Assembly (NCBI RefSeq): GCF_032116555.1 | Contig: NZ_CP134949.1 | Span: 620,001 to 684,000, forward strand | Direction of reading: 5' to 3' | Length of the DNA stretch: 64,000 bases | Origin: Halobaculum sp. XH14 | GTDB lineage: Archaea; Halobacteriota; Halobacteria; Halobacteriales; Haloferacaceae | In this document: piece by piece, positions 1 through 64,000 of the stretch | Numbering within the stretch: the first letter of the stretch is position 1 | How the letters are laid out: each line of letters begins with the position of its first letter | Notes under the pieces: model-generated | Told to the model about the DNA's origin: nothing | The model's database searches: none | Seen by the model: the letters and a program-made list of their open reading frames with translations, nothing else | Position numbers and translations under genes: made by a program

Positions 1-422
1 CCCTCGTAGGTGCCGACGTACACCTGGCCGAGGCTCGCCCCGGAGATTGGGTCGGCGTCGAACTCGTCGAACGTCTCCTCGACTGGACCGAGTTCCGATT
101 CGAGCACCGTCCGCGTCTCGTCCCACGGCGCGGGCGGCACCTCGTCCTGGAGCGTCGACAGCACGTCGATGTACTCGGGCGGGAGCACGTCCGGCCGGGT
201 CGAGAGGATCTGGCCGAGCTTGATGAACGTCGGTCCGAGCGTCAACAGCGTGTCGAGCAGCACCCGGGCGCGCTCGCGGCGCATCCCGGGCGAGACGTCG
301 CGGGACCCCCCGAACAGGAGGAAGCGGCGGCGGTCGCGTGCGTAGGCGACGATGAGGGGGAGAAAGCGATACACCACCAGCGGGAACCGCCAGTAGGCGC
401 GGGGAGAGACCAGCGTGACCAC
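1..422 (-). CDS. ABC1/UbiB-family kinase-like protein (partial)
   Basis: The N-terminal 140 residues of an ABC1/AarF/UbiB protein; the rest lies beyond the left edge. The KLGQ motif at residues 68-71, followed by STRPDVLPPEY and LQDEVPP, is the family signature. The Ala-rich nucleotide loop is present as GASLGQVY near residues 128-135. Family members are atypical kinase-fold ATPases tied to isoprenoid quinone metabolism at the membrane. The start is a GTG six bases after the stop of the Hsp20 gene, so the two are probably co-transcribed. The exact start is inferred because no ATG lies near. Confidence 0.85.
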   Translation of the reverse strand, partial: MVTLVSPRAYWRFPLVVYRFLPLIVAYARDRRRFLLFGGSRDVSPGMRRERARVLLDTLLTLGPTFIKLGQILSTRPDVLPPEYIDVLSTLQDEVPPAPWDETRTVLESELGPVEETFDEFDADPISGASLGQVYVGTYE

Positions 423-428
423 CCCGCC

Positions 429-785
429 TTACGCGTCCGAGATCGGGATGGTTCGTTCCGTGGCGGCGGCCCGCTTGCGGAGTCGGACCTCCAGCACCCC
501 CCTGTCCATCGACGCGTTCGCGTCCTCGTCGGTCGCGTCCGGCGGGAGCGGGAGGTCGGCGTCGAGAAACAGCGTCCGGTCCTCGTCGACGTACTCGAAC
601 TCGGCCGGGACGTCCTTCTCGCGGCGCGCTTCGACGTGCAGGCGACCGCCCTCGAAGGTCACCTCGGTCGTCCCGGCGGTCGCGCCGGGCAGGTCGACCA
701 CGAGGAGGTACTCGTCGTCGCTCTCCAGCACGTCCGCGAACACGGCCGCGGGAAGTTCCTTCAGCGCCTCGCGCAGTGTCGACAT
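429..785 (-). CDS. Hsp20/alpha-crystallin family small heat shock protein
   Basis: A 118-residue protein with the alpha-crystallin beta-sandwich pattern: a short N-terminal helix (STLREALKELP), YLLVVDLPGA, the strand GGRLHVEARRE, LFLDADLPLP, and GVLEVRLRK near the C-terminus. Small heat shock proteins bind unfolding proteins in the cytoplasm without ATP. The usual C-terminal I-x-I/V motif appears as IPI. The open frame extends upstream to 950, but the ATG at 785 fits the family length and lies 26-30 bases downstream of a T-tract that serves as TATA box. The UbiB-like gene follows directly. Confidence 0.85.
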   Translation of the reverse strand: MSTLREALKELPAAVFADVLESDDEYLLVVDLPGATAGTTEVTFEGGRLHVEARREKDVPAEFEYVDEDRTLFLDADLPLPPDATDEDANASMDRGVLEVRLRKRAAATERTIPISDA

Positions 786-810
786 GGATGGGAGTAGGGG
801 TGGACGGTCG

Positions 811-815
811 AAAAA
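811..815 (-). promoter_or_regulatory. TATA-like box for the Hsp20 gene
   Basis: An A5 tract on the plus strand (TTTTT on the minus strand) lies 26-30 bases upstream of the ATG at 785. This is the spacing of an archaeal TATA box driving a leaderless or nearly leaderless mRNA. It is the only AT-rich stretch nearby. Confidence 0.5.
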
Positions 816-1049
816 GGCCGCGGTCACTTCCGGGCGGGATCGCTCGTGAAATCTCCGAACGCGATCGTCGCCGACGACGCCGTCCGTGTCGGGACAGGGG
901 CTCGAAACCGGACGGTCGAGAGCAACCGGGGATTTCGAGGCGTCCGGCACGACGGCCGGACACGTTTCCGATCACGACCGCCGAACGGGCCAGCGGTCAC
1001 CGCACGTCCCGACACTCGACTCGAATCCAGATCACCGGGACCCCCATCG

Positions 1050-1053
1050 TTTA
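1050..1053 (+). promoter_or_regulatory. TATA-like box for the aminotransferase gene
   Basis: TTTA within cgtttagcg lies 26-29 bases before the ATG at 1079, in otherwise GC-rich DNA. This suggests a leaderless transcript. The 293-base gap between this gene and the divergent Hsp20 gene shows no other gene. Confidence 0.5.
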
Positions 1054-1078
1054 GCGTTCCTCGGACACACTCTCGTCC

Positions 1079-2149
1079 ATGGAGATCGCACCGTTCGAAC
1101 TCGAACGATGGTTCGCCGAGTACGAGCACGAGGCGGATATCATGCTCGCCGAATCCGGCATCAGATCGCTGCACGCCGACCGGTTCGACCTCGACGTGGG
1201 CGAACTGGGGTACGTCATCCCGACGAACGGCGACCCGGACCTGCGGGCCGACCTCGGGGCGCGCTACGACCGGAGCGCGGACGAGGTGCTGTTCACCTGT
1301 GGCACCCAGGAGGCGAACTTCCTGACGTTCATGGCGCTGCTGGGCTCCGAACACGGCGACGAGGCGGTCGTCGTCACGCCGACGTACCAGGCGCTCGACG
1401 GCCTCCCCGAGGCGTTCGGCGAGGTGACCCGCGTCGGTCTCGAACCGCCCGAATGGGAACTCGACGTCGACGCCGTCGCCGAGGCCGTCACCGACGACAC
1501 CGCGGTCGTGGTGCTGGCGAACCCGAACAACCCGACCGGGCGCTACCATCCCGAGGCGACCGTGAGAGAGCTCTACGACGTGGCGGCCGCCCACGACGCC
1601 TACCTGCTCTGTGACGAGGTGTACCGACTGCTCACGGAGGACCCGCTCCCGCCGGTCGCGTCGTTCGGCGAGCGGGGGCTCTCGACCGCGAGCCTCACGA
1701 AGGCGTACGGGCTCGCGGGCACCCGGTTCGGCTGGCTCGTCGGCGACGGGTCGGTCGTCGATGCGGCCTGGGAGTGGAAGGACTACACGACCATCTCGCC
1801 CTCGGCGTTCGGCCAGCACCTCGCGCGGCAGGCGCTGGGCGAGCAGGAGGACGAAATCTTGCGTGAGAACCGCCACCTGGCCCGGAAACACCACGACATG
1901 GTCGCGGCGTGGCTCGACGAGCACGGCCTCGACTGGCACGACCCGGTCGGCGTCAACGGGTTCGTCACGGTGCCGGACGGGTTCGACGGGTCCCGCGAGT
2001 TCTGCCGGACGGTGGTCGAGGACGCGTCGGTCGTGCTCGCGCCGGGGGACGTGTTCGGGCACGACGACTACTTCCGCATCGGGTTCGGGCTCCCGACCGA
2101 CGAACTCGAGGACGGACTGGCCCGCGTCGGGCGCGTGCTCGCCGAGTAG
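1079..2149 (+). CDS. PLP-dependent class I/II aminotransferase
   Basis: A 356-residue fold-type I aminotransferase. Seen: NPNNPTG (the loop holding PLP), LCDEVYR with the pyridine-nitrogen aspartate, SLTKAYGLAGTRFGW with the Schiff-base lysine near residue 207, and a C-terminal FRIGFG segment with the substrate carboxylate arginine. The protein is somewhat shorter than AspC-type enzymes and resembles the capreomycidine-synthase-like branch common in haloarchaea. The substrate cannot be told from the sequence. It stands alone, divergent from hsp20. The ATG follows a TATA-like box at the leaderless distance. Confidence 0.85.
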   Translation: MEIAPFELERWFAEYEHEADIMLAESGIRSLHADRFDLDVGELGYVIPTNGDPDLRADLGARYDRSADEVLFTCGTQEANFLTFMALLGSEHGDEAVVVTPTYQALDGLPEAFGEVTRVGLEPPEWELDVDAVAEAVTDDTAVVVLANPNNPTGRYHPEATVRELYDVAAAHDAYLLCDEVYRLLTEDPLPPVASFGERGLSTASLTKAYGLAGTRFGWLVGDGSVVDAAWEWKDYTTISPSAFGQHLARQALGEQEDEILRENRHLARKHHDMVAAWLDEHGLDWHDPVGVNGFVTVPDGFDGSREFCRTVVEDASVVLAPGDVFGHDDYFRIGFGLPTDELEDGLARVGRVLAE

Positions 2150-2304
2150 CCCCGACGGGAGAGAGCCCGGTGGGAGAACTCGGGTGTGTCCGGGGAACGT
2201 GAACCCGGGGAGTCGGGGGGCGAGGGAGGATCGAGGGACGGTATCGCGGGGAGAGAGCGCTTGCGAGCCGGATTCGCCGGCTTCGCCGACTCGCTATCAA
2301 ACCG

Positions 2305-2310
2305 TTTATA
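2305..2310 (+). promoter_or_regulatory. TATA box for the aIF5A-agmatinase operon
   Basis: TTTATA ends 25 bases before the aIF5A ATG. It is one of the clearest archaeal TATA boxes in the window and implies a leaderless mRNA. Confidence 0.65.
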
Positions 2311-2334
2311 CCGCCCGCGAGGGTAGTCCGGGGC

Positions 2335-2712
2335 ATGCCGAGAGAGCAGAAGCAGGTCCGGGAACTCCAGGAAGGGAGCTACGTCATGATGGACGACTCC
2401 CCCTGTACGATCAACCACTACAGCACGGCGAAGCCGGGCAAGCACGGCAGCGCCAAGGCCCGCGTGGAGGGCAAGGGCGTCTTCGACGAGAAGAAGCGCA
2501 GCCTGAGCCAGCCCGTCGACGCGAAGGTCTGGGTCCCCATCATCGAGCGGAAGGGCGGCCAGGTCGTCTCCATCTCGGGCGACGACGCACAGATCATGGA
2601 CCTGGACACCTACGAGACGTTCACGATGCGCATCCCGGAGGGCGAAAGCTTCGAGCCGGACCAGAACATCGAGTACCTCGAGTACGAGGGCCAGCGGAAG
2701 GTCGTCGGATAA
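2335..2712 (+). CDS. eif5A: translation factor aIF5A
   Basis: A 125-residue archaeal/eukaryotic IF5A, the usual length. The N-terminal SH3-like domain carries the loop [11 protein letters not shown]; Lys36 is the residue that becomes (deoxy)hypusine. The C-terminal OB-fold domain ends with [12 protein letters not shown]5A binds the ribosomal E site and helps peptide bond formation at difficult motifs. The gene starts 25 bases after a TATA box. An agmatinase gene begins four bases after its stop, which fits a shared role in making the polyamine-derived modification. Confidence 0.96.
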
Positions 2713-2716
2713 CACC

Positions 2717-3577
2717 ATGACTGCCCCGTTCCCGGGCGCGCGGGCGGCCGGCGACGGGGGCGACTCGGCGACCTACCACCTCGTCGGCGCGCCGCTCGAC
2801 GCGACGACCACCTTCCGGCCGGGGACGCGGTTCGGCCCCGACCGCGTCCGCCGGTTCGCGGAACCGTTCGACGACTACGACCGCCGTACCGACTCGTTCT
2901 TCTCCGATGCGGGGGTCCGCGACGCCGGCGACGTCCGCGCCTGGGACGACGTGCCGGCCTACCTCGATCACCTGACCGGCGAACTCCGCGGCGCGGTCAT
3001 CGACGACGCGCTCCCGCTCACGCTGGGCGGCGAGCACACGGTCACCTGGGCGGGCGTCCGCGCGACGGAACCCGACGTGCTCGTCGTCCTCGACGCCCAC
3101 CTCGACCTCCGCGACGAGTACGACGGCAACCCCCTGAACCACGCCTGCGTCCTGCGGCGGTGTCTCGACGGGTTCGACGACGGCGACCCTCCGACCGTCG
3201 AGGAACTGGTCGTGGTCGGCGCGCGGACCGGCGCGCGAGAGGAGTGGGAGCGCGCCGACCGGGACGACGTCACGGTCGTCGCCCCCGAGGACGCCGCCGA
3301 GTGGCGCGAGCACGCGCCGGACCTGGCGGGTCGGGACGTCTACCTCTCGGTCGACGTCGACGCGGCGGACCCGGGGTTCGCCCCCGGGACCGGCACCATG
3401 GAGCCGTTCGGGCTGGGGCCCCGCGAACTGCGCGAGGTGGTTCGGGGCGTGGCCGGCCGCTGTGTCGGGTTCGACGTCGTCGAGGTGAACGACCGCGACG
3501 ACGGCCAGACGGCCGCGCTGGCCGGGAAACTGGTGCGCGAGTTCGTCCACTCTCACCGGGCCGATTCCGACTCGTGA
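2717..3577 (+). CDS. speB: agmatinase / arginase-family ureohydrolase
   Basis: A 286-residue ureohydrolase with all the dimanganese motifs: GGEHT near residue 100, DAHLDLRD near 125 and SVDVDAADP near 212, followed by FAPGTGTMEPFG. The family cleaves agmatine to putrescine and urea. In haloarchaea, where free spermidine is scarce, the neighbouring enzyme has been linked to hypusine formation through an agmatine intermediate (recalled from Haloferax work). The gene begins four bases after aIF5A, so the two are an operon. Assignment as agmatinase rather than another ureohydrolase rests on context. Confidence 0.88.
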   Translation: MTAPFPGARAAGDGGDSATYHLVGAPLDATTTFRPGTRFGPDRVRRFAEPFDDYDRRTDSFFSDAGVRDAGDVRAWDDVPAYLDHLTGELRGAVIDDALPLTLGGEHTVTWAGVRATEPDVLVVLDAHLDLRDEYDGNPLNHACVLRRCLDGFDDGDPPTVEELVVVGARTGAREEWERADRDDVTVVAPEDAAEWREHAPDLAGRDVYLSVDVDAADPGFAPGTGTMEPFGLGPRELREVVRGVAGRCVGFDVVEVNDRDDGQTAALAGKLVREFVHSHRADSDS

Positions 3578-3715
3578 AGTCGGGTGGTCGTCCCGGGGAG
3601 ACCTTGGTGACGACCGCCTTCGCTACCGCACCTCCCATAGTGGCGACCGCCGTGTCACGAGAACGGACCCGAACTACCCATCGATAGAACAGCAAGAACT
3701 GTCCGTGGGCGACGG

Positions 3716-3720
3716 TTTAT
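3716..3720 (+). promoter_or_regulatory. TATA-like box for ilvD
   Basis: TTTAT ends 25 bases before the ilvD ATG, the spacing expected for a leaderless archaeal transcript. Confidence 0.55.
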
Positions 3721-3744
3721 GCGACTCGGTCCCAACCACGCTAC

Positions 3745-5523
3745 ATGAGCAACCAGCAGGCCCGGGACCCCGCTCCCGCCGAAGGCGACGACGGGGAGCG
3801 GTTCGCGGGCGACAAATCCGAGGACCTCCCGAGCCACGAGGTCACCGCCGGCCCGGAGCGCGCCCCCCACCGCGCGATGTTCCGCGCGATGGGCTATGAC
3901 GACCGCGACCTCTCCTCGCCGATGGTCGGTATCCCGAACCCCGCCGCGGACATCACGCCCTGCAACGTCCACCTCGACGACGTCGCCGACGCCGCGCGCA
4001 AGGGCGTCGAGAACGCCGGCGGGATGCCCATCGAGTTCGGCACCGTCACCATCTCGGACGCCATCTCGATGGGGACCGAGGGGATGAAAGCCAGCCTCAT
4101 CAGCCGCGAGGTCATCGCCGACTCCGTCGAACTCGTCTCCTTCGGCGAGCGCATGGACGCGCTCGTGACGGTCGCCGGCTGTGACAAGAACCTCCCCGGG
4201 ATGATGATGGCCGCCATCCGGACCGACCTGCCCTCCGTCTTCCTCTACGGCGGGTCGATCATGCCCGGCGAGCACGACGGGCGTGACATCACGGTCCAGA
4301 ACGTCTTCGAGGGCGTCGGCACGTACGCCGAGGGCGAGATGTCCGCCGACGAACTCGACGAGATGGAGCGACACGCCTGCCCCGGCGCCGGCTCCTGTGG
4401 CGGGATGTTCACCGCGAACACGATGGCGTCGATCTCCGAGGCGCTGGGGCTCGCGCCACTGGGCGCCGCCTCCCCGCCGGCCGAGTCCGACGAACGGCTC
4501 GACGTGGCCCGCCGGGCGGGCGAACTCGCCCTGGAGTGTGTCGAGCAGGACCGCCGGCCCTCCGACGTCGTCAGCAGGAAGTCGTTCGAGAACGCCATCG
4601 CCGTCCAGGTGGCGATGGGCGGCTCGACGAACGCGGTGCTTCACCTGCTCGCGCTCGCCGCGGAGGCGGACGTCGACCTCTCGATCGAGGAGTTCGACGA
4701 GATCTCCCGGCGGACGCCCAAGATCGCGAACCTCCAGCCCGGCGGCACGCGCGTCATGCTCGACCTCCACGAGGTCGGCGGCGTCCCGGTCGTTATGCGC
4801 CGCCTGCTCGCGGGCGGCTACCTCCACGGCAACGCGATGACCGTCACCGGCCGCACCGTCGCCGAGGAACTCGCCCACCTCGAGGAGCGCGGCGCGCTCC
4901 CCGAGGACGACGCCATCGAGGCGGACTTCCTCTACACGACCGACGAGCCTTACTCCGAGGAGGGCGCCATCAAGGTGCTCACCGGCAACCTCGCGCCCGA
5001 CGGAGCGGTGCTGAAAGTCACCGGCGACGACGCGTTCCACCACGAGGGACCGGCCCGCGTGTTCGAGGACGAGGAGTCCGCGATGGCGTACGTCCAGTCG
5101 GGCGACATCGAGTCGGGCGACGTGCTCGTCATCCGGAATGAGGGGCCACGCGGCGGCCCGGGGATGCGCGAGATGCTCGGCGTCACCGCCGCGGTCGTCG
5201 GCGCGGGCCACGAGGACGACGTCGCGCTGCTGACCGACGGACGCTTCTCGGGCGCGACCCGCGGCCCGATGGTCGGCCACGTCGCCCCCGAGGCGGCGGA
5301 CGGCGGCCCGATCGGCCTGGTCGAGGACGGCGACACGGTGACCGTGGACATCCCGAGCCGCGAGCTTTCGGTGGATCTGGACGACGACGAACTGGAGCGG
5401 CGTGCTGACGACTGGGAGCCGCGGGAGCCGGCGTACGTCGGCGGCGTGCTGGCGAAATACGCGCGCGACTTCGGGAGTGCTGCTAACGGTGCGGTGACGA
5501 ATCCGAAGGCGAAACGGGAGTAG
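3745..5523 (+). CDS. ilvD: dihydroxy-acid dehydratase
   Basis: A 592-residue IlvD/Edd family enzyme. It dehydrates 2,3-dihydroxy-3-methyl acids to 2-oxo acids in valine, leucine and isoleucine synthesis. The Fe-S cysteines are seen in TPCNVHLDD (about residue 73), AGCDKNLPG (about 147) and [15 protein letters not shown] (about 212). C-terminal motifs [11 protein letters not shown] and [12 protein letters not shown] are intact. An extra hydrophilic N-terminus of about 35 residues is typical of haloarchaea. A 6-phosphogluconate dehydratase is less likely because of the TPCN and NLPGMMM context. No other ilv gene is near. Confidence 0.95.
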
Positions 5524-5540
5524 GTGGAGACGGACTCGGG

Positions 5541-5556
5541 TTTCGTTTTGGTTTCT
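5541..5556 (+). terminator. T-rich tract after ilvD
   Basis: Two to three short T runs (TTTCGTTTTGGTTTC) begin 18 bases after the ilvD stop. Archaeal RNA polymerase terminates at T-rich tracts without needing a hairpin, so this is a plausible terminator. No RNA data support it. Confidence 0.4.
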
Positions 5557-5682
5557 CGATTGATCGGCTCGAAAGTCATCGCTATCGTCCTTTCGGGGAA
5601 GTTCGGTCGACGCTCCGACTGCCTCGAAAGCCCTCGGTGTATCGTATTCAGACCTGTCTCGGGTATCAGTGACGCACGCCTC

Positions 5683-5801
5683 GAAAGCCCCCTCGGCTGT
5701 CGACTCGGTGCGACTGCTGTGCTCCTCGGCTCGCTACGCTCGCCTGCGGTGCTTGACAGTCGCGCCATCGCCGACAGCCGAGGCCCCTTTCAGTCCCACC
5801 C
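5683..5801 (+). repeat. palindromic element A, copy 1
   Basis: The ends are GAAAG at 5683-5687 and CTTTC at 5787-5791, which pair. A 3x3 CCC/CCC mismatch follows, then a perfect 12-bp arm, cctcggctgtcg (5691-5702) with cgacagccgagg (5772-5783). The 69-base interior contains the module tgcggtgcttg shared with the other copies. The right end is ggcccctttcagtcccaccc (5782-5801), identical over 20 bases to the copy near 53.7 kb. A structured DNA or RNA element is inferred; mobility is not shown. Confidence 0.75.
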
Positions 5802-5820
5802 GACCGCACCGCCACCGCAC

Positions 5821-5935
5821 CTCACCCTCCCCAGCCTCCTGTGCTCCTCGATTCACTCGCTGCGCTCGTTCACCTGCGGTGCTCGTCCCTCGCGCGCGTC
5901 GACTCACCCCACGAGGGGGTTCGCGTCACGCGCGC
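5821..5935 (+). repeat. dispersed repeat B, copy 1
   Basis: This stretch is similar, in inverted orientation, to 53880-53982. Shared blocks in order are ccctcccca, gctcctcg, a GGTGCTCRTCCCTCGCGCGCG-like core, cccac(g/a)aggggg and cgcgtcacgcg. It directly follows element A1. No coding potential is seen. It may be a separate repeat family or the second half of a composite with A. Confidence 0.6.
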
Positions 5936-5952
5936 CAGCCGGCTGATTCACG

Positions 5953-7140
5953 TCACGAGGTCTCCGAACTCCCGTTTAACGTCTCGTGAATCCCGAGCAC
6001 CAGCGCCGGCACGACGACCATGAAGACGTGCTCCTCCAGGGGAATCCCGAGCAGTTCGACCCCCGTCCGCATCGGGATCGAGAACACGCCGACCTCCAGC
6101 GTGTACCAGTCCCAGACGTACGCGACGGGGTAGAGCACGGCGATCGTCCTCGCGGCGCGCCACAGCGCGTCCCGCCCCTCCCGAGCCAGCAGCGCGAGCG
6201 CGGCGGTCCCGAACGCGACCTCCGTGGCGAGGTAGGTGTACGGGCCGAGGGCGGTGACGTTCGGGAGTCCGACGTCCGCGAGCGGTCGGAAGAACGTCGC
6301 CACCAGCAGGCCGGCGAGGAACAGGTACGCGCCCCGGATCAGGAGCATCGTCGCCGTCTCGGCGTCCGCGGGGTAGGCGAGCGCGACGACGGCGGCGTAG
6401 ACGAGGCTCGCGGCGGGGGCGCTCGGCGGGACGACGCCCACGACCGCGAGCGGGACCACCGAGAACAGCCCCGCGCCGATGATGCCGTAGGCGAGCGTCC
6501 GGGCGCGCGAGCGGCCGAGCGCGACGGCGACCGTGCGCTTCCCGATGGAGGTGTCGTAGGCGTAGTCCTGCGAGTCGTCGACCACCTTCACCCCGGCGAG
6601 CGTGACGAGGAACACGCAGGCGAGCGCCAGCGGCTCCGGGGCGACGAGGCCGGTCTGGGCGACGTAGCCGCCCAGGACGCACAGCGCGATGCCGGTCGGG
6701 TAGCCCAGCGTCGTCGTCACCGGGTTCGTGTCGAGCTGTGGCGCGTGGAGGAAGCCGACGAACCAGGTCGGGAGCGTGACGAGCGCCGCGAGCGGGCCGG
6801 CCGCGGCGAGGAGCCAGAGGAGGCAGGCCAGAAAGCCGACCCCCGCGCCGACGAGGCCGAGCCGACAGCCCCGCTCGGTCATCGGGTGGTCATCGTCCTC
6901 GCCGCGGCCGTAGAAGTCGACGTAGCCGTCCTTCACGTGGGCGGTGTAGACGGCGAAGAACATCGCGGCGGCGTGGACGAGCGCCACCCGGACGTCGAAC
7001 CCGCCCCCGAGCGACTCGCCCGCGAGTGACGCGCCGAACAGCGAGGCCGCGAGCGGCGGGAGCATGAACACGGGGTGGACCTGGGAGGCGAACGCTCGGA
7101 GGGTCGCCGTCGGCCCGCTCCCGTGGCGGGCGACTGCCAT
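5953..7140 (-). CDS. UbiA-type prenyltransferase fused to a lycopene-cyclase (CarR-type) domain
   Basis: A 395-residue polytopic membrane protein. Residues 1-300 look like a UbiA prenyltransferase: an Asp-rich motif HVKDGYVDFYGRGED near 70-85, and a second, VVDDSQDYAYD, near 190 followed by GKRTVAVALG. The C-terminal 90 residues match a single lycopene-cyclase/CarR domain: WDWYTLEVGVFS and the diagnostic IPLEEHVFM near 370. UbiA lycopene elongases make C50 carotenoids; CarR domains cyclise carotenoid ends, normally as two subunits. The fusion suggests a C50 carotenoid step, but this is inference. The first residue of motif 1 is Lys where UbiA proteins usually have Asn. A TATA-like box lies 25-30 bases upstream. 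Confidence 0.75.
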   Translation of the reverse strand: MAVARHGSGPTATLRAFASQVHPVFMLPPLAASLFGASLAGESLGGGFDVRVALVHAAAMFFAVYTAHVKDGYVDFYGRGEDDDHPMTERGCRLGLVGAGVGFLACLLWLLAAAGPLAALVTLPTWFVGFLHAPQLDTNPVTTTLGYPTGIALCVLGGYVAQTGLVAPEPLALACVFLVTLAGVKVVDDSQDYAYDTSIGKRTVAVALGRSRARTLAYGIIGAGLFSVVPLAVVGVVPPSAPAASLVYAAVVALAYPADAETATMLLIRGAYLFLAGLLVATFFRPLADVGLPNVTALGPYTYLATEVAFGTAALALLAREGRDALWRAARTIAVLYPVAYVWDWYTLEVGVFSIPMRTGVELLGIPLEEHVFMVVVPALVLGIHETLNGSSETS

Positions 7141-7164
7141 ACGACTCGTTCGGCCGCAGTTCGG

Positions 7165-7170
7165 TTAAAA
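7165..7170 (-). promoter_or_regulatory. TATA-like box for the UbiA fusion gene
   Basis: ttaaaa on the plus strand (TTTTAA on the coding strand) lies 25-30 bases upstream of the ATG at 7140, which suits a leaderless mRNA. Confidence 0.55.
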
Positions 7171-7229
7171 CGATTGGCGGGGTGGGCTCGGGAACGGACG
7201 CGACGGAGGCATGCGGGACCGGGAGCGGA

Positions 7230-8555
7230 TCAGCCGGTCGGATCCAGCGCGTCCCGGAGCGCGTCGGCCGCGAGTTTGAACGCCAGCGTCGTCCCCGCGA
7301 GCGCGACGACGCCGCTCGTCGCCACCCACCACTGGCTGGTGACGCCGAACTGGATGCCGGTGGCGATGAGTTCGCCCCACGAGGGCTGGTCGACGTCGTT
7401 CAGTTGCAGGTACGCGATGGCCGCCTCGGTGACGAGCAGCAGCGGGACCTGCTGGCCGAACGCCGTCACGATGCCGTGGGAGACGTTCGGGAGCACGTGC
7501 CGCCGGAGCCGATACCCCGGCGCGCCGCCGAGCGCCTGTGCGGCCCGGACGTACTCCTCGTCGCGGCGCTGTCTCGTTTCGGCGCGGACGACGCGCGCGA
7601 CGCCGCCCCACGAGAACAGCCCGAACACGAGCACGAGCATGAAGAGGCTCTTCTCGACGACGAGCACCAGCACGACGTACGCGACGATCGCGGGGATGGT
7701 CTGCTGGACGTCGACGTACCGGCTGAGGACGGCGTCGATCCGGCCGCCGTAGAAGCCGGCCGTCGCGCCGACGATCGCCCCCAGCGGGACGACGATGGCC
7801 GCGCTGATCACCGCCACGTACAGCGCGAGGCGGGTCCCCGCGACGAGCAGCGTCAGCACGTCGAAGCCCAGGCCGTCGGTGCCGAGCGGGTGCGCGAGCG
7901 AGCCCTGACAGCGGTCCCCGGTCACCTGCCCGGCACACGAGGCGATGCCGTCGGTGTCGACGCTCAGCCCGACCGGCGGCTGGCCGCCCAGAAGCGGGTC
8001 CGCGGACGGGCTGCCGACCAGCGGCGGGCCGACGACGCCGACGAGGAAGAACGCGGCGAGCGCGGCGAGCGCGAGCGTCGCGCCCGTGTCCTCGGAGAGC
8101 CGGTGCCAGTACCGCGCCGCGAGCTCCCGGTTCGGAACGAGCCGGCTGGCGAGCGTCCCCAGCAGCCACAGCGACGCGAGGAACAGCCAGTCCGACCGCG
8201 TCGGGTCCCACTCCCAGGCGGGCACGAGGTAGACGTGCACGACGAACGCGTCATAGCAGAACAGCGCCGCAAGCGCGAGCAGCGCGACCGCGGAGACGAC
8301 GGTGCGTGCCGGGAGGCCGGCGAGTCGCTTGCCCACGCCCCCCGGCTCCTCGGGACCCGTGGCGAGCTGGCCGAGCGAGCGCTCGTCCCGCTCGCGGAAC
8401 TCGGGGGACGCCTCGGCGTCGAACCCGTGGACGAACGTCCTGTTGCCCCTGCGGGCACCGTCCGAGGACGCTCCCGCGCCGCCGCTCCCGTCGCGGTCGC
8501 CCCCGTCGGTCACGGCGGGGCGAGTCGAGCGCCGGTCGTTGGGGTCCCGAGCCAC
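7230..8555 (-). CDS. DppC/OppC-like ABC transporter permease with N-terminal extension
   Basis: A 441-residue BPD_transp_1 permease of the peptide/nickel type. The ABC-contact EAA loop is YVRAAQALGG followed by HVLPN near residues 345-365. About 75 hydrophilic residues, three hydrophobic segments and a long external loop with two cysteines (SCAGQVTGDRC) precede the permease core, as in DppC-type proteins. It is transcribed away from a DppB-like gene across a 141-base gap. No ATPase or large binding protein gene is near, so the substrate and partners are unknown. Confidence 0.85.
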   Translation of the reverse strand: MARDPNDRRSTRPAVTDGGDRDGSGGAGASSDGARRGNRTFVHGFDAEASPEFRERDERSLGQLATGPEEPGGVGKRLAGLPARTVVSAVALLALAALFCYDAFVVHVYLVPAWEWDPTRSDWLFLASLWLLGTLASRLVPNRELAARYWHRLSEDTGATLALAALAAFFLVGVVGPPLVGSPSADPLLGGQPPVGLSVDTDGIASCAGQVTGDRCQGSLAHPLGTDGLGFDVLTLLVAGTRLALYVAVISAAIVVPLGAIVGATAGFYGGRIDAVLSRYVDVQQTIPAIVAYVVLVLVVEKSLFMLVLVFGLFSWGGVARVVRAETRQRRDEEYVRAAQALGGAPGYRLRRHVLPNVSHGIVTAFGQQVPLLLVTEAAIAYLQLNDVDQPSWGELIATGIQFGVTSQWWVATSGVVALAGTTLAFKLAADALRDALDPTG

Positions 8556-8696
8556 GTCGGCCCCGAGTCGGCCGCCGCTCGACCTAAAAGCGCCGATGGC
8601 TGAACTGCTCGTTTGAGCAAACCATTAGTAGCGACGGCGACCACTCCGGCCAGACGTGCTCGAACCGACTGACGGCCCGGAACGGAGCGGCTCGCC

Positions 8697-9662
8697 GTGA
8701 GGGGACGCCGGCTCCTCGTCCGCCTCGCCGAGGCGTGTCTCACGGTGTTCGTCGGGCTCACGGCCACGTTCGCCATCGTGACCGTCGCGCCGAACACGGC
8801 GGTCGAGGGCGCGGTCGCGAGCGCCTCGTTCGCCTCCGGCGGCGAGTTGAACGAGAGCGAACTGGCGGCGCTCCGGGAGACGTACCGCGCGGCACGCGGA
8901 CTCGACCGCCCGCTCTCGGCCCGCTACGTCGGGTACATGCTCCACATGGTCACGCTCCAGTGGGGCGTCTCCTTCAGCCTCGACGCGCCCGTGACCGCGC
9001 TGGTGGCCGACCGGATGGCGCGGACGCTCCGCTACGCGATTCCGGGGTTCCTCCTCGCGGTCGTGTTCGGCGTCACGGGCGGGCTCTACAGCACCGCGCG
9101 GGAGGGCACCCTCCGGGCCGCCGCGATCCGGGTGGGCGGGTATCTCGCGTTCGGGATCCCGAACTTCTGGATCGCCGGGGTGCTGCTGTGGGTGCTCGCG
9201 CTCCCGCCGGTCGCGGCCGCGCTCGGGCCTGCTTGGTGGCTCACGCGCTGGGCGTTCCCGGCGCTGCTGCTCGCGACGACGCTGTTCGCCAGCCAGCTCG
9301 CCTACACGCGCTCGGAGACCCGCGAGGTCGTCGGCGCGGACTTCGTCCGCTACCTCCACGCGAAGGGGCTCTCGGGACGAACGGTCGCGTTGCGGGTGCT
9401 CCGGAACGTCGTCGGCCCCATCGCGGCGCTGTTCGTCACGGACCTGCTCGCGGTGCTGGTCGTCGCCATCTACGTCATCGAGTTCGCGTTCGGCATCCCG
9501 GGGTTCGGCCGGCTCTCCTACGACGCGGCCATCGAGCGCGACATGCCGCTGCTGCTCGGGACGGCGGTCGTGGTGATCGTGATCGGCGTCCTCGGCAACC
9601 TCCTCAGCGACGTGATCGCCAGCGCTGCTGACCCGCGAACCAGGGAGGGGGGTGAGTCGTGA
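8697..9662 (+). CDS. DppB/OppB-like ABC transporter permease
   Basis: A 321-residue permease with a first helix (LAEACLTVFVGLTATFAIV), a DppB-like first external loop with LDRPLSARYVGYM and WGVSFS, and the EAA loop DFVRYLHAKGLSGRTVALRVLRN near residue 225. It should pair with the DppC-like protein encoded divergently. The start is a GTG; a stronger ATG is absent. Its stop codon overlaps the GTG start of the lipoprotein gene that follows, so the two are translationally coupled. The split divergent layout is unlike the usual dppBCDF order. Confidence 0.85.
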   Translation: MRGRRLLVRLAEACLTVFVGLTATFAIVTVAPNTAVEGAVASASFASGGELNESELAALRETYRAARGLDRPLSARYVGYMLHMVTLQWGVSFSLDAPVTALVADRMARTLRYAIPGFLLAVVFGVTGGLYSTAREGTLRAAAIRVGGYLAFGIPNFWIAGVLLWVLALPPVAAALGPAWWLTRWAFPALLLATTLFASQLAYTRSETREVVGADFVRYLHAKGLSGRTVALRVLRNVVGPIAALFVTDLLAVLVVAIYVIEFAFGIPGFGRLSYDAAIERDMPLLLGTAVVVIVIGVLGNLLSDVIASAADPRTREGGES

Positions 9663-10195
9663 CGAACCCGTCGCCCGCGACCGAGTCGACTGCCACGGAC
9701 GGACCACCGACGTCCCGACGCCGGTTCCTGTCCGCTGTCGCGGCGGCGGGCACCGCCGGCGTCGCGGGGCTGTCTGGCTGTCTCTCCGGCGCTCCCGAGG
9801 AGCCCGAGCGACCGTGGGTCGAGCGAACGGCGGGCGACCCGCCCGGAACCGTGGTCGAGGGTCGCGTCAGGCTCTCGCGGGGCCAGTACGCGACGATACC
9901 CCTCCGCTGGCCCGAAAGCGAGGGTCCGGCGAGCGTCTCGGGGACGATGACCGAGCGACTCTCGCTCCCGTTCGACGTGTTCACGTTCGGGCCCGACGCG
10001 CTCGCGGCGTACACGGAGGGGAGCGAGGCCGACGGGCTGTCGTCGCTCTCCGAGTCCGGGACGACGCGGGCCATGTTCCGGGACGTGCGACTCGCCCACG
10101 GCGAGTACGCGATGGTCGTGGACAACACGCGCTTTGGCGGCGAGCCGGGGTACGACGAGATCTCGGTGTCGGTGTCCGTGGAACTGGAGTACTGA
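9659..10195 (+). CDS. Tat-exported lipoprotein of unknown function
   Basis: A 178-residue protein with a twin-arginine signal (SRRRFLSAVAAAG) and a lipobox LSGC at about residue 41, so it is exported folded and lipid-anchored outside the membrane. The mature part is a small beta-rich domain. It is far too short for a peptide-binding SBP_bac_5 protein. The GTG start overlaps the stop of the DppB-like permease by four bases, which ties it to that transporter. A role as accessory or ligand-capture subunit is inference. Confidence 0.8.
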   Translation: MTNPSPATESTATDGPPTSRRRFLSAVAAAGTAGVAGLSGCLSGAPEEPERPWVERTAGDPPGTVVEGRVRLSRGQYATIPLRWPESEGPASVSGTMTERLSLPFDVFTFGPDALAAYTEGSEADGLSSLSESGTTRAMFRDVRLAHGEYAMVVDNTRFGGEPGYDEISVSVSVELEY

Positions 10196-10280
10196 GTGCC
10201 GTCGTGCGTGGACCGGTCGGAACGGACCCGGGAACGACGACCACGTCCGGACCGATCGGATCACCCGCGCGGGACGAGGC

Positions 10281-10610
10281 TCAGAACGACTCGTTCTCGC
10301 TCTCGCCGACGCCCTCCCGCGTGTCGTTGGAGACGCCCCGATCCGAGTAGCGCTGTCGACCGACCGACTCGCTGGGCATGTGGTTGAGCGCCATCTGGCG
10401 GACCTCCCGGGTCGACTCGAAGGTGTCCTCGCCCATCGGGCCGAACAGCTCGGCGACCGTGATGGGGCCGGCGTTCGTCCGGCGGAACTCCCTGTCGCCG
10501 TGCTCGTCGATGAGTTCGTCGGCGGAGACCGGATACGAGAGTTCCTCGAGCGCGGCGTTGACGTCGACGAAGTCGACTCCCTCCTCCCGGTCGGTGTCCT
10601 CCCTGGCCAT
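10281..10610 (-). CDS. DUF5789-like haloarchaeal protein, paralogue 1
   Basis: A 109-residue acidic cytoplasmic protein. Conserved segments are EGVDFVDVNAALEELSYPVSA, DELIDEHGDREF, FESTREVRQMALNHMPSESVGR and YSDRG. A second copy at 48848-49177 shares each of these blocks in the same order, so this is a real family; the DUF5789 name is from memory. No function is known. The ATG sits 24-31 bases from a TATA-like GTTACACC on the coding strand. Confidence 0.8.
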   Translation of the reverse strand: MAREDTDREEGVDFVDVNAALEELSYPVSADELIDEHGDREFRRTNAGPITVAELFGPMGEDTFESTREVRQMALNHMPSESVGRQRYSDRGVSNDTREGVGESENESF

Positions 10611-11095
10611 ACGCCACGTTCGGCCGCCGAGGTGTAACCGGTTGTCACCAGTCCGTGCCCAGTCGGTGCCGCCTTTGATTGGTCACTGGCGGTGGACGTG
10701 TGTTCCTCGTCGGGCCGGTTGGGAGTGGTTCGGAGTTGGGTCAGTGGGTCTCGGGACCCGGACTCTCGGTAGCGGATGACGCTTGACGGCCCACACTCCA
10801 CGATTCATCAGAAGGTACGAGCGGTAGCTCGGGATTCGGGACCGACGACCGGCGGGACGTTCGCGGCGTTCAAGGGGGGTAATGGAATAAATCATGAAAC
10901 TCCACGAGGCGCTAATCGAATACGTGAGCGCCGATCCCGAGGACAAAGAACTCGGGACAATGATTGTTTCGAACGGCGATGGGAGCTAACGGAGTTGATT
11001 CGGCAGTAGTTATATTTCGGCAATCCGTTCCAGCGAAAACCTGACTACTGAGCCCATTGCAATGAGCTTCTGAAAATCAAGACCGATGTGCGAAG
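10611..11095. other. sparse region at the edge of a lower-GC island
   Basis: This 485-base gap contains the promoter of the DUF5789-like gene at its left end, a possible 31-codon gene at 10894-10989, and AT-richer sequence from about 10880 onward. The longer open frames on either strand lack typical haloarchaeal codon use and are not called. Confidence 0.5.
10894..10989 (+). CDS. possible 31-residue protein
   Basis: The ATG at 10894 opens a 31-codon frame reading MKLHEALIEYVSADPEDKEL and then GTMIVSNGDGS. The amphipathic N-terminal helix followed by an acidic turn looks protein-like, and codon use is sensible. There is a G-rich stretch about 16 bases upstream but no well-placed Shine-Dalgarno sequence. 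It may be an intact small protein or the start of a truncated gene in the lower-GC island. No family is recognised. Confidence 0.3.
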   Translation: MKLHEALIEYVSADPEDKELGTMIVSNGDGS

Positions 11096-11557
11096 TTAGT
11101 TAACTTCGTATTCGGTCAGAACGCTGGAACTGCTGCCGTCGTCAGATTCCCAGATTACGTCGATCGAGTCGCCAGACTCAAATGCGTCGTCGTTACCATC
11201 AGTTTGTCCACTGTGGAAGGTTACCGATGATCCTGCCGTGATCTCCCCGTCAGTGTTTGACCAGTCACTAGCAGTTTGGGACGGGCTATTTGACGCCGTA
11301 ACACTGAACTCGACGTTTGAGTCCTGGAAGGTGTCTCCACCAGTGTGTTGGAGAGTAACTGTAATGTCACCAGCACTAGAACCAGATTGGGTCCATTCGT
11401 ACGTAGCCTGCGGGCTCGTTTGATTGAGTCCCTGACCGAGGCCAAGGACGAACGTGCCGATGACGGCCGCGAGGATTACCGTGATAGCGACCATCAATAT
11501 CACCCCAATCACTGGGCTCACCGCGCGTTCGTCTGCGAGTAGCTTTGTGAGTTTCAT
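11096..11557 (-). CDS. type IV pilin (archaeal PilA-like)
   Basis: A 153-residue pilin. After a short charged leader ([11 protein letters not shown]) comes the haloarchaeal pilin H-domain [20 protein letters not shown], which is both the class III signal and the core of the filament helix. The C-terminal part is a Ser/Thr/Asp-rich beta domain. It should be cut by a prepilin peptidase and assembled into adhesion pili. The ATG at 11557 is chosen because GGAGG lies eight bases upstream; a TTG at 11572 would include that site. GC content is clearly lower than that of most neighbours. Confidence 0.9.
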
Positions 11558-11631
11558 TGTTTTATCCTCCAACCAGGCTGTCAGCTGCTCTGAATGTTGC
11601 TGGTTGGTTAGTTACGAAGGCTGAACCGACC

Positions 11632-11641
11632 ATAATATATT
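11632..11641 (-). promoter_or_regulatory. TATA box for the pilin gene
   Basis: cataatatat on the plus strand gives AATATATTATG on the coding strand, the strongest TATA match in the window. It lies about 75 bases upstream of the pilin ATG, leaving a leader of roughly 50 bases that ends with a GGAGG ribosome binding site. This differs from the leaderless style of most neighbours. Confidence 0.6.
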
Positions 11642-11655
11642 GCTCGGTTAAATTA

Positions 11656-11988
11656 TCACAATTTGTATTTAGCGTCTCCCGTGGACTGAAACCGCCGATC
11701 AAAATAGACGAGTTCGATTGTTTCTCCTCCGACATTTACCCGAGCGTATTCCGGAAGTGCTTCTCCGGTGCTTGGAGGAAGATGGTCAGGTATGGAAGCG
11801 ACTTGGATAGACGGGCTAGCAAATTCTCCTATTCCCGTCCCCGCGCGGGATGTCCGAGAAGCTGCTGATCCGGGCGAGCCATATGCGGATTCATCCAAAT
11901 TCAGCCCTGTTTGTTTACCAAACTGGTGGCGGATAAACCGAGTCAAGAATCCCCCAGTTCCAACATACCGGATTCGACCCCTCGGCAC
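11656..11988 (-). CDS. possible hypothetical protein upstream of the pilin
   Basis: An open frame on the same strand as the pilin, ending 98 bases before its start. The last 35 residues (EALPEYARVNVGGETIELV, then YFDRRFQSTGDAKYKL) look protein-like. There is no ATG after the tRNA gene; a GTG at 11988 is the best start and gives 110 residues. The frame is open further upstream, but only by running through tRNA-Pro. It may be a decayed or truncated gene beside the tRNA. No family is recognised. Confidence 0.25.
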   Translation of the reverse strand: MPRGRIRYVGTGGFLTRFIRHQFGKQTGLNLDESAYGSPGSAASRTSRAGTGIGEFASPSIQVASIPDHLPPSTGEALPEYARVNVGGETIELVYFDRRFQSTGDAKYKL

Positions 11989-12070
11989 CGAGATGGGCCA
12001 CCATGCCCACCACCTCCGTGCCGCCTGGTGGCAGTTACACTGCCACGGTTGATCTCTTTCAGAATCGAAG

Positions 12071-12141
12071 TGGGACCGCTGAGACTCGAACTCAGGTCCT
12101 ACCGACCCCATCGGCAGAGGATACCACTACCCTACGGTCCC
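12071..12141 (-). tRNA. tRNA-Pro (anticodon GGG)
   Basis: A 71-base cloverleaf folds on the minus strand: acceptor GGGACCG with CGGTCCC, anticodon stem TGCCG with CGGTA (one G-T pair), seven-base loop ATGGGGT, and T arm CTGAG-TTCGAGT-CTCAG. T33 precedes anticodon GGG (12107-12109), which reads proline codons CCC and CCU. The discriminator is A and no CCA is encoded. A TATA-like TTAA lies 28-31 bases upstream of the 5' end. There is no intron. Confidence 0.93.
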
Positions 12142-12168
12142 GCGTTTCAACAAAATCGAGGCCCGCGG

Positions 12169-12172
12169 TTAA
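12169..12172 (-). promoter_or_regulatory. TATA-like box for tRNA-Pro
   Basis: TTAA (coding strand CTTAACC) lies 28-31 bases upstream of the first base of the tRNA, the usual archaeal spacing for direct initiation at or near the mature 5' end. Confidence 0.5.
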
Positions 12173-12247
12173 GCGCTTCGTTTCGGCCGACCCGCCGTCG
12201 GCCGACTTGACGGGGACGACCACCGGACCACAGGGGGACTCGCCGCC

Positions 12248-13336
12248 TCACTCCCCGTCCTCCTCGCGCGGCACCACGAGGTCGCCGTCGTCCCGCACGG
12301 CCATGCTCGCCACCGGCCCTCCCTCGTAGACGGCTATCCCCTCGCGTCGCCCGATGACGTAACCGTCGTACGCCGACTCGACGGTGTCCAGCACCTCGCC
12401 GTGGGGCGAGCACACGTCGGCGACGACTTCCCCCTCCGACACTGCGTCGCCCGCTTCGACGCGATGTCGAACCAGCCCCGCCGTCTCCGATCGCGGGCCG
12501 ACGAAGCGCCGGACCGGGAACTCGACCGGGGCGTCCGGGACGCCGACGCCCGGCCGCGCGACGCCGTCCGGAACCGAATCGAGCAGACCGAACTCGACCG
12601 CGACCGCGAACGTCCCCGCGACGCCCGCGGCGCGTGCGTCCTCCTCGACGACGCTGTGGCCGCCCAGTTCCGCCGTGAACGCCGGAATCCCGGCGGTGTT
12701 GAGCGCCGCGCCGGCCGTCGAGCGCTGGAGCGACTGGTCGAGGTACTCCCCCGCGGGATACTCGGTGAGCACCGGGAGGCCGAACGCCTCGACCATCCGG
12801 TCGAGATCCGTCGCGAGCGACTCGGCCTCCTCAGCCGTCCGGTTCCGGCCGTACAGCACCCGGTCGCGGATGGCGAACGGCACCGACCCGATCTGTGCGG
12901 TGTGGCAGTCGACGAGCAGGTCCGCCGAGTCGCTGACGGCCTCGAACAGCCGGGCGTCGATCCGCTCCTGCGTCTCGGGCGGGCGCGAGGAGTCGCGTTC
13001 GAGGTCCGGGAAGTAGCGGTTCGGGTCCTCGTCGCCGTAGTAGGTGGTGCGCTCGTTCCGCCGGAGACCGGCCGGGCTGACGACGTGGACCACGACGAGT
13101 GCCCCGACGAATTCGTCCGCGTGTTCCCGGGCCGTCCGTGCAACGTCCTGTGCGACCGCGACGCCCGTGGCCTCGTCGCCGGTGACCCACAGCGTCGGCC
13201 CCGCGGCCGCGCCGTTGACGACCGTGATCGGCAGTCGCTCCTCCCCGCCGGTCGGGAGCCCCGTCACCGGGAGCCAGCCGTCCGCGACCGCGCCGGACGC
13301 CGCGCTCGCGGTGCCGACGTCGATGGATTCGGTCAT
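12248..13336 (-). CDS. succinylglutamate desuccinylase/aspartoacylase family protein
   Basis: A 362-residue AstE/AspA-type zinc carboxypeptidase-like protein. VTGDEATGV replaces the usual GxHGxE region, LLVDCHTA supplies a metal or catalytic site, and FTAELGG carries the conserved glutamate. The C-terminal third is a barrel-sandwich domain ([21 protein letters not shown]) as in other members of this branch. The substrate is not known. The family works on N-acyl amino acids or related amides. The frame is open to 13573, but the ATG at 13336 matches the family start. The weakened first zinc motif is notable. Confidence 0.8.
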
Positions 13337-13427
13337 GGCGGGGAGTCGCAGGTGTCGGAGAAAAAGTCCCGTCAGCCGGAAACCGCGGTTCGGCGACGCA
13401 CCGCAGGTGCCGGACCTCGGCGCTCGG

Positions 13428-14345
13428 TCAGACGAGTACGCGCTCCAGGGAGACGACCTCCCCCGACTCCGCGTCCGGGTCGTCGACGAGCGTGCCGAGA
13501 CAGATCGCCGAGCCGTTCGGCGCGTAGCAGGCGACGAGGTCGCCGTCGGTCGGCACCGCGTCGGACGAGTCACCCTCGGACGCGGCGTCGGGCGGGCGTT
13601 CGGGCCCGGCGACGTCGATGACGCCCGGCGCGTACACCGGCGCGCCGTCGGCGACCTGGGCGGCCGCGCTCTCGGCGATCGTCACCCGCGGAAGGTGGGT
13701 GAGCGCCCGTTCGGCAGGGACGACGACCTCGCGGAGCAAGGACTCGTCCCCGTCCTCGCGCTGGAACGCCAGGCCGTCAGCGAGGTCCTGCAGCGTCCGG
13801 AGGTCGCGGTCGTCGAACGGGTCGGTCGCGGTTCGTCGGAGGTGGCCCATGTGCCCGCCGGTGCCGATAGCGAGCCCCAGGTCGTGACAGAGCTTCCGGA
13901 CGTAGGTCCCCGACTCACAGCGGATTCCGAGCAGCACCTGCCGCTCGGTGCGGTCGAGCACGTCGAGGTCGTACACCTCGCGGGTCCGGAGGCGGCGCGA
14001 GACGGCGGACTTGCGCGGCGGCTTCTGGTAGAGTTCGCCCTCGAACTCCGCGACGACCGTTTCGAGGTCGGCGGGCGCGCGGCCGTGGAGTTCCAGCACG
14101 GCGACGTACTCCTTGGCACCCTCGAGGAACACCTGCGCGAGTCGCGTCGCGTCCCCGAGCAGGACGGGCAGACAGCCCGTCACCTTCGGGTCGAGCGTTC
14201 CGGCGTGGGCCGCCCGCTCGACGTCGGCCATGTCCCGAACCCACGCGCTCACCTGGTGGGCCGACGGGCCGGCGGGCTTGTCGAGGTTCACGACGCCGAA
14301 CGAGAGGAGTTCGTCGACGGACCGGTGCTCGGGGGCGGCGCGCAT
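13428..14345 (-). CDS. truB: tRNA/rRNA pseudouridine synthase Cbf5 (TruB family)
   Basis: A 305-residue archaeal Cbf5. The catalytic aspartate is in [11 protein letters not shown] near residue 51; [13 protein letters not shown] near 145 and GHMGHLRRT near 165 are further TruB motifs. A C-terminal PUA domain follows, interrupted by an acidic insert ([19 protein letters not shown]). In archaea it acts with H/ACA guide RNPs on rRNA and also at tRNA U55. It begins three bases after the cytidylate kinase stop, forming the common archaeal cmk-truB pair. Confidence 0.93.
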
Positions 14346-14348
14346 GGG

Positions 14349-14927
14349 TCAGAAGTCGTAGTGGACGCCCTCGACGGGGGCCTTCCCTTCGTCGGTGTTC
14401 GGGTCGTAGGAGTCGATGGCGGTCGTCAACATCCCCAGCACGCCCTCGGGCGACCAGCGCGCGGTGTTGTAGGAGATGTCGTAGATGGTGAGGTCGTCGA
14501 TGCGGATGTCGTAGTACTCCTCGTAGCGCTTCGCCTCGCTGGACTCGCGTCGTTTCGTCTCCTCGCGCACCCGGTCGATGGGCTTGTCCTCGCGGTCGGA
14601 GATGCGCTCACAGCGGATCTCCAGGGGCGCGTCGAGCCAGATGCGGATGTCGGCGTGCTCGGCGGCGAGCCACCCGGCGAGCCGGGATTCGAGCAGGACG
14701 TCGTCACGCTCGACGGCGACGTCGCGGAGCCGTCGGTCGAGGTCGCGGTCGATCTCCTCGTCCTCCTCGGCGAGTTCGTTGAACTCGACGGGGGACATGT
14801 CGTTCTCGGCGGCGAGTTCGCGGAAGATGTCGCCGCCGGAGACGTGCTCCAGCCGGAAGGCCTCCGCGAGCGCCGCGGCCGTCGTGCTCTTCCCGCTGCC
14901 CGGCGGGCCGGAGACGGTGATCAACAT
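14349..14927 (-). CDS. cmk: archaeal (d)CMP kinase
   Basis: A 192-residue nucleotide kinase with P-loop GPPGSGKST at residues 7-15 and an archaeal-type short CMP lid. [11 protein letters not shown] and a basic segment [22 protein letters not shown] form the CMP-binding and lid parts. It phosphorylates CMP and dCMP with ATP. The frame is open far upstream, but the ATG at 14927 gives the correct P-loop position. The pseudouridine synthase gene follows after three bases. Confidence 0.92.
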
Positions 14928-15100
14928 ATCACGTCTCGGCCCGTGGGGCGCTTGAAGGTGTCCATGTTTCCGGCGGTGTGCGGGCGCCTGACGGGGGCGG
15001 GTCGGCTGGTTCGGTGGCGGCGATCTGGTAGTTCGGTGACGGTGGTCGGGTGGTTCGCTGACGGTGACCGAAGGGAGTCGGTGCCAGTTACGCCCCGCCC

Positions 15101-15682
15101 CTACTCGTCGGTCTCGTCGTCCCGACTCGCCAGCCCCGCCAGGTGGCCCGCCTGCTCGGTGATGATCTCCTCGCTTCCCAGCCTCGCGGCGTTCTCGCTG
15201 CCGGGGAGACAGAACACCGGGACGTCGCCGGCGATGCCGGCGGTCGCGCGGGTCGCCACGACCGTCGTTCCGATCTCCTCGCGCGACATCGCCCGGAACA
15301 GTTCCCCGAAGCCCGGAAGGGCCTTGTCCAGCAGCGGCTCGACGGCCTCGACGGTCACGTCGTCGGGCGTGACGCCCGTCCCGCCCGTGGTGACGACGCA
15401 GTCGACGTCCTCGCGGTCCACGAGGTTGTTGACCGCCCCCTGCACGCCGTCGTACTCGTCCCGGACGAGTTCCCTGGTCGCGACCGTCCCGTTCGCGTCC
15501 TCGACGGCCGCCACGATGGCGTCGCCGGCCGGATCGTCCTCGAGGCTCCGCGAGGAGGAGACGGTCACGACGGCGTAGCCGACCGATTCGACGTCGTGTG
15601 CGTGGTGGTGTTCGTGGTCGTTCGTCGATCCGTGGCCGTGTTCGGTTTCGTGGTCCCCCTCGTGGTCGGCGTGCTCGCTCAT
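15101..15682 (-). CDS. moaB: MoaB/Mog-like molybdenum cofactor protein with His-rich N-terminus
   Basis: A 193-residue MoCF_biosynth domain protein: [14 protein letters not shown] (about residue 96) is the MPT-binding motif, followed by [14 protein letters not shown] and CLPGS. MoaB/MogA proteins adenylylate molybdopterin before metal insertion. The first 30 residues are an unusual His/Asp/Glu-rich stretch ([15 protein letters not shown] and HEHHHAHD), probably a metal-binding tail. It is a monocistronic minus-strand gene with a TATA-like box 24-29 bases upstream. No other moa genes are near. Confidence 0.9.
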
Positions 15683-15705
15683 GGCCGGCGGTTCGGCGGG
15701 GGTGC

Positions 15706-15711
15706 ACTAAA
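15706..15711 (-). promoter_or_regulatory. TATA-like box for moaB
   Basis: actaaa (coding strand TTTAGT) lies 24-29 bases upstream of the moaB ATG at 15682. Confidence 0.5.
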
Positions 15712-15913
15712 GGGGCGGCGTCGAGTCGGCCTTTCGGGCTCTGTCCCCGGTTCAGCGACCACCTCGAAATCCCCCTGCCGTCGGGTTCTCGGTGTGCTGT
15801 CTTCCGATTCGAATAACAAAACTGACGGAACTAACTGAGCCCGATCCAGACGGAAGCGACAGACGCGGTTCCCAAACCGGAGGCGGTTTCACGCGGCGAC
15901 GCGCCACCCCGGT

Positions 15914-16702
15914 ATGGACACGCGACTCGTCGAGCTTCGGTCGGGCGTCCGCGACACGCTCCCGCTGCTGCTCGGCATCGTCCCCTTCGCGCTGGTCGCC
16001 GGCGTCGCCGGCGTCGAAGCCGGCCTCACGCCGCTGCAGACGCTCGGGATGTCGGTGGTGGTGTTCGCGGGCGCGTCCCAGCTGGCCGCGCTCGACCTGC
16101 TCGGCAGCGACGCCGCGCTCGGCGTGGTCGTGCTCACGGCCGTCGTCATCAACCTCAGGATGATGATGTACTCGGCCTCCATCGCCCCCCACTTCCGCGC
16201 GCTCCCGGCCAGGGTCCGGGCCGGCTGTGCCTACCTGCTCACCGACCAGGCGTACGCGGTCACCGTCGCACGCTACAGGCGTGCCGACGAGGAGCGCGGT
16301 GCGGACGAGGAGCACGGTGCCGACGAGAACGACGTCGGTGCCGTCGATGGTGGCCCCGACGACGCCGACGACGGCGGCCTCCGCCAGCCGTACTACTACC
16401 TCGGCGTCGGCGGAACGCTGTGGATCGTCTGGCAGGTCGGCACCGTCGTCGGCATCGTGTTCGGTGCGGGCGTTCCCGACGCCTGGCGGCTCGACTTCGC
16501 CGTCCCGCTCGTCTTCCTCGCGCTGCTGGTGCCGGTGCTCTCGGACCGTCCGAGCGTCGCCGCCGGCCTCGTCGCCGCCGCGGTCGCGGTGTTCGCTGCC
16601 GGCCTGCCGTTCAACGCGGGGCTGATCGCGGGCGCGCTGGTCGGCGTCGTGGCGGGGGTCGGCGCGGAACGGCTCGGCCTCGCCGCCGGGGGGTCGGCGT
16701 GA
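15914..16702 (+). CDS. azlC: AzlC-family branched-chain amino acid exporter subunit
   Basis: A 262-residue polytopic membrane protein of the AzlC family. GIVPFALVAGVAGVEAGLT and FAGASQLAALDLLG, then INLRMMMYSASIAPH, are family motifs. AzlC and AzlD together form an exporter for branched-chain amino acids and analogues. Between TM segments there is a roughly 35-residue acidic insert (from RRADEERGADEEHG to DDADDGG, about residues 120-157) in a cytoplasmic or external loop; this is not typical of bacterial homologues. The AzlD gene starts inside its stop codon region (GTGA overlap). Confidence 0.9.
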   Translation: MDTRLVELRSGVRDTLPLLLGIVPFALVAGVAGVEAGLTPLQTLGMSVVVFAGASQLAALDLLGSDAALGVVVLTAVVINLRMMMYSASIAPHFRALPARVRAGCAYLLTDQAYAVTVARYRRADEERGADEEHGADENDVGAVDGGPDDADDGGLRQPYYYLGVGGTLWIVWQVGTVVGIVFGAGVPDAWRLDFAVPLVFLALLVPVLSDRPSVAAGLVAAAVAVFAAGLPFNAGLIAGALVGVVAGVGAERLGLAAGGSA

Positions 16703-17034
16703 CGACGACGTACGGACCGGTCGCCATCTGGGGCGTCATCCTCGCGGCCGGGCTGGCGACCTACGCCATCCGACTCTCGTTCATCCACCTGTTCGGCCGG
16801 GTCGAGGGCGTCCCGCCGGCGCTCGAACGCCTGCTCGCCTACGTCCCGCCAGCGGTGCTCGCGGCGCTGGTCGCGCCGGACTTCGTGCCCGAGTCCGCGA
16901 CGCTCGTCGCGCTCGCGGACCCGACGCTCGTCGGCGGCGCGGTCGCGGTCGTGGCCGCCTGGTACACCGAGGACGTGCTGTGGACCGTCGGCGCGGGGAT
17001 GGCCGGGCTCCACCTCGCGCGGTTCCTGCTGTAG
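16699..17034 (+). CDS. azlD: AzlD-family membrane protein
   Basis: A 111-residue protein with four hydrophobic segments. ATYAIRLSFIHLFG, LLAYVPPAVLAALVAPD and WYTEDVLWTVGAGM are typical of AzlD. It is the small partner of AzlC. The GTG start at 16699 overlaps the azlC stop by four bases, indicating translational coupling. A longer frame is open upstream inside azlC, but it is the shadow of that gene. Confidence 0.88.
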   Translation: MTTTYGPVAIWGVILAAGLATYAIRLSFIHLFGRVEGVPPALERLLAYVPPAVLAALVAPDFVPESATLVALADPTLVGGAVAVVAAWYTEDVLWTVGAGMAGLHLARFLL

Positions 17035-17049
17035 TCGGACGGGGGTCGG

Positions 17050-17418
17050 TCAGTCGGCCGACTCGTCGGAGTCGCTCGCGGCCACATCCGACGTCGGTGC
17101 CGCCGCATCGTCCGCGTCGTCCGTGCCGTCGACCTCGTCCGGCTCGTCGGCGTCGTCCGCGCCGCGGGACCACCCGCCACCCGCACCCTCAGCCCCTGCC
17201 TCGACCGCTCGCGCGCGCCGCTCCTGTGCGTCCGCGATGCGCTCGACGGCCACAACCAGCCGGTAGAGCACCCAGACGAGGCCGACGAGCAACGCCGGCA
17301 GGAACGAGAGCAGCACGTTCCCGACGACGAGGATGCCGTAGGCGAACCCGAGCAGGAGGACGAGGCCGACGAGAACCTTGACGAAATCCAGCGTGCCGTC
17401 GCGCGGGGACTCGCTCAT
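17050..17418 (-). CDS. small two-helix membrane protein with acidic tail
   Basis: A 122-residue protein. Residues 12-55 form two adjacent hydrophobic helices (VLVGLVLLLGFAYGILVV and LLSFLPALLVGLVWVLYRL). The rest is a soluble tail rich in Asp, Glu and Ala. No family is recognised. The ATG at 17418 is chosen over a frame open to 17652 because translation further upstream is Arg-rich and unlike a protein. It converges with azlD. Confidence 0.65.
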   Translation of the reverse strand: MSESPRDGTLDFVKVLVGLVLLLGFAYGILVVGNVLLSFLPALLVGLVWVLYRLVVAVERIADAQERRARAVEAGAEGAGGGWSRGADDADEPDEVDGTDDADDAAAPTSDVAASDSDESAD

Positions 17419-17497
17419 GGGGTCCGGTGTGAAAGCGAGCCTGATAAGCGTGGGGCCCCGCCGCGTCCGGCTCACGGCGGTTCTCGGAACCCGGAAC

Positions 17498-17501
17498 TTT
17501 A
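17498..17501 (+). promoter_or_regulatory. TATA-like box for the VanZ-like gene
   Basis: TTTA in aactttacg lies 27-30 bases before the GTG at 17528. It supports that GTG as the start of a leaderless mRNA. Confidence 0.5.
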
Positions 17502-17527
17502 CGCCCGATGCCGACTCACCGACGGCC

Positions 17528-17956
17528 GTGACGCCGACGCGTCGACGCCGGGCGGTGTTCGCCGCGGTCACGGCTACCGTCGTCCTCGCCTCGCTCGTCC
17601 CCCTCCCGGGCGGCGGCCCGGATCGGTTCCTCCTCGGCGTCGGGCTCGACAAGTGGGTCCACGGGGTCGGCTACGCGGCCGTCTCTGCGACGTTCGCGCG
17701 GGCCCGGACTTCGGGAGGAACGGGTGCGGCGCGGCCGAAGGCGACGGATTCGACGGTGCCGACGGGATCGGGTCCGAGGTGGCGGGTGGCGCTGGCGGCG
17801 GTGCTCGTCGGCACCGCCGTCGGCGGGGGCGTCGAACTGCTCCAGACCGCGCTGGCGACGCGGACGGCCTCGTTCGCCGACGCCGCGGCGAACGGGGTCG
17901 GCGCCGCCTGCGGCGCGCTCGTGTGGCTCCGGTCGAGCACCCGACCGCGCCGGTGA
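17528..17956 (+). CDS. VanZ-like family membrane protein
   Basis: A 142-residue membrane protein. DKWVHGVGYAAVSATFA holds the DKxxH-like VanZ motif, and GGVELLQ lies in the third hydrophobic segment. A hydrophilic Gly/Ala-rich loop joins helices 2 and 3. VanZ-like proteins are widespread and mostly of unknown function. The GTG start is chosen for the TATA spacing and because it puts the first basic cluster (TRRRR) before the first helix. Confidence 0.75.
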   Translation: MTPTRRRRAVFAAVTATVVLASLVPLPGGGPDRFLLGVGLDKWVHGVGYAAVSATFARARTSGGTGAARPKATDSTVPTGSGPRWRVALAAVLVGTAVGGGVELLQTALATRTASFADAAANGVGAACGALVWLRSSTRPRR

Positions 17957-17968
17957 CTCCGACCGGAG

Positions 17969-18625
17969 TCACCGCTGGTCCCGCCACGTCTCGTAACCCA
18001 GCAGCGCCACCGCGGCACCGAAGAGCGGAAAGCCGAGCGGCAGTGACCCGCTGACGAGGAGGACGACCCCGACCAGGTAGAGCAGGTAGTGAACCACCGG
18101 GACGAGCGCGCTCGCGACGAGGAGCCACCCCGCGACGCGTCGCACGCCGGACGACCGCGTCAGGCTCGTCCCGAGGAGGAGCGACCCCGCCCCGATCACC
18201 AGGAGCCCGACGACGTGGAGGCTCCACCAGGCCGGCCTGATCTCCTGCAGGGGGGTGAGCGCGTACCACACCAGTTCCCAGACGTTCAGTCGGCCCTCGC
18301 TCCACAGGGTCACCGCCGGATAGAGCCACTGGGACATCGTCGTGACCGCGAGCTCCACGAGGAGCCCGTAGCCGACGACCGCGGTCAGACTCGCCTTCGT
18401 CCCGGTGACCAGCAGCGGCCGCCACTCGACGAACCCGGGCGGGCGGTCGACGCCGACCGACCGACCCGCGAGGACGCGGGCGAAGTAGCCCATCAGGAAC
18501 GCGACCGGGAACAGCAGGTAGCTGAAGTTCAGGAGGACCGTCCCCACGACGACGGTCGTCACGAGCCTGTCGCTCGCGGCGACGTACTCGAAGCCGCCCC
18601 GGAGGTCGTCGCGGAACCCGCTCAT
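17969..18625 (-). CDS. DUF4013-like membrane protein
   Basis: A 218-residue protein with six likely membrane segments. The N-terminal half, with GYFARVLAGRSVGVDRPPGF followed by VEWRPLLVTGTKA, is the pattern of DUF4013 (remembered family), in which a membrane domain precedes a proline-rich loop. No function is known. The ATG at 18625 is preferred to the longer open frame. It converges with the VanZ-like gene and diverges from the RaSEA gene. Confidence 0.7.
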   Translation of the reverse strand: MSGFRDDLRGGFEYVAASDRLVTTVVVGTVLLNFSYLLFPVAFLMGYFARVLAGRSVGVDRPPGFVEWRPLLVTGTKASLTAVVGYGLLVELAVTTMSQWLYPAVTLWSEGRLNVWELVWYALTPLQEIRPAWWSLHVVGLLVIGAGSLLLGTSLTRSSGVRRVAGWLLVASALVPVVHYLLYLVGVVLLVSGSLPLGFPLFGAAVALLGYETWRDQR

Positions 18626-18704
18626 GGTTCGGTGGCCCGGGAGAACGTCGGGAACGGGTTCGACGGCCGCGGTGAAAAGCTGACCGGCGGGGAGACGACG
18701 CACA

Positions 18705-18709
18705 TTTAG
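18705..18709 (+). promoter_or_regulatory. TATA-like box for the RaSEA gene
   Basis: TTTAG in cacatttagcc lies 24-28 bases before the ATG at 18733. Confidence 0.5.
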
Positions 18710-18732
18710 CCGTCGCCGGCGAACGCCCGCCA

Positions 18733-19881
18733 ATGAGCAAGCCGAGCCCCGAACCGTCCGAGCGGGGGCGGGGGATGGACGCGCACAACGAGGTGATGCG
18801 CGACATCCGGTCCGAGAAGGACGCCAGCTACGACCCCCACGAGCCGACGCGGGTGTGGCTCGACGAGGACAACACGCCCGGCGGCGTCAAGCGGTCGCTG
18901 ACGATCATCCTCAACACGGGCGGCTGCCGGTGGGCCCGGGCCGGCGGCTGTACGATGTGTGGCTACGTCGCCGAATCCGTCGAGGGCGGCAGCGTCACCC
19001 ACGAAGCGCTGATGGACCAGATTCAGGTCTGTCTCGACCACGAGGCCGAACACGCCGACGAGGGCGAGGGTCCCGCGCCGCTGGTCAAGATTTACACCTC
19101 GGGCTCGTTCCTCGACGAGCGCGAGGTGTCCGCGGAGTCGCGCGCGGCCATCGCCGGGACGTTCGCCGACCGCGAGCGGATCGTCGTCGAGTCGCTCCCG
19201 GACTTCGTCGCCGCCGAGAAGCTCCGCGACTTCACGGGTCGCGGCCTCGACACGGACGTCGCCGTGGGGCTGGAAACCGCGACCGACCGCGTGCGCCACG
19301 ACTGCGTGAACAAGTACTTCGACTTCGCGGACTTCGAGGACGCCTGCGCGGAGGTCCGCAGGGCCGACGCGGGGGACGGCTCGCCGGCGGATTCCGGGGC
19401 GGACGGAGCGGACGACGGCGAGGGGGCCACCGCCGGCGTCAAGGCGTACCTGCTGATGAAGCCGCCGTTCCTCACCGAGTCGGAGGCCCTCGAGGACATG
19501 GTCTCCTCGATCGAGCGCTGTGCGGCCGTCGAGGGCTGTCACACCGTCTCGATGAACCCCTGCAACGTCCAGCGCTACACGATGGTCGACGAACTCCACT
19601 TCCGGGGCGGCTACCGCCCGCCGTGGCTCTGGTCGGTCGCCGAGGTGCTGGAGCGGACCGCCGACGTCGACGCCATCGTCGTCTCGGACCCGGTCGGCCA
19701 CGGCTCCGATCGGGGCGCCCACAACTGCGGGGAGTGTGACGACCGCGTCCAGACCGCGATCAAGGACTTCGACCTCCGGCAGGACCCGTCGGTGTTCGAG
19801 CAGGTGTCCTGCGACTGTGAACGGACCTGGGAACTGGTGCTGGCCGAGGAAACCGGGTTCGCGCAGCCACTGACGCGGTGA
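18733..19881 (+). CDS. archaeosine synthase radical SAM subunit (RaSEA)
   Basis: A 382-residue radical SAM protein of the archaeosine branch. The cluster-binding region is GGCRWARAGGCTMCGY (Cys-x7-Cys-x2-Cys), near residue 75. IYTSGSFLDEREVS, VAVGLETATDRVRH and YLLMKPPFLTE are further core strands. Cysteine-rich C-terminal motifs (CGECDD, CDCE) may bind a second metal. With ArcS it converts the lysine adduct of preQ0 in the tRNA D-loop (position 15) to archaeosine. An acidic insert lies around residues 215-235. ArcS and TgtA are encoded 14-19 kb downstream. Confidence 0.9.
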   Translation: MSKPSPEPSERGRGMDAHNEVMRDIRSEKDASYDPHEPTRVWLDEDNTPGGVKRSLTIILNTGGCRWARAGGCTMCGYVAESVEGGSVTHEALMDQIQVCLDHEAEHADEGEGPAPLVKIYTSGSFLDEREVSAESRAAIAGTFADRERIVVESLPDFVAAEKLRDFTGRGLDTDVAVGLETATDRVRHDCVNKYFDFADFEDACAEVRRADAGDGSPADSGADGADDGEGATAGVKAYLLMKPPFLTESEALEDMVSSIERCAAVEGCHTVSMNPCNVQRYTMVDELHFRGGYRPPWLWSVAEVLERTADVDAIVVSDPVGHGSDRGAHNCGECDDRVQTAIKDFDLRQDPSVFEQVSCDCERTWELVLAEETGFAQPLTR

Positions 19882-19985
19882 ACGGGCGGCCTGACCCCCG
19901 GAATCTCCGCCGGCGTGTGAGTGACCGGCCGTTATCGGGCGAGTAACCAAGCAGTCGGTGGTCGTTCCTCCGCGCGGGACCGATC

Positions 19986-20096
19986 ATGGAACCAGTCGAG
20001 TGCGTCCTCTGCCCGTCGGGGTGGGTGGAACTGCGGGACGCCTCCCAGCCCGGACAGTGGCTCGCAACGGACACGCCGGTCGAGTGTCGGCAGTAA
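19986..20096 (+). CDS. 36-residue CxxC protein
   Basis: A short gene missed by usual length cut-offs. The ATG at 19986 opens a 36-codon frame reading MEPVECVLCPSGWVELRDAS and then QPGQWLATDTPVECRQ, ending in TAA. Codon use is fully haloarchaeal and the sequence has a CxxC pair (Cys6, Cys9) plus Cys34, as in the small zinc-binding proteins of haloarchaea. It lies in the gap between the RaSEA gene and purQ. Function is unknown. No family was confirmed. Confidence 0.6.
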   Translation: MEPVECVLCPSGWVELRDASQPGQWLATDTPVECRQ

Positions 20097-20140
20097 GGGG
20101 CACCGGCCGGGAAGTCGCCCGCGCTCCCGCGATCGAGCGA

Positions 20141-20812
20141 TCAGGCGAACGCGCGGAGCACGCCCTGCCCGTCGGTGCCGCCGACGTCCGGCAGCGTCGC
20201 GCGCTCGGGGTGGGGCATCATCATCGCGACCGTCTCCCGTTCGCCGAGCACGCCGGCGACGTTCCCGGTCGACCCGTTCGGGTTCGCCGCGTCGGTGACG
20301 CTCCCGTCGGCCTCGCAGTAGCGGAACAGCACCCGGTCCTCGTCGTTGAGCGTCGCCAGCCGCTCGTCGCTGATCTCGAACCGGCCCTCGCCGTGCGCGA
20401 TGGGCACCTCGATGACCTCGCCCTCGTCGTACGCCGCGGTCCAGGGCGTGTCCGCGCGCTCGACCCGGAGGTGAACGTGCTCGCACTGGAAGCGCGCCGA
20501 CCGGTTCGTCGTGAACGCGCCCTCGGTCAGGCCCGCCTCGCAGCCGATCTGCGCGCCGTTGCAGACGCCCAGCACCGGGACGCCGTCCTCGGCCAGCGAC
20601 CGCACCTCCTCCATCACGGGGGTCCGCGCGGCCATCGCGCCGGCCCGGAGGTAGTCGCCGTAGGAGAAGCCGCCGGGGACCACGACGCCGTCGGTGTCGG
20701 CCGGGAGGCCATCCGCGTGCCAGACGCGCTCGGCGTCGATGCCGAGGTGCGAGAGCGCGCGCACGGCGTCGCGGTCGCAGTTCGACCCGCCGAACTGCAG
20801 TACCGAAATCAT
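20141..20812 (-). CDS. purQ: phosphoribosylformylglycinamidine synthase subunit PurQ
   Basis: A 223-residue class I glutamine amidotransferase. The nucleophile Cys84 is in GVCNGAQIG, and MMPHPERA supplies the catalytic histidine and glutamate. VVPGGFSYGDYLRAGA is the PurQ oxyanion region. It provides ammonia for FGAM synthesis in purine biosynthesis, acting with PurS and PurL. Its start overlaps the purS stop by four bases. PurL is not in the window. Confidence 0.94.
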   Translation of the reverse strand: MISVLQFGGSNCDRDAVRALSHLGIDAERVWHADGLPADTDGVVVPGGFSYGDYLRAGAMAARTPVMEEVRSLAEDGVPVLGVCNGAQIGCEAGLTEGAFTTNRSARFQCEHVHLRVERADTPWTAAYDEGEVIEVPIAHGEGRFEISDERLATLNDEDRVLFRYCEADGSVTDAANPNGSTGNVAGVLGERETVAMMMPHPERATLPDVGGTDGQGVLRAFA

Positions 20813-21060
20813 CGCTCGGTCACGTCCACGTCGTAGTCGTGGATGGTCGGGTTCGCGAGCAGGCGTTCGGCCATCTCGTCGGCCCGCTCGCGGGCCGCGT
20901 CGGCGTCCGCGGCGTCGAGGTCGACCTCGAAGCGGTCGGCCGACCGGAGCGCCTCGAGTTCGAACCCGAGGCGTTCGAGCGCCCCCTTCGTCGTCTCGGC
21001 CTCCGGGTCGAGCACCCCGCGTTTCAGCCGGACCGTCACCGTGGCCGTGTAGCCGGTCAT
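20809..21060 (-). CDS. purS: phosphoribosylformylglycinamidine synthase subunit PurS
   Basis: An 83-residue PurS of standard length: YTATVTVRLKRGVLDPEAET, a central RFEVDLDA strand and ERLLANPTIHDYDVDV. PurS bridges PurQ and PurL in the FGAM synthase complex. purS is the first gene of the purS-purQ operon, with a four-base ATGA overlap. A TATA-like ATTAAAA lies 21-27 bases upstream of its ATG. Confidence 0.93.
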   Translation of the reverse strand: MTGYTATVTVRLKRGVLDPEAETTKGALERLGFELEALRSADRFEVDLDAADADAARERADEMAERLLANPTIHDYDVDVTER

Positions 21061-21080
21061 ACCCGTACTGCGCGGTCGTG

Positions 21081-21087
21081 ATTAAAA
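21081..21087 (-). promoter_or_regulatory. TATA-like box for purS-purQ
   Basis: attaaaa (coding strand TTTTAAT) lies 21-27 bases upstream of the purS start, in a 222-base divergent gap shared with the PurU-like gene. Confidence 0.5.
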
Positions 21088-21247
21088 TCGGTTTTGGGTC
21101 GTCCCCGGTGTACACGTTCGTGGTCGAAACCGTGGACCAGCGCGCTCCGGGGACGCACGGCGGACGCCTCACCGGGATGGACCCGCACGGACGGTAACGG
21201 TCGCGCCAAGCGACAGAGGCTTGAGTCACAACGTAGTGAACACCTGT

Positions 21248-21286
21248 ATGTCCCGTTCGGACGCCCCGGAGGTGAGCGGCCGATGA
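21248..21286 (+). other. 12-codon upstream ORF of the PurU-like gene
   Basis: ATG at 21248 encodes MSRSDAPEVSGR and stops at TGA 21284-21286, overlapping the next start in an ATGA. The uORF contains the strong Shine-Dalgarno sequence of the downstream gene. It could couple translation of the PurU-like gene to that of the leader. Translation of the uORF itself is inferred. Confidence 0.4.
21268..21275 (+). promoter_or_regulatory. Shine-Dalgarno GGAGGTGA of the PurU-like gene
   Basis: GGAGGTGA is fully complementary to the archaeal 16S rRNA 3' end (TCACCTCC) and ends seven bases before the ATG at 21283. It fixes that start and shows that this gene, unlike most neighbours, is translated from a leadered mRNA. 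Confidence 0.7.
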
Positions 21287-22206
21287 GCGAGCTGACCGAG
21301 ATCGTGGTCGTCGGAGACGACGACACCGGACTGGTCGCCCGCGTCACCTCGCTGCTGTTCGAGCGGGGGTGCAACATCGAGGACCTCGACCAGGCGGTCC
21401 GGGACGACGTGTTCCGGATGCGCCTGCACGCCGACACCGCGGGGATGGTCTGCAAGGCCGAGACGCTCCGGGAGGACCTGGAGGACCTGGGCGAGGACCT
21501 GGGCGTGGACGTGCGGGTCCGCTTCCCGGACGAGCGCGAGGCCCGCCGCATCGGCCTGCTCGTCACCAAGGAGGCGCACGCACCACGCGCCGTGCTCGAA
21601 GCCTGTGCCGACGGCACGCTCGACGCCGAGGTGGCGATGATGGCCGGCAACCGGAGCGCGCTCGAATCGCTGGCCGCGGAGTTCGACGTCCCGTTCTTCG
21701 ACGTCGGTGACGAGAGCGGCTCCCACGACGAGGCGGAGCTGCTCGACCTGCTGGCCGAACACGACGTCGACTGCATCGCACTCGCCCGGTTCATGCGCAT
21801 CCTCTCGCCGGAGGTCGTGTTCCGCTACGAGGGCCGCATCGTCAACGTCCACCCCTCGTTGCTGCCGGCGTTCCCGGGCGCGGAGGCGTACCGGCAGGCA
21901 GTCGAGGGCGGCGCGCGCGTCGCGGGCGTCACGGCCCACTACGTCACGACCGACCTCGATCAGGGGCCGGTCATCGCCCAGCGCGGGTTCGCCGTCCCGC
22001 CCCACGCCGACGCCGACGACCTCAAGGAGCGCGGGCAGCCGCTCGAATCGGAGGCGCTCGTCGAGGCGCTTCGCGCCCACCTCGCGGACGCGCTCGTGGT
22101 CCGTCGCGGCCGGACGCAGCTCCGCGAGGAAGTCGACCCCGAGGAGTACGACCTCGGCGGCGTCACAGCGCCGGAGGCCCCCGCGCCGATGCCGTCCGCG
22201 GAGTAG
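21283..22206 (+). CDS. purU: PurU-like formyltetrahydrofolate deformylase / formyltransferase
   Basis: A 307-residue protein. An N-terminal ACT domain (IVVVGDDDTGLVARVTSLLF, residues 5-80) precedes a formyl_transferase domain with NVHPSLLPAFPGAEAY and THHYVT-like HYVTTDLDQGPVI, which hold the catalytic Asn, His and Asp. This is the PurU layout. PurU frees formate from formyl-tetrahydrofolate, but in haloarchaea such proteins could serve the GAR formyltransferase step; the position between purS-purQ and purC supports a purine role. The ATG is fixed by a perfect Shine-Dalgarno site. Confidence 0.85.
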   Translation: MSELTEIVVVGDDDTGLVARVTSLLFERGCNIEDLDQAVRDDVFRMRLHADTAGMVCKAETLREDLEDLGEDLGVDVRVRFPDEREARRIGLLVTKEAHAPRAVLEACADGTLDAEVAMMAGNRSALESLAAEFDVPFFDVGDESGSHDEAELLDLLAEHDVDCIALARFMRILSPEVVFRYEGRIVNVHPSLLPAFPGAEAYRQAVEGGARVAGVTAHYVTTDLDQGPVIAQRGFAVPPHADADDLKERGQPLESEALVEALRAHLADALVVRRGRTQLREEVDPEEYDLGGVTAPEAPAPMPSAE

Positions 22207-22313
22207 CCGAACTCCCTCGGCGGGCGGCGCGAGGAGGGCGTCGTCAGTGATTCTCGTGCGCGACCGAGGACCAGCTCGACGCGACCGGTCGTGAACTCGC
22301 CACCCCCGCCCGA

Positions 22314-23327
22314 TTACAGCTCCCGAACGCGCTCGACCGCCGCGCCGACGTCCGGCGCGTCGAACCAGTCGCCGTCGGTGTACGCGTTCGCGCCGGCGAC
22401 GTACATGTCGGCGGCGGCTTCCACCACTCCCCCGGGGAGCGCCGGCGGTTCGACCCCGCAGAGCGGCCGCCAGTCGGCGACGTCCTCGCGGTCCGCACGC
22501 GCCTTCGCCTCGCCCACCGCCTCGACCCAATCCGGGTGCTCGCGCTTGTAGTACTGCCGGACGACCTCCTTGGACACCTCCTGGCCGTCGTAGGCGAAGC
22601 GGTTCTCGTCGAACGTCCCCACGACGTCGGCGACGCGGACCTCGCCGTCGACGTAACAGCACTCGATCTTCCCGTCCTCGTGGACGAACCCCGTCTCGGC
22701 CGCGCGCTCGGTGAGCAGGTCGTTCACGCGCCGGGCGACCGACTCGAGGTCGTCGGCGTCGGCCTCGCCGGCGACGTCCCCGGCCTCGTCGGCGTCGAGG
22801 TAGCGGTCCTGCTCCTCGAACTTCGTCGAGAACTCGACGACCGGAACCGGGAGCGGGACGGCCTCGTCGGGCCACTCGTCGCGGTCGAGGCCGAGGTCGC
22901 GGGGGTCGGCGCGCGAGCGGAGGCTGGAGCCGACGGGGACCGCGTTCCGGAACACGATCTCGAGGGGGACGACGTAGTTCGATCCGGTTTCGGCGTGGAA
23001 CGCGTCGTAGTCGTACTCGCCGTCCGAGAACGGGAGGTCGGGGACGTTCACGAGGTCGATGGCGAGTTCGCCCGGGGCGTCCTCGGCCTCGGCGAGCGGG
23101 GTCGCGTCCGCCCCCACGCCGCGGTAGTGTGTCGGGACGCCCGCGCGTTCGAGCAGTTCGAAGTTGAACGCGCCCATCGTGCAGAGCGACGCGCCCTTCC
23201 CCGGGATCTCGTCGGGCATCTTCCCCCAGTCGAAGACGGAGTAGTCGTCGGTGAAGACGAAGCTCCCCGCGCCGGGTGCCGCGTCGGTGGGCGCGCGCTC
23301 GACGCGGAACTCCTTCACGCTCGTCAT
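22314..23327 (-). CDS. purC: phosphoribosylaminoimidazole-succinocarboxamide synthase
   Basis: A 337-residue SAICAR synthetase, longer than bacterial PurC (about 240) as in other haloarchaea. [21 protein letters not shown] is the N-terminal nucleotide-binding part, [15 protein letters not shown] binds CAIR, and [20 protein letters not shown] with DENRF forms the active site. It joins CAIR and aspartate using ATP. It converges with the PurU-like gene. A TATA-like tatgaatct lies 25-33 bases upstream. Confidence 0.93.
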
Positions 23328-23351
23328 GGCCGAGGTGCCGGGCGCGGGCCG

Positions 23352-23360
23352 TATGAATCT
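23352..23360 (-). promoter_or_regulatory. TATA-like box for purC
   Basis: tatgaatct (coding strand AGATTCATA) lies 25-33 bases upstream of the purC ATG. A second AT-rich site, gatatac at about 23399, would give a longer leader. Confidence 0.45.
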
Positions 23361-23472
23361 TTCAGTTCCGTGCGTACCTCGACCCCCGACCGGGAATTGA
23401 TATACACGTTCGTGTGTCTTCGGGGCGGGCGGCGGGGGGAGATGCCGCCGGCGGGGAGAACCGGTCCGGTGC

Positions 23473-24324
23473 TCACGGCGACCCCACGTCGCCGGAGGAA
23501 CCCCCGGACCCTCCGGCGTGTTCGGCCAGGAACTCCCGGATGGCGGCCGTGACGACCGCGGGGTCGTCGAGGTTCGAGGCGTGGCCGGCGTCGAGCACCA
23601 CCCGCACGGTCGCGTCCGGGAGTTCGGCCCCCAGTTTCGCGGCCTGGCGGCGGGCGAGGCCGACGTCGTTCTCCCCGTACAGCACCAGCGTCGGGGCGGT
23701 GATGGCCGAGAGGTCGAGCGGCGTTCCCGGGTACGCCGTCAGCGCGCGGACGACCTTCACGAACTCCGCCGTCGCCATCGTCGGGGCGTCCTCCCTGAGT
23801 TCCTCGACGGTGTCGTAGTCGCCGGCAGACCCCGGGTTGACCAGTTCGTTCAGCCACGTCAGCACGCGCTCGACCCGCTCGTAGCCGATCAGGCGCGCGG
23901 GCGGAATCGTCGCCCGCAGCGTCGCGAACTGGACCCGGTCCCGCCAGGTCGTGAACTCGGGGGTGAACGTGTCCGCGAGCACGAGGCCGGCCACGCCTTC
24001 GGGGTACCGGGCGGCGTACACCTGTGCAATGGCCCCGCCCATCGAGAGGCCACAGAGCACCGGTCGGTCCAGGTCGAGCGCCCGCAGAAACGCGTCCAGA
24101 TCCTCGGCGAACAGGTCGATGGAGTACGACTCAATCTCCGACCCGCCCGTCCGGCCGTGCCCCCGGACGTCGTAGGCAATCGTCGTGTACTCGTCGGCCA
24201 GCGCCTCGGCCTGCGGGAGCCACTGGCTCGACTCCAGCATGGCACCGTGGAGGAACACGACCGGGGGCCCGCTCCCCCGGCGCAGGTAGTGGGTCTCGAC
24301 GTCGTCGGTCCGGACGGTGGGCAT
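23473..24324 (-). CDS. alpha/beta hydrolase
   Basis: A 283-residue alpha/beta-fold hydrolase. The oxyanion motif is FLHGAMLES, the nucleophile elbow GLSMGG near residue 93, the acid YGENDVG near 222, and the histidine GHASN near 250. It is closest in style to 3-oxoadipate enol-lactonase or general esterase types; the substrate cannot be told. The C-terminus ends in a Gly/Ser-rich tail. The frame is open much further upstream, but the ATG at 24324 gives the family start. Confidence 0.85.
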
Positions 24325-24356
24325 GAAGGTGGTGTAGGCAACCGAACTGGGTGAAG

Positions 24357-25751
24357 CTACTCCTCCGGGAACGTCGTCCCCGGGTTCAGCGTCCCGTTCG
24401 GGTCGAGCGCGTCCTTCACCGCCCGCATCGCGTCGACGGCGTCGCCGTGCTCGCGCCGGAGGAACTCGCGTTTCCCCTTGCCGATGCCGTGTTCGCCGGT
24501 GACGGTGCCGTCGAGTTCCAGGGCGCGCCCGATCAGGTCCTCGTAGGCCCGCTCGGCGCGGGTCGACTCGTCGGGGTCGTCGTGGTCGTAGACGGCGAAG
24601 TAGTGGAGGTTGCCGTCGCCCGCGTGGCCGAACGCCGGCACGAACAGGTCGTACTCGGCGGCGACGTCCTTCACCGCGCGGATCATCTCGGGGTAGGCGC
24701 CGATGGGCACCGTGACGTCGCCGGGGTGACCCATCGACGCCCCCTCGCGCCACTCGTCGGCGGCGTAGGTGATGTCCCGGCGGGCCGTCCAGAGGTCGTC
24801 CATCCCGTCGCCCTCGTCCACCTCGAACGACTCCACGTCGTGTGCGGCAAACACCGCCCTGCAGAACGCGACCTCCTCCTCGACGCCGTGGTCGGCGTGG
24901 AACTCCACGAACGCCATCGGGCGCTCGGGCATCTCCGTCCCGGAGTAGTCGTTGGCGACCGCCGCGGCGTCGGCGTCCATCAGTTCGATCTTCGCCACGT
25001 CGACCCCGGACGTGACGGCGTCCCGGACCGCCGCTGTCGCGTCATCGAGCGTCGGGAACACTGCCCGGCCGCCGCGGACCTGCTCGGGGATGCCCGCGAG
25101 TTCGAGCGTCGCGCGCGTCACGACGCCCAGGGTTCCCTCCGAGCCGACCAGCAGGTCGGTGAGGTTGTAGCCGCTGGAGGTCTTGGCGGCCATGGTGCCG
25201 GTTTCGATCACGGTGCCGTCCGCGAGCACGACCTCCAGCGCGCGGACCCAGTCGCCGACCTCGCCGTACTTCACCGTCCCCATGCCGGAGGCGTCGGTGG
25301 CGATCATGCCCCCGACCGTCGAGATGGCTCCCGAGGAGGGGAGCGGCGGGAAGGTGAGGCCGTGGCGGGCGACCCGTTCGTTCAGGTCGTCGCCGACGAC
25401 GCCCGGTTCGACGTCGACGGTGAGGTCGTCGGGGCGCACGTCGACGACGCGGTCCATGCGCGTGAGATCGAGGCTGATTCCGCCCTCGACGGGCGTTACG
25501 TGTGACTCCAGGCTCGTCCCCGCGGCGTAGGGCGTGACGGCGACGCCGCGGTCGTCGGCCGCCGCCAGCACCGCGGACACGTCGGCGGTCGACTCGGGGA
25601 ACACGACCGCGTCGGGGAGCACCTCGTCGTCGGGGGCCGTGTCGTAGCTCCCGGCGTGCGTGCCGCGGTCCGAGGTGCCCCGCGACACCTCGCCGTCGAG
25701 CGCGAGGTCGTCGAGGAACCCCGGGTCCCGTCCGTCCGCACCCTGACTCAT
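24357..25751 (-). CDS. FAD-binding oxidase, GlcD / D-lactate dehydrogenase type
   Basis: A 464-residue FAD-linked oxidase. FAD_binding_4 motifs are PYAAGTSLESHV near residue 75, GGMIATDASGMG near 150 and GSEGTLGVVT near 205. The C-terminal cap has GHAGDGNLHY and GTVTGEHGIGKGK. The family oxidises D-lactate, glycolate or related 2-hydroxy acids and passes electrons to the respiratory chain. It has no fused Fe-S domain and no neighbouring iron-sulfur subunit. It sits 32 bases upstream of the alpha/beta hydrolase gene and may be co-transcribed with it. Confidence 0.88.
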   Translation of the reverse strand: MSQGADGRDPGFLDDLALDGEVSRGTSDRGTHAGSYDTAPDDEVLPDAVVFPESTADVSAVLAAADDRGVAVTPYAAGTSLESHVTPVEGGISLDLTRMDRVVDVRPDDLTVDVEPGVVGDDLNERVARHGLTFPPLPSSGAISTVGGMIATDASGMGTVKYGEVGDWVRALEVVLADGTVIETGTMAAKTSSGYNLTDLLVGSEGTLGVVTRATLELAGIPEQVRGGRAVFPTLDDATAAVRDAVTSGVDVAKIELMDADAAAVANDYSGTEMPERPMAFVEFHADHGVEEEVAFCRAVFAAHDVESFEVDEGDGMDDLWTARRDITYAADEWREGASMGHPGDVTVPIGAYPEMIRAVKDVAAEYDLFVPAFGHAGDGNLHYFAVYDHDDPDESTRAERAYEDLIGRALELDGTVTGEHGIGKGKREFLRREHGDAVDAMRAVKDALDPNGTLNPGTTFPEE

Positions 25752-25895
25752 GGGTACACGGGGCACGCCGACGACCAAGAGGGCTCCGGTGACGCGGGAG
25801 CGGTTCGCGGGTCCGCCCCCACCGGAGGGAGCCGGGACCGGCGAGGGGGACCGGCACCGTCCCGCTTTTCCCCCCGGGTCGTGACCGTTCGACCG

Positions 25896-27371
25896 ATGAC
25901 GCGCCCGTCGGCGGCCGACCTCGACCCGGACGACCTCGGCTTCGCACACGTCCCCGAGACCGACCAGTCGTTCGAGAACGCCCTGGCGAAGGCCCGCGAC
26001 GGCCAGCGCCTGACCGTCGACGACGCGGTGGAACTGCTGACGACCGGCACCGACGGCGCGACGAGCATCGACCAGGAGCGCAAGGAGGCGGTGCTGGAGG
26101 CCGCGGACCGCCGGCGCGCCGAGGTCGTCGGCGACGACGTCACGTTCGTCGCGAACCTGAACAACAACGTCACGACGGCGTGCAACACGGGCTGTCTGTT
26201 CTGCAACTTCAAGGACACCGCCCACCGGTTCGAGGTCGACCGCGACGGCGACGGAGGGCCGTCGCGGCGCACCGACCACGACGGCGACGGAGAGCCGTCG
26301 CGGCGCACCGACCACGGCGGGTTCACCAAGACCCCCGCCGAATCCAGGGCGGCCGTCGAAGCCGGACTCGATCGGGGCATCTACGAAGTCACCTCGGTCT
26401 CCGGGCTGCACCCCGCGTTCGCGCTGAACGACGACCACCACGAGATCCTCCGCGGGTTCGAGAACCCGGCCCGCGAGGTGAACTACAAGCCGCCCGAGCG
26501 CTACGTGGTCGACCCCGGCACGTACGTCGAGCAGATGGCGGCCATGTCCGTGGGCGGCATCCACCTCCACTCGATGACGCCCGAGGAGGCGTACCACGCC
26601 CGGCGGGGAACCGACTGGAGTTACAGGGAAGTGTACGAGAGACTCCGGGAGGCGGGCCTCGATTCGGCGCCCGGCACCGCCGCGGAGATCCTCGTGGACG
26701 AGGTCCGCGAGGTCATCTGCCCCGGGAAGATCGACACGCAGGGGTGGCTCGACGCGATGGAGGGCGCGGTCGCGGCCGGCCTCGACGTCACCTCGACGAT
26801 GATGTACGGCCACGTCGAGAACGAGATGCACCGGGCGATGCACCTCGAACGGATCCGGGACCTCCAGGACCGGACCGGCGGCATCACCGAGTTCGTCCCG
26901 CTCTCGTTCGTCCACGAGCGCACCCCGCTCTACGAGCACGGCGTCGTCTCGGGCGGCGCGAGCGACGACGAGGACGAACTGCTCATCGCGGTCGCGCGCC
27001 TGTTCCTCGACAACGTCGAGAACGTCCAGACGTCGTGGGTGAAGTACGGCGACGAGAAGGCGCTGAAGACGCTCTCGTGCGGGGCGAACGACTTCATGGG
27101 CACCATCCTCTCGGAGGAGATCACCAAGCGCGCGGGCGGACAGTTCGGCGAGTTCCGGAGCTTCGACGACTACGTCGAGATGGTGACCTCAATCGGTCGC
27201 ACCCCGGTCGAGCGGTCGACGGACTACCGGACGACCCGCGAACTCGACCCGACCGAGGCCGGCCCGTTCGGCCCGACGCTCGGCCCGCGGGCCGACGGAA
27301 CGCCGCTGTTGACCCCCGAGGAACGCGAGGCGAGGGCCGCCGGCGACCCCGGCGCCATCGCCGACGACTGA
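25896..27371 (+). CDS. cofH: F420 biosynthesis radical SAM enzyme CofH
   Basis: A 491-residue FO synthase subunit 2. The radical SAM motif is CNTGCLFCNF (Cys-x3-Cys-x2-Cys) near residue 97. HLHSMTPEE, PGTAAEILVDEVREVICP and TSTMMYGHVE are CofH hallmarks. CofH joins a tyrosine-derived radical to the flavin precursor to give the deazaflavin of F420. Directly after the cluster motif there is a 24-residue insert made of two 12-residue repeats (DGDGxPSRRTDH, residues about 117-140). The start is the ATG at 25896; longer frames run into the oxidase shadow. CofG is not in the window. Confidence 0.93.
   Translation: MTRPSAADLDPDDLGFAHVPETDQSFENALAKARDGQRLTVDDAVELLTTGTDGATSIDQERKEAVLEAADRRRAEVVGDDVTFVANLNNNVTTACNTGCLFCNFKDTAHRFEVDRDGDGGPSRRTDHDGDGEPSRRTDHGGFTKTPAESRAAVEAGLDRGIYEVTSVSGLHPAFALNDDHHEILRGFENPAREVNYKPPERYVVDPGTYVEQMAAMSVGGIHLHSMTPEEAYHARRGTDWSYREVYERLREAGLDSAPGTAAEILVDEVREVICPGKIDTQGWLDAMEGAVAAGLDVTSTMMYGHVENEMHRAMHLERIRDLQDRTGGITEFVPLSFVHERTPLYEHGVVSGGASDDEDELLIAVARLFLDNVENVQTSWVKYGDEKALKTLSCGANDFMGTILSEEITKRAGGQFGEFRSFDDYVEMVTSIGRTPVERSTDYRTTRELDPTEAGPFGPTLGPRADGTPLLTPEEREARAAGDPGAIADD
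26244..26315 (+). repeat. 36-bp tandem duplication inside cofH
   Basis: Two 36-bp units (26244-26279 and 26280-26315) differ at a single base (ggaggg versus ggagag). The unit is a multiple of three, so the frame is kept and 12 residues are repeated. Near identity points to a recent slippage or unequal exchange event. Confidence 0.85.
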
Positions 27372-27496
27372 GCCGATCCACGGGGAGGACCCACCTTCTG
27401 GGGCAACGTTCCCGACCATCCCGCGACGACGACCGCCCGACTGACCACAGCGGTACGGGCGTCAGTCGGCGGACGCGCTCGGCCCGATCGACCATC

Positions 27497-27707
27497 GGGT
27501 TGGACTGAACGGGGCCGCGTCGCTCGGGGAACCCCGACCCCTCAAGCACCGCAGGGAGCGAACGAAGTGAGCGACTGAGGAGCGCAGAGCGGGTCGCGGG
27601 AGGTCACGCGAGCGTAAGCGAGGGTGACTTCGGAAGTCGCAGCCCGCGCAGCGAGCGTAGCGAGCGAGCAGGAACGTCTTCCGTAACCGAGCGACGCGGG
27701 GGCTTTC
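27497..27707 (-). repeat. palindromic element A, copy 2
   Basis: Read on the minus strand this is GAAAG, CCC, the 13-bp arm ccgcgtcgctcgg, an interior of about 159 bases, the matching arm ccgagcgacgcgg, CCC and CGTTCAGTCCaACCC. Plus-strand arms are 27515-27527 and 27687-27699. The end motif differs from copies 1 and 3 at two bases. The interior is longer than in the others: it has the common module aagcaccgcagg plus an extra block around 27602-27628. Confidence 0.75.
27602..27628 (+). repeat. module C, copy in element A2
   Basis: The segment from ggtcacgcgagcg to agcgagggtgac is repeated at 53829-53854 with a one-base length difference. Its ends (GTCAC and GTGAC) are complementary. It sits inside element A2 here but outside element A3 there, so the repeat blocks appear to be assembled from exchangeable modules. 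Confidence 0.55.
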
Positions 27708-27757
27708 CAGGTGTGTCGGTCGGTCGGAAAGGCAGTCAGAAGCGTTCACGATACCGA

Positions 27758-28270
27758 TCACGGAGCGTCCCGAACCGCCGCCTCCAGCTCCGCCACCTCA
27801 GGATAGACGCCCGACTCCTGGATCGCCCACGTCCACGTGACCTGCCGGTCGTCGTCGACGACGAACGCCGCGCGATCGGAGATTCCCGAGAGCAGGCCGC
27901 CCCCGCGCTCGACCCCGAACTCGCGGACGATCGAGTTGTTGAACCCCGAGACGAGCGGGTAGCCCAGGTCGTACTCGTCGACGAACGCGAGCAGCGACCA
28001 CGGGGTGTCGACGCTCACGCCGTAGACGTCGACCGACGACTCGGCGAGGTCGTCGCGCCAGTCGCGGTAGGCACACAGTTCCGCGGTGCAGGTCCGCGAG
28101 TAGACGCCGGGGTAGAACGCGAGGACGACCGGCCCGTCGGCGGCGGCGCGGTCGAGGTCGAACTCCGCGACGTGCTCGCCGGTGTACGCGCCGCGTTCGG
28201 CGGTCTCGGCGGCTTCCGGCGTCGCCATCGGCGCGGTCACGTCGGGCGCGGTGTCTCCCGTTTCGAGCAT
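27758..28270 (-). CDS. peroxiredoxin (AhpC/TSA-type redoxin)
   Basis: A 170-residue redoxin. The peroxidatic cysteine is Cys61 in YSRTCTAELCAYRD; Cys66 is a likely partner. FYPGVY and VYGVSVDTPWSL are family strands. The motif SRTCT is a variation of the usual TxxCT, with Arg in the second position. It reduces peroxides in the cytoplasm. The gene is monocistronic, next to repeat block A2. Confidence 0.85.
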   Translation of the reverse strand: MLETGDTAPDVTAPMATPEAAETAERGAYTGEHVAEFDLDRAAADGPVVLAFYPGVYSRTCTAELCAYRDWRDDLAESSVDVYGVSVDTPWSLLAFVDEYDLGYPLVSGFNNSIVREFGVERGGGLLSGISDRAAFVVDDDRQVTWTWAIQESGVYPEVAELEAAVRDAP

Positions 28271-28401
28271 CGTGAATCGGTTGCGGGGGCCGCTGATAAG
28301 GGTTGGTGGCTACTGGGAGTCGATGTCCGTCCCGTGGTCGGCGACCGGCACTGTCGATGACCGCGAACGCCCCCGTTGCCCCGTTCGGTCCCACCCGTCG
28401 G

Positions 28402-30117
28402 TCAGTCCTCGTCGCCCTCGGGGTCGTAGCCGTACGCCTCGCGGGCGAGGGCGGGCGACAGCTTTCCGAGCCGGAGGTCGCGCGCGACCGCCTCCGGGTC
28501 CCGGTCCGCGGGGTCGCCGTACCCGCCGCCGCCGGGCGTCCGGACGCTGACGACCGAGCCTGCGGGCAGGTCGCGGGTGTGCTTGGCGGGGAGTTTCTCG
28601 CGTTCGTCGCCGTCGTCGTCGACCAGGTAGGCCGCGCCGTTCGCGCCGGGGTCGCCGCCGGCGAGGCCGTACGGGCGGGACTCGTGGCGCTCGGCGAGCA
28701 GGCTGAACCGCGCCTCGTGGTCCCGGACGCGGATGTCGCGCCGGAGGCCGAGGCCGCCGCGGAACTCGCCCGCGCCGCCCGAATCGGGGCGGAGGGCGTA
28801 CCGCTCGACGCGGAGCGGATAGGCGGTTTCGAGCACCTCCGCTGGCGTGTTCAACGTGTTGCTCATGTGGACGTGGACGCCGTCCATTCCGTCGCCGATC
28901 GCCCGGCCGCCGAACCCGCCGCCCTGGGTCTCGTAGAAGGCGTACGGGGCGTCGTCCCTCGGGTCGGTGCCGCCGAACGTGACGTTGTTCATCGTCCCCT
29001 GGCACGCCGCGACGACGGCCTCCGGGTCGGCCCCGGCGAGCGCGCCCAGCACCGCGTCCGTGACCCGCTGGGACGTCTCGAGGTTGCCGCCCACCACCGC
29101 GGCCGGCGGGTCGGGGTTGACGATGGTCCCCTCCGGCGCGCGGATCTCGATCGGCCGGTAGCAGCCGTGGTTCGGGGGGATGTCCGGGTCCGTCACGCAG
29201 CGCACGGCGTAGTACGTCGCCGACGCGGTGACGGCGAAGACGGCGTTGACGGGGCCGTCCGTCTGTGCGGCAGTGCCCTCGAAGTCGACCGCGACCGAGT
29301 CGCCCTCGATCTCGACTGCCGCTTCGACGGGCAGGTCCTCGTTCCCGCGCCCGTCGTCGTCCAGCACGTCGGCGAACTCGTAGGTCCCGTCCGGAAGGTT
29401 CCTGATCTCCGCGCACATTCGGCGCTCGGAGTAGTCCTTGATCTCCGCCAGCGCGGGTTCGAGCAGGTCGCCGTGCTCGGCCGCGACCTCCCGGAACCGC
29501 CGTCTCCCGGTGGCGTTCGCGGCGGTCTGTGCCCGGAGGTCGCCGCGTCGCTCCTCGGGGGTCCGGACGTTGGCGAGGATCATCGAGAGGACGTCCTCGC
29601 GAACGTCGCCGCCCGATTCGAACTTCACCGGCGGGATCCGCAGGCCCTCCTGGTAGATCTCGGTCGAGTCGGCGGCGACGCTGCCCGCGGTGGAACCGCC
29701 GACGTCGGCGTGGTGGGCGCGGTTCGCGGCGAACGCGAGCAGTTCCTCGCCCGACTCGTCGAACACCGGCGTCACCAGCGTCAGGTCGGGCAGGTGTGCG
29801 CCGCCGCGGAACGGATCGTTCAACAGCACCGAGTCACCCGGCGAGAGCGTCTCGGGTGGGAACGCCTCCACGGCGGCCGCGACCGAGAACGGCATCGCAC
29901 CCAGGTGGACCGGCATCGTCTCGGCCTGGGCGATCATCTCTCCGTCCGCGTCGAACAGCGCGGTCGAGCAGTCGCGCCGCTCCTTGACGTTCGGCGAGTA
30001 GCCCGTCCGGACGAGGTTCGCGTTCATCTCCTCGGCGACCGCCTCGCAGGCGTTGCGGACGACCTCCAGAGTAACGGAGTCGACCTCGGGCGCGTCGCCC
30101 GCGTCCCGGTCGGTCAT
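28402..30117 (-). CDS. hyuB: hydantoinase B/oxoprolinase family protein
   Basis: A 571-residue Hyu[19 protein letters not shown] opens the family domain; [35 protein letters not shown] and a C-terminal [11 protein letters not shown] with [10 protein letters not shown] are all typical. HyuA and HyuB together hydrolyse hydantoins or 5-oxoproline, or carboxylate ketones; the substrate is not fixed by sequence. It overlaps hyuA by four bases. It is the last gene of a minus-strand run that starts with arcS. Confidence 0.9.
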
Positions 30118-32153
30118 CGCTCGCCCCCCGTCGAGACCACGAGGTTCGCGTCGCCGTCGACCCGCGCCCGCTGGCCGGGGTGGACGACGACGGTGCTCTC
30201 GGCGCCCTCGACGACCGCCGGCCCGTCGAAGGCGGCGTCGGTCGGCAGGCGCTCGCGGTCGTAGACGGGTGTATCGTGCGGGTCGCCGTGGAACAGCACA
30301 TCTCGGGTCTCGGCCACCGCGTCTGCCGGGTCGCCCGCGCGGTCCTCGACCGAGAGTTCGGGCGGCTCGACGACGCCCCGGGCACGAAGCCGAACCGTCA
30401 CGAGCTCCACCGGCTCCTCGCGGTAGGCGTGGCCGTACCGGCGCTCGTGGGCCTCGTGGAAGCGCTCGGCGACCGCGTCGAGGTCCCCGGGACCCACGTC
30501 GTCGCCGACCGGCACCGAGAGGTCGAACGACTGGCCGGCGTAGCGCAGGTCCACGGCGCGCTCGAACCGACGGGCCGCCTCGTCGTGGCCCGCGGCGGCC
30601 AGTTCCTCGCGCCCCTCCCGCTCGAATCCGGCGAACGTCGACTCCAGGGTCGCGGGAGACACCTCCCCCCACCGGCGGACCATCGAACTCGAGTAGTCGT
30701 ACGTGACGTCGCTGATGAGCAGCCCCAGCGCGGAGAGGACCCCCGCGGCGCGGGGGACGACGACCTCGGGGACCTCCAGCGCATCGGCCAGCGCGGCCGC
30801 GTGCAACGGCCCCGCCCCGCCGAACGCGACGAGCGCGAACTCACGCGGGTCGTAGCCCCGCTCGACGGAGACGACCCGGAGCGCGCGCTCCATGTTCGCG
30901 TTTGCGACGTCGAGCACCCCGGCCGCGGCGTCCTCGACGCTCCCGCCGACCGCGTCGGCGAGCGGTTCGAACGCCCTTCTGACCGCCGGCGCGTCGCGGT
31001 CGAGCGCCTCCGGGAGGAACCCGGTCGGGTCGATGCGGCCGAGCAGGAGGTGGGCGTCGGTGATGGTCGGCTCGGTGCCGCCGCGGCCGTAACAGATCGG
31101 TCCCGGCTCGGCACCCGCCGACTGCGGGCCGACCCGAAGCGCGCCGCCCGCGTCGACGGCGGCGATGGAGCCGCCGCCCGCGCCGACGGTGTGAACGTCC
31201 ACCGTCGGCACCGAGACCGGGTAGTCGCCGACCTCGGTGTCGGTCGTCACCAGCGGCTCGCCGTCGCGTACGAGCGAGACGTCACACGAGGTCCCGCCCA
31301 TGTCCATCGTGATGAGGTCAGAAATCCCCCTGCGGCCGGCGACGTGGGTCGCGCCCCGGACGCCCGCCGCCGGGCCCGAGAGGAGGGTGTTGACCGGGCG
31401 TTCCCGGGCCGCCTCGGCTGCCATCAGCCCGCCGTTCGAGCCCATCACGCGCAGCGGCGTGTCGAGCCCCATCCCGGCCGCGCCCTCCGAGAGCGCGCCG
31501 AGGTACTCGTCCATGACCGGCTTGAGCGCCGCGTTCAGGCTCGTCGCGAGCGTTCGTTCGTACTCCCGAATCTCCGGGAGCACGTCCGCGGAGAGCGAGA
31601 CGGAGACGTCGAGCCCTTCGTCCCGCAGCAGGTCCCGGACCCGGCGCTCGTGGTCAGGACGCTCGAAGGAGAACAGCAGCGAGACGGCGACGCTCTCGAC
31701 GCCGGCCTCCCGGAGGTCGGCCGCGACCGCGCGGACGGCGTCCTCGTCGAGCGGTTCGAGCACCTCGCCGCGCTCGTCGACCCGTTCGGGCACGCCGTAC
31801 CGGCGGTCGCGCTCGACCACGGGCGTCGGCTTCTCGGCGGCGAAGTCGTAGATGTCCGGGCGGTGCTGTCTGCCGATCTCGGGGGCGTCCGAAAAGCCCG
31901 CGGTGGTGACGAGCGCGGTGTCGGCCCACTCGCCCTCCAGCACGGCGTTGGTCGCGACGGTCGTGCCGTGGCCGAGGAAGCCGACTTCCCCGAACGGTGC
32001 GTCGAGTCCGTCGAGCCCGGTCAGCACCCCTTCCTCGGGTGCCGAGGGGGTCGAGGGCGTCTTGTCGACGCTCACGCGGCCGTCCCGGACCGTGACCAGG
32101 TCCGTGAACGTGCCGCCGACGTCGACGCCGGCGCGCGTCCCGGTGTCGTCCAT
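30114..32153 (-). CDS. hyuA: hydantoinase A/oxoprolinase family protein
   Basis: A 679-residue HyuA with an actin-like ATPase fold: GVDVGGTFTDLV at residues 9-20, FLGHGTTVATNAVLEG, and DMGGTSCDVSLV near 290. VDVHTVGAGGGSIAAVD and GPICYGRGG complete the hydantoinase A domain; a smaller C-terminal domain follows. The ATG at 32153 puts the ATP motif at the right place; a longer frame exists upstream. The start of hyuB overlaps its stop by four bases (ATGA), so the subunits are coupled. Confidence 0.92.
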   Translation of the reverse strand: MDDTGTRAGVDVGGTFTDLVTVRDGRVSVDKTPSTPSAPEEGVLTGLDGLDAPFGEVGFLGHGTTVATNAVLEGEWADTALVTTAGFSDAPEIGRQHRPDIYDFAAEKPTPVVERDRRYGVPERVDERGEVLEPLDEDAVRAVAADLREAGVESVAVSLLFSFERPDHERRVRDLLRDEGLDVSVSLSADVLPEIREYERTLATSLNAALKPVMDEYLGALSEGAAGMGLDTPLRVMGSNGGLMAAEAARERPVNTLLSGPAAGVRGATHVAGRRGISDLITMDMGGTSCDVSLVRDGEPLVTTDTEVGDYPVSVPTVDVHTVGAGGGSIAAVDAGGALRVGPQSAGAEPGPICYGRGGTEPTITDAHLLLGRIDPTGFLPEALDRDAPAVRRAFEPLADAVGGSVEDAAAGVLDVANANMERALRVVSVERGYDPREFALVAFGGAGPLHAAALADALEVPEVVVPRAAGVLSALGLLISDVTYDYSSSMVRRWGEVSPATLESTFAGFEREGREELAAAGHDEAARRFERAVDLRYAGQSFDLSVPVGDDVGPGDLDAVAERFHEAHERRYGHAYREEPVELVTVRLRARGVVEPPELSVEDRAGDPADAVAETRDVLFHGDPHDTPVYDRERLPTDAAFDGPAVVEGAESTVVVHPGQRARVDGDANLVVSTGGER

Positions 32154-32196
32154 GTCCGGGAGTGAGTCGGGAGGACTGTAGGTATTCGCTTCGCGG

Positions 32197-32655
32197 TCAG
32201 CGGCTCCCGCGGTCGGCACCGAGCGCGACGCCGGCGACCGCCGCGACCGCCGCGAGCGCGGGCGCCTCCACGAGCGCGAGCGAGAACTGCACCGCTCGGA
32301 GGGGCAGTCCGGCGGTCGAGGAGACCGACTCGGGCCGGAGGAGGACGGCGACGCCGAGCGCGAGCGCCGACGCCACGACGCCGATCGCGAACCCGACGAG
32401 GCCGACCCGTGGTAGGTCGGGGTCAGGGTCGCCCGACGCGGCTCGGCCGCCGGCGTAGCCGACGGCCAGCGCCGCGACAGGAACGAGCAGGAACGCGAGC
32501 CATCGGGTGGCCGAGTAGTACGTCGCCAGCGCCGTCGCGGTCGGGTCCGTCCAGGCGAACACGAAGCCGATGAGTCGATCGCGGAGCGTCACGAGGCCGG
32601 CCAGCAGGCCGGCGGAGGCGGGGTATCTGGTGGGGACCACGGCGGTCCAAGCCAC
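32197..32655 (-). CDS. four-helix membrane protein of unknown function
   Basis: A 152-residue protein with hydrophobic segments near residues 10-35, 48-70, 83-105 and 125-147. The name of a family is not recognised. Loops are short, with an acidic run DPDPDLP. It lies 43 bases upstream of hyuA and 49 bases downstream of the SHOCT-like gene, inside the arcS-hyuB run, so it is probably co-transcribed. Confidence 0.65.
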   Translation of the reverse strand: MAWTAVVPTRYPASAGLLAGLVTLRDRLIGFVFAWTDPTATALATYYSATRWLAFLLVPVAALAVGYAGGRAASGDPDPDLPRVGLVGFAIGVVASALALGVAVLLRPESVSSTAGLPLRAVQFSLALVEAPALAAVAAVAGVALGADRGSR

Positions 32656-32704
32656 GCGGTCCCGTTATTCGTTTCGGCCGGCGGACGAGGTGGAATCGCC
32701 GGCG

Positions 32705-33136
32705 CTACTCCCGGGACCGTTCCCGTACCCGTTCGCGGGCCGTCTCGGGGCCGACGTCCTCGGTGTCGAGCAGGAGGTCGAGCCGGCGCTCGAACTCGTC
32801 CTCGTCGATCTCGCCGTCGGCGTAGCGTTCCCGGAGCCGGTCGAGCGGGTCGGACTCTTCGACCTCGCGCGTCTCGACGGTCCCCCACCACGGGTTCCGA
32901 CGTTCGACGACGGCGTCGTCGTCACCCTCGGTCCGGTTCCAGCCCGTCCCTTCGTCGGCCAGCACCTCCTCCTGGATGACCGCCGACAGCGGCGTGAGGA
33001 GGAACCAGCCGAGGATGGCGACGATCGCGGCCGCCTGGCCGCCGAGCAGGATGGCCGAGAGCGCGACGAACGGCAGCGTCCCCACGGCGAAGATGGCGGG
33101 GGCCGCGCCGACGAGCCGACGGTGGAGGCTGGTCAC
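32705..33136 (-). CDS. membrane protein with SHOCT-like domain
   Basis: A 143-residue protein. Two hydrophobic helices occupy residues 9-58. The C-terminus contains DPLDRLRERYADGEIDEDEF followed by ERRLDLLLDTE, a clear SHOCT-type motif (short C-terminal domain, found in many membrane and stress proteins). Function is unknown. It begins 48 bases after the arcS stop. Confidence 0.75.
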   Translation of the reverse strand: MTSLHRRLVGAAPAIFAVGTLPFVALSAILLGGQAAAIVAILGWFLLTPLSAVIQEEVLADEGTGWNRTEGDDDAVVERRNPWWGTVETREVEESDPLDRLRERYADGEIDEDEFERRLDLLLDTEDVGPETARERVRERSRE

Positions 33137-33184
33137 TGGTGGGGAGTCCGGTCACGGGGCACAAAACCGTTACTCACCGCGCGG

Positions 33185-34951
33185 TTACGTCTCCTCGGCG
33201 TGGCGCACCTGGACGGCCTCGCCGCGCGTCGAGGAGCGCATCTCCGGGCCGGACATGCTTGCCCGCCCGACCGCGAACGCCTTCGGCCCCTCGACGACCA
33301 CCTCGTCGCCGACACGGATGTCGTCGTCGGCGTCGAGGATCCCCGGCGCGAGGACGCTCCCGCGCGGGACGAACCCGTCGATCTCGACGCGTTTCGTCGG
33401 GGCGTCGCTCTCGACCCAGCGCCGCGCGCCGGCGAGCGTGAACGCGAGTACGCCGTAGTTGGGCACCATCGTCGCCAGCTGCTCGCCGTCGTCGTCGCGG
33501 ACCTGGAGCTTCGGGTAGCGGCTGGTCGTGTTCAGTTTCTCGAACAGGTCGTCGCCCGCGCCCTCGCCCAGCATGTAGTCGGCCAGCGCGCGGACCGTGT
33601 TGTGCTGGCGCTCGCGCTTCGAGTACTTCAGTTCGCCGTCGAGCGTCGACATCAGGTTCGCGATGGAGTCGGTCGTCGTGGGGTGGTTCGCGACGGTGTA
33701 CTCGAACGGCACGTCGACCTCCTCCTCGACGCGCTCGCAGATGTGCCGGTAGCCCTCGTCGGGGACGTGCGCGACGACCCGGGGGTACTCGTTGCGTTCG
33801 AGGTAGCGCCGGAGGACGGCGGCGACGAACGACTTCTCGTCCTCGCTCCAGCGCCCGGTCACGACGGTGTCGTAGTGCTGTGCGGGGTAGGTGAGTTCGA
33901 GCTCCTGGGGGACGACGCCGATGGGCGAGGTCATCGACGCGAGGTGGGCGCGGTACTGGATCGCGTCGTGGAACTGCGCGTGGCTCTGGCTCTCCGAGTA
34001 CGGCTTCGTCGCCGAACAGGGCACCAGCACGAGCGGGTTCCGGAAGCGATTGACGTACCGCCCGGTGACGCGGTCGGCGAAGCGCTGGATCTCGACCCGC
34101 CGGAGTGTGTCCTCGCTGGCCGCGGTCAGTTCGGAATCGCGGACGAGGGGCGTCCGCTCCTCCAGATAGCCGTACTGGGCGTCCAGTTCCCTGAACGTCG
34201 CGGTGAGCCACTGCTCGTGGCGCGCCTGCCCCTCGACGTAGTCCCGCAGTCGGCCCTCGCGGATCCGTCGGCGGACCCGCCGGAGTTCGCCCGCGAGCGC
34301 GTTGACGTTGTGCGCCTCGCAGTCGGCGCGGTCGAACTCGGCGCGGGGAACCTGGCAGGCGGGGCAGGCACAGGGCAACTCGTCGAGGTCCGCCAGGAAG
34401 CGCTCGCCGTCGGTGGTGAGGTACTTCCCCTGCGAGCCCTTGATCCGCGCGCGCTTGGCGTCCAGCAGGTCGACGCCGGCGTAGACGAGCGTGGCCGCGT
34501 TCGCGGGCGTCGCGGCCCCGGGGAGATACAGCGCGGTGTCGGCCGGGACCGACTCGCGCACCTCGATGACCGCGTCCACGAACGCCGACGCGTGACCGAG
34601 GAACCCGCCGGCGTCGCTGAGGGCGTACGCGTCGACGGGTGCGGAGGCCGCGCCGGCGGCTCCGGTCGCGTCGCTCTTGACGACCGCCGCGGTCGGCGCG
34701 TCGACGTCCGGGTACTCGACGGCGAACGACTCCACGACCGGGTCGCGGGTGCCCGCGGGGAACGCCCGGTGAGGGAGCACGGTCAGGGCGTCCGCGTCGC
34801 CCTCGGGCACGTCGCGGTCCTCGCCCCAGAGCGAGGCGGCGTCGGCGAGAAGATCGTCAGCTAGAGCCGGCGTCGTCACCGGGGAGGAGAGCCGAAGCTC
34901 CGCGAGGCGGGCGGCGCCGTCCCGCTCGTGGACCTCGAAGTAGTCGGTCAT
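33185..34951 (-). CDS. arcS: archaeosine synthase ArcS (TGT paralogue)
   Basis: A 588-residue protein. The N-terminal half is a degenerate TGT barrel with a zinc site CACPAC near residue 194. The centre holds the ArcS motif PCSATKPYSESQSH near residue 308, and the C-terminal PUA domain ends at GRASMSGPEMRSSTRGEAV. ArcS attaches lysine to the nitrile of preQ0 at tRNA position 15; RaSEA then releases archaeosine. It leads a run of five closely spaced minus-strand genes. The tgtA gene is 1.3 kb away on the same strand. Confidence 0.94.
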   Translation of the reverse strand: MTDYFEVHERDGAARLAELRLSSPVTTPALADDLLADAASLWGEDRDVPEGDADALTVLPHRAFPAGTRDPVVESFAVEYPDVDAPTAAVVKSDATGAAGAASAPVDAYALSDAGGFLGHASAFVDAVIEVRESVPADTALYLPGAATPANAATLVYAGVDLLDAKRARIKGSQGKYLTTDGERFLADLDELPCACPACQVPRAEFDRADCEAHNVNALAGELRRVRRRIREGRLRDYVEGQARHEQWLTATFRELDAQYGYLEERTPLVRDSELTAASEDTLRRVEIQRFADRVTGRYVNRFRNPLVLVPCSATKPYSESQSHAQFHDAIQYRAHLASMTSPIGVVPQELELTYPAQHYDTVVTGRWSEDEKSFVAAVLRRYLERNEYPRVVAHVPDEGYRHICERVEEEVDVPFEYTVANHPTTTDSIANLMSTLDGELKYSKRERQHNTVRALADYMLGEGAGDDLFEKLNTTSRYPKLQVRDDDGEQLATMVPNYGVLAFTLAGARRWVESDAPTKRVEIDGFVPRGSVLAPGILDADDDIRVGDEVVVEGPKAFAVGRASMSGPEMRSSTRGEAVQVRHAEET

Positions 34952-35044
34952 GGGCGAGCGTGCGGGGGGAACGGGTTAGGCGCTTTCGTTCCCGTCGGGG
35001 GACATCACCCGCCGTTATCAGAGCCGATAGCGGGGAACCAGCCC

Positions 35045-35048
35045 TTAA
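35045..35048 (+). promoter_or_regulatory. TATA-like box for the histidine kinase gene
   Basis: TTAA in cccttaacg lies 28-31 bases before the GTG at 35076 and supports that start. Confidence 0.45.
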
Positions 35049-35075
35049 CGAGCCCGTCGTCGGACCCTCTCCGTA

Positions 35076-36236
35076 GTGGCAACCGACGAACCAGGAACGA
35101 CGTGGCGGCCGAAGGGTGGACTGCTCGGCGATCGCCTGCGGCAGTTCGGAGTGTTTCCGACGATCGAACCGCCGAACCCGGAGCGAGGGAAGCTCCGCGC
35201 GCTCGCGTGCGGGACGATCTCGCTGAGCGGCGTTGCGCTGCTGACGCCGACGGCCAGCCAGCTGTTCGCGGGCGGAGCGACGGTCGGCACCGGACTGGCG
35301 GTCCTCGGGACGGTCGTGGCGATCGCGCTGGTCGCCGTCGGTGGGTTCCTCTACCGGAGCACGATGTCGACGCGCAACACGATCCGAATCGCCGCCTGGA
35401 ACTTCCTCGGCATCGCGGTGCTCGGGGCGGTGATGCTCGCGCTGTTCGCGTATCAACGGGCGGACGGCGGCGTGGTGCAGTCGCCGACGTTCGTCCTCGG
35501 CACGTTGCTCGCGATCGGTGCCGGCGCACACATCATCATCGGCGTCTACGACGCCCGGCGGGTTCGCGCCGAACAGCTCGCTCGGGAGCGCCGCCGCACG
35601 GCCGTGCTGAACCGGGCGCTCCGGCACAACATCCGCAACGGGACGAACGTCATTCTCGGGCACGCCGAGCTCCTGGTCGACGCCGTCGATGACGGGACCG
35701 CCGCGGCCGACTCCGCCGAAACGCTCCGAACGCGTGCCGATTCCATCAACGACCTCGCCGACAAGGCGAGAGAGATGGCGCTGTACACGGAACGGCCGAC
35801 TGACGCGGTGGCGACCGAGGCCGCGGAGATCGTCGCTGGCGCGGAGACTGCTGCCGGCGAGGCGAACGACGAGGCGACGGTCGCCGACGGCACCGTCGAC
35901 GACGTTCTGGTCGAGGACGACGGCCGGATCGCGCTCGCGGTCAAGGAGCTCGTGGAGAACGCGGCGCTCCACGGCGGGGCGGCGCCGACCGTCGAGGTTC
36001 GGGGACGAGCGACCGACGGCTGGTCGGAGTTCACCGTCGTCGACGACGGACCGGGTGTTCCCCCGAGCGAACGGGAGGTCGTGCTCGGTGACCGCGACCT
36101 CACGGCGGTCGAACACGGGAGCGGACTCGGCCTCTGGATCGCGCGCGCCGTCGCGGAAACGATCGACGGGGAGTTCACGCTCGGCGACGGACCGGACGGT
36201 GGAACGGTTGCGACGCTGCGCGTCCCTGCAGCCTGA
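35076..36236 (+). CDS. membrane sensor histidine kinase
   Basis: A 386-residue kinase. Four membrane helices (about residues 45-65, 68-92, 100-122 and 130-152) form the sensor, with little outside the membrane. The phosphoacceptor is His in LRHNIRNGTNVILGHAE near residue 187. The HATPase domain has N box KELVENAALHGG, G1 DDGPGVP and G2 GSGLGLWI. It signals from the membrane to an unknown response regulator; none is adjacent. The start is a GTG after a TATA-like box. It lies between tgtA and arcS on the opposite strand. Confidence 0.88.
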   Translation: MATDEPGTTWRPKGGLLGDRLRQFGVFPTIEPPNPERGKLRALACGTISLSGVALLTPTASQLFAGGATVGTGLAVLGTVVAIALVAVGGFLYRSTMSTRNTIRIAAWNFLGIAVLGAVMLALFAYQRADGGVVQSPTFVLGTLLAIGAGAHIIIGVYDARRVRAEQLARERRRTAVLNRALRHNIRNGTNVILGHAELLVDAVDDGTAAADSAETLRTRADSINDLADKAREMALYTERPTDAVATEAAEIVAGAETAAGEANDEATVADGTVDDVLVEDDGRIALAVKELVENAALHGGAAPTVEVRGRATDGWSEFTVVDDGPGVPPSEREVVLGDRDLTAVEHGSGLGLWIARAVAETIDGEFTLGDGPDGGTVATLRVPAA

Positions 36237-36269
36237 GTACCGATCCCCTAGCACTACGACCCGCTTCGA

Positions 36270-37754
36270 CTACCGATCGCCCAGCGCCGAGAGGTCCTCC
36301 AGCGTCACCGAGTCGGGGACCCGGGAAAGGGCGGCGTCGTGCCAGCCGTCGTGGGCGAGCGTGACCGCCGAGTCCGGGTCGGCGGCCACGAGCGCGGCCA
36401 CGCCGTCGGCTGCCGCCCGCTCGGCGGACTCGTCGGTCCGGTCAGGCGTCTCCGCGGTCAGCGGGTACGTCTCCGAGAGCGCGCGCGGGAACGGGCCGAG
36501 CGGCGGCACGACGCGCCACACCTCGTCGTACTTGTGCTCCGAGGGCCTGCCGTACTCGGAGAGCAGCAGGCGGTCGGGGACCGAGAGGCGATCCAGGCGC
36601 TCGTGGTGGCGAAGCACCTCGGGGCGGCGGGCGGACTCGTGGGAGACCGCGAAGAACGCCCCCTTGCTGGCGTGGTCGGCCCGCTCCAGCTGCTCGGCGT
36701 GGTCCAGCAGCGCGCGGTAGCCGTCGAGCATCGCCGGGTGCGAGCGGGCCCGCTGGTCGACGAGTTCGAGCAGGTCGCCGTCGCGGACGGCCCCTTTCAC
36801 CCGCCGCAGCTCCTCGAACGTGACGTGGAGGTTGTGCTCGGCGAGGAGCCGTTCCCGCTCGTCCGCGGCAGCGGCGCGGAGGCCAGCCGCGGAGTGCTCG
36901 TGACAGATCGGACACGAGCACGGGAGGTACTCCAGGTCCTCGAGGTGTTCGGTGCCCGACACGGTGAGGTAGCGGCCGTCGCGGGCGTAGAGCGCGTAAG
37001 CCGCCGAGTCGAACAGGTCACAGCCGAGCGCGACCGCCAGCGCGAACATCATCGGGTGGCCGGCCCCGAACAGGTGGACCGGACAGTCCTCGTCGAGGCC
37101 GCGCTTGGCGGCGGCGACGGCGTCGACCATGTCGCCATAGCGGTACGCGTTCAGCATCGGCACGATGGCGCCGACGGGGAACACGTCGAGGTCGGTCGCG
37201 GCGGCCTCGCGGCCCGCCCGTTCCCGGAGGTTCGCGAAGGTGGCCCCCTGGACGGGCGCGTTCACGAGCATGTCGCCGACGTCGACCGCCGCGGCGTCCG
37301 CGAGCGCCTCGGCGGTGGTGTCGAGGTCGGCCGCCGCCCGCTCGCGCGAGGCGTCCGGCGGCGTCGGGATGTCGACCGGCGTCCCGACGTCGCTGCCGAT
37401 GTCCCGCTGAAACGCGAGGATCTCGCGGGTCGTCGTGTCGATCTCGCCGTACTCGGCGAGCTGGAAGCTGCCCGAATCGGTCATGATCGCGCCGTCGAAC
37501 CCGAGCATCCCGTGGAGCCCCTCGCGCTCGGCCCGCTCGCGGAGGTCCTCGTCGTTGCGAATGATGTAGGAGTTGGTGATGAGGATCTCGGCGCCGAACT
37601 CCGCCTCGAGTCGGGCGGGCTCGACGGTGAGGAGGTTCGGGTTGATGACCGGGAGGAGCGCGGGCGTCTCGACGGTGACCCCCGCGCGGGGAACGGTCAG
37701 CTCCCCGATGCGGCCCGCGGCGTCCTGGGCCCGGACCTCGAAGTGATCGCGCAT
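36270..37754 (-). CDS. tgtA: tRNA-guanine(15) transglycosylase
   Basis: A 494-residue archaeal TGT. The catalytic Asp93 is in [28 protein letters not shown] contains a substrate-binding segment, and [13 protein letters not shown] follows. The zinc site is CSCPICHEH near residue 280. The enzyme swaps guanine 15 in the tRNA D-loop for preQ0, the first step of archaeosine synthesis. It lacks the full C-terminal PUA region of longer archaeal forms, in line with haloarchaeal homologues of about 490 residues. It converges with the histidine kinase gene. Confidence 0.95.
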
Positions 37755-37843
37755 GCCCCCGAGTTCCCGCGGCGCTTCGGTAAGGGTTGCGTTCGCACGT
37801 GCGGAGGGATACTGTCAAGTGCGACGGGTGAGTGTCGCCTCCG

Positions 37844-38458
37844 ATGGCCGACCCTGACGACTACCGGCTCGCGCAGTACCGGGAGTTACGCGAGGAGATC
37901 AGGGCGGTCAACGAGAAGTCGACGACGACGATGACCCGCGGCATCGGTGCCTGCGGGCTCATCGCGGCCTACGGCCTCTACCAGCCGTCGAGCCGCGTCG
38001 TGATCGCGGTCATCCCCGTCGTGGTCGGCGTCCTGTTCGTCGTTCACGCGCTCAACATGTGCTGGGTCGCGCGGCTCGCCACCCACATCGTCGAACTGCA
38101 GAACAGCATCGACGTCGACGGGTTCGACTGGGAACGCGAGTACGGGATGTTCCGCTCGGACGAGACCATCTGGGAACGCGTGCCGCGGGCGGCCTTCTAC
38201 GCGCTGCTGTGTCTCGTGTACGGCGGGACCGTCGTCGCCGGCGTCAGCGTCGTCGACGCGGCGGAACTCGCCACCGTGTTCGGCACGTCGATCGGACTGC
38301 TCGCGCGACTCTGTTACCTGCTCATCAGCTGCATGATGCTCGTCGCCGCCTACTCGTATCTCGCGGTCGCGGCCTACTACGAACCGGCGCGGCCGTTCGC
38401 CGGGCGGCGGGACGGCGAGGTCGGTGAACTCGGCGAGGACGGCGATTCCCTCACGTGA
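37844..38458 (+). CDS. membrane protein of unknown function
   Basis: A 204-residue protein. An N-terminal coiled segment (YRELREEIRAVNEKS) is followed by two membrane helices, a soluble loop with ELQNSIDVDGFDWEREYGMF, and two more helices. The C-terminus is acidic. No family is recognised. The ATG at 37844 is preferred to a GTG twelve bases upstream because the sequence then opens with MADPDDYRLAQY. Confidence 0.7.
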   Translation: MADPDDYRLAQYRELREEIRAVNEKSTTTMTRGIGACGLIAAYGLYQPSSRVVIAVIPVVVGVLFVVHALNMCWVARLATHIVELQNSIDVDGFDWEREYGMFRSDETIWERVPRAAFYALLCLVYGGTVVAGVSVVDAAELATVFGTSIGLLARLCYLLISCMMLVAAYSYLAVAAYYEPARPFAGRRDGEVGELGEDGDSLT

Positions 38459-38750
38459 GCGTTCGCCATCGACGGGACAGCGCGTCCGCCGTCGGAGCGG
38501 ACGGCGTCCGCTATCGAAAGGGCTGACAGGCGACACGGTTCTCCCACGCGGCGCCGTGTCGCACGACCGCGGGACGCCGCGTGACGTCGGTCACGCCACG
38601 CGACGGTGTGGTTCCGGCTTCATATTTGAACCCTCGTAGCGGGGAGGCCGTCGGGGTCGAGAACCGTCGGGTCGGGAGCGGCCCGGGCTGGAACCGGCGA
38701 GATTGGAGAACGGCAAGGGTCGGAAACGATCGGACCCGATCCGGACCGTT

Positions 38751-39533
38751 TCAGCCGAGCCGGGGGGCGAGGACGGCCGCGGAGCCGCTCTCGGGTGCGA
38801 TGACGAGGGTGACGTAGAGGCTGGTGAAGATGAACGCGTTCCAGATGCCGTGGACGAGCGCGGGCACGACCAGGTTCTCCGTGTACTCGTACACCGTGCC
38901 GAACACGAAACTGGGGACGAGCAGGATGCCGATCGTGACCGCGCGGGCCTGCAGGCCGCCGGTCAGGGCGGTCACGTGGACCACGGCGAACAGGACTGCC
39001 GCGAGCGTGATGGCGACCGGGGCCGAGAACGACTCCCGGAGCCGGTTCTGCACCGCGCCGCGGAACAGCGTCTCCTCACAGGGGCCGATGACGACGAGCG
39101 ACGCGACGATGAACAGCGGGATGATCCGTGGGAGCTGCTGGGCGAGTTCGCCGGCGGTGTTCTCGGCGGGCGTCGCGCCGACGATCTCGGTGACGACGTA
39201 GATGGTGCCGAGCGCGAGCACGAGCACCGCGAAAAAGCCCACGACGACGACGCCGAGCTCGCGGAGCGACGGGACGCGAACCCCGAGGTACTCGCGGATC
39301 TCCGCCCAGTCCATCCCCCTGACGTACCGGAAGTAGGCCAGCGGGAACGCCATGAACGGGAGGTACTGCCCGAAGACGAAGCTGACCGTGAGGAGGACGA
39401 CGACCGACGAGACGCCCGCCAGCGTGAGCACGAACACCGGCGGGAGCGTCAGCAGGAACGCCAGCACCGGCCCGGAGATGCCGAGCCCGTAGCCCACGGC
39501 GAGCGACCGCGATTGCGGGGAGAGCGTGACCAT
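38751..39533 (-). CDS. CPBP (CAAX-like) intramembrane protease
   Basis: A 260-residue polytopic protein. The Abi/CPBP motifs are all present: CEETLFRG near residue 152 (glutamate pair), FAVVH near 188 and HGIWNA near 236. These Glu/His residues form the intramembrane active site of CPBP glutamic or metallo proteases. The family includes CAAX-processing and bacteriocin-immunity relatives; the target in archaea is unknown. It is the last gene of a minus-strand run from the Rieske gene. Confidence 0.88.
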   Translation of the reverse strand: MVTLSPQSRSLAVGYGLGISGPVLAFLLTLPPVFVLTLAGVSSVVVLLTVSFVFGQYLPFMAFPLAYFRYVRGMDWAEIREYLGVRVPSLRELGVVVVGFFAVLVLALGTIYVVTEIVGATPAENTAGELAQQLPRIIPLFIVASLVVIGPCEETLFRGAVQNRLRESFSAPVAITLAAVLFAVVHVTALTGGLQARAVTIGILLVPSFVFGTVYEYTENLVVPALVHGIWNAFIFTSLYVTLVIAPESGSAAVLAPRLG

Positions 39534-39683
39534 ACCGCCACGTCGGCCGGCCGGCCCAAGACGCTTGTGACCGGTCCGAGGTGACGAGCGACCGGCGCAC
39601 CTGCCGCGCGGCGGGTCGTGGCTGTGACGTATCGGCTCGCTCCTGGGACGCGACCGTTCGCCCGCGCTCTCGAAAACGCGGAC

Positions 39684-40652
39684 TCAGCACAGACAGAACG
39701 TCGACCCGTCGAGCCCCTCGTAGAGGCCCTCGGAGAGGTACTTGAGCCCGGTATCACACGCGACCGTCACGACCGACCGGTCCGGATCGCGTTCGGCCGC
39801 GACCCGTCTGGCGGCGGCGACGTTCATCCCGGTGCTCGTGCCGACGAGCAGCCCGTCGTTCCGGGCGATTTCGCGGACGCAGTCGATCCCGGCCTCGCTC
39901 GGGAGCGTCACCACGTCGTCGTACAGTTCCGGTTCGACGAGCGGCGGCGATCCGACGATGGCGGTTCCCTGGACGCTGTGGCTCCCCGCGGTCCCGCCGG
40001 AGACGACGAGCGCCTCCTCGGGCTCGACGAGCGTCACCCGCACGTCGTCGGTTCGGTCCCGGAGCGACGCCGCGGTCCCCATCGCACAGCCGCCGGTCCC
40101 GACCGTCATGACGAAGTCGTCGACGTCCGGCCGCTGGTCGAGGATCTCCCGGCCGAGCGCGCGGTAGCCGTCGAGCTGGTCGGGGTTGGCGAACTGGTCG
40201 GTGAAGTACGCGCCGGTCTCGGCCTCGACCTCGAGCGCCAGTTCGCGGAGGTCCTCGAACAGCCCGTCGTAGGACGTCCCGTCGGGCGTCTCGAACACCT
40301 CGAGTTCGGCACCCAGCGCCCGCATCGACGCGATCTTCTCGTCGGCGACGCAGTCGGCCGTGACGACGTGGAACGGATGATCCAGCACCGCACAGACGAA
40401 CGCCAGGCTCGATCCGGTGCTGCCGCCGGTGAACTCGACGACGGGCTCGCCGGGCCGGAGTTCGCCGTCCGCACGCGCGTTCTCGATCATGGCGAGCGCC
40501 ATCCGGTCCTTCAGGCTCCCGGTCGGGTTCGCTCCCTCCCACTTCACGTGGATCGACGCGCCGCCGTCGGGCCGCATCGACGGGAGTTCGACGAGTGGCG
40601 TGTCACCGATCGCGGAGAGCGTGCCGTCGCCGGCAGGACCAGGATCTTGCAT
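39684..40652 (-). CDS. PLP-dependent cysteine synthase-like protein
   Basis: A 322-residue fold-type II PLP enzyme. The PLP lysine is in TGSLKDRMA near residue 48 and the phosphate loop is TGGCAMG (about 170), with the substrate loop EFTGGSTGSSLA at 73-84. O-acetylserine sulfhydrylases and cystathionine beta-synthases share this core. TGGSTGSSLA in place of TSGNTG suggests a variant of the usual cysteine synthase. It ends with two cysteines (FCLC). The real substrate is uncertain. Confidence 0.85.
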   Translation of the reverse strand: MQDPGPAGDGTLSAIGDTPLVELPSMRPDGGASIHVKWEGANPTGSLKDRMALAMIENARADGELRPGEPVVEFTGGSTGSSLAFVCAVLDHPFHVVTADCVADEKIASMRALGAELEVFETPDGTSYDGLFEDLRELALEVEAETGAYFTDQFANPDQLDGYRALGREILDQRPDVDDFVMTVGTGGCAMGTAASLRDRTDDVRVTLVEPEEALVVSGGTAGSHSVQGTAIVGSPPLVEPELYDDVVTLPSEAGIDCVREIARNDGLLVGTSTGMNVAAARRVAAERDPDRSVVTVACDTGLKYLSEGLYEGLDGSTFCLC

Positions 40653-40733
40653 CGAGTGGGTGTGAGGACTCCGCCGTGGATAAAGCTAGATGACCGGACA
40701 CTCGCCGCCGGCCGCCGTCCGCACCTCGAAGCC

Positions 40734-41330
40734 TCACTCGCCCGCTTCGTACCGCGAGACGGCCAGCACCGCGCGCCCGTCGCGCACGTCCCCCGCGAAC
40801 ACGCTCGCCCGGAACTCGTCGTAGTCGGCGACGACGGGACGGATGCTCTCGTCGGCGTCGAGTTCCTGTTCGGCGCTCGGCCGACAGCCGCGCGCGAGGA
40901 AGTAGTGGTGGACCGAGTTGGCGATACCGTTGGCCGGCTCGACGGTCGTCAGGTGGCTCGTCGTCCCCGCCTCGTGGCCGGTCTCCTCGCGGAGCTCCCG
41001 CCGGGCGGCGGCCGCGAGGTCGTCGCCGTCCGTCGCTTCGACCGTCCCGGCCGGCAGCCCGCGGTTCACGCGCCCGACGGCCTGTCGCCACTCCTCGACG
41101 AGCACGACGTCGCCGTCGGGGGTGAAGGGCAGGACGACGACGGTTCCCGGCTCGTCCACGGAGTGGAACTCCGTCTCGCGCCCGCCCGGGAGGCGGACCT
41201 CGTCGCGGCGGACGTCGAAGCCGGGACACGAGTAGTCGACCGCCGAGTCGAGCGTCTCCCAGGCGAGGTCCTCGTCCGGCCCGCCGGACCGTGACGACTC
41301 GCCGCTCCGGTCGAACCCGTCCGTAGTCAT
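40734..41330 (-). CDS. NUDIX hydrolase (ADP-ribose pyrophosphatase-like)
   Basis: A 198-residue NUDIX protein. The signature runs from GTVEATDGDD to RRELREETG, near residues 94-117, with the REXXEE core intact. The preceding VLVEEWRQAVGR loop is that of ADP-ribose or nucleotide-sugar pyrophosphatases. It hydrolyses nucleoside diphosphates linked to another moiety; the substrate is not certain. The ATG at 41330 is chosen; the open frame upstream is an Arg-rich shadow. It lies 81 bases upstream of the cysteine synthase-like gene. Confidence 0.85.
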   Translation of the reverse strand: MTTDGFDRSGESSRSGGPDEDLAWETLDSAVDYSCPGFDVRRDEVRLPGGRETEFHSVDEPGTVVVLPFTPDGDVVLVEEWRQAVGRVNRGLPAGTVEATDGDDLAAAARRELREETGHEAGTTSHLTTVEPANGIANSVHHYFLARGCRPSAEQELDADESIRPVVADYDEFRASVFAGDVRDGRAVLAVSRYEAGE

Positions 41331-41404
41331 GGCGGGGAATCGCCGCCGCCGGCCAAAAATCGGGGTGGTTCGTGGCCGCCGCGCACGGCCCGTCCCGGCG
41401 GCCG

Positions 41405-42769
41405 TTAGTCGCCGGGCTCGTCGTCGCCGCGATCGCCGTCGCGTACGCTGACGACGACGCCGGCGATCGCCAGCGCGAGCGAGACGAGCGTCAGTCCGAT
41501 CTGGGTCTCGGCGAACCAGACCGGAGCCCAGGGCGCGACGGCCCGGACGCCGACGACGAGCGTCGACAGCACCGGGACGCCGCCGGACCGGTGGACGACG
41601 AGTTCGTCGCCCTCGTACCGCGGGAGGTCCGCCGAGCGGCCGCCGGTCAGTTCGCGGGGCACGCGGTCGGCCTCGTACGGGATGCGCTCGGTCTCGACGC
41701 TCCAGACGACCGTGCCGTTGCCGTCGACCTCGAAGATGCGCTTGTTGAGCGTGTCCGTCACGAGCGTGTGGCCGTTCGGCAGGCGGTCGGCGTCGCGGGG
41801 CCAGCGCAGGTCGAGCCCCTGCGCGCGGTCGAGCACCCACACCGGCTCCCAGGAGCCGTCCTCGGTGCGGTGGAGTTCGACCACGCGGTCGTTGTCCGAG
41901 TCGGCGACGAGCACCGCGCCGTCGCCGAGCCACTGCGGGTTGTGCTGGTGGTTCAGCACGCTCGGGTCGCCACAGCGCACGTCGTCGTCGCCGTCTGTGT
42001 CACGGAGCTGCGTGTTGCTCCGGCAGGAGGCGTCCTCGCCGTCGTCGTCCTCGTTGATGATCTCGACGACCTCGCTCCCGCCGTCGTCGGTCCGTTCGAC
42101 GATCACCAGCTGGTTCGCGTTGCGCACCGAGACCAGGAACCGGTCCTCGCCCACACGGTCGATGTCGTTGACGTGGAGCCAGTCGGTCCGGGTGGGGTCG
42201 GCGGGCGCGTCGTACAGCGTCGAGGCGTTCCACTGCCAGACCACCTCGCCGTTCTCGACGACGATGACCCGCTCGTGGTCCATGTCGGTCATGGCGTAGC
42301 CGCCGCCCGGGAGCGGCTCGGCGTCGTGGATCTCGCTGTTCGACTGGGAGCGGACGGGGAAACTGTACTCCTCGACCACGGTCGGCCCGTCGGCCGCGGC
42401 GGGGTCGATGATGCGGATCCCCGTGTGGGTGCAGGGCGACTCGTACTCGCCACACTGCTCGTAGCCCGAGTCCATGAACCCGGCGAGGACGGTGCCGTCC
42501 TCGAGCCGTTGCACGTCGAAGTAGCTGTCGGCGCTGGCCTCGCGCCAGGCCACGTCGCTCCCGTTCAGCAGGTAGACGCTGCCGTACTGGTGCCATCCCG
42601 TGCCGCCGCCCTGGGAACCGACGAGCGTCTCGTGGCTCGTGTTCTCACCGACGCCGGGCTCGGCCGGCGTTCCGGCCCGGTCGGTGGCGAGGGTGCCGCT
42701 GACGCCGACCGTGAGCCCGAAGAGGAGGACGCCGGCGAGGACCAGCCACGTCCCGCGGTCTGGGGTCAT
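41405..42769 (-). CDS. membrane-anchored arylsulfotransferase (ASST)-like beta-propeller
   Basis: A 454-residue protein. One N-terminal hydrophobic segment (LVLAGVLLFGLTVGVSG) and one near the C-terminus (LTLVSLALAIAGVVVSV) anchor a large outside domain. That domain has repeated strands of an ASST beta-propeller, with DWLHVNDIDR, LNHQHNPQWLGDGAVLVADS and RWPRDADRLPNGHTLV. Conserved histidines at HVND, HQHN and HDAE may form an active site as in arylsulfate sulfotransferases. The activity is not proven for archaeal forms. Confidence 0.82.
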   Translation of the reverse strand: MTPDRGTWLVLAGVLLFGLTVGVSGTLATDRAGTPAEPGVGENTSHETLVGSQGGGTGWHQYGSVYLLNGSDVAWREASADSYFDVQRLEDGTVLAGFMDSGYEQCGEYESPCTHTGIRIIDPAAADGPTVVEEYSFPVRSQSNSEIHDAEPLPGGGYAMTDMDHERVIVVENGEVVWQWNASTLYDAPADPTRTDWLHVNDIDRVGEDRFLVSVRNANQLVIVERTDDGGSEVVEIINEDDDGEDASCRSNTQLRDTDGDDDVRCGDPSVLNHQHNPQWLGDGAVLVADSDNDRVVELHRTEDGSWEPVWVLDRAQGLDLRWPRDADRLPNGHTLVTDTLNKRIFEVDGNGTVVWSVETERIPYEADRVPRELTGGRSADLPRYEGDELVVHRSGGVPVLSTLVVGVRAVAPWAPVWFAETQIGLTLVSLALAIAGVVVSVRDGDRGDDEPGD

Positions 42770-42920
42770 TGTCTGGACCAGCGGCGGTTTCGGCAAAAGC
42801 TTTCGGCATCGCCGTCGCGCCCCGTCGCCCTCGGCCGCGGTGGCGTCGGTTCCGACCGGTGCCCGTCACGGCTCTCTCGCCCTCCGGCCGTGATCCATCC
42901 CCGACGGGGTCGGGCGGACG

Positions 42921-43133
42921 TCAGGACTGCTCGTTCGGGTCGAAGGCGAAGAACAGGAGCGCCAGCGTGAGCCCCATCGTGACGGCCTCAAGGATCACGG
43001 ATCCGCCGAGCAGCGTGCCGACGAGCAGGTACGACGACGCGGAGACGAGGCCGACGAACGCGGCGTATCCGAGACGGGAGCGGTTCCGCGCCCACTCGTC
43101 GAACCGGCGGTACAGTCGTTTCGTGGCGCTCAT
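42921..43133 (-). CDS. small two-helix membrane protein
   Basis: A 70-residue protein. A basic N-terminal helix (SATKRLYRRFDEWARNRSR) precedes two hydrophobic helices (AAFVGLVSASSYLLVGTLL and ILEAVTMGLTLALLFFAF). It ends in a short polar tail. No family or function is recognised. It lies between the ASST-like and the acidic gene on the same strand. Confidence 0.65.
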   Translation of the reverse strand: MSATKRLYRRFDEWARNRSRLGYAAFVGLVSASSYLLVGTLLGGSVILEAVTMGLTLALLFFAFDPNEQS

Positions 43134-43239
43134 GCGTCGGGCTCCGGTTGGTGGTCCATCGGCGTTCTTCCGGCCGGGGCGCGCCCCCTTCAGGTCGGCG
43201 TTTTCGGCCCCGTTCGGAACGGGGACGTCGGGGCGTCAA

Positions 43240-43593
43240 CTACCGTGGCGAGTCGGTCCCGGAGTCCGGGTCGACCTCGGGCAGTTCCTCGACCGAGCCC
43301 GCCAGCCCGGCGGCGTCGGCGGCGAGCGTCTCGTAGTCGACGCCGGCCTCCTCGGCGACCGCCCTGAGGTGCGTCGCAAGCAGCGTCAGCGCCCGGAGCC
43401 CCTCCTCCTCGGGCGTGTCGGCGGTCTGTGCGAACGTCGTGTCCACCTCGCCGCCGCGGACGACGCCGACGTGGATCGCGGTGACGTCGTCGGCCTCAAG
43501 CAGGGCCCGCGCGTTCGCCAGCTCCCGGTCGAACGTCGTCCCGCCCGCGGCGTCGCCGGTCCCGTCCCGGTCGTCGGACTCGTCCTCGCTCAT
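43240..43593 (-). CDS. acidic cytoplasmic protein of unknown function
   Basis: A 117-residue protein with disordered acidic ends. The central 75 residues form an ordered alpha/beta unit (ELANARALLEADDVTAIHVG and LRALTLLATHLRAVAEEAG). No family is recognised. It begins 66 bases after the Rieske gene stop, so co-transcription is possible. Confidence 0.65.
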   Translation of the reverse strand: MSEDESDDRDGTGDAAGGTTFDRELANARALLEADDVTAIHVGVVRGGEVDTTFAQTADTPEEEGLRALTLLATHLRAVAEEAGVDYETLAADAAGLAGSVEELPEVDPDSGTDSPR

Positions 43594-43659
43594 GGCTCGA
43601 CCGTCGGTCGACCGGGAGAAAAGCGCGTCGTCGCGGAATCGGTTCGTCGTCGGAACGGT

Positions 43660-44556
43660 TCAGTCCGGGCGGGGCCGGGAGGTGAACACCGTGGAGACGA
43701 TCTGGAACGGCACGTAGACCGACTGGTGGCACGGGCAGTAGACGCCGTTTTCGGCGTCGTACCGCGCCGACCCCTCGTTCTCCTTGAACCCCGGGACACA
43801 GCAGAAGTGGGTACACTTGTTCAGCCACGCGATGAACCCCTGGGAGGTGGACGCCTGGAGCCACTCCTGGGTGTCCCCGTCGGCCTCGTACGTCTCGCCG
43901 TTGGGGGCCCGGACCGACCCGCTGTTCGCGAGCTCCTCGATGAGCGGACTCCGGAGCAGCTGGATGGTGATGACGTCCTCGGTTCCCTGTGAGCGCCAGG
44001 TCCCGGTCGCGGGCTTACCCATGCCCTCGACGCCGATGCCGTTGCCCCAGGTCTCGTAGTCCGAGAACAGGTCGACCGTGAACCGGTCGCCGCCGCTCAT
44101 CGCGTCCGCCTGCCACTGGTAGGCCGGATCGGCGCCGGAGTGGAAGTAGTTCCCGCCCTCGGGCTCGAACCCCGGCTGGATGCCGGTGTACGTCTCGACG
44201 CCGCAGTACTGGAACCACTCCGAGGAGTACGTCTGTCCGCCCATGTCCATTTCGGCCACCTGGACCTGGACGCCCTGCTCGGTCGTGGAGGTGACCTCGG
44301 GCCACACCCCGCGGATCGCGCCGTCGCCGTCGATCTCGATGGGGATCTGGGGCATGCCGCGGGGCGCCGGCCCCGCGGTGTTCTCGATGGCCATCGCCTG
44401 GGTGGTCCCGCCACCCGACCCGCCGGATGCGGTGACGCTGTTGACCGTCGCCGAGCCGACGGCACCGACGCCGGCCAGCGACGCACCCCCCACGACGCCC
44501 TTGACGAACCGGCGACGTCCGGAGTCGCCCGGGTACTTGTCGTCGTCTACGCTCAT
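43660..44556 (-). CDS. Tat-exported Rieske [2Fe-2S] protein
   Basis: A 298-residue protein. A twin-arginine signal (SGRRRFVKGVVGGASLAG) leads to the membrane anchor. The cluster motifs are CTHFCCVPG near residue 250 and CPCHQS near 276, giving two Cys and two His ligands and the disulfide pair. An additional adjacent cysteine makes the first motif CTHFCC. Rieske proteins oxidise quinols in bc-type complexes or transfer electrons elsewhere outside the membrane. No cytochrome b gene is near. The long region between signal and cluster is haloarchaeal. The ATG at 44556 is fixed by the TATA spacing. Confidence 0.9.
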   Translation of the reverse strand: MSVDDDKYPGDSGRRRFVKGVVGGASLAGVGAVGSATVNSVTASGGSGGGTTQAMAIENTAGPAPRGMPQIPIEIDGDGAIRGVWPEVTSTTEQGVQVQVAEMDMGGQTYSSEWFQYCGVETYTGIQPGFEPEGGNYFHSGADPAYQWQADAMSGGDRFTVDLFSDYETWGNGIGVEGMGKPATGTWRSQGTEDVITIQLLRSPLIEELANSGSVRAPNGETYEADGDTQEWLQASTSQGFIAWLNKCTHFCCVPGFKENEGSARYDAENGVYCPCHQSVYVPFQIVSTVFTSRPRPD

Positions 44557-44580
44557 AGCGGGGAGTCGGCGGGGACGATG

Positions 44581-44587
44581 CAAAAGC
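44581..44587 (-). promoter_or_regulatory. TATA-like box for the Rieske gene
   Basis: caaaagc (coding strand GCTTTTG) lies 25-31 bases upstream of the ATG at 44556. Confidence 0.45.
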
Positions 44588-44732
44588 CTGACGAAAGGCC
44601 GAACACGCCCGCAGTCGCGGAGTATTCCGGCTTCCGTCGGGCCCCTGCCGCTCCGGGGATTCTCCGGTCGTCCCGCTCGCCACGACGGACCGGACGATAC
44701 GTCCCCCGCACCGGCGCGAGCCGACCTTCACG

Positions 44733-44739
44733 ATTATTT
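44733..44739 (+). promoter_or_regulatory. TATA-like box for ppc
   Basis: ATTATTT in cgattatttc lies about 70 bases before the ppc ATG. Initiation about 25 bases on would give a leader of about 45 bases, which then contains the palindrome at 44779-44795. Distinct from the leaderless pattern of most genes here. Confidence 0.45.
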
Positions 44740-44778
44740 CAGTTCGGAGGCAATTTTTCGACGAACCGGGAAAGGCTC

Positions 44779-44795
44779 TACCCCACGGAGGGGTA
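44779..44795 (+). promoter_or_regulatory. perfect palindrome in the ppc leader
   Basis: TACCCC-ACGGA-GGGGTA, with six-base arms and a five-base loop, ends nine bases before the ppc ATG. The right arm includes the GGAGGGG that could serve as Shine-Dalgarno site. A hairpin in the mRNA would hide that site; in DNA it could be an operator. Either role is inference. Confidence 0.45.
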
Positions 44796-44804
44796 TGACA
44801 TGAT

Positions 44805-47501
44805 ATGGCAAGCGACGAGCGCGACGTCCGGCGGGACGTGCGCGAACTGGGCGCGCTCCTCGGCGAGGTCGTGGAGCAACAGACCTCCCTCTCCGCCTTC
44901 GAGGCGGTCGAGGACGCACGGACCGGGGCGATCGACTACCGACGCGGGTCGGCCGACAGCCGGGAGTCACTTCGAGACCGGCTCTCGGGACTGGACCCCG
45001 AGACGACGCGGACGGTCGCACGGGCGTTCGCGACGTACTTCGAACTGGTCAACGTCGCGGAGGAGCGCGAACGGGTGCGCGCGGTCCGGCGCGGCGAGGA
45101 CGACGGGACGCTCCCCGACGGGCTGAGCGCGACCGTCGACGCGCTCGACGAGGTGGACGACGACCTCGCCCAGCGCGCGCTCGAGGACGTCCGCGTCGTC
45201 CCGACGTTCACCGCCCACCCGACCGAGGCGCGCCGAAAGACGGTGAAGGCGAAGCTCAGGGAGGTCTCGAACGTGCTCGCGGAGCTCGACGAGCGCCGGC
45301 TCACCGACCGCGAGACGGCCTCGTTCGGCCGGGACCTCGAGTCCGAGGTGGAGTCGCTGTGGGCGACCCGGCAGGTTCGCCCCCGTCGCCCGACGCCGAC
45401 CGACGAGGCGCGCGACGTGCGCTGGTACCTGGAGGGGACGCTGTTCGACGTCGTCGGCGACGCGTACGACTCGCTGGCGGACGCGGTGAAGGACGCTCAT
45501 CCCGGCGTCGACGTCCCCGAAGTGCTCTCGTTCCGCTCGTGGGCGGGCAGCGACCGCGACGGCAACCCGCACGTCACGCCCGAGGTCACGAGCGAGACGC
45601 TCGCCGCCCAGCGCGACGCGGTGCTCGCCCGGTACGACGAGGAACTGGCCGCGCTCGCGGGTGCGGTGAGCCACGAGGGGAGTCGGCTCTCCCACACCGA
45701 GGCGTTCGACGCCGAGGTGGCGACCCAGCGCGACGCGGCCCCGCGCCCGGCCGACGAGGCCGACGAGCGCTACCCGGAGGAGCCGTACCGCCGGCTCGTC
45801 TCCCTGCTCCGGTCGCGGCTGGACCGGGTGGACGACCTGCGCCCGGGCGGGTTCGACGACGCCGAGGAACTGACCGTGGCGCTCTCCGCGCTCGCGTCCG
45901 ACCTCAGGGCGAACGGCCACGACTCGGTCGCGGCCGAACACGTCGACCCGCTCGTCCGCCGCGTGGAGACGTTCGGCTTCTCGCTCGCCTCGCTCGACCT
46001 GCGCGACCACCAGGAGAACCACACCGAGACCGTCGCGGCGGTCCTCGACCGCGAGGGGGTCGACTACGCCGGGATGGACGAGGACGACCGGGTCGAGGTG
46101 CTCACCGAATCGGTGCTCGGGGAGTCGGTCGGCAGCCTCGAGACGGCCGACCTCGACGACACGCCGGCCCGCGTCTGCGAGCGCTTCGACGCGCTGGCCG
46201 GCTGGCACGCCGAGTACGGCGCCGACGCCATCGACGCCTACTGCATCTCGATGACCGAGGAGCCGTCCCACGTCCTCGAGGTGCTCTACCTCGCGGACCT
46301 GGCCGGGGTCGTCTCCCTGCCCGAACACTGCGGGCTCGACGTGGTGCCGCTGCTGGAGACCGCGTCAGCGCTGGCGAACGCCCGCGACATCCTCGGCACG
46401 CTCGTGGACAACGACGCCTACGGCGCGGCGCTCACGGCCCGCGGCGGCGTGCAGGAGGTGATGCTCGGCTACTCGGACTCGAACAAGGAGAACGGCCCGC
46501 TCGCGGCGTCATGGGACCTCCACCGGAACGCGCGTCGGCTCGCTGAGGTGGCCGAGGACGTGGGCGTTGACCTCCGACTGTTCCACGGGCGCGGCGGCTC
46601 CATCTCGCGGGGCGGCGGCCCGATGAACGAGGCGCTGCTCGCGCTCCCGCCCGAGACGGCGACGGGGGAGGTGAAGTTCACCGAGCAGGGCGAGGCCATC
46701 GCCGAGAAGTACGCGAACCCGCGCGTCGCCGGGCGTGAACTCGAACAGATGCTCGACGCGCAGGTTCGGGCCCGGCTCCGACAGCTCACGGGCGAGGCGA
46801 CCGAGCCGAAACCCGAGTGGGAGGACGCGATGGACGTCGCCGCCGAGGGTGCCCGGTCGGCCTACCGCGACCTGCTGGACACCGACGGCTTCGTCCGGTA
46901 CTTCGAGACGGCGACGCCGCTCACGGTCATCGAGGACCTGAACATGGGCTCGCGGCCCGCCTCCCGCAGCGGCGAGCGCAGCGTCGAGGACCTCCGCGCC
47001 ATCCCCTGGGTGTTCTCGTGGACCCAGTCCCGCGCCATCCTGCCGGGCTGGTACTCGGTCGCCGCGGGGCTCGACGCGTATCTCGACGGCGACGGGGGGA
47101 GCGAGGGCGGCGACCTCGGCACGCTCCGCGAGATGTACGAGGAGTGGCCGTTCTTCCGGACGACGGTGGACCACATCGGCCTCTCGCTGGCCCGCACGGA
47201 ACTCGAGATCGCCGCCGAGTACGCCGAACTCGCGCCGTCGGAGCTCCGGGAGCGCTTCTTCCCGGAGATCAGGCGGGAGTACGAGCGCGCGGTCGAACTG
47301 GTCCGGGCCATCACGGGCCGCGAGACGCTCCCGCGCCGGGAGTGGCTCGTCGAGAACCTCGAACGCCGGAACCCGTACGTCGACCCGCTGAACCTCCTGC
47401 AGGTCCAGTTGCTCGGCCGGACCCACCGGACCGAGGCCGAGGAGCGCGCCCTGCGGCTCACGGTGAAGGGCATCGCGGCCGGGATGAAGAACACGGGCTA
47501 G
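44805..47501 (+). CDS. ppc: phosphoenolpyruvate carboxylase
   Basis: An 898-residue bacterial-type PEPC of normal length. The catalytic histidine lies in TFTAHPTEARRKT near residue 138. The PEP and bicarbonate sites are LGYSDSNKENGPLAAS (about 553), FHGRGGSISRGGGP (about 592) and FTEQGEAIAEKYANP (about 625). The C-terminus ends in MKNTG, as is typical. It carboxylates PEP to oxaloacetate to refill the TCA cycle. Its stop interlocks with the stop of the minus-strand gene that follows (CTAG). The leader holds a palindrome. Confidence 0.97.
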   Translation: MASDERDVRRDVRELGALLGEVVEQQTSLSAFEAVEDARTGAIDYRRGSADSRESLRDRLSGLDPETTRTVARAFATYFELVNVAEERERVRAVRRGEDDGTLPDGLSATVDALDEVDDDLAQRALEDVRVVPTFTAHPTEARRKTVKAKLREVSNVLAELDERRLTDRETASFGRDLESEVESLWATRQVRPRRPTPTDEARDVRWYLEGTLFDVVGDAYDSLADAVKDAHPGVDVPEVLSFRSWAGSDRDGNPHVTPEVTSETLAAQRDAVLARYDEELAALAGAVSHEGSRLSHTEAFDAEVATQRDAAPRPADEADERYPEEPYRRLVSLLRSRLDRVDDLRPGGFDDAEELTVALSALASDLRANGHDSVAAEHVDPLVRRVETFGFSLASLDLRDHQENHTETVAAVLDREGVDYAGMDEDDRVEVLTESVLGESVGSLETADLDDTPARVCERFDALAGWHAEYGADAIDAYCISMTEEPSHVLEVLYLADLAGVVSLPEHCGLDVVPLLETASALANARDILGTLVDNDAYGAALTARGGVQEVMLGYSDSNKENGPLAASWDLHRNARRLAEVAEDVGVDLRLFHGRGGSISRGGGPMNEALLALPPETATGEVKFTEQGEAIAEKYANPRVAGRELEQMLDAQVRARLRQLTGEATEPKPEWEDAMDVAAEGARSAYRDLLDTDGFVRYFETATPLTVIEDLNMGSRPASRSGERSVEDLRAIPWVFSWTQSRAILPGWYSVAAGLDAYLDGDGGSEGGDLGTLREMYEEWPFFRTTVDHIGLSLARTELEIAAEYAELAPSELRERFFPEIRREYERAVELVRAITGRETLPRREWLVENLERRNPYVDPLNLLQVQLLGRTHRTEAEERALRLTVKGIAAGMKNTG

Positions 47502-47737
47502 GGCCGGAGCAGTTTCGCCGCGAGCCTGACCGTTCCAGCGCCGAAGACGGCGACGGTGGCGGTCACGGCGAGCAGCGCGAGCGCGGCGGTGAGTGCGCCG
47601 TCGATGCTCTCGGCGCCCGCGACCCGCGTCAACAGCGCGCCCAGCAGCGCGAACAGGACGGCGACGCCGAGGACGAGACGGACGGCCGGACGAGGGGGCC
47701 CCCCGTCGGGTGCGTCCGTGGTGGAGGTGTCTGGCAT
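47498..47737 (-). CDS. small two-helix membrane protein
   Basis: A 79-residue protein. After a polar N-terminus (MPDTSTTDAPDGGPPRP) come two hydrophobic helices, VRLVLGVAVLFALLGALLTR and ALTAALALLAVTATVAVFGA. No family is recognised. The ATG at 47737 is preferred to an upstream start at 47818 because a TATA-like box on the coding strand (about 47763-47771) is at the right distance. Its TAG stop overlaps the ppc stop on the other strand. Confidence 0.6.
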   Translation of the reverse strand: MPDTSTTDAPDGGPPRPAVRLVLGVAVLFALLGALLTRVAGAESIDGALTAALALLAVTATVAVFGAGTVRLAAKLLRP

Positions 47738-47875
47738 GGCGTCCCGACGGACGGGCCCGTGGGGGATAAGACTCGGCCAGGCGTTCGGTGAAAGTAAATG
47801 TGGTCGGTCGACTGCCACGCTCGGCGGTTCGCTACGGGCTCACCGCCTCCGTTTCCGACCGCCGTCCGCCGCGAC

Positions 47876-48679
47876 CTACGGTCGCGCGTTCCACGGCGCT
47901 TCCTCGAAATCCACGATCCGGCGGCGCTCGTCGAGCGCGTCGATCGTGGCGACGTCCTCATCGTCGAGTTCGAGGTCGGTCGCGGCCAGGTTCTCGCGGA
48001 TGTGGGCTCCGCCAGTCGCCTTCGGGATGGCGGCGATCTCGTCCTTCGAGAGCAGCCACGCGAGGCTCACCTGCGCGGGCGAGGCGTCGTGCGTGTCCGC
48101 GATGGACACGAGTTCGGGCACGTCCGCGACCTGGTTGCGCGCGATGGGGCAGTAGGCGACGAGCCAGTGGTCGTCCTCGCGCGCGATCTCCCGGAGTTCC
48201 TCCTGCTGGAGCAACGGGTGACACTCGACCTGGTGGGCGAAGACGGGCGCGTCGAGCAGGTCGCGTGCCTCCCGTAGTTGATCCGGTCGGAAGTTCGAGA
48301 GGCCGACGTTGCGGACCAGCCCCTCGTCGACGAGGTCGTCGAGCGCGCGGCACGTCTCGGGCGCGTCGTAGGTGTTGATCGGCCAGTGGACGTACAGCAG
48401 GTCGATCGCGTCGACGCCGAGCGCCTCGGCGCTCCCGCGGGCCGACTCGACCGCGTCGTCGTACGCGAGGTTCCCCGTCGCCAGCTTCGTCGCCACGAAG
48501 ACGTCCTCGCGGTCCACGTCGGCGGCCGCGAGCGCGTCGCCGACGGCCGCCTCGTTCTCGTAGCTCTGGGCCGTGTCGACGTGGCGGTAGCCGGCCGCGA
48601 GGCCGATCTCGACGCTCTCGGTACACTGGTCGCCGTCGAGCTGGTAGGTGCCCTGACCGAACCGGCGGAACCGTGGCAT
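47876..48679 (-). CDS. aldo/keto reductase
   Basis: A 267-residue NADP-dependent reductase. The catalytic tetrad is visible: Asp and Tyr in HVDTAQSYENE (about residues 35-40), Lys in FVATKLATG (about 65) and His in YVHWP (about 96). GLSNFRPDQL and IAAIPKATG (nucleotide binding) are intact. It reduces aldehydes or ketones; the substrate is unknown. The ATG at 48679 is chosen; the longer frame upstream is Arg/Pro-rich shadow. It diverges from the DUF5789-like gene. Confidence 0.9.
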   Translation of the reverse strand: MPRFRRFGQGTYQLDGDQCTESVEIGLAAGYRHVDTAQSYENEAAVGDALAAADVDREDVFVATKLATGNLAYDDAVESARGSAEALGVDAIDLLYVHWPINTYDAPETCRALDDLVDEGLVRNVGLSNFRPDQLREARDLLDAPVFAHQVECHPLLQQEELREIAREDDHWLVAYCPIARNQVADVPELVSIADTHDASPAQVSLAWLLSKDEIAAIPKATGGAHIRENLAATDLELDDEDVATIDALDERRRIVDFEEAPWNARP

Positions 48680-48847
48680 GGTGAACGGGTGAACGTTCGT
48701 CGCCGCGGGCGTGAATCCGTCGGTGCCGGCGGCGGTGGCCGGGTCGAGGCTTCGGGTGCCAGTTCGGGCGTGGCCGCGGTCGTTCAGACGGGACTCCCTC
48801 GGGAAATCGGCGACAAGAGGTAACCCCGTCGAGGTACAAGCCACCGC

Positions 48848-49177
48848 ATGGCCGACGACGACACCGAGCGCGAGGGAGGCGTCGACTTCTCGGCGATCAA
48901 CCCGCTACTGGCGGAGCTCTCGTATCCGGTGACCGCGGAGGAACTCGTCGAACGGCACGGCGACAGGGAGTTGAAGCCGACCAACGCCGAGCCAATCTCG
49001 ATCGCGGAGCTGTTCGAGCCGATGGGCGACGCGACGTTCGAGTCGGCCGAGGAGGTGCGCCGGATGGCGCTCGGCCAGATGCCCAGCGAGTCGGTCGGCA
49101 GGGAGGGGTACTCGGACCGCGGCACCGACGTCGACACGGGGGACGAGGACGAGGCGGCCGGGGACGAGTCGTTCTGA
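48848..49177 (+). CDS. DUF5789-like haloarchaeal protein, paralogue 2
   Basis: A 109-residue acidic protein. It matches the gene at 10281-10610 along its length: GVDFSAINPLLAELSYPVTA, EELVERHGDREL, TFESAEEVRRMALGQMPSES and GREGYSDRG. The shared order and length show paralogy. Function is unknown. It is followed on the same strand by the DUF5802-like gene. Confidence 0.82.
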   Translation: MADDDTEREGGVDFSAINPLLAELSYPVTAEELVERHGDRELKPTNAEPISIAELFEPMGDATFESAEEVRRMALGQMPSESVGREGYSDRGTDVDTGDEDEAAGDESF

Positions 49178-49308
49178 TCCGGTCGCGGGCGAGTTCGACC
49201 CGGCCAGCGACGGAGAAATCGCCGACGGCAGTAGGGTGATTGCACGCCGATATAATGCTTATCGGTAACACTTAACAAGGGCTCGGCGGCTACCATCAGT
49301 TGCACGGC

Positions 49309-49665
49309 ATGTTCGAACGCTTCTCAAGCGGCTACTACCTCGGTCGGCTGTACGTCCAGCCCCGGGGAGAGAGCGAGGCGGCGATCAGGCGCGACGACCA
49401 CGAGCGGGTCAACGAACAGCTCTACGCCACAGGAGCGGGCGTGGAGCGACTCGACAACCCGCTCGTGATGAAAGTCGGCACGCGCCACTATCCGGTCGTC
49501 GGCGACGACGACGTGCCGCGGGGCACGCTGACGCTGCCACGGGACGCGGTGCCGGGCGATCTGGAGGGGAGGCTCCCGGCACGCCACGAGGTGCTGCTCG
49601 CCAACGCCGAGCGCGCCGAGGACATGCTCCAGTACACCGGCTGGGAGGGAGAATCGAGCGCGTAA
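49309..49665 (+). CDS. DUF5802-like haloarchaeal protein
   Basis: A 118-residue protein: MFERFSSGYYLGRLYVQP at the N-terminus, DHERVNEQLYATG, NPLVMKVGTRHYPV, and a proline-rich middle region before ARHEVLLANAERAEDMLQY. This fits the haloarchaeal family recalled as DUF5802. No function is known. The ATG at 49309 is preferred to a TTG at 49300 because the family begins MFERF. A TATA-like atataatgctta lies about 50-60 bases upstream. Confidence 0.75.
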   Translation: MFERFSSGYYLGRLYVQPRGESEAAIRRDDHERVNEQLYATGAGVERLDNPLVMKVGTRHYPVVGDDDVPRGTLTLPRDAVPGDLEGRLPARHEVLLANAERAEDMLQYTGWEGESSA

Positions 49666-49759
49666 CACCCCGGACGGACGGTCGGTCCGGACCAGCCGCC
49701 CGATTTCACCTCCGCCGCGGATGGTGGACAGCCAAGTACCCGCCGGCGGAGGTTCCGCC

Positions 49760-50254
49760 ATGGAGACGACCCGACACCTGACCGCGACCGTCTACGTCGT
49801 CAACGACGGCGCGACCGCCCTCCACGAACACGAGCGCATGGGGATCACCATCCCGCCCGGCGGCCACGTGGACCGCGGGGAACTCCCCCACGAGGCCGGC
49901 CTCCGCGAGGTCCGCGAGGAGACCGGCCTCGACGCGACGCTCGTCGACGACGCGCCGAGCGTGGACGCGCCGGCCGGCCGCGCGCTCCCCCGACCGCGCC
50001 ACCAGATGCTCTACGACGTCAACGTCCACGAGGACGGGACGGTCGGCCACCAGCACGTCGACCAGCTCTTCTTCGCGTCCGCGGCGGACCGGGCCTTCGA
50101 CCCGGCCGACGGCGAGGAAGGGGCCGACTCCTGGGACTGGTACACGCCCGGGGAGCTCCGCGACGACGACGCCGTGGCCGCCGACGTGGCCGAACTCGGC
50201 ACGGAGGCCATCGAGACGGTCGAAGCCGCCGAAGCGGCGAACGCGACCCGCTGA
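49760..50254 (+). CDS. NUDIX hydrolase
   Basis: A 164-residue NUDIX protein. The box reads GGHVDRGELP then HEAGLREVREETG, residues about 34-56, with the REXXEE core. The N-terminus HLTATVYVVND is the first beta-strand. The substrate is unknown. The ATG at 49760 is preferred to one at 49721 because the family starts close to the strand and the extension is Gly-rich. It precedes the Vms1-like gene by 51 bases. Confidence 0.82.
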   Translation: METTRHLTATVYVVNDGATALHEHERMGITIPPGGHVDRGELPHEAGLREVREETGLDATLVDDAPSVDAPAGRALPRPRHQMLYDVNVHEDGTVGHQHVDQLFFASAADRAFDPADGEEGADSWDWYTPGELRDDDAVAADVAELGTEAIETVEAAEAANATR

Positions 50255-50305
50255 ACGTCGCCACCTTCGGGCACCTTTTTCCGGCCCCGTGTCGCGCACT
50301 CGGGT

Positions 50306-51193
50306 ATGCTCGACCGACTCCTCGGGCGCGCCGGCCTGAAGGCGCGCATCGAGGACCTCGAGGACGAACGCGACTCGCTCCGGGGGAAACTCGACGGCGA
50401 GGCCGAACGCCGCCGCGAGGCGGTCCACCGACGCCAGGAGGCCGAGGAGCGCGTCAACGACCTCGAACACCGCATCGAGGAGCTGGAGGACCGCGTCGAC
50501 CGCGCGGAGGGTGAGGAGGCCGGCCCGTCCCCGCGCGGCACGGAGACGCTCGGCCGGGGGCGACTCGATTCGGTTCTCTCGCGCCTCCGGAGCGTCGAGG
50601 CCGGTGCGGAGGGCGCGCTCTCGGCGATGGTGACCGACGAGGTTCCCGACGCGCTCGCGGATCAACTCGGCGACCGAGCGCCGCTCGTCCGCCGCGCGGC
50701 CCCGACGCTCGTCTACCACGACGACGCCGGCCTCGTCTCGTGCGCGCTCGACCCGCCGCTCGCGCCCGAGCCGTTCTGCGAGTGGGCCGAGGCGTTCCGG
50801 GTCGAGGAGTCGTGGTTCCGGCCGACGGGACGGCTCGCGTTCGGCCTCGTCCGCTCGGACACGTTCGGCCTAGGGGTGTACGAGGACGGCGAGCGCGTCT
50901 CATTCGAGGGCGTCACGACCGACGTGATGAGCGAACACGACAAGGGCGGCTACTCGCAGGCCCGGTTCGAACGGATCCGGGACGAACAGATCGACGAGCA
51001 CCTCGACCGCTGTCGGGAACTGCTGGCCGACGTGGACGCGGAGCGGGTCGTCCTCGTCGGCGAGCGCACGGTGCTGACCGAGGTGCGCGAGCACGCCGAC
51101 CACACCGCCGGGAGCGACGCGACCGGCGACCCCGAGGACGCGCTCGCGGACGCCTTCGAGGACTTCTGGACCGCGACGCTGCGGCTGCTCTGA
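50306..51193 (+). CDS. Vms1/Ankzf1-like (eRF1-superfamily) protein with coiled coil
   Basis: A 295-residue protein. Residues 10-70 form a coiled coil (from LKARIEDLEDERDSLR to HRIEELEDRVDRAEGE). The rest is a release-factor-like domain ending in KGGYSQARFERIRDEQIDEH near residue 215, similar to the GGxSQxR motif with the key glutamine of Vms1/Ankzf1 peptidyl-tRNA hydrolases. These proteins cleave nascent chains from stalled large ribosomal subunits. The archaeal role is inferred from the family. Confidence 0.72.
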   Translation: MLDRLLGRAGLKARIEDLEDERDSLRGKLDGEAERRREAVHRRQEAEERVNDLEHRIEELEDRVDRAEGEEAGPSPRGTETLGRGRLDSVLSRLRSVEAGAEGALSAMVTDEVPDALADQLGDRAPLVRRAAPTLVYHDDAGLVSCALDPPLAPEPFCEWAEAFRVEESWFRPTGRLAFGLVRSDTFGLGVYEDGERVSFEGVTTDVMSEHDKGGYSQARFERIRDEQIDEHLDRCRELLADVDAERVVLVGERTVLTEVREHADHTAGSDATGDPEDALADAFEDFWTATLRLL

Positions 51194-51256
51194 GGCGATC
51201 GGGCGTCACGAACGGGCGTCGGGATCGGCCCAGGCCCCAACCGGATCGCCCCCACA

Positions 51257-51260
51257 TTTA
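51257..51260 (+). promoter_or_regulatory. TATA-like box for the Rid-like gene
   Basis: TTTA in acatttacgg lies 26-29 bases before the ATG at 51286. Confidence 0.5.
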
Positions 51261-51285
51261 CGGGGCGAAGCCGGGAGCGTCCACC

Positions 51286-51747
51286 ATGGAGAAGACCGTG
51301 TTCAGGCGGGAAAACCGCGAGGACGACGCGGTGGCGGCGACGGCCGTCCGCACCTGCCACGCCGACCACGACCACGTCCAGTTCGACGGCTTCGTCGCGC
51401 CGGGCGAGACGCCGAGAGCCCAGGCGGACCGGGCGCTCTCGTTCGCGGATCGGTTCCTCCGCGAGTACTGCGACGGGAGCCTGGCGGACGTGACGATGAT
51501 CCGCCACTACGTCCGCGAGGACCTGCTGCCCGAGGCGGAGTTCGAGATCGGCGAGGCCTGCCGCGAGCACTTCTCGCCGCCCGAACTCCCGGGGACCGTG
51601 ATGGTCGGCGTGAGCGACGTGGTCGGCGGCGACCACGCGGTGAAGATCGAACTCGAGGCGCGGATCCCCCACGAGCGCGGCGAGACGGAGGTGGTGGAAC
51701 TGCCGCCGCCGCCGGGCTACACGAACAGTGCCGAACGGATCGAGTGA
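51286..51747 (+). CDS. Rid (YjgF/UK114)-like protein
   Basis: A 153-residue protein. The block DVTMIRHYVREDLLPEAEFE and the C-terminal PGTVMVGVSDVVGGDHAVKIELEARIP have the Rid-fold order (a helix pair, then PxxTxVGV and a strand EIEA). In Rid proteins this fold deaminates reactive imines or binds small acids; the key arginine (R in PxRTxV) is not obvious here. A TATA-like box is 26-29 bases upstream of the ATG. The assignment is tentative. Confidence 0.55.
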   Translation: MEKTVFRRENREDDAVAATAVRTCHADHDHVQFDGFVAPGETPRAQADRALSFADRFLREYCDGSLADVTMIRHYVREDLLPEAEFEIGEACREHFSPPELPGTVMVGVSDVVGGDHAVKIELEARIPHERGETEVVELPPPPGYTNSAERIE

Positions 51748-51835
51748 CGGCGGACGTCGTTCACGACGGCGCTGGGAGGACTCCTTGGTCCGCGCGCGTG
51801 ACGCGAACTCGTGAAACTCCGTCCTCCAGATACGC

Positions 51836-52039
51836 TCACCGTGAGATCGTGTACAGCGACTGTGCCGACAGAACGAGCAGTATTACTGCGATTCCAAGTT
51901 CGACTCCGACACCGACGATTCCGGTGGAGAAGGCGGCCACGACGAGGAAAAGCCCGTACAACATCGCCGCCCCGGTCGCTAGAATCAGCAGGACTTCGCC
52001 CATCGCCTCCGCCGAGAACGTCGTGGTGTCGTCGGTCAT
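51836..52039 (-). CDS. small membrane protein with two helices
   Basis: A 67-residue protein: polar MTDDTTTFSAEAMGE, then hydrophobic helices LLILATGAAMLYGLFLVVAA and GVGVELGIAVILLVLSAQ. No family is known. The ATG at 52039 is well supported because a strong TATA element (aaatattta) lies 27-35 bases upstream; longer frames are shadows. It stands 140 bases downstream of the ATP-grasp gene on the same strand. Confidence 0.65.
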   Translation of the reverse strand: MTDDTTTFSAEAMGEVLLILATGAAMLYGLFLVVAAFSTGIVGVGVELGIAVILLVLSAQSLYTISR

Positions 52040-52065
52040 CCGGTAGCTCTCCCGGATATCGACCC

Positions 52066-52074
52066 AAATATTTA
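52066..52074 (-). promoter_or_regulatory. TATA box for the 67-residue membrane protein
   Basis: aaatattta (coding strand TAAATATTT) is a strong archaeal TATA match, 27-35 bases upstream of the ATG at 52039. This is much better than the average box in the window and suggests high or regulated expression. Confidence 0.6.
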
Positions 52075-52179
52075 GCGGCTCGTAACGGATACGAACCGAC
52101 GTCACGTCGCCCGTCCCGCCCACGGCCACCTGATTCTCGCACCCGTGGTTGCTTCGAGGGGCCGGAACCATCGGGGCCC

Positions 52180-53445
52180 CTAGCAGGAGCAGTAGTACTC
52201 GCGGTCGGTGAACTCGGTCTCGACCAGCCGAGCAGCCGGGTCCGGGTCGGACGGCCGATACACGCCGGTCGTGAGGTCACTCCCGTCCTCGAAGGCGCCC
52301 GAAACCAGGCTCGCCCAGTCGTCGGTCGAGAGCACGTCCCAGAACGCCGGGTCGGTCGCACACAGTTCGAGGTAGTCGCGGAGGTACACCCAGCGCGCGT
52401 CGCCGACGCCGTCCCCGGCCTCGCCCGCGCGGGCGACGTCCAGTTCGTACTCGGCGTCCGTCACCGCGGCGTAGGCGGCCATCGGCAGGTTCGCGCCCGC
52501 GGCGACGGGCAGCGAGATCCACTTCCAGGGCCGGGTGTTGATGTCGAGGAGGACGTACTGCTCGCGCTCCGCGTCGTAGACGAACTCCGCCTCGCTGATG
52601 CCGTGATAGTCGGTTTCGGCGAGCACCGAGAGCGCGCGGTCGCGGACCGCGGGTTCCGCGACCGTCTCCACCAGACACGAGGTGCCGAACTGACGGGGGA
52701 AGCGGACCGCGGCGTTGCCGACGACCGCGAGCGCGTCGTCCACGCCCGAGGGCGGGACGTACGAGGCGAGCGACGTGTCAGCGCCGGTCTCCACGGGCAC
52801 CTTCTCCTGGAGGAGCACCGTCGCGCCGGCGTCCTCGGCGGCGGCGACGGTCTCGTCGAGTTCGGCGCGCGAGTCGACCTCGACGACGTTCGTGCCGAAC
52901 GCCTCCTCGAACTTCCGCTTGTGCGCGGGTTTGACGACGAGCGGGAACCCGAGCGCCTCGACGACCGCCTCGGCGGGCGTCTCGGAGAGCCGGTACGTCT
53001 CGGGGTAGGGGACGCCGAGTTCCTCACAGAGGCGGTAGAGGTTGTCCTTGTCCAGCACGCGCTCGATGCCCTCGTGGTCCGAGAACGGGAGCCTGACGCC
53101 CTCGGGTTCGGTCCGGGCGAACCCGCGGACCCAGTCGTCCATGCACGCGAACGCGACGCAGTCGATTCCCGCAGCTTCGACGACGCGCTCGACGTCCTCG
53201 CGGAACCCGTCCATGTCGTCGAGCGGGTAGGTTACCTCGCCCGCGAAGTCGATCGTCCCGGAGGGCCAGGCGACGCCCGAGCCGGTGCGGTCGAGCGCGA
53301 TCACGGGGACGCCGTGGGCGTCGAGCGCGCGGGCGACGCTCACGCCGGTGACGTGGGCGTTGGCGACGAGCGCGGGCGGCCCGTCGAACGACGCCGATTC
53401 GAGGGCTTCGATCAGCGCGTCGGTGTCGTGGAACGCGTCTGCCAT
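52180..53445 (-). CDS. ATP-grasp carboxylate-amine ligase-like protein
   Basis: A 421-residue ATP-grasp enzyme. The N-terminal Rossmann-like part (ALVANAHVTGVSVARALDAH) is followed by DKDNLYRLCEELGVPYPETY, FPLVVKPAHKRKFEE (the ATP-binding lysine), and YVLLDINTRPWKWISLPVA, which holds the metal-binding Asp and Asn. It ligates an amine to an acyl phosphate of unknown acid. The C-terminus ends with YYCSC. The start at 53445 is the first ATG with a good fold. Confidence 0.85.
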   Translation of the reverse strand: MADAFHDTDALIEALESASFDGPPALVANAHVTGVSVARALDAHGVPVIALDRTGSGVAWPSGTIDFAGEVTYPLDDMDGFREDVERVVEAAGIDCVAFACMDDWVRGFARTEPEGVRLPFSDHEGIERVLDKDNLYRLCEELGVPYPETYRLSETPAEAVVEALGFPLVVKPAHKRKFEEAFGTNVVEVDSRAELDETVAAAEDAGATVLLQEKVPVETGADTSLASYVPPSGVDDALAVVGNAAVRFPRQFGTSCLVETVAEPAVRDRALSVLAETDYHGISEAEFVYDAEREQYVLLDINTRPWKWISLPVAAGANLPMAAYAAVTDAEYELDVARAGEAGDGVGDARWVYLRDYLELCATDPAFWDVLSTDDWASLVSGAFEDGSDLTTGVYRPSDPDPAARLVETEFTDREYYCSC

Positions 53446-53571
53446 CGATTGCTCTATTGTGGTTACGGGGAAAGACCCACGCTAGTCGGTCGTCTCTGCC
53501 GTCGCCGATGACGCCGTGTTCTCTAATTTCTTCGTGCGTGATTCTCCGTGGACTACCGTTATGGTGGCCGC

Positions 53572-53694
53572 GAAAGCCCCCGCTGCTCTCGGCTCGCGCG
53601 CCTCGCTGCGCTCCTCGTCGCTCACTGCGTTCGCTCCTGCGGTGCTTGCGTCGTCGTGCTTCCCCGAGAGCAGCGGCCCCTTTCAGTCCCACCC
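53572..53694 (+). repeat. palindromic element A, copy 3
   Basis: GAAAG (53572-53576) pairs with CTTTC (53680-53684), then CCC/CCC mismatch, then the perfect 13-bp arm ccgctgctctcgg (53580-53592) with ccgagagcagcgg (53664-53676). The interior holds the shared module cgttcgctcctgcggtgctt. The right end ggcccctttcagtcccaccc (53675-53694) is identical to copy 1. Confidence 0.75.
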
Positions 53695-53828
53695 GCCGAT
53701 TAGTCGACCGAGCGTCGTTCCCCCGACTACCGCACGTACCGCCGTCGGTAGTCCGTCGAGGCGTCCGCCCGTCCGGCCGACGGTGACGCTGGCAGCAGGG
53801 GTGCGGTCGGCGCCTGCTTGCGGCTGGC

Positions 53829-53854
53829 GGTCACGCGAGCGGAGCGAGGGTGAC
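53829..53854 (+). repeat. module C, copy near 53.8 kb
   Basis: ggtcacgcgagc, ggagc and gagggtgac match 27602-27628 in element A2. Here it lies between elements A3 and B2. Confidence 0.5.
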
Positions 53855-53858
53855 GTCA

Positions 53859-53875
53859 CGGGACCGGAGGTCCCG
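53859..53875. repeat. hairpin CGGGACC-GGA-GGTCCCG
   Basis: Seven-base perfect arms flank a three-base loop, directly after the palindrome TGACGTCA (53851-53858). It lies between module C and element B2. In RNA it would be a stable hairpin. Confidence 0.5.
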
Positions 53876-53879
53876 GGTA

Positions 53880-53982
53880 ACGCGTGACGCGAGCCCCCCT
53901 TGTGGGGCGAGCACTCGCGCGCGAGGGATGAGCACCGGAGCGAGCTTGCGAGCGAGGAGCGCAAGCGGTTGGGGAGGGCGAG
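53880..53982 (-). repeat. dispersed repeat B, copy 2
   Basis: Read on the minus strand this has the same order of blocks as 5821-5935: cctcgccctcccca, gcgctcctcg, ggtgctcatccctcgcgcgcg (split in two at the R position), ccccacaagggggg and cgcgtcacgcg. Orientation relative to element A is opposite to that at 5.8 kb. Confidence 0.6.
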
Positions 53983-54064
53983 GCCCTCCTCGGTCAAGCA
54001 GTGGTGGTCAGCCTGACCGGACAAGCAACGGCTGTGATCTGGAGTCGATATCAGAGCGCGTCGC

Positions 54065-54068
54065 TTAA
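54065..54068 (+). promoter_or_regulatory. TATA-like box for the DUF5813-like gene
   Basis: TTAA in tcgcttaaccc lies 27-30 bases before the ATG at 54095. Confidence 0.5.
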
Positions 54069-54094
54069 CCCGACCCGACCCCTGAGGAACCCAC

Positions 54095-54604
54095 ATGAGC
54101 GAACTCCCCGGGCGAGTCGGCCGCGCCCTCCGGGACCACGACGCGTTCGTCGACGACCCGGACGAGCACGGGGCCGACGAGGTTCCGAACACGAGCACCC
54201 CGTTCGACGCCAGCGTCGCCGTCGCGGAGCGCGAGGACGGTCGCGTCGAGTTCGACGTCACCGTGGGCGTCCCGACCATCGACGCCGTCGCCGAGGAGCA
54301 CGTCGCCGACGTGGTCGCGGACGGCTGGTACGAGACGTTCGAGCGTCGGATCCACGACGTCGGCGACGTCACGGCCGCCGGCCACGAGCTCTCCCCGAGC
54401 GTCGTCCGCGAGGACGGCGTCGTCGTCGTCTCGGCCGCCTTCGCGGATCTGAACGAGCGCCGGAGCGTGAACGACGCCGCCGCAGTCGTCGACTTCGTTG
54501 AGGGAACCTACGTCCAGGGCGTCATCCCCGGCTACGAGTACGGCGAGCCGGTGACGAGCCTCATCGGCAGGGCGCGGGCCGCGGCCGGCAGCGACGGGGC
54601 CTGA
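54095..54604 (+). CDS. DUF5813-like haloarchaeal protein
   Basis: A 169-residue acidic protein. GRALRDHDAFVDDPDEHG, a strand pair FDASVAVAEREDGRVEFDVT and VTVGVPTIDAV, and ending GVIPGYEYGEPVTSLIGRAR. It resembles the haloarchaeal family remembered as DUF5813. No function is known. Its TGA stop and that of the following minus-strand gene abut in the palindrome TGATCA. Confidence 0.75.
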   Translation: MSELPGRVGRALRDHDAFVDDPDEHGADEVPNTSTPFDASVAVAEREDGRVEFDVTVGVPTIDAVAEEHVADVVADGWYETFERRIHDVGDVTAAGHELSPSVVREDGVVVVSAAFADLNERRSVNDAAAVVDFVEGTYVQGVIPGYEYGEPVTSLIGRARAAAGSDGA

Positions 54605-55123
54605 TCAGTCGTCCATCGCGTCCGCGAGCGTTCGTTCGATGAACGCCGCCTTCCGGCGGGTGTACGCCTCGCGGTCGTCGGGGAACTCGTCCGCGAGGTC
54701 GCGCTTCAGCGACTCGTAGGCGGCTGCGACGTGGGGATGCTCGCGGAGGTGATCGCGGAACGCCAGTTTCTCCCGCCGGTACTCGCTGCCGGCCTCCGTC
54801 AACGAGAGGTAGTGCGTCCGGTCCTCGGGCGGTCCCTTCGCCAGGAACACCCGCCCCGCGACGTCGTCCGGGCGGCGCTCGTAGCCGTTCGCCTCCAGGG
54901 TCGCCACGAGTTCTGCGACGGCCCCGACGTCGGGCACCGTGGCGAGCACGTCCACGACCGGTTTCGCCGCCAGCCCCTCGACCGCCGTGCTGCCGACGTG
55001 GTCGAACCGGATCACCGACTCCCCGACGAGGTCGCGGAGCCTCGCGACCTCACGTTCGTAGGCGCGACGCCACGCCGGCGTCCACTCGCGGAGTTCGACC
55101 GTGCCGCGCGCGAGTCCGACCAT
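54605..55123 (-). CDS. GrpB-family nucleotidyltransferase-like protein
   Basis: A 172-residue protein. RFDHVGSTAVEGLAAKPVVD near residues 40-59 is the GrpB/UPF0157 signature; the GS and D pairs belong to a nucleotidyltransferase-like fold. RTHYLSLTEAGSEYRREKLA and the C-terminal AYTRRKAAFIERTLADA are typical. Function is not firmly known; some members are fused to dephospho-CoA kinase. The start at 55123 is the first ATG. Confidence 0.85.
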   Translation of the reverse strand: MVGLARGTVELREWTPAWRRAYEREVARLRDLVGESVIRFDHVGSTAVEGLAAKPVVDVLATVPDVGAVAELVATLEANGYERRPDDVAGRVFLAKGPPEDRTHYLSLTEAGSEYRREKLAFRDHLREHPHVAAAYESLKRDLADEFPDDREAYTRRKAAFIERTLADAMDD

Positions 55124-55164
55124 GTCCCCGAAACCCGGCTCGTGAGGAAAAGCGGTTCGACGCG

Positions 55165-55398
55165 TCAGCCCATGGCGATGTACGTCTTCGTGTCCTCGAC
55201 GCCCGCGATCTGGAGGACGCCGTCGGCGGTGACGGCCTTCACCTGGCTCGGGCCGTCCACGCGGACCTTGACGACGAAGTCCACGTCGCCCGCGACGATG
55301 TGTGCCGCCTCGACGCCCTCGAGCGATTCGATCGCCTCCTTCACCCGGTCGGCGTCGCCCGTGTTCGCCTTCACCATGACGTAGGCCGTGACGCTCAC
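55165..55398 (-). CDS. stand-alone Lrp/AsnC ligand-binding domain protein
   Basis: A 77-residue protein made only of the RAM ligand domain: AYVMVKANTGDADRVKEAIE, EAAHIVAGDVDFVVKVRVDG and AGVEDTKTYIAMG. It has no DNA-binding helix-turn-helix. RAM domains bind amino acids or other small molecules and form rings. Its ATG overlaps the TrkA-like gene stop by four bases, so it works with that protein. A second copy lies divergently at 56176. Confidence 0.88.
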   Translation of the reverse strand: MSVTAYVMVKANTGDADRVKEAIESLEGVEAAHIVAGDVDFVVKVRVDGPSQVKAVTADGVLQIAGVEDTKTYIAMG

Positions 55399-56093
55399 GG
55401 CTCGGCCCCCGCCGCCGTCGTGATCGCGTCGGCGGCGTCCTCGCCGACGAGCAGCTGGCGAACGTCGTCGAGCACCGCGAAGTCCGCGAGGACGGCCAGG
55501 CGGTCACCCTCCTCCAGCGAGTCGTCCGCGAGCGGGATGCCCATCGGCTCGTCCTTCTTGCCGAACGCGAGGACGCGGGCCTCCGAGGGGAGCGCCACCT
55601 CGCTGAGCGAGTACCCCTTCATCGGCGATTCCGCCGTCACGGTGACCAGGAGCACCTGGAGGTGCTCGGCGATGTCGGCGATGGCCTGGATGTTGCCACC
55701 CAGCAGGGCGTTCTTCGCGCCGATGGCCCCCAGCCGCTCGGGGTAGACGATCTCGTCCACCTCGTCGGCGTACTTCTGGTAGATCTCCTCGCGGTAGTCC
55801 TCGTCGATGCGCATGACCGTCCGACAGCCGTGGTGTTTGGCGATCATGCAGGCCGCGAAGTTCGCGTTCAGATCGCCCGTGAGCGCGCCGACCGCGTCGG
55901 CGGCCGCCACGCCGGCCTCGACGAGCGTCCCCTCCCGCGACCCGTCGCCCTCGTACACCTCGAAGCCGTCCGTCCGGGCCCGTGCCGCCCGGTCCGCGTC
56001 GCGTTCGACGATCACCACCTCGTGGCCCTCCTCGCGCAGCACGCGCGCCGTGCGCAACCCGACCCGTCCCGAGCCGATGACGATGAAGCGCAT
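55395..56093 (-). CDS. TrkA-like potassium channel / uptake regulator
   Basis: A 232-residue soluble protein. The Rossmann motif GSGRVG (residues 6-11) leads an RCK/TrkA-N domain; YEGDGSREGTLVEAGV and NANFAACMIAKHHG continue it, and a TrkA-C domain (EGDRLAVLADFAVLDDVRQLLV) ends the chain. It binds NAD(H) or ATP and controls a K+ transporter or related channel; none is adjacent. Its stop overlaps the Lrp-domain gene. A TATA-like box and an ACACGTGT palindrome lie just upstream. Confidence 0.92.
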   Translation of the reverse strand: MRFIVIGSGRVGLRTARVLREEGHEVVIVERDADRAARARTDGFEVYEGDGSREGTLVEAGVAAADAVGALTGDLNANFAACMIAKHHGCRTVMRIDEDYREEIYQKYADEVDEIVYPERLGAIGAKNALLGGNIQAIADIAEHLQVLLVTVTAESPMKGYSLSEVALPSEARVLAFGKKDEPMGIPLADDSLEEGDRLAVLADFAVLDDVRQLLVGEDAADAITTAAGAEP

Positions 56094-56095
56094 GA

Positions 56096-56103
56096 CACGT
56101 GTT
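56096..56103. promoter_or_regulatory. ACACGTGT palindrome between trkA and lrp genes
   Basis: An eight-base perfect palindrome lies three bases upstream of the trkA ATG, in the 82-base divergent gap. It is flanked by ATGAC on one side and TATGAC on the other. It could be an operator of a dimeric regulator. This is inference. Confidence 0.35.
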
Positions 56104-56117
56104 ATGACGGCACAGGG

Positions 56118-56123
56118 GATAAC
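56118..56123 (-). promoter_or_regulatory. TATA-like box for the TrkA-like gene
   Basis: gataac (coding strand GTTATC) lies 25-30 bases upstream of the trkA ATG at 56093. Confidence 0.4.
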
Positions 56124-56146
56124 TGTACCCCCGAGCCGGGGGAAGG

Positions 56147-56152
56147 TTTTTA
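56147..56152 (+). promoter_or_regulatory. TATA-like box for the second Lrp-domain gene
   Basis: TTTTTA in aaggtttttagcc lies 24-29 bases before the ATG at 56176. Confidence 0.55.
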
Positions 56153-56175
56153 GCCATGTCAACCGATGTCACACC

Positions 56176-56409
56176 ATGGTCCACGCGTTCGTGATGGTGA
56201 AAGCCGGGGCCGGCGAGGCCGAGTCCGTCGCGGGGCAGGTCCGGGGGCTCGCGTCCGTCGCCGAGGCCCACGTCGTCGCCGGCGAGTACGACGTCATCGC
56301 CGAGGTCGACGCCGAGGAGGTGTACGGCGTGCTCGACGCGGTCGCCAGCGGCGTCCAGAGCCTCGCGGGCGTCAGCGACACGAAGACGTACGTCTCGATG
56401 GACGAGTAG
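56176..56409 (+). CDS. stand-alone Lrp/AsnC ligand-binding domain protein, second copy
   Basis: A 77-residue RAM-domain protein, homologous to the 55165-55398 product: AFVMVKAGAGEAESVAGQV, AEAHVVAGEYDVIAEVDAEE and AGVSDTKTYVSMDE. It too lacks a DNA-binding part. It is divergent from the TrkA-like gene and has its own TATA-like box. The two RAM proteins flank the regulator and may bind each other or its ligand. Confidence 0.88.
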   Translation: MVHAFVMVKAGAGEAESVAGQVRGLASVAEAHVVAGEYDVIAEVDAEEVYGVLDAVASGVQSLAGVSDTKTYVSMDE

Positions 56410-56493
56410 CGGTCGGTTCGAGGAGCATGGCGGCCGGTTCGATGGACGAGTAGCCGACGCCCGATCGAGGAATCGGGATCGTCCCGGTCGGGG

Positions 56494-57540
56494 CTACCGG
56501 TCCAGCTCGTACGGGTCGTGCTCGTCCACGAACGCCCGGAGCTCCGCCCGCTGCCGTTCGAGTTCGGGCGGGAGCTCCTCGTAGGCCGCATCGAACACGT
56601 CCTCCGGCTCGGGTCGCGGCACCGATTCGGCCAGGTCGACCGCGTCGGCGAGCTCCTCGTTCGCCTCGTCGATCGTCTCGTCGACGAACGACTGGCCGAC
56701 GATTCCCTGCTCCCGGCACCACTCCGCGAAGCGCTCGACGGGATCGCGCTTTCGCCACTCGGGCAGGTCCGGGTCCTCCTCCCGGTAGGCCGAGGGGTCG
56801 TCCGCGGTCGTGTGTGCGCCGCGGCGGTACGTGAGCGCTTCCACCAGCACCGGCTCGCCGTCACGGGCCGTCTCCAGCGCGTCGGCGACGGTCTCCCGAA
56901 CGGCCAGCGGGTCGTTGCCGTCCACCTGGATGCCGTCGAAGCCGTACGCCCCGGCCTTGACGGCGATGGACTCGCTGGCCGTCTGTTTCTCGCGCGGGAG
57001 CGAGATGGCCCACGCGTTGTTCTCACAGAAGAACACCGTCGGCGCGTCGAACACGCCCGCGAAGTTCAGCCCCTCGTGGAAGTCGCCCTCGGAGGTCGCG
57101 CCGTCGCCGAAACAGACGAGCGAGGCGTAGTCCTCGTCCTCGTAGTTGGCCGCCATGCCCGCGCCGGCGGCGTGGGGGATCTGGGAGGCGATGGGGACCG
57201 CCTGCGGGAAGACGGGAATCTCGTGGTCCGAGTGGTACTCGGGGAAGCCGCGCCGGAACAGCAGGATGTCGCTCATCGGCACGCCGCGGGCGATCTGGAG
57301 CGCGTTCGAGCGGTAGGTGGGGAACAGCCAGTCGTCCTCGGCCATCGCGTGTGCCGCGCCGATCTGTGCGGCCTCCTGGCCGGTGAACGGCGGGTAGCCG
57401 CTCATCCACCCGCGGCGCTGGAGCGCCAGCGCCCGCTCGTCGAAGCGGCGCGTCCGCAGCATGTCGGTCAGCGCCGCGCGGGCGTCCTCGGCGTCGAACG
57501 GCGTCTCGGCGAGTCCCCGCTCGCCGATGATTCGGTTCAT
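56494..57540 (-). CDS. pyruvate / 2-oxoacid dehydrogenase E1 component alpha
   Basis: A 348-residue E1 alpha. The thiamine diphosphate motif starts at FGDGATSEGDFHEGLNFAG near residue 150 and ends at FFCENNAWAIS (about 180). YRRGAHTTADDPS is the second alpha signature. It decarboxylates pyruvate or branched 2-oxo acids with E1 beta, then passes the acyl to lipoyl E2. No beta, E2 or E3 gene is next to it in this window, which is unusual. The ATG at 57540 follows a gap of 111 bases. Confidence 0.92.
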   Translation of the reverse strand: MNRIIGERGLAETPFDAEDARAALTDMLRTRRFDERALALQRRGWMSGYPPFTGQEAAQIGAAHAMAEDDWLFPTYRSNALQIARGVPMSDILLFRRGFPEYHSDHEIPVFPQAVPIASQIPHAAGAGMAANYEDEDYASLVCFGDGATSEGDFHEGLNFAGVFDAPTVFFCENNAWAISLPREKQTASESIAVKAGAYGFDGIQVDGNDPLAVRETVADALETARDGEPVLVEALTYRRGAHTTADDPSAYREEDPDLPEWRKRDPVERFAEWCREQGIVGQSFVDETIDEANEELADAVDLAESVPRPEPEDVFDAAYEELPPELERQRAELRAFVDEHDPYELDR

Positions 57541-57651
57541 ATCGAGCCGTGTTCGGCCTCCATGATAAAGTGGGGCGGAAAGGCTCGCTACGGGGGCGGG
57601 ACTCGGTCCCGACTCCGACAGGTCGAAGTCCGCGACCCGCCAAGCGGGGGT

Positions 57652-57966
57652 ATGGCAACGGTCCTCGCGCTCGCGCTGACGCTCGTGGTGGTCGCGCTCC
57701 ACACGCTGCTCACGGCGGTCATGGCGCGGTTCTTCCGCATCCGGCTCCACACCGAGTGGGGGTGGGTGCTCTACACGCTGGTCGTCATCCCGTTCGTGCT
57801 CACGGCGACGACGCTCGTCTCCGGCATCGTCATCCCGCAGGTGTTCTCCTCCGTGGCGGTGCTGCTGGCGGTGATGGTCGGCCTGCCGCTCTCGCTCGGG
57901 TTCACCGTCGAACTGCTGTACGTCCCGCCGCCCGAGGAGTACGAACTGCCGGACTCGACCGACTAA
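57652..57966 (+). CDS. three-helix membrane protein of unknown function
   Basis: A 104-residue protein. Hydrophobic segments are LALALTLVVVALHTLLTAV, VLYTLVVIPFVLTATTLVSG and VFSSVAVLLAVMVGLPLSLG; a cytoplasmic tail is rich in Pro and Glu (YVPPPEEYELPDSTD). No family is known. The ATG at 57652 is chosen. Its stop interlocks with that of the lipoprotein gene on the other strand. Confidence 0.65.
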   Translation: MATVLALALTLVVVALHTLLTAVMARFFRIRLHTEWGWVLYTLVVIPFVLTATTLVSGIVIPQVFSSVAVLLAVMVGLPLSLGFTVELLYVPPPEEYELPDSTD

Positions 57967-58862
57967 TCCGCCGGGGCCGCCGTCGCTGTCGGTGACGGGG
58001 CCGCCGTCCGCGTCGGCGACGACGGGGTCCCCGCCGCGGACCCGCTCCGGTTCCCGCCCGCCCGGGTCGCCCACGCCGGCCGCGGCGCCGTCGTGTTCCC
58101 GACGTCGGTCACGCGGAACGTCAGGACCTGCCGGGCCGTCCCCTCGCCCACGGTCACCTCGGAGACGATGACGTAGGAGCGAACGACGCCCGAGGGCGCG
58201 ACAGAGACGACGGCGGTCGCGTTCCGGCCCGCCGTCAGCCCGGTCCCGTTCGCCGGCGGACCCGTGCCGTCGAGCACGGTCACCAGTTCGGTCCCCCGGC
58301 GCTCCTGCCCGGTGACCGAGAGGTTCCAGCCGTCGAGTCGCGGGAACAGCAGGCTCTCGCCGGTCTCGTCGGTCGGCGCGAACACGGGCGGTCCGCTCGC
58401 CGCGTACGAGTACCGGACCGTCCCGTTCGCCCGGGCCCGGCGGACCGCGGTCTCGTCGCCGTTCGTCCACAGGGTGAGCGTCCGGGGAGCCGCGTCGCCG
58501 TCGAACCGCTCGCCGGTCGTCCGGAAGGAGTAGCGGAGTCGAGGGCCGGAACTCCGGGTCACCGTCCGCGAGGTCGCGAGGACGGTCCCGTCGGCCGCCC
58601 GCACCGTCCGGTTCGTCCGGACCGTGACCGAGTCGTCCCGGAGCGCGCCCTCGTGGGCGGCCGCCAGCGTCTCCACGTTCACGCCGTCGCCCGACACGCC
58701 CGGGGGGTAGTCCCGGGTCGGCGTGGGCGACGCCGTCGGCGACGGCGTCCCCTGCAGGGCGGGCGCGACGGTTCGCGCGCCGCCGTCGTCCGGGCCGACG
58801 ACGCCGCTACAGCCCGACAGAACCAGCAGCAACGCGACCGCGACCGCGGGCGTGCGGCCCAT
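57963..58862 (-). CDS. DUF7537-like lipoprotein
   Basis: A 299-residue protein. After a hydrophobic signal (MGRTPAVAVALLLVLSGC) a lipobox LSGC at about residue 18 anchors the mature part outside the membrane. DYPPGVSGDGVNVETLAAAH, then an LTFRV-type beta domain; the C-terminus is a Ser/Thr/Pro tail (GTPSSPTRTAAPSPTA). It resembles a haloarchaeal lipoprotein family (DUF7537, from memory). Function is unknown. The ATG at 58862 is used; an upstream GTG or ATG is possible. Confidence 0.75.
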   Translation of the reverse strand: MGRTPAVAVALLLVLSGCSGVVGPDDGGARTVAPALQGTPSPTASPTPTRDYPPGVSGDGVNVETLAAAHEGALRDDSVTVRTNRTVRAADGTVLATSRTVTRSSGPRLRYSFRTTGERFDGDAAPRTLTLWTNGDETAVRRARANGTVRYSYAASGPPVFAPTDETGESLLFPRLDGWNLSVTGQERRGTELVTVLDGTGPPANGTGLTAGRNATAVVSVAPSGVVRSYVIVSEVTVGEGTARQVLTFRVTDVGNTTAPRPAWATRAGGNRSGSAAGTPSSPTRTAAPSPTATAAPAD

Positions 58863-58927
58863 GTCTCCCCGTTTCGGGGCGCTCACCATAAGGTTCGTCC
58901 GGCGGCACGACCGGCCGCTCGTCCCGG

Positions 58928-59518
58928 TTACCGCTCGGCGAGCAGGTCGCCGACGACGCGTTCGACGGAGTCGAGCACCCGTTCCGGCGAGCGTGAGGCG
59001 TCGATGCGGACGAACCGCTCCGGCTCGGAGTCGATGAGCCGCTCGTAGTTCTCCCGGACGCTCTCGAGGAACTCGGCGCGCTCGAACTTGTTCGTCGCCC
59101 CGGCGCGGGCGGCGGCGGTCTCGGGGTCGAGATCGAAGTACAGCGTCGCGTCCGGCTCGCGGGTAAACGCCTGATGGACGCCGCGGACGTACTCCAGCGG
59201 GCGCTGGACGTCGGTGTCGGCGAGGCTCGCGCCCTGGTAGGCGTATCGGGAGTCGGTGAAGCGATCCGAGATCACGACGCCGCCGTCGGCGAGTGCGGGC
59301 CGCACGACCCGCGAGAGGTGGTCCGCGTGATCGGCCGTAAAGAGGAACAGTTCCGCGAGCGGGTCGGCCCGGTCCTCGCTCTCGGAGCGGCGGACGGCCT
59401 CCCCGTACCACGAGTCGGTCGGCTCGTGCGTGAACGTCACCTCGGGGCGAACGTCGTGGAGCGCCTCCCACGCGGTCGTCTTGCCGCTCCCGTCGAGCCC
59501 CTCGAGCGTGATGAGCAT
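58928..59518 (-). CDS. tmk: thymidylate kinase
   Basis: A 196-residue dTMP kinase. The P-loop is GLDGSGKTT at residues 7-15, then [28 protein letters not shown] near residue 83 is the dTMP-binding DRY/F motif, and [13 protein letters not shown] is the LID-adjacent part. It phosphorylates dTMP to dTDP. The gene is single on the minus strand between the lipoprotein and beta-RFAP synthase genes. Confidence 0.95.
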
Positions 59519-59630
59519 TCGTGTTCGGGGGTGTCGGCCACGGGCTTTACCGTTTGCGTGTCGCCCGTGCCGGAGCTTGCGTGTCCGAACGGCCGGGAAT
59601 CCGGACGCGTCGTCCCCGGCGGTTCGACCG

Positions 59631-59672
59631 GCGGCGGTGGCGGGTCAGCGGGCGGCGGTGGCGGGTCAGCGG
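59631..59672 (+). repeat. 21-bp perfect tandem duplication
   Basis: The unit gcggcggtggcgggtcagcg plus g occurs at 59631-59651 and 59652-59672. The minus-strand stop codon of the beta-RFAP synthase gene (tca at 59666-59668) is inside the second unit. Slippage at the 3' end of the gene is the likely cause. Confidence 0.85.
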
Positions 59673-60658
59673 GCGTCGCCGGTCGAAACCGCGGCTCCCT
59701 CGTTCCGCGCGCGGACGACCGACACGTCGCCGCCGACGCCGGCGGCGTCCAGCGCGCGGTGGCCGGCCTCGCGGGCCGGCTCCGCGTGCTCGGCGTCGGT
59801 GACGCCGTAGACGGTCGGGCCCCACGAGGACTGGCCGGCCCCGAAGACGGCGGTGGCGTCGCGGAGCGCCGCGACCACGTCGCCGACCGGCGGGCGGTAG
59901 ACGCCGCCCTGCTCGTCCGCGAACCACGCGCCGTTGAGCCGGCCGATTTCGCCGACCGCGCTTCCGAACCGCTCGGCCGAGCCCTCCGCGAGCGCGGGGA
60001 GCAGCCGCCGCTGCACGACGCCGGCGACGCGATCGGCCACGTCGGGGTCGGCGTTCTCGATCACGGCCCGCATCGAGTCGTCCTCCCTGCCGTCCGCCCG
60101 GCCCGGGTCGGCCTCGGGAACCACGAGCAGGAAACGCCAGTCGTCGGGGACCGCGTGGCGCGCGGCGACCGCCGGAACGGTCCAGTCCCCGTCGTCGGGA
60201 CGGTCGGTGGTGAACCGCTCGGTCGGGTGGCCGGCGTCGAGGACGAACCCGCCGGACTCGAAGGCGGCGACGCCGACGCCCGAGCGGCCACCGCGGCCCA
60301 GCGCCGGGGAACGCTCGCGGACCCTCGCGTCGCGGCCGTACACCCCGGCGACGGCCGACAGGACCGCGAGCGAGAGCTGCGTCCCGCTCCCGAGGCCCAT
60401 GTGGCGCGGGAGCGTCTCCGCGACGTCGACGTCGACGCCGGGCAGGTCGAGGAGGTCACAGACCCGGGCGGCACACCGGCGGGCGACCGGGTGCTCACAG
60501 CGGACCGCGTCGGCGGGCCGCGCGGTGAGGCGGACGCCCGGCTCGTCGAGCGCGACCCCGGCCGCGCCGTACAGCCGCTCGCCGGCGAGGCTGAGGTTGC
60601 CGAACCCGAAGTGGAGGCGGGCACCCGTCTCGACGTCGACGCCCTCGTCCGGTGCCAT
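59666..60658 (-). CDS. beta-ribofuranosylaminobenzene 5'-phosphate synthase
   Basis: A 330-residue GHMP-fold protein of the beta-RFAP synthase family. The ATP/phosphate loop is RHMGLGSGTQLSLAVLS near residue 85, and ARLHFGFGNLS near 12 is the N-terminal motif. It makes the first pterin-specific intermediate from 4-aminobenzoate and PRPP in methanopterin-like cofactor synthesis; haloarchaea may make a related pterin. Sequence is close enough to call the family, not the exact product. The ATG at 60658 is chosen. Confidence 0.85.
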   Translation of the reverse strand: MAPDEGVDVETGARLHFGFGNLSLAGERLYGAAGVALDEPGVRLTARPADAVRCEHPVARRCAARVCDLLDLPGVDVDVAETLPRHMGLGSGTQLSLAVLSAVAGVYGRDARVRERSPALGRGGRSGVGVAAFESGGFVLDAGHPTERFTTDRPDDGDWTVPAVAARHAVPDDWRFLLVVPEADPGRADGREDDSMRAVIENADPDVADRVAGVVQRRLLPALAEGSAERFGSAVGEIGRLNGAWFADEQGGVYRPPVGDVVAALRDATAVFGAGQSSWGPTVYGVTDAEHAEPAREAGHRALDAAGVGGDVSVVRARNEGAAVSTGDAR

Positions 60659-60783
60659 CGCCGGGGAGTCGGCCCCGTACCCGCCTGTCGGTTTCGACAC
60701 CGGCGGAATCGGACGCTACCGCGGCCAGCCGAGGGCCCGGCGACCGCAAAGCCCTTTCAGGGTGGCCACCGGATCGTAACCAG

Positions 60784-61440
60784 ATGGTGTACGATGCGGT
60801 CGTGTTCGACAACGACGGCGTGCTCGTCGGGCGGACGAGCTACGACGTGCTCCACGAGGCCGCGTGGGACGCCTTCGACGCCCTCTCGGTCGCGGACCCG
60901 GACCCCGACCACGTCGAGTCGATGGTCGTCGGCGTCACCCCCGAGGGGGTCGAGTCCGTCTGTTCGGCCTACGACCTCTCGCCCGCGGAGTTCTGGACGG
61001 CCCGCGACCGCACCGCGTTCGAGGCCCAGCGCCGCGAGGTCCGGGCGGGCCGGAAGTCGCTGTACGACGACGTCGACGTGCTCCGCGACATCGCCGCGCC
61101 GCTGGGCATCGTCTCGTCGAACCAGCAGGAGACGGTCGATTTCATGCTGGACCACTTCGGCGTCTCGGACCTGTTCGGTGCGGCCTACGGCCGTGAGCCG
61201 ACCCTGGAGAGCCTGACCCGCAAGAAGCCGAACAGCCACTACATCGACCGCGCGCTGGGGGACCTGGACGCGGAGACGGCCCTGTTCGTCGGCGACAACG
61301 AGTCGGACCTGCGGGCGGCCGACAACGCCGGGATCGACTCGGCGTTCATCCGCCGCCCGCACCGCGAGGAGTACGACCTGTCGGTCACGCCGACCTACGA
61401 CGTGCAGGACCTCCACGACGTCGCCGCGCTCTGTCGGTGA
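60784..61440 (+). CDS. HAD-superfamily hydrolase
   Basis: A 218-residue phosphoglycolate-phosphatase-like HAD enzyme. Motif I is VVFDNDGVL (nucleophile Asp9, acid Asp11), motif II the SSN at GIVSSNQQ near residue 117, and motif III/IV KKPN and FVGDNESDLRAADNAG near 175. A helical cap separates motif I and II. It dephosphorylates a small phosphate ester; the substrate is unknown. The gene diverges from the beta-RFAP synthase gene. Confidence 0.9.
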   Translation: MVYDAVVFDNDGVLVGRTSYDVLHEAAWDAFDALSVADPDPDHVESMVVGVTPEGVESVCSAYDLSPAEFWTARDRTAFEAQRREVRAGRKSLYDDVDVLRDIAAPLGIVSSNQQETVDFMLDHFGVSDLFGAAYGREPTLESLTRKKPNSHYIDRALGDLDAETALFVGDNESDLRAADNAGIDSAFIRRPHREEYDLSVTPTYDVQDLHDVAALCR

Positions 61441-61469
61441 GCCGGGACGGGGGTCGGCGCAGGCGCGGA

Positions 61470-61535
61470 GCGGCGAGCACCACGGTGCGAGCGTAAGTAG
61501 CGCGAGTGTAACGAGCGCGAGCAGCGCGGAGGGGG
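61470..61535. repeat. possible decayed repeat of the A/B type
   Basis: The stretch gcgagcaccacggtgcgagc, followed by gtaagtagcgcgagtgtaacgagcgcgagcag in pieces, has the same low-complexity gcgag/cgag composition and the CACCacgGTG core as the interiors of elements A and B. Neither the GAAAG-CCC end nor the arm pair can be found, so it is only a possible remnant. Confidence 0.3.
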
Positions 61536-61655
61536 GCACCGAGTCGAGCGCCGCGCGGCCGTTCGGGGCGTGCGTCACGCCGGCCGAGACGATGCCGACG
61601 GAACCGGGTCCCGATGGGGGACAAGCGTTTCACCCGGCGCCGCCTACACCCGAGC

Positions 61656-62075
61656 ATGAGCGAACAGGAGCCGAAACCCGACCTCCCGAACACCGACAAG
61701 GAGTGGCGAGAGCGACTGACCGACGCGGAGTACAAGATCCTCCGCGAGCGCGGGACCGAGGCGCGCTTCTCCGGCGAGCACGTCGACCGCGACGACGAGG
61801 GCGTCTACACCTGTGCGGCCTGCGGGACGGTGCTGTTCGACTCGTCCACCAAGTACGACGCCGGCTGTGGCTGGCCGAGCTTCTACGCGGCCGAGGACTC
61901 GGCGGTGACGTTCGAGGAGGACGACCGCCACGGGATGACCCGCGTCGAGGTCAGCTGTGGCACCTGCGACGGCCACCTCGGGCACGTGTTCGAGGACGGT
62001 CCGGAGCCGACCGGCGAGCGCTTCTGCATCAACTCGGTCGCGCTGGACTTCGAACCGGACGGGAGCGAGGAGTAG
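61656..62075 (+). CDS. msrB: peptide-methionine (R)-S-oxide reductase
   Basis: A 139-residue MsrB. The catalytic Cys124 is in RFCINSVALDF. The structural zinc is held by Cys53/Cys56 (CAAC) and Cys101/Cys104 (CGTC). CGWPSF and GHLGHVFEDGP are conserved substrate motifs. It repairs the R-sulfoxide of methionine in oxidised proteins. The ATG at 61656 is preferred to one 42 bases upstream that lies in the promoter region. Confidence 0.96.
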   Translation: MSEQEPKPDLPNTDKEWRERLTDAEYKILRERGTEARFSGEHVDRDDEGVYTCAACGTVLFDSSTKYDAGCGWPSFYAAEDSAVTFEEDDRHGMTRVEVSCGTCDGHLGHVFEDGPEPTGERFCINSVALDFEPDGSEE

Positions 62076-62099
62076 CGGGCTCGGTCGGTCCGGGCCGAA

Positions 62100-62345
62100 T
62101 CAGTGCGTCAACACGAGCAGCCGCTCGGCCGTCCGCGCGAGACAGATGGGCCCGCCCGGCGCGCCCTCGAACGTCACCTCGTCGTCGTCGGTGACGAACA
62201 GGCGCTCGAACGGCCGGTCGCAGGCGGGACACGCCAGCCCGTCCCGGTTGTCGAGCGTCATCGACCCGGCGTCCTGCCGCCGCAGTTTCAGCTTCGCGCG
62301 GTAGTCGTGGACGTCGAAGCCGTCCGAGAGGTCGAGCCGGTCCAT
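62100..62345 (-). CDS. small CxxC zinc protein (DUF7385-like)
   Basis: An 81-residue protein. FDVHDYRAKLKLRRQ, then LDNRDGLACPACDRPFERLF with a CxxC pair and CLARTAERLLVLTH at the C-terminus. It resembles a haloarchaeal family often named flagella cluster protein or DUF7385; the name is from memory. It probably binds zinc. It is 101 bases downstream of the aIF2 beta gene on the same strand. Confidence 0.7.
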   Translation of the reverse strand: MDRLDLSDGFDVHDYRAKLKLRRQDAGSMTLDNRDGLACPACDRPFERLFVTDDDEVTFEGAPGGPICLARTAERLLVLTH

Positions 62346-62446
62346 ACCGGTCGCTGCCGGGCGGCGTTGAAATACGTGGCGGGCCGGGAGTCAGCGGTGA
62401 GAACGAGCGACCGAGCGCCGGGAACCGAACCGCGATACGACCCGGA

Positions 62447-63061
62447 TCAGGCCGGTCGAGCGAACGCGAGCGTGCCCGAGACGTTGTGGACGTAGGCGTT
62501 CACCACGTCGCCCTCCTGTGCGCCCGAGACGAACACGGTGAACTTCCCCTTCTCCGCGACGCCGTCGCCCTTCCGCCCGGTGCCGGTGATCTTCAGTTCG
62601 TACGTCTTCCCCTCCTCGATGTCGGGGCCGGCCGCCTGGCGCGACGCCGACCCGGAGCGCTTCTCGACCGGCCGGAACGCGCCACAGGCCTGACAGCGGA
62701 GCATGTCGATGCCGTCCTCGGTCTTGAGCACGGTGTCGGGCAGGCCACACTCCGAGCAGGTGACGAACTCGGCGACGTACTCGTCGATGGCGGCCTCGAA
62801 GTCGGCGACCGAGAACGAGCCGTTGTAGCGGGCGACGCCGTTCTCGAACTGGCCGTTCGTCCCCAGGTCGCGCTGGATGGAGCGGTGGACGTGCTCGGCG
62901 TCACGCGAGAGCGCGTCGGCGATGGCGTCGAGGTTGGTGAGGCGGGTGAACGCCCCGTCCGTCTGGCCCTCGGGATCCGGCACGTCGAGCCGGTCCCCGC
63001 CCTCGGCGGGCGATTCGGGCAGCGACTCGTAGGCTCGGTCGAGCGCAGAATCGTAGTTCAT
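62447..63061 (-). CDS. translation initiation factor aIF2 beta with C-terminal TRAM domain
   Basis: A 204-residue protein. The first 135 residues are aIF2 beta: an N-terminal segment, the core with RDLGTNGQFENGVARYNG, and the zinc ribbon CSECGLPDT with CQACGAFRPVEK. The last 60 residues are a TRAM domain (TYELKITGTGRKGDGVAEKG and VVNAYVHNVSGTLAFA). aIF2 beta helps hold initiator tRNA in the heterotrimer; a TRAM domain adds RNA binding. Most archaea have no TRAM here; in haloarchaea the layout recurs. Confidence 0.93.
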   Translation of the reverse strand: MNYDSALDRAYESLPESPAEGGDRLDVPDPEGQTDGAFTRLTNLDAIADALSRDAEHVHRSIQRDLGTNGQFENGVARYNGSFSVADFEAAIDEYVAEFVTCSECGLPDTVLKTEDGIDMLRCQACGAFRPVEKRSGSASRQAAGPDIEEGKTYELKITGTGRKGDGVAEKGKFTVFVSGAQEGDVVNAYVHNVSGTLAFARPA

Positions 63062-63152
63062 GCACGGGGTAAGGGAGTTCCCGCGTAAATGGATTCCGAG
63101 ACAGGCGTCAACATGGTCCGAGCGGTTCCGGGACCGTCCGTATCCACGAGCC

Positions 63153-63208
63153 GAAGCCGACGGCCGGAACCGGCGGCAGAAGCCGACGACCAGCGGTCGA
63201 AGCCGACG
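63153..63208. repeat. three copies of gaagccgacg upstream of the GTPase gene
   Basis: The ten-base word gaagccgacg occurs exactly at 63153-63162, 63179-63188 and 63199-63208 in the 268-base gap between the aIF2 beta and YchF-like genes. The spacing is 26 and 20 bases. It may be regulatory or a remnant of duplication. No gene is seen in this gap. Confidence 0.5.
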
Positions 63209-63329
63209 CTCGAATCCGGCAGCCGGACAGATCGCTCGAATCGAGCGCCAGTGTCGAGCGGTGTGTCACCGACGACCACGCCGCGGTCGGGTAGAAATCC
63301 TTTCCACAGACGGCCGCCGAGTGCGGTCA

Positions 63330-64000
63330 ATGAGCTACAAGGTCGGCCTCGTGGGGAAGCCCTCGGTGGGGAAATCCAGCTTCTTCAACGCGGCCACGAT
63401 GAACGACGTGCCCGAGGGGGCCTACCCGTTCACGACCATCGACCCGAGCGTGGGGGAAGCGTACGTCGGCATCGACTGTGCGGCCCCGGAGTTCGACGAG
63501 GAGTGCGAGCCGAACCACGGCTTCTGTACCGGCGACACGCGGTTCGTGCCCGTCAAACTCGTCGACGTCGCCGGGCTCATCCCCGGCGCACACGAGGGGA
63601 AGGGGCTGGGCAACCAGTTCCTCACCGACCTGAACGAGGCGGACGTGCTCGTCCACGTCGTCGACTTCTCGGGCACGACGGACATCGAGGGCGAGCCGAC
63701 CGAGGGCCACGACCCGCGCGAAGACGTCGACTTCCTCGCGGACGAACTCGACCAGTGGTACCTGGGAATCCTGGAGAAGGGTATCGAGAAGTACGGCTCC
63801 ATGTACGAGGGGCCGAACCCGGGGGACGAGATCAAACTCGAGGAGGTGCTCGCGGAGCAGTTGAGCGCGTTCAGGACGAACAAGGACGAGATCAAGCAGG
63901 TCGTGCTCTCGCTCGGTCTCGAACTCGACCCCGAAGGCTGGGACGACGACGACCGGTTCGAGCTCGCGCGGGAGCTGCGAACGCGGACGAAACCGATGAT
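63330..64000 (+). CDS. YchF-like redox-regulated GTPase/ATPase (partial)
   Basis: The first 223 residues of an Obg/YchF-family P-loop NTPase; the stop lies beyond the right edge. G1 is GKPSVGKSSFF at residues 9-19, switch I has YPFTTIDP (35-42), and G3 DVAGLIPGAHEGKGLGNQFL near 90. The frame ends at RTKPM, just before the expected G4 region. The family is universal and binds ribosomes; bacterial and eukaryotic forms prefer ATP. An acidic insert (CAAPEFDEECEPNHGFC) follows switch I, typical of archaea. The ATG at 63330 fits the GKP position. Confidence 0.92.
   Translation, partial: MSYKVGLVGKPSVGKSSFFNAATMNDVPEGAYPFTTIDPSVGEAYVGIDCAAPEFDEECEPNHGFCTGDTRFVPVKLVDVAGLIPGAHEGKGLGNQFLTDLNEADVLVHVVDFSGTTDIEGEPTEGHDPREDVDFLADELDQWYLGILEKGIEKYGSMYEGPNPGDEIKLEEVLAEQLSAFRTNKDEIKQVVLSLGLELDPEGWDDDDRFELARELRTRTKPM

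Follow-up and report, generated by a model that had tools for sequence, protein, structure and literature searches.

A family of hairpin-defined intergenic repeats, apparently undescribed and probably mobile, in haloarchaea

We wondered what is conserved in three palindromes of a haloarchaeal genome whose arms differ from copy to copy while pairing within each. They lie in the window, the 64-kb stretch of DNA analysed here, at 5683..5801 (A1, plus strand), 27497..27707 (A2, minus strand) and 53572..53694 (A3, plus strand), exactly where the first-pass annotation had placed them. As judged from sequence and fold, A1 and A3 adopt the structure it had proposed: an outer stem of 5 bp, then a 3x3 C/C loop, then an arm of 12 bp (A1) or 13 bp (A3); against shuffled sequences the folds have z-scores of -4.7 and -3.9, respectively. 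In A1, the outer stem occupies 5683-5687/5787-5791, the C/C loop 5688-5690/5784-5786, the arm 5691-5702/5772-5783 and the 3' tail AGTCCCACCC 5792-5801, and in A3 the arms are found at 53580-53592/53664-53676. A2 carries perfect 13-bp arms (27699-27687/27527-27515), additional hairpins in its interior and a decayed right end (CGTTCAGTCCAACCC). The claim that all three share the right end CTTTCAGTCCCACCC was slightly overstated: it holds for A1 and A3, while A2 ends in CCCCGTTCAGTCCAACCC, two changes off.

The surroundings of these copies are partly conserved as well. A degenerate left-end half copy, (CTC)GAAAGCCCTCGG, is located at 5626..5645 (plus strand), exactly 57 nt upstream of the A1 left end. 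Such half copies precede many full copies on the 5' side at exactly this distance, the spacing being kept and the sequence diverged (window 5626-5683; L006, L017, L019, L020 and L043). Downstream of A1 follows a plus-strand module (5802..5940) common to many copies of the window's genus, which consists of a C-rich linker, a second hairpin (CCTGTGCTCCTCG..CCTGCGGTGCTCG) and a third hairpin (TCGCGCGCG..CACGCGCGCC). In other genera, a central dyad sits between convergent copies, and the plus-strand sequence adjoining A3 (53695..53720) might be a remnant of it, a weak resemblance seen by eye. Convergent copies stand 22-27 nt apart with dyad-like sequence (GTnGCnGGTTGGTCAACC) at the centre (L109, L118, L120, L121, L193 and others); a divergent arrangement within 600 bp was encountered just once.

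Are the three copies members of a larger family? Within the 64-kb window alone, the motif count at 3 mismatches did not exceed the chance expectation. Across the window's 3.68-Mb genome, the 14-nt right-end motif TTTCAGTCCCACCC gave 91 matches with at most one mismatch, and the reversed control gave none at the same threshold. A restriction to three copies, which the first-pass annotation had named as speaking against a real family, was not what this search found. Of the 170 genomes in the window's family, 127 contain an 18-nt version of the motif. Class-wide, where C or G was permitted at the stem base of the 18-nt motif (CCCCTTTSAGTCCCACCC), 273 of 391 haloarchaeal genomes had it, copy numbers ranging from 0 to 165 per genome; the reversed motif had three matches altogether in the 391 genomes. 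Haloarcula, Halorussus, Haladaptatus, Haloglomus and Halobaculum are among the named records that carry the element, and genus-specific subfamilies are seen. Of 214 copies, none falls within a gene predicted with our custom gene-calling script. Three genomes of the window's genus hold 85 (G000), 49 (G102) and 73 (G103) copies, and the number falls to zero in some relatives within the same family. The phage collection yielded no match, and in the plasmid matches examined the element region is mostly free of annotated features.

Pairing was counted directly. For an unselected set, the left end was taken as the nearest [GC]AAAGCCC with no pairing rule; the arms of these 223 copies are complementary at 91.2% of 12 positions. 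When arms were dealt among copies, 52% of positions paired (500 deals, largest 55%), and sliding the arms gave 25-34%. The difference is retained in the inner half of the arm (89.5% versus 39% in the arm-pairing comparison) and in the window's own genome alone (88.7% versus 57%). Among copies selected for pairing, Watson-Crick pairs account for 1994 of 2120 arm positions, and 212 copies contain 108 distinct 10-nt arms. The outer stem changes in a compensatory manner: its base pair is G-C in 197 copies, C-G in 25 and G-G in one. The C-G form belongs to one genus, g21, whose left ends read CAAAG with few exceptions and in which all copies listed for G104 have CTTTG rather than CTTTC at the right end. 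CCCGCCC, considered as the g21 variant, was wrong; the variant is CTTTG. The 108 distinct arms and this genus-wide switch support the earlier proposal that pairing, not sequence, is kept. That the arms always pair was too strong, as they do so nearly always and at least one orthologous copy, the A1 counterpart in G102, is unpaired. A family of non-pairing arms, the other outcome that the first-pass annotation had named against it, was thus not what we observed.

The core of the element is an imperfect hairpin. Its outer stem, 5 bp long, reads GAAAG/CTTTC, or CAAAG/CTTTG for the g21 copies. Further in come a C/C loop that is conserved and unpaired, arms that can have almost any sequence as long as they pair, a mismatch in which a T is fixed, and a tip that varies. 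The 3' tail is constant, and sequence conservation ends abruptly past CCCACCC. The inner stem covaries about the fixed T (GCTCC/GGTGC in 45 copies, GGTCC/GGTCC in 10 and GCGCT/AGTGC in 6). Conserved mismatches beside freely varying pairs suggest that it is the imperfect hairpin that has been maintained. Perfectly paired arms with many different sequences could also arise by quasi-palindrome correction, in which intrastrand template switching perfects the arms without selection, and a small rebuilt hairpin in the shortened copy L001 is in line with this. Such correction would remove both the C/C loop and the mismatched T, yet each is conserved, and these fixed mismatches within the stem speak against simple palindrome repair; as the process accounts for neither the dispersal nor the conserved ends, we regard it as highly improbable. 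A comparable design is known from the attC sites of integrons, which are folded single-strand sites with variable paired arms and conserved unpaired spacers and bases, defined by the R boxes RYYYAAC/GTTRRRY and the IntI integrase. The haloarchaeal element likewise combines variable paired arms with conserved unpaired bases. It differs in its conserved ends and in occurring as scattered single sites with no cassette array.

A structured RNA, either non-coding or part of a 3' UTR, would likewise show covarying stems and conserved internal loops, and in some g21 copies TATA-like words precede the left end by 32-41 nt. Arm mismatches on the C-rich strand are G·T in 23 and A·C in 38 cases, which indicates no wobble tolerance there, and the wobble excess on the G-rich strand is weak (p = 0.07). 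Among the clades examined, no promoter at a fixed upstream position was found outside g21, the orientation of copies relative to genes is mixed, and Rfam contains no covariance model that matches the element. These data disfavour the structured RNA considered in the first-pass annotation, and we deem it quite unlikely.

We then compared sites between related species and found places that carry the element in some and lack it in others. In g21, the space between two convergent genes measures ~600 bp and contains the element in G140, G130 and G122; in G127, G124, G119 and G141 the element is missing and the two genes almost touch. In G120 a decayed copy lies beside one of the two genes and the other gene is 12 kb off. 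In this genus, the only one in which terminal inverted repeats were found, the hairpin is part of a unit of ~440 bp bounded by such repeats (GATAGCGGGAGTGGGTATAGCA), and the match between related copies reaches about as far as these ends. Being short, free of ORFs and bounded by terminal inverted repeats, the unit shares these traits with MITEs. Inspection of its copies by eye revealed no target-site duplication, and viral contigs searched with its terminal repeat gave neither a match nor a partner transposon; copies of the window's genus showed no consistent unit ends. In G102, A1 is present, although its two arms are mismatched as though one had been acquired from a different copy; it is absent from G103, where unrelated sequence takes its place. 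This G103 sequence (L267, G103:C1:1487350-1488350) resembles a reversed reading frame. Such site differences might stem from either insertion or deletion. Some copies are common to species at ~85% DNA identity, so many copies are old.

The window's genus additionally contains 16 solo frames that lack the hairpin, nearly all of them CCGCGG, and at the place of two such frames in G000 a full hairpin is found in G102. The exact solo core has no match in other species. These frames may be products of slippage between the CCGCGG repeats, which lie in direct orientation where the hairpin begins and ends.

Which enzyme might move the element? A Y1/RAYT transposase was considered and rejected: PF01797 is absent from G000, G102 and G103 despite their 85, 49 and 73 copies. 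G101 has 11 PF01797 matches and no element copy. No gene family is enriched beside the copies, the largest being found at 8 of about 150 loci, and no transposase cluster is evident among these families, which were grouped without formal annotation.

The literature searched offered no match by motif letters and, by concept, only the PATE and SMR elements of Haloquadratum walsbyi. In the portions of Dyall-Smith et al., 2011 (PMC3119063) considered here, both are transposase-free and palindromic with no target duplication reported; the inverted ends of SMRs bear no relation to known transposons and the movement of SMRs is unexplained, and PATEs derive from IS605-type transposons. Compared by description only, the present element resembles both in being haloarchaeal, transposase-free, palindromic and without target duplication, and the g21 unit agrees with SMRs in these described features through its inverted ends and the lack of a visible target duplication. 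An IS200/IS605 derivation as for PATEs would involve a Y1 (HUH) transposase, which is missing from the whole of the window's genus here. Class-wide spread, free arms and a genus-wide stem switch are not described for SMRs or PATEs in those portions. Bacterial REPs and REPINs with RAYT transposases (PMC3733652) are likewise short, imperfect, intergenic palindromes with many copies and inverted doublets (here convergent, 22-27 nt apart), and CGTC REPs also have no dedicated transposase (PMC3733652). The element differs from them in having neither a GTAG or CGTC tag nor a RAYT, the triplet before GAAAG at the left end being CTC, CGC or CCA.

Taken together, we favor a non-autonomous, transposase-free, hairpin-defined family of haloarchaeal mobile elements that is REP/REPIN-, SMR- or MITE-like, at a probability of about 0.62. 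Of the options raised at the outset, a mobile element is favored by the dispersal, the site polymorphism and the g21 terminal inverted repeats; the structure-reading enzyme that was proposed to move it is the part that we infer. A trans-acting enzyme would read the folded single strand (or a cruciform) plus the tail, so that only copies with intact pairing would multiply. Arms could then drift between lineages provided that pairing holds, and copies that no longer move would decay.

A protein-bound cruciform is possible, and selection might maintain the element as a DNA-structural site of the host, at which a chromosomal protein binds a cruciform or a G-quadruplex/duplex hybrid (GGGTGGGACTGAAAGGGG-[hairpin]-GGGGG on the G-rich strand). 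REPs, for instance, bind gyrase. Consistent with such a site, the C-tracts vary least in the G000 copies that have one mismatch, taking 4 of the 26 changes over 6 of the 14 positions, solo frames retain all four tracts, and in tandem gene pairs the G-rich strand is the sense strand in 77 versus 44 cases (p = 0.003), a modest bias. In a G4-aware fold of a solo frame, the four-tract G4 was marginally best (-7.2 versus -7.1, RNA parameters), but none was chosen for one full-length copy. The sequence-specific TTTCAGT is left unexplained by a host site, and most copies look dispensable given decayed copies and relatives in the family with none. We consider this explanation improbable.

A stronger version of the mobile-element reading is a new kind of haloarchaeal transposition or recombination system, in which a trans-acting non-Y1 enzyme would recognise the stem, the unpaired C loop, the fixed T in its mismatch and the tail of the folded DNA, the stem sequence being free and genera switching stem letters together. 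We put it forward tentatively, as a doubtful but real possibility. The family is apparently undescribed, as this abundant repeat, placed between genes in many genomes throughout the haloarchaea, was not found in the literature searched. Its members present a clear target for finding the enzyme, and the change of both stem sides across all the copies of a genus provides a natural experiment on how structure is recognised.

The element may also mark points of chromosome rearrangement. The flanks of two copies are swapped between genomes (L015 and L019 in G000, L087 and L089 in G102), which places rearrangement breakpoints at element-bearing intergenic regions. The interiors vary further: those of L060, L066 and L012 contain additional perfect hairpins in arrays with TGATG/CTGACG-like linkers, and a second interior type (L126, L201-L207), common in Halorussus, carries conserved CATATC..GATAG motifs.

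Follow-up and report, generated by a model that had tools for sequence, protein, structure and literature searches.

Dispersed, probably non-autonomous hairpin mosaic repeats in haloarchaeal intergenic DNA and a composite repeat island in a Halobaculum-related genome

The gene-free gap at 53446-54094 of the window, which is the whole stretch of 64,000 nucleotides analysed (G000:C1:620001-684000), raises the question of whether the repeats within its 649 bases form a local regulatory region for the adjoining genes or belong to a composite found in many places. The gap had been given the same length in the initial annotation, which read its content as a functional or mobile composite, possibly non-autonomous, recurring in gaps that follow gene ends. 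The window belongs to a Halobaculum-related genome of 3.68 Mb in three contigs (G000, the own genome), and two relatives of the same genus were used for comparison, the sister genome G001 and G002. Genes were called with a dicodon script and eight proteins were checked by Pfam, revealing that two gene starts face the gap, so that the siting after gene ends does not hold here. From left to right the island consists of an element A3, a tail with a short palindrome, a 51-bp insert and an element B2. The features of the window are given below, where R1 denotes a covariance model built from 44 own A copies.

5666-5801, plus strand: element A1, retained at the orthologous gap of G001
5819-5930, minus strand: element B1, 17 nt past A1, core oriented as in A1
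27495-27638, minus strand: element A2, 5' part degenerate, R1 63.7 bits; gene order broken here in G001
52180-53445, minus strand: left flanking gene, weak ATP-grasp matches (Pfam)
53555-53694, plus strand: element A3 of the A family, a 17-nt conserved lead followed by GAAAG ... CCCACCC (nhmmer)
53572-53576, plus strand: 5' strand of helix P1, GAAAG, partner CTTTC at 53680-53684, 97.7% of cells paired
53577-53579, plus strand: CCC internal loop, opposite CCC at 53677-53679 (GGG/GGG on the bottom strand), invariant alignment columns
53580-53592, plus strand: 5' arm of P2, copy-specific sequence, both sides changed at 10 of 13 pairs
53664-53676, plus strand: 3' arm of P2
53677-53694, plus strand: 3' end of A, CCCCTTTCAGTCCCACCC
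53697-53758 (about), plus strand: tail or spacer with a GTCGRCCGAGC palindrome, resembling the sequence that separates twin A copies in other genera
53831-53881, plus strand: 51-bp two-hairpin insert, holding the palindrome TGACGTCA at 53851-53858 and a hairpin at 53859-53875
53882-54006, plus strand: element B2 (nhmmer)
54095-54604, plus strand: right flanking gene, DUF5813 (Pfam)

The island in the 649-base gap is not due to chance, and the 18-base end CCCCTTTCAGTCCCACCC, allowing up to three mismatches, occurs four times in the window compared to 0.05 expected from shuffles. A3 is matched by R1 at 53565-53696 with 129 bits, and its left limit was set where conservation drops, 17 nt before GAAAG. 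As had been proposed, A3 matches A1 and many other places, the adjoining A1 and B1 have their shared core pointing one way, and B2 is inverted with respect to A3; B2 matches the inverted B1 and at least 47 places in the own genome. The content placed by the initial annotation at 53572-53982 was recovered, with the limits moved outwards at both ends, A starting upstream at about 53555 and B ending further on at about 54006. Its parts were also recovered, except that module C (for which no coordinates had been given, here taken as the first 23 bases of the insert), the TGACGTCA palindrome and the hairpin, CGGGACC-GGA-GGTCCCG with seven-base arms, are not separate but form one 51-bp unit, 53831-53881.

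When searching the own genome by BLAST, A was found at no fewer than 44 places (best 40 of 202 candidates scored), and nhmmer gave 84 matches to A and 75 to B; cut-offs of >=40 bits (64 copies) and >=55 bits (54 copies) were applied to A and one of >=40 bits (45 copies) to B. R1 gave at least 102 matches in the same genome (best 150 of 8639 candidates scored). In a search of 60 genomes with strict filters and no more than 56 candidates scored in each, where all counts, per genome and overall, are lower bounds, matches at E<=1e-4 were found in at least 40, the own genome included, covering several families of the order, and no match at this threshold was found in 20. Outside chromosomes, a search of 72,556 plasmid records found A in at least 28, every one listed bearing a haloarchaeal name, and the copies on these plasmids carry no annotation. 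The pattern GAAAGCCCC-N72-102-GGCCCCTTTCAGTCCCACC was found in at least 120 stretches when species genomes were searched, and all 80 titles listed are from Halobacteria. Viral carriers were considered and rejected, as no A was found in phage records and no A end pattern in IMG/VR contigs. A search of Rfam returned no match to A above the gathering score, only miRNA-like and other chance matches below the threshold, and in the open-licence literature searched no mention of the A end sequence was found.

In relation to genes, 63 of the 64 A copies at >=40 bits in the own genome are intergenic and the last one lies at a stretch end. Their gaps are divergent in 15 cases, convergent in 11 and co-directional in 37, counts biased towards A gaps because the own stretches were selected for A or B matches, and the rule that such gaps follow gene ends fails for the family as it does for the gap at 53446-54094. 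Within co-directional gaps A lies on the same strand as the genes in 16 cases and on the opposite strand in 21, that is without strand bias, and a terminator or 3'-end element was ruled out by the lack of any gene-class or strand preference. In 400 kb of G001, chosen regardless of A, none of the 15 A matches overlaps a called gene.

The copies have a clear polarity, with the 5' end of A pointing outward, nearer the gene, in 49 of 53 cases, and the A pairs within 800 bp in the own genome are all inverted with their 5' ends out (10 of 10). B carries the inner motif of A, reversed, and an A followed by an inverted B therefore has both cores in one direction. In this shared-core orientation B is found 4-91 nt downstream of A in 28 of 54 cases, with 4-29 nt between the two in 26, and the same order occurs on a Haloarcula plasmid, supporting the recurrent joining of A and B that had been noticed from the window. 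Among 122 copies from other genera, an inverted partner end stands 18-29 nt downstream in 21 and 94-98 nt downstream in three. From the inversion of the A pairs and these counts the basic unit thus seems to be an A-spacer-A inverted twin or an A-B pair, from which the island in the window differs by rearrangement, its B being inverted and the 51-bp insert added. The target-site duplications that the initial annotation had thought of were not found at 50 A copies; for k=4 to 8 the matches were not above shuffles, save a slight excess at k=5 (14/50, reached by 6/200 shuffles).

The A unit, about 105-146 nt, has a constant frame, GAAAG-CCC ... CCC-CTTTC-AGTCCCACC, enclosing a core that can be exchanged and a long stem whose sequence is specific to the copy. 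Over the 44 own copies, four helices are paired in 96.3% of 1138 cells, changes on both sides were found in 140 cells compared to 39.5 expected from shuffles, and the covariation score is 0.352 against 0.097, a signal that is abolished when the partners are slid. One of the P1 pairs is A-T in 32 copies and G-C in 11. An independent set of copies matters here because the structure was partly derived from the same 44 sequences, and a set of 122 taken from other haloarchaea gave Watson-Crick pairing in 1109 of 1220 cells at the ten variable P2 pairs, its P2 5' arms comprising 80 distinct sequences, the stem sequence being private to the copy.

The remaining cells of the 122 copies, as written, comprise 44 A.C, 8 G.T and 59 other combinations, the bias between the first two having a binomial p of 2e-7 (34 to 7 and p 1e-5 with one copy per distinct arm), and the 44 own copies contain 20 A.C and 5 G.T. 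Since A.C on one strand is G.T on the other, the bottom strand seems to be the folded one and, judging from these mismatches, looks like the strand whose fold is kept, although a mutational strand bias could yield the same mismatch sign. The folding energy of a single copy does not favour the bottom strand, A3 having a z of -3.23 for the top and -2.18 for the bottom strand as DNA; for the bottom strand as RNA it is -3.35. The CCC/CCC loop and the unpaired columns of P4, both conserved, argue against palindrome correction as the sole cause of the kept pairing. The best-kept parts of the frame are four C tracts (G tracts on the bottom strand), with 41 of 44 own copies ending in CCC-N-CCC and 114 of 122 others carrying a C next to the CCCACC of the pattern, and because of this conservation it is possible that the bottom strand forms a quadruplex-duplex. 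The intracellular potassium of haloarchaea is in the molar range.

A second type of core within the same frame was found in 16 of the 122 copies using a loose motif rule. It occurs in L105, L110, L116, L139, L142 and L183 (Halorussus, Haladaptatus and others) with the motifs GACATATC ... GATAGGGGTC and ACGACCAAGATAAACGCG, and the loci scanned gave no Rfam match above the gathering score. Two 41-nt remnants of A in the own genome, L014 (G000:C1:527496-527536) and L020 (G000:C1:856339-856379), consist of both ends joined via CCGCGG and are probably deletions between the palindromic arms.

Orthologous gaps, compared between species and genera, show gain, loss and REARRANGEMENT, the sites being gained, empty or collapsed to a scar. 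At the site of the window island, G001 holds a decayed island made up of an A left end and a weak match to B, the other genera G006, G004 and G015 have short gaps containing neither A nor B, and the gene order is broken in G002. The clean edges that had been looked for were not seen at this exact site, the island of G001 being decayed and the other gaps short and unalignable. According to the initial annotation, an island always present here and never elsewhere would be a local regulatory region; both halves of this are contradicted, as R1 has at least 102 matches across the own genome and three genera lack the island at this place. A1 and B1 are both retained at the orthologous gap in G001, and of four syntenic A copies that genome retains one, has two (A3 and L021) in decayed form and lacks the fourth, a record that fits slow turnover more than active movement. 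The comparisons, all made between species, showed no very recent insertion.

Using a twin island of G045 as query in one genus of 11 species, the flanking genes were matched in all 11. This gap contains A matches in G045, G063, G065 and G068, and a portion of the island is present in G006 and G060. In G061 and G062 only 21-22 bases separate the aligned genes, with no scar. In G066 the two outer ends of A alone remain, joined (CTCGAAAGCCCCCGCGTGGGCTTTC), which is a collapse and thereby a loss, and loss could account for some of the empty sites. G067 has 151 bases at the site, where the stretch read gave no match to the repeats, and in G064 the gene order is broken. A gain is seen in the cobalamin operon of Haloarcula rara (CP119786), where the cbiF stop and the cbiG start are separated by 414 nt holding A followed by B; in three of seven other records the spacing is 1, -4 (overlap) and 108 bases, and in the remaining four it is short, judged from match spans. 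Beside this A-B island, at L081:1500-1924 (CP119786.1), the reading of cbiF shifts frame ahead of the conserved EADD at its end, which is either a sequencing error or a broken gene. When comparing gene order between G000 and G001, block junctions were broken in 7 of 11 cases with A and in 14 of 67 without (Fisher p 0.007, the junctions being treated as independent).

The 51-bp insert is itself repeated, and the 54 own sources contain 14 copies of its variants, which are clean-edged and confined to two fixed sites within B. The unit stands at the same position against B in L008, L011 and L028, and similar two-hairpin inserts are nested within A copies in L011, L017, L022 and L024. It has two near-terminal palindromes, a length of about 50 bp and, in the aligned contexts, no target duplication, all of which are features of terminal-only PATEs. 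The insert at 53831-53881 resembles the terminal-only PATEs of Haloquadratum (52 bp) in its two palindromes and its length, and also in lacking an inverted terminal repeat and lying clean-edged in other repeats, as these are described in PMC3119063. It differs from IS605-type PATEs in that G000, which carries it, has no match to a Y1 transposase. A PATE has been described in the genome of a Halorubrum virus and in its host (account in PMC10544981).

Among known systems the closest, together with the bacterial REP, BIME and REPIN elements, is SMR-A of Haloquadratum walsbyi (HqIRS42, 43 and 55), which in the description given in PMC3119063 is about 110 bp long with inverted ends, is present in tens of copies, is mobilised in an enigmatic way with neither target duplication nor transposase, and inserts mainly in PATEs and IS605 transposons, at near-terminal palindromes. 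A is likewise about 110 bp with prominent inverted ends and lacks a target duplication. Unlike SMR-A, in a limited test, it lies in plain intergenic DNA between ordinary genes and is itself an insertion target. R1 gave two matches in G007, which we take to be Haloquadratum walsbyi C23, and with so few matches A and SMR-A are probably different in sequence.

A 5' tetranucleotide is part of the definition of REP elements. With the REP, BIME and REPIN group A shares dispersed intergenic palindromes, mosaics, tens to hundreds of copies, the absence of target duplication and inverted twins (10 of 10 own pairs and 21 of 122 distant copies with the partner at 18-29 nt). It departs from that group in its unit of 105-146 nt instead of 20-40 bp (a range also given in the abstract of PMC3733652), in lacking a 5' tetranucleotide tag, in a stem that is private to each copy and in that most genomes with many A copies have no match to a Y1 (RAYT) transposase. 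By analogy A would work like a REP or BIME mosaic, the tests for a RAYT-dependent REP and for a MITE having failed. REPs in archaea have been reported using a generic tool in PMC12306157, the main text of which does not contain "halo". A MITE was rejected as an identity: A is short and non-coding with inverted ends, but no target duplication was found (50 copies), no cognate transposase was found, and only P1 and the C tracts are common to the copies, the P2 arms being unshared with 80 distinct sequences in 122. An autonomous parent with A-like ends was also looked for, in a non-exhaustive search of the own stretches, and discarded; six right ends there lack a left end within 260 bp, compared to 61 that are complete, and none of the six pointed to a gene-bearing element.

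The reading that we moderately favour is that these are non-autonomous hairpin mosaic repeats, intergenic in haloarchaea and multiplied by a trans-acting factor. Small non-coding hairpin repeats would thus have been multiplied through the intergenic DNA by a factor in trans, the folded single strand (bottom, 5'-GGTGGGACTGAAAGGGG...) being, as we infer, recognised by a mobilising or processing enzyme in replication or repair, which need not be a Y1 transposase of the same genome. The 51-bp two-hairpin elements would have jumped into B and into A, copies would decay by palindrome collapse, and A/B islands may serve as recombination sites where the chromosome rearranges. Of the first interpretation of the island, the composite nature is supported and a non-autonomous, movable element is likely, considering the plasmids, the 40 of 60 genomes and cbiF-cbiG; the siting at gene ends and the target duplications are not supported. 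A3 and B2 probably have no effect on gene regulation, a lack of gene function that we infer. The strong conservation of the loops across families hints at a function beyond a purely selfish one, and a more tentative proposal, held with rather low confidence, is that A copies throughout Halobacteria represent a DNA element, mobile or functional, that has not been described before, with the folded bottom strand as its working form, an enzyme or protein other than Y1 recognising it and an exchangeable core. In that case the P1 and P2 helices around the GGG/GGG loop, together with the GGGTGGG tail, could form the quadruplex-duplex.

Against multiplication by a factor in trans, four other explanations have to be weighed. 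A may instead be a structured RNA with the bottom strand transcribed from the centre outward, as a small RNA, a ribozyme-like unit or a cis-regulator, which is rather improbable. Covariation is accompanied by conserved single-stranded motifs, the mismatches are of the wobble type on the bottom strand (44 to 8), the bottom strand of A3 folds well as RNA (z -3.35) and two different cores occur in one frame, but A has no orientation relative to genes, the Rfam gathering scores are not reached, and about a hundred copies with private stems would be odd for a single regulator. G-U pairs make up 0.5% of A pairs on the written strand and about 3.8% on the bottom strand, compared to 7.3% in 14 predicted tRNAs; an argument that few G-U pairs exclude an RNA was abandoned as the bottom-strand count shows that wobble is tolerated. 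For bacterial BIMEs a role in binding chromosome proteins has been proposed, and by analogy A could be bound by a protein concerned with topology, segregation or insulation and kept for that role. The intergenic position spread evenly over gap types, the frame conserved across Halobacteria and the retention of A1 and B1 in the sister genome agree with such a role, which nevertheless appears unlikely given that 20 of 60 genomes have no copy (E<=1e-4, strict filters), that positions differ between genera and that plasmids carry copies too.

It is very unlikely that the repeats are remnants of REP/REPIN or IS200/IS605 (PATE) elements that a Y1 (RAYT/TnpA) transposase had mobilised, as might be supposed from the hairpins, the inverted twins, the missing target duplication and the likeness of the 51-bp insert to the terminal-only PATEs of 52 bp (PMC3119063). 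Copies do not have their stem sequence in common, the REP-like 5' tetranucleotide is lacking, and Y1_Tnp (PF01797) was not matched in 9 of the 13 genomes with at least 27 R1 matches, namely G000, G001, G002 and six other high-copy genomes, so that the repeats do not need a Y1 transposase residing in their genome; among the 20 genomes lacking R1 matches, 10 have PF01797. That the island is a local regulatory region serving the two divergent genes, for which the position between two gene starts and the left end of A in G001 could speak, is scarcely credible and is rejected because the same modules are dispersed over about a hundred other gaps and the site in three other genera is a short gap with no A or B.

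If multiplication in trans is true, haloarchaea would hold a large and ancient population of hairpin elements, spread without the transposase of bacterial REPs, and thereby a natural system for studying how a folded single strand gets copied or inserted. The elements coincide with gene-order breaks and may explain part of the rearrangement of haloarchaeal genomes, and a class-wide covariance model would permit A copies to be masked or studied.

Elsewhere in the window, a 336-nt inverted repeat at 10278-10613 and 48845-49180 has 75% complementarity, and each arm holds an ORF of about 109 aa; these are probably two paralogous genes. On a plasmid of Natrinema thermotolerans (CP031298.1) an A copy at L084:2001-2108 is situated about 530 nt before a gene at 2639-3535 encoding a replication factor A-like DNA-binding protein. 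The non-coding stretch between the two is kept on many haloarchaeal plasmids, with 153 records matching the region, where the matches of Halobaculum roseum and Haloprofundus begin exactly at the 5' end of A and others just past A, and this conserved stretch is possibly a plasmid origin region.
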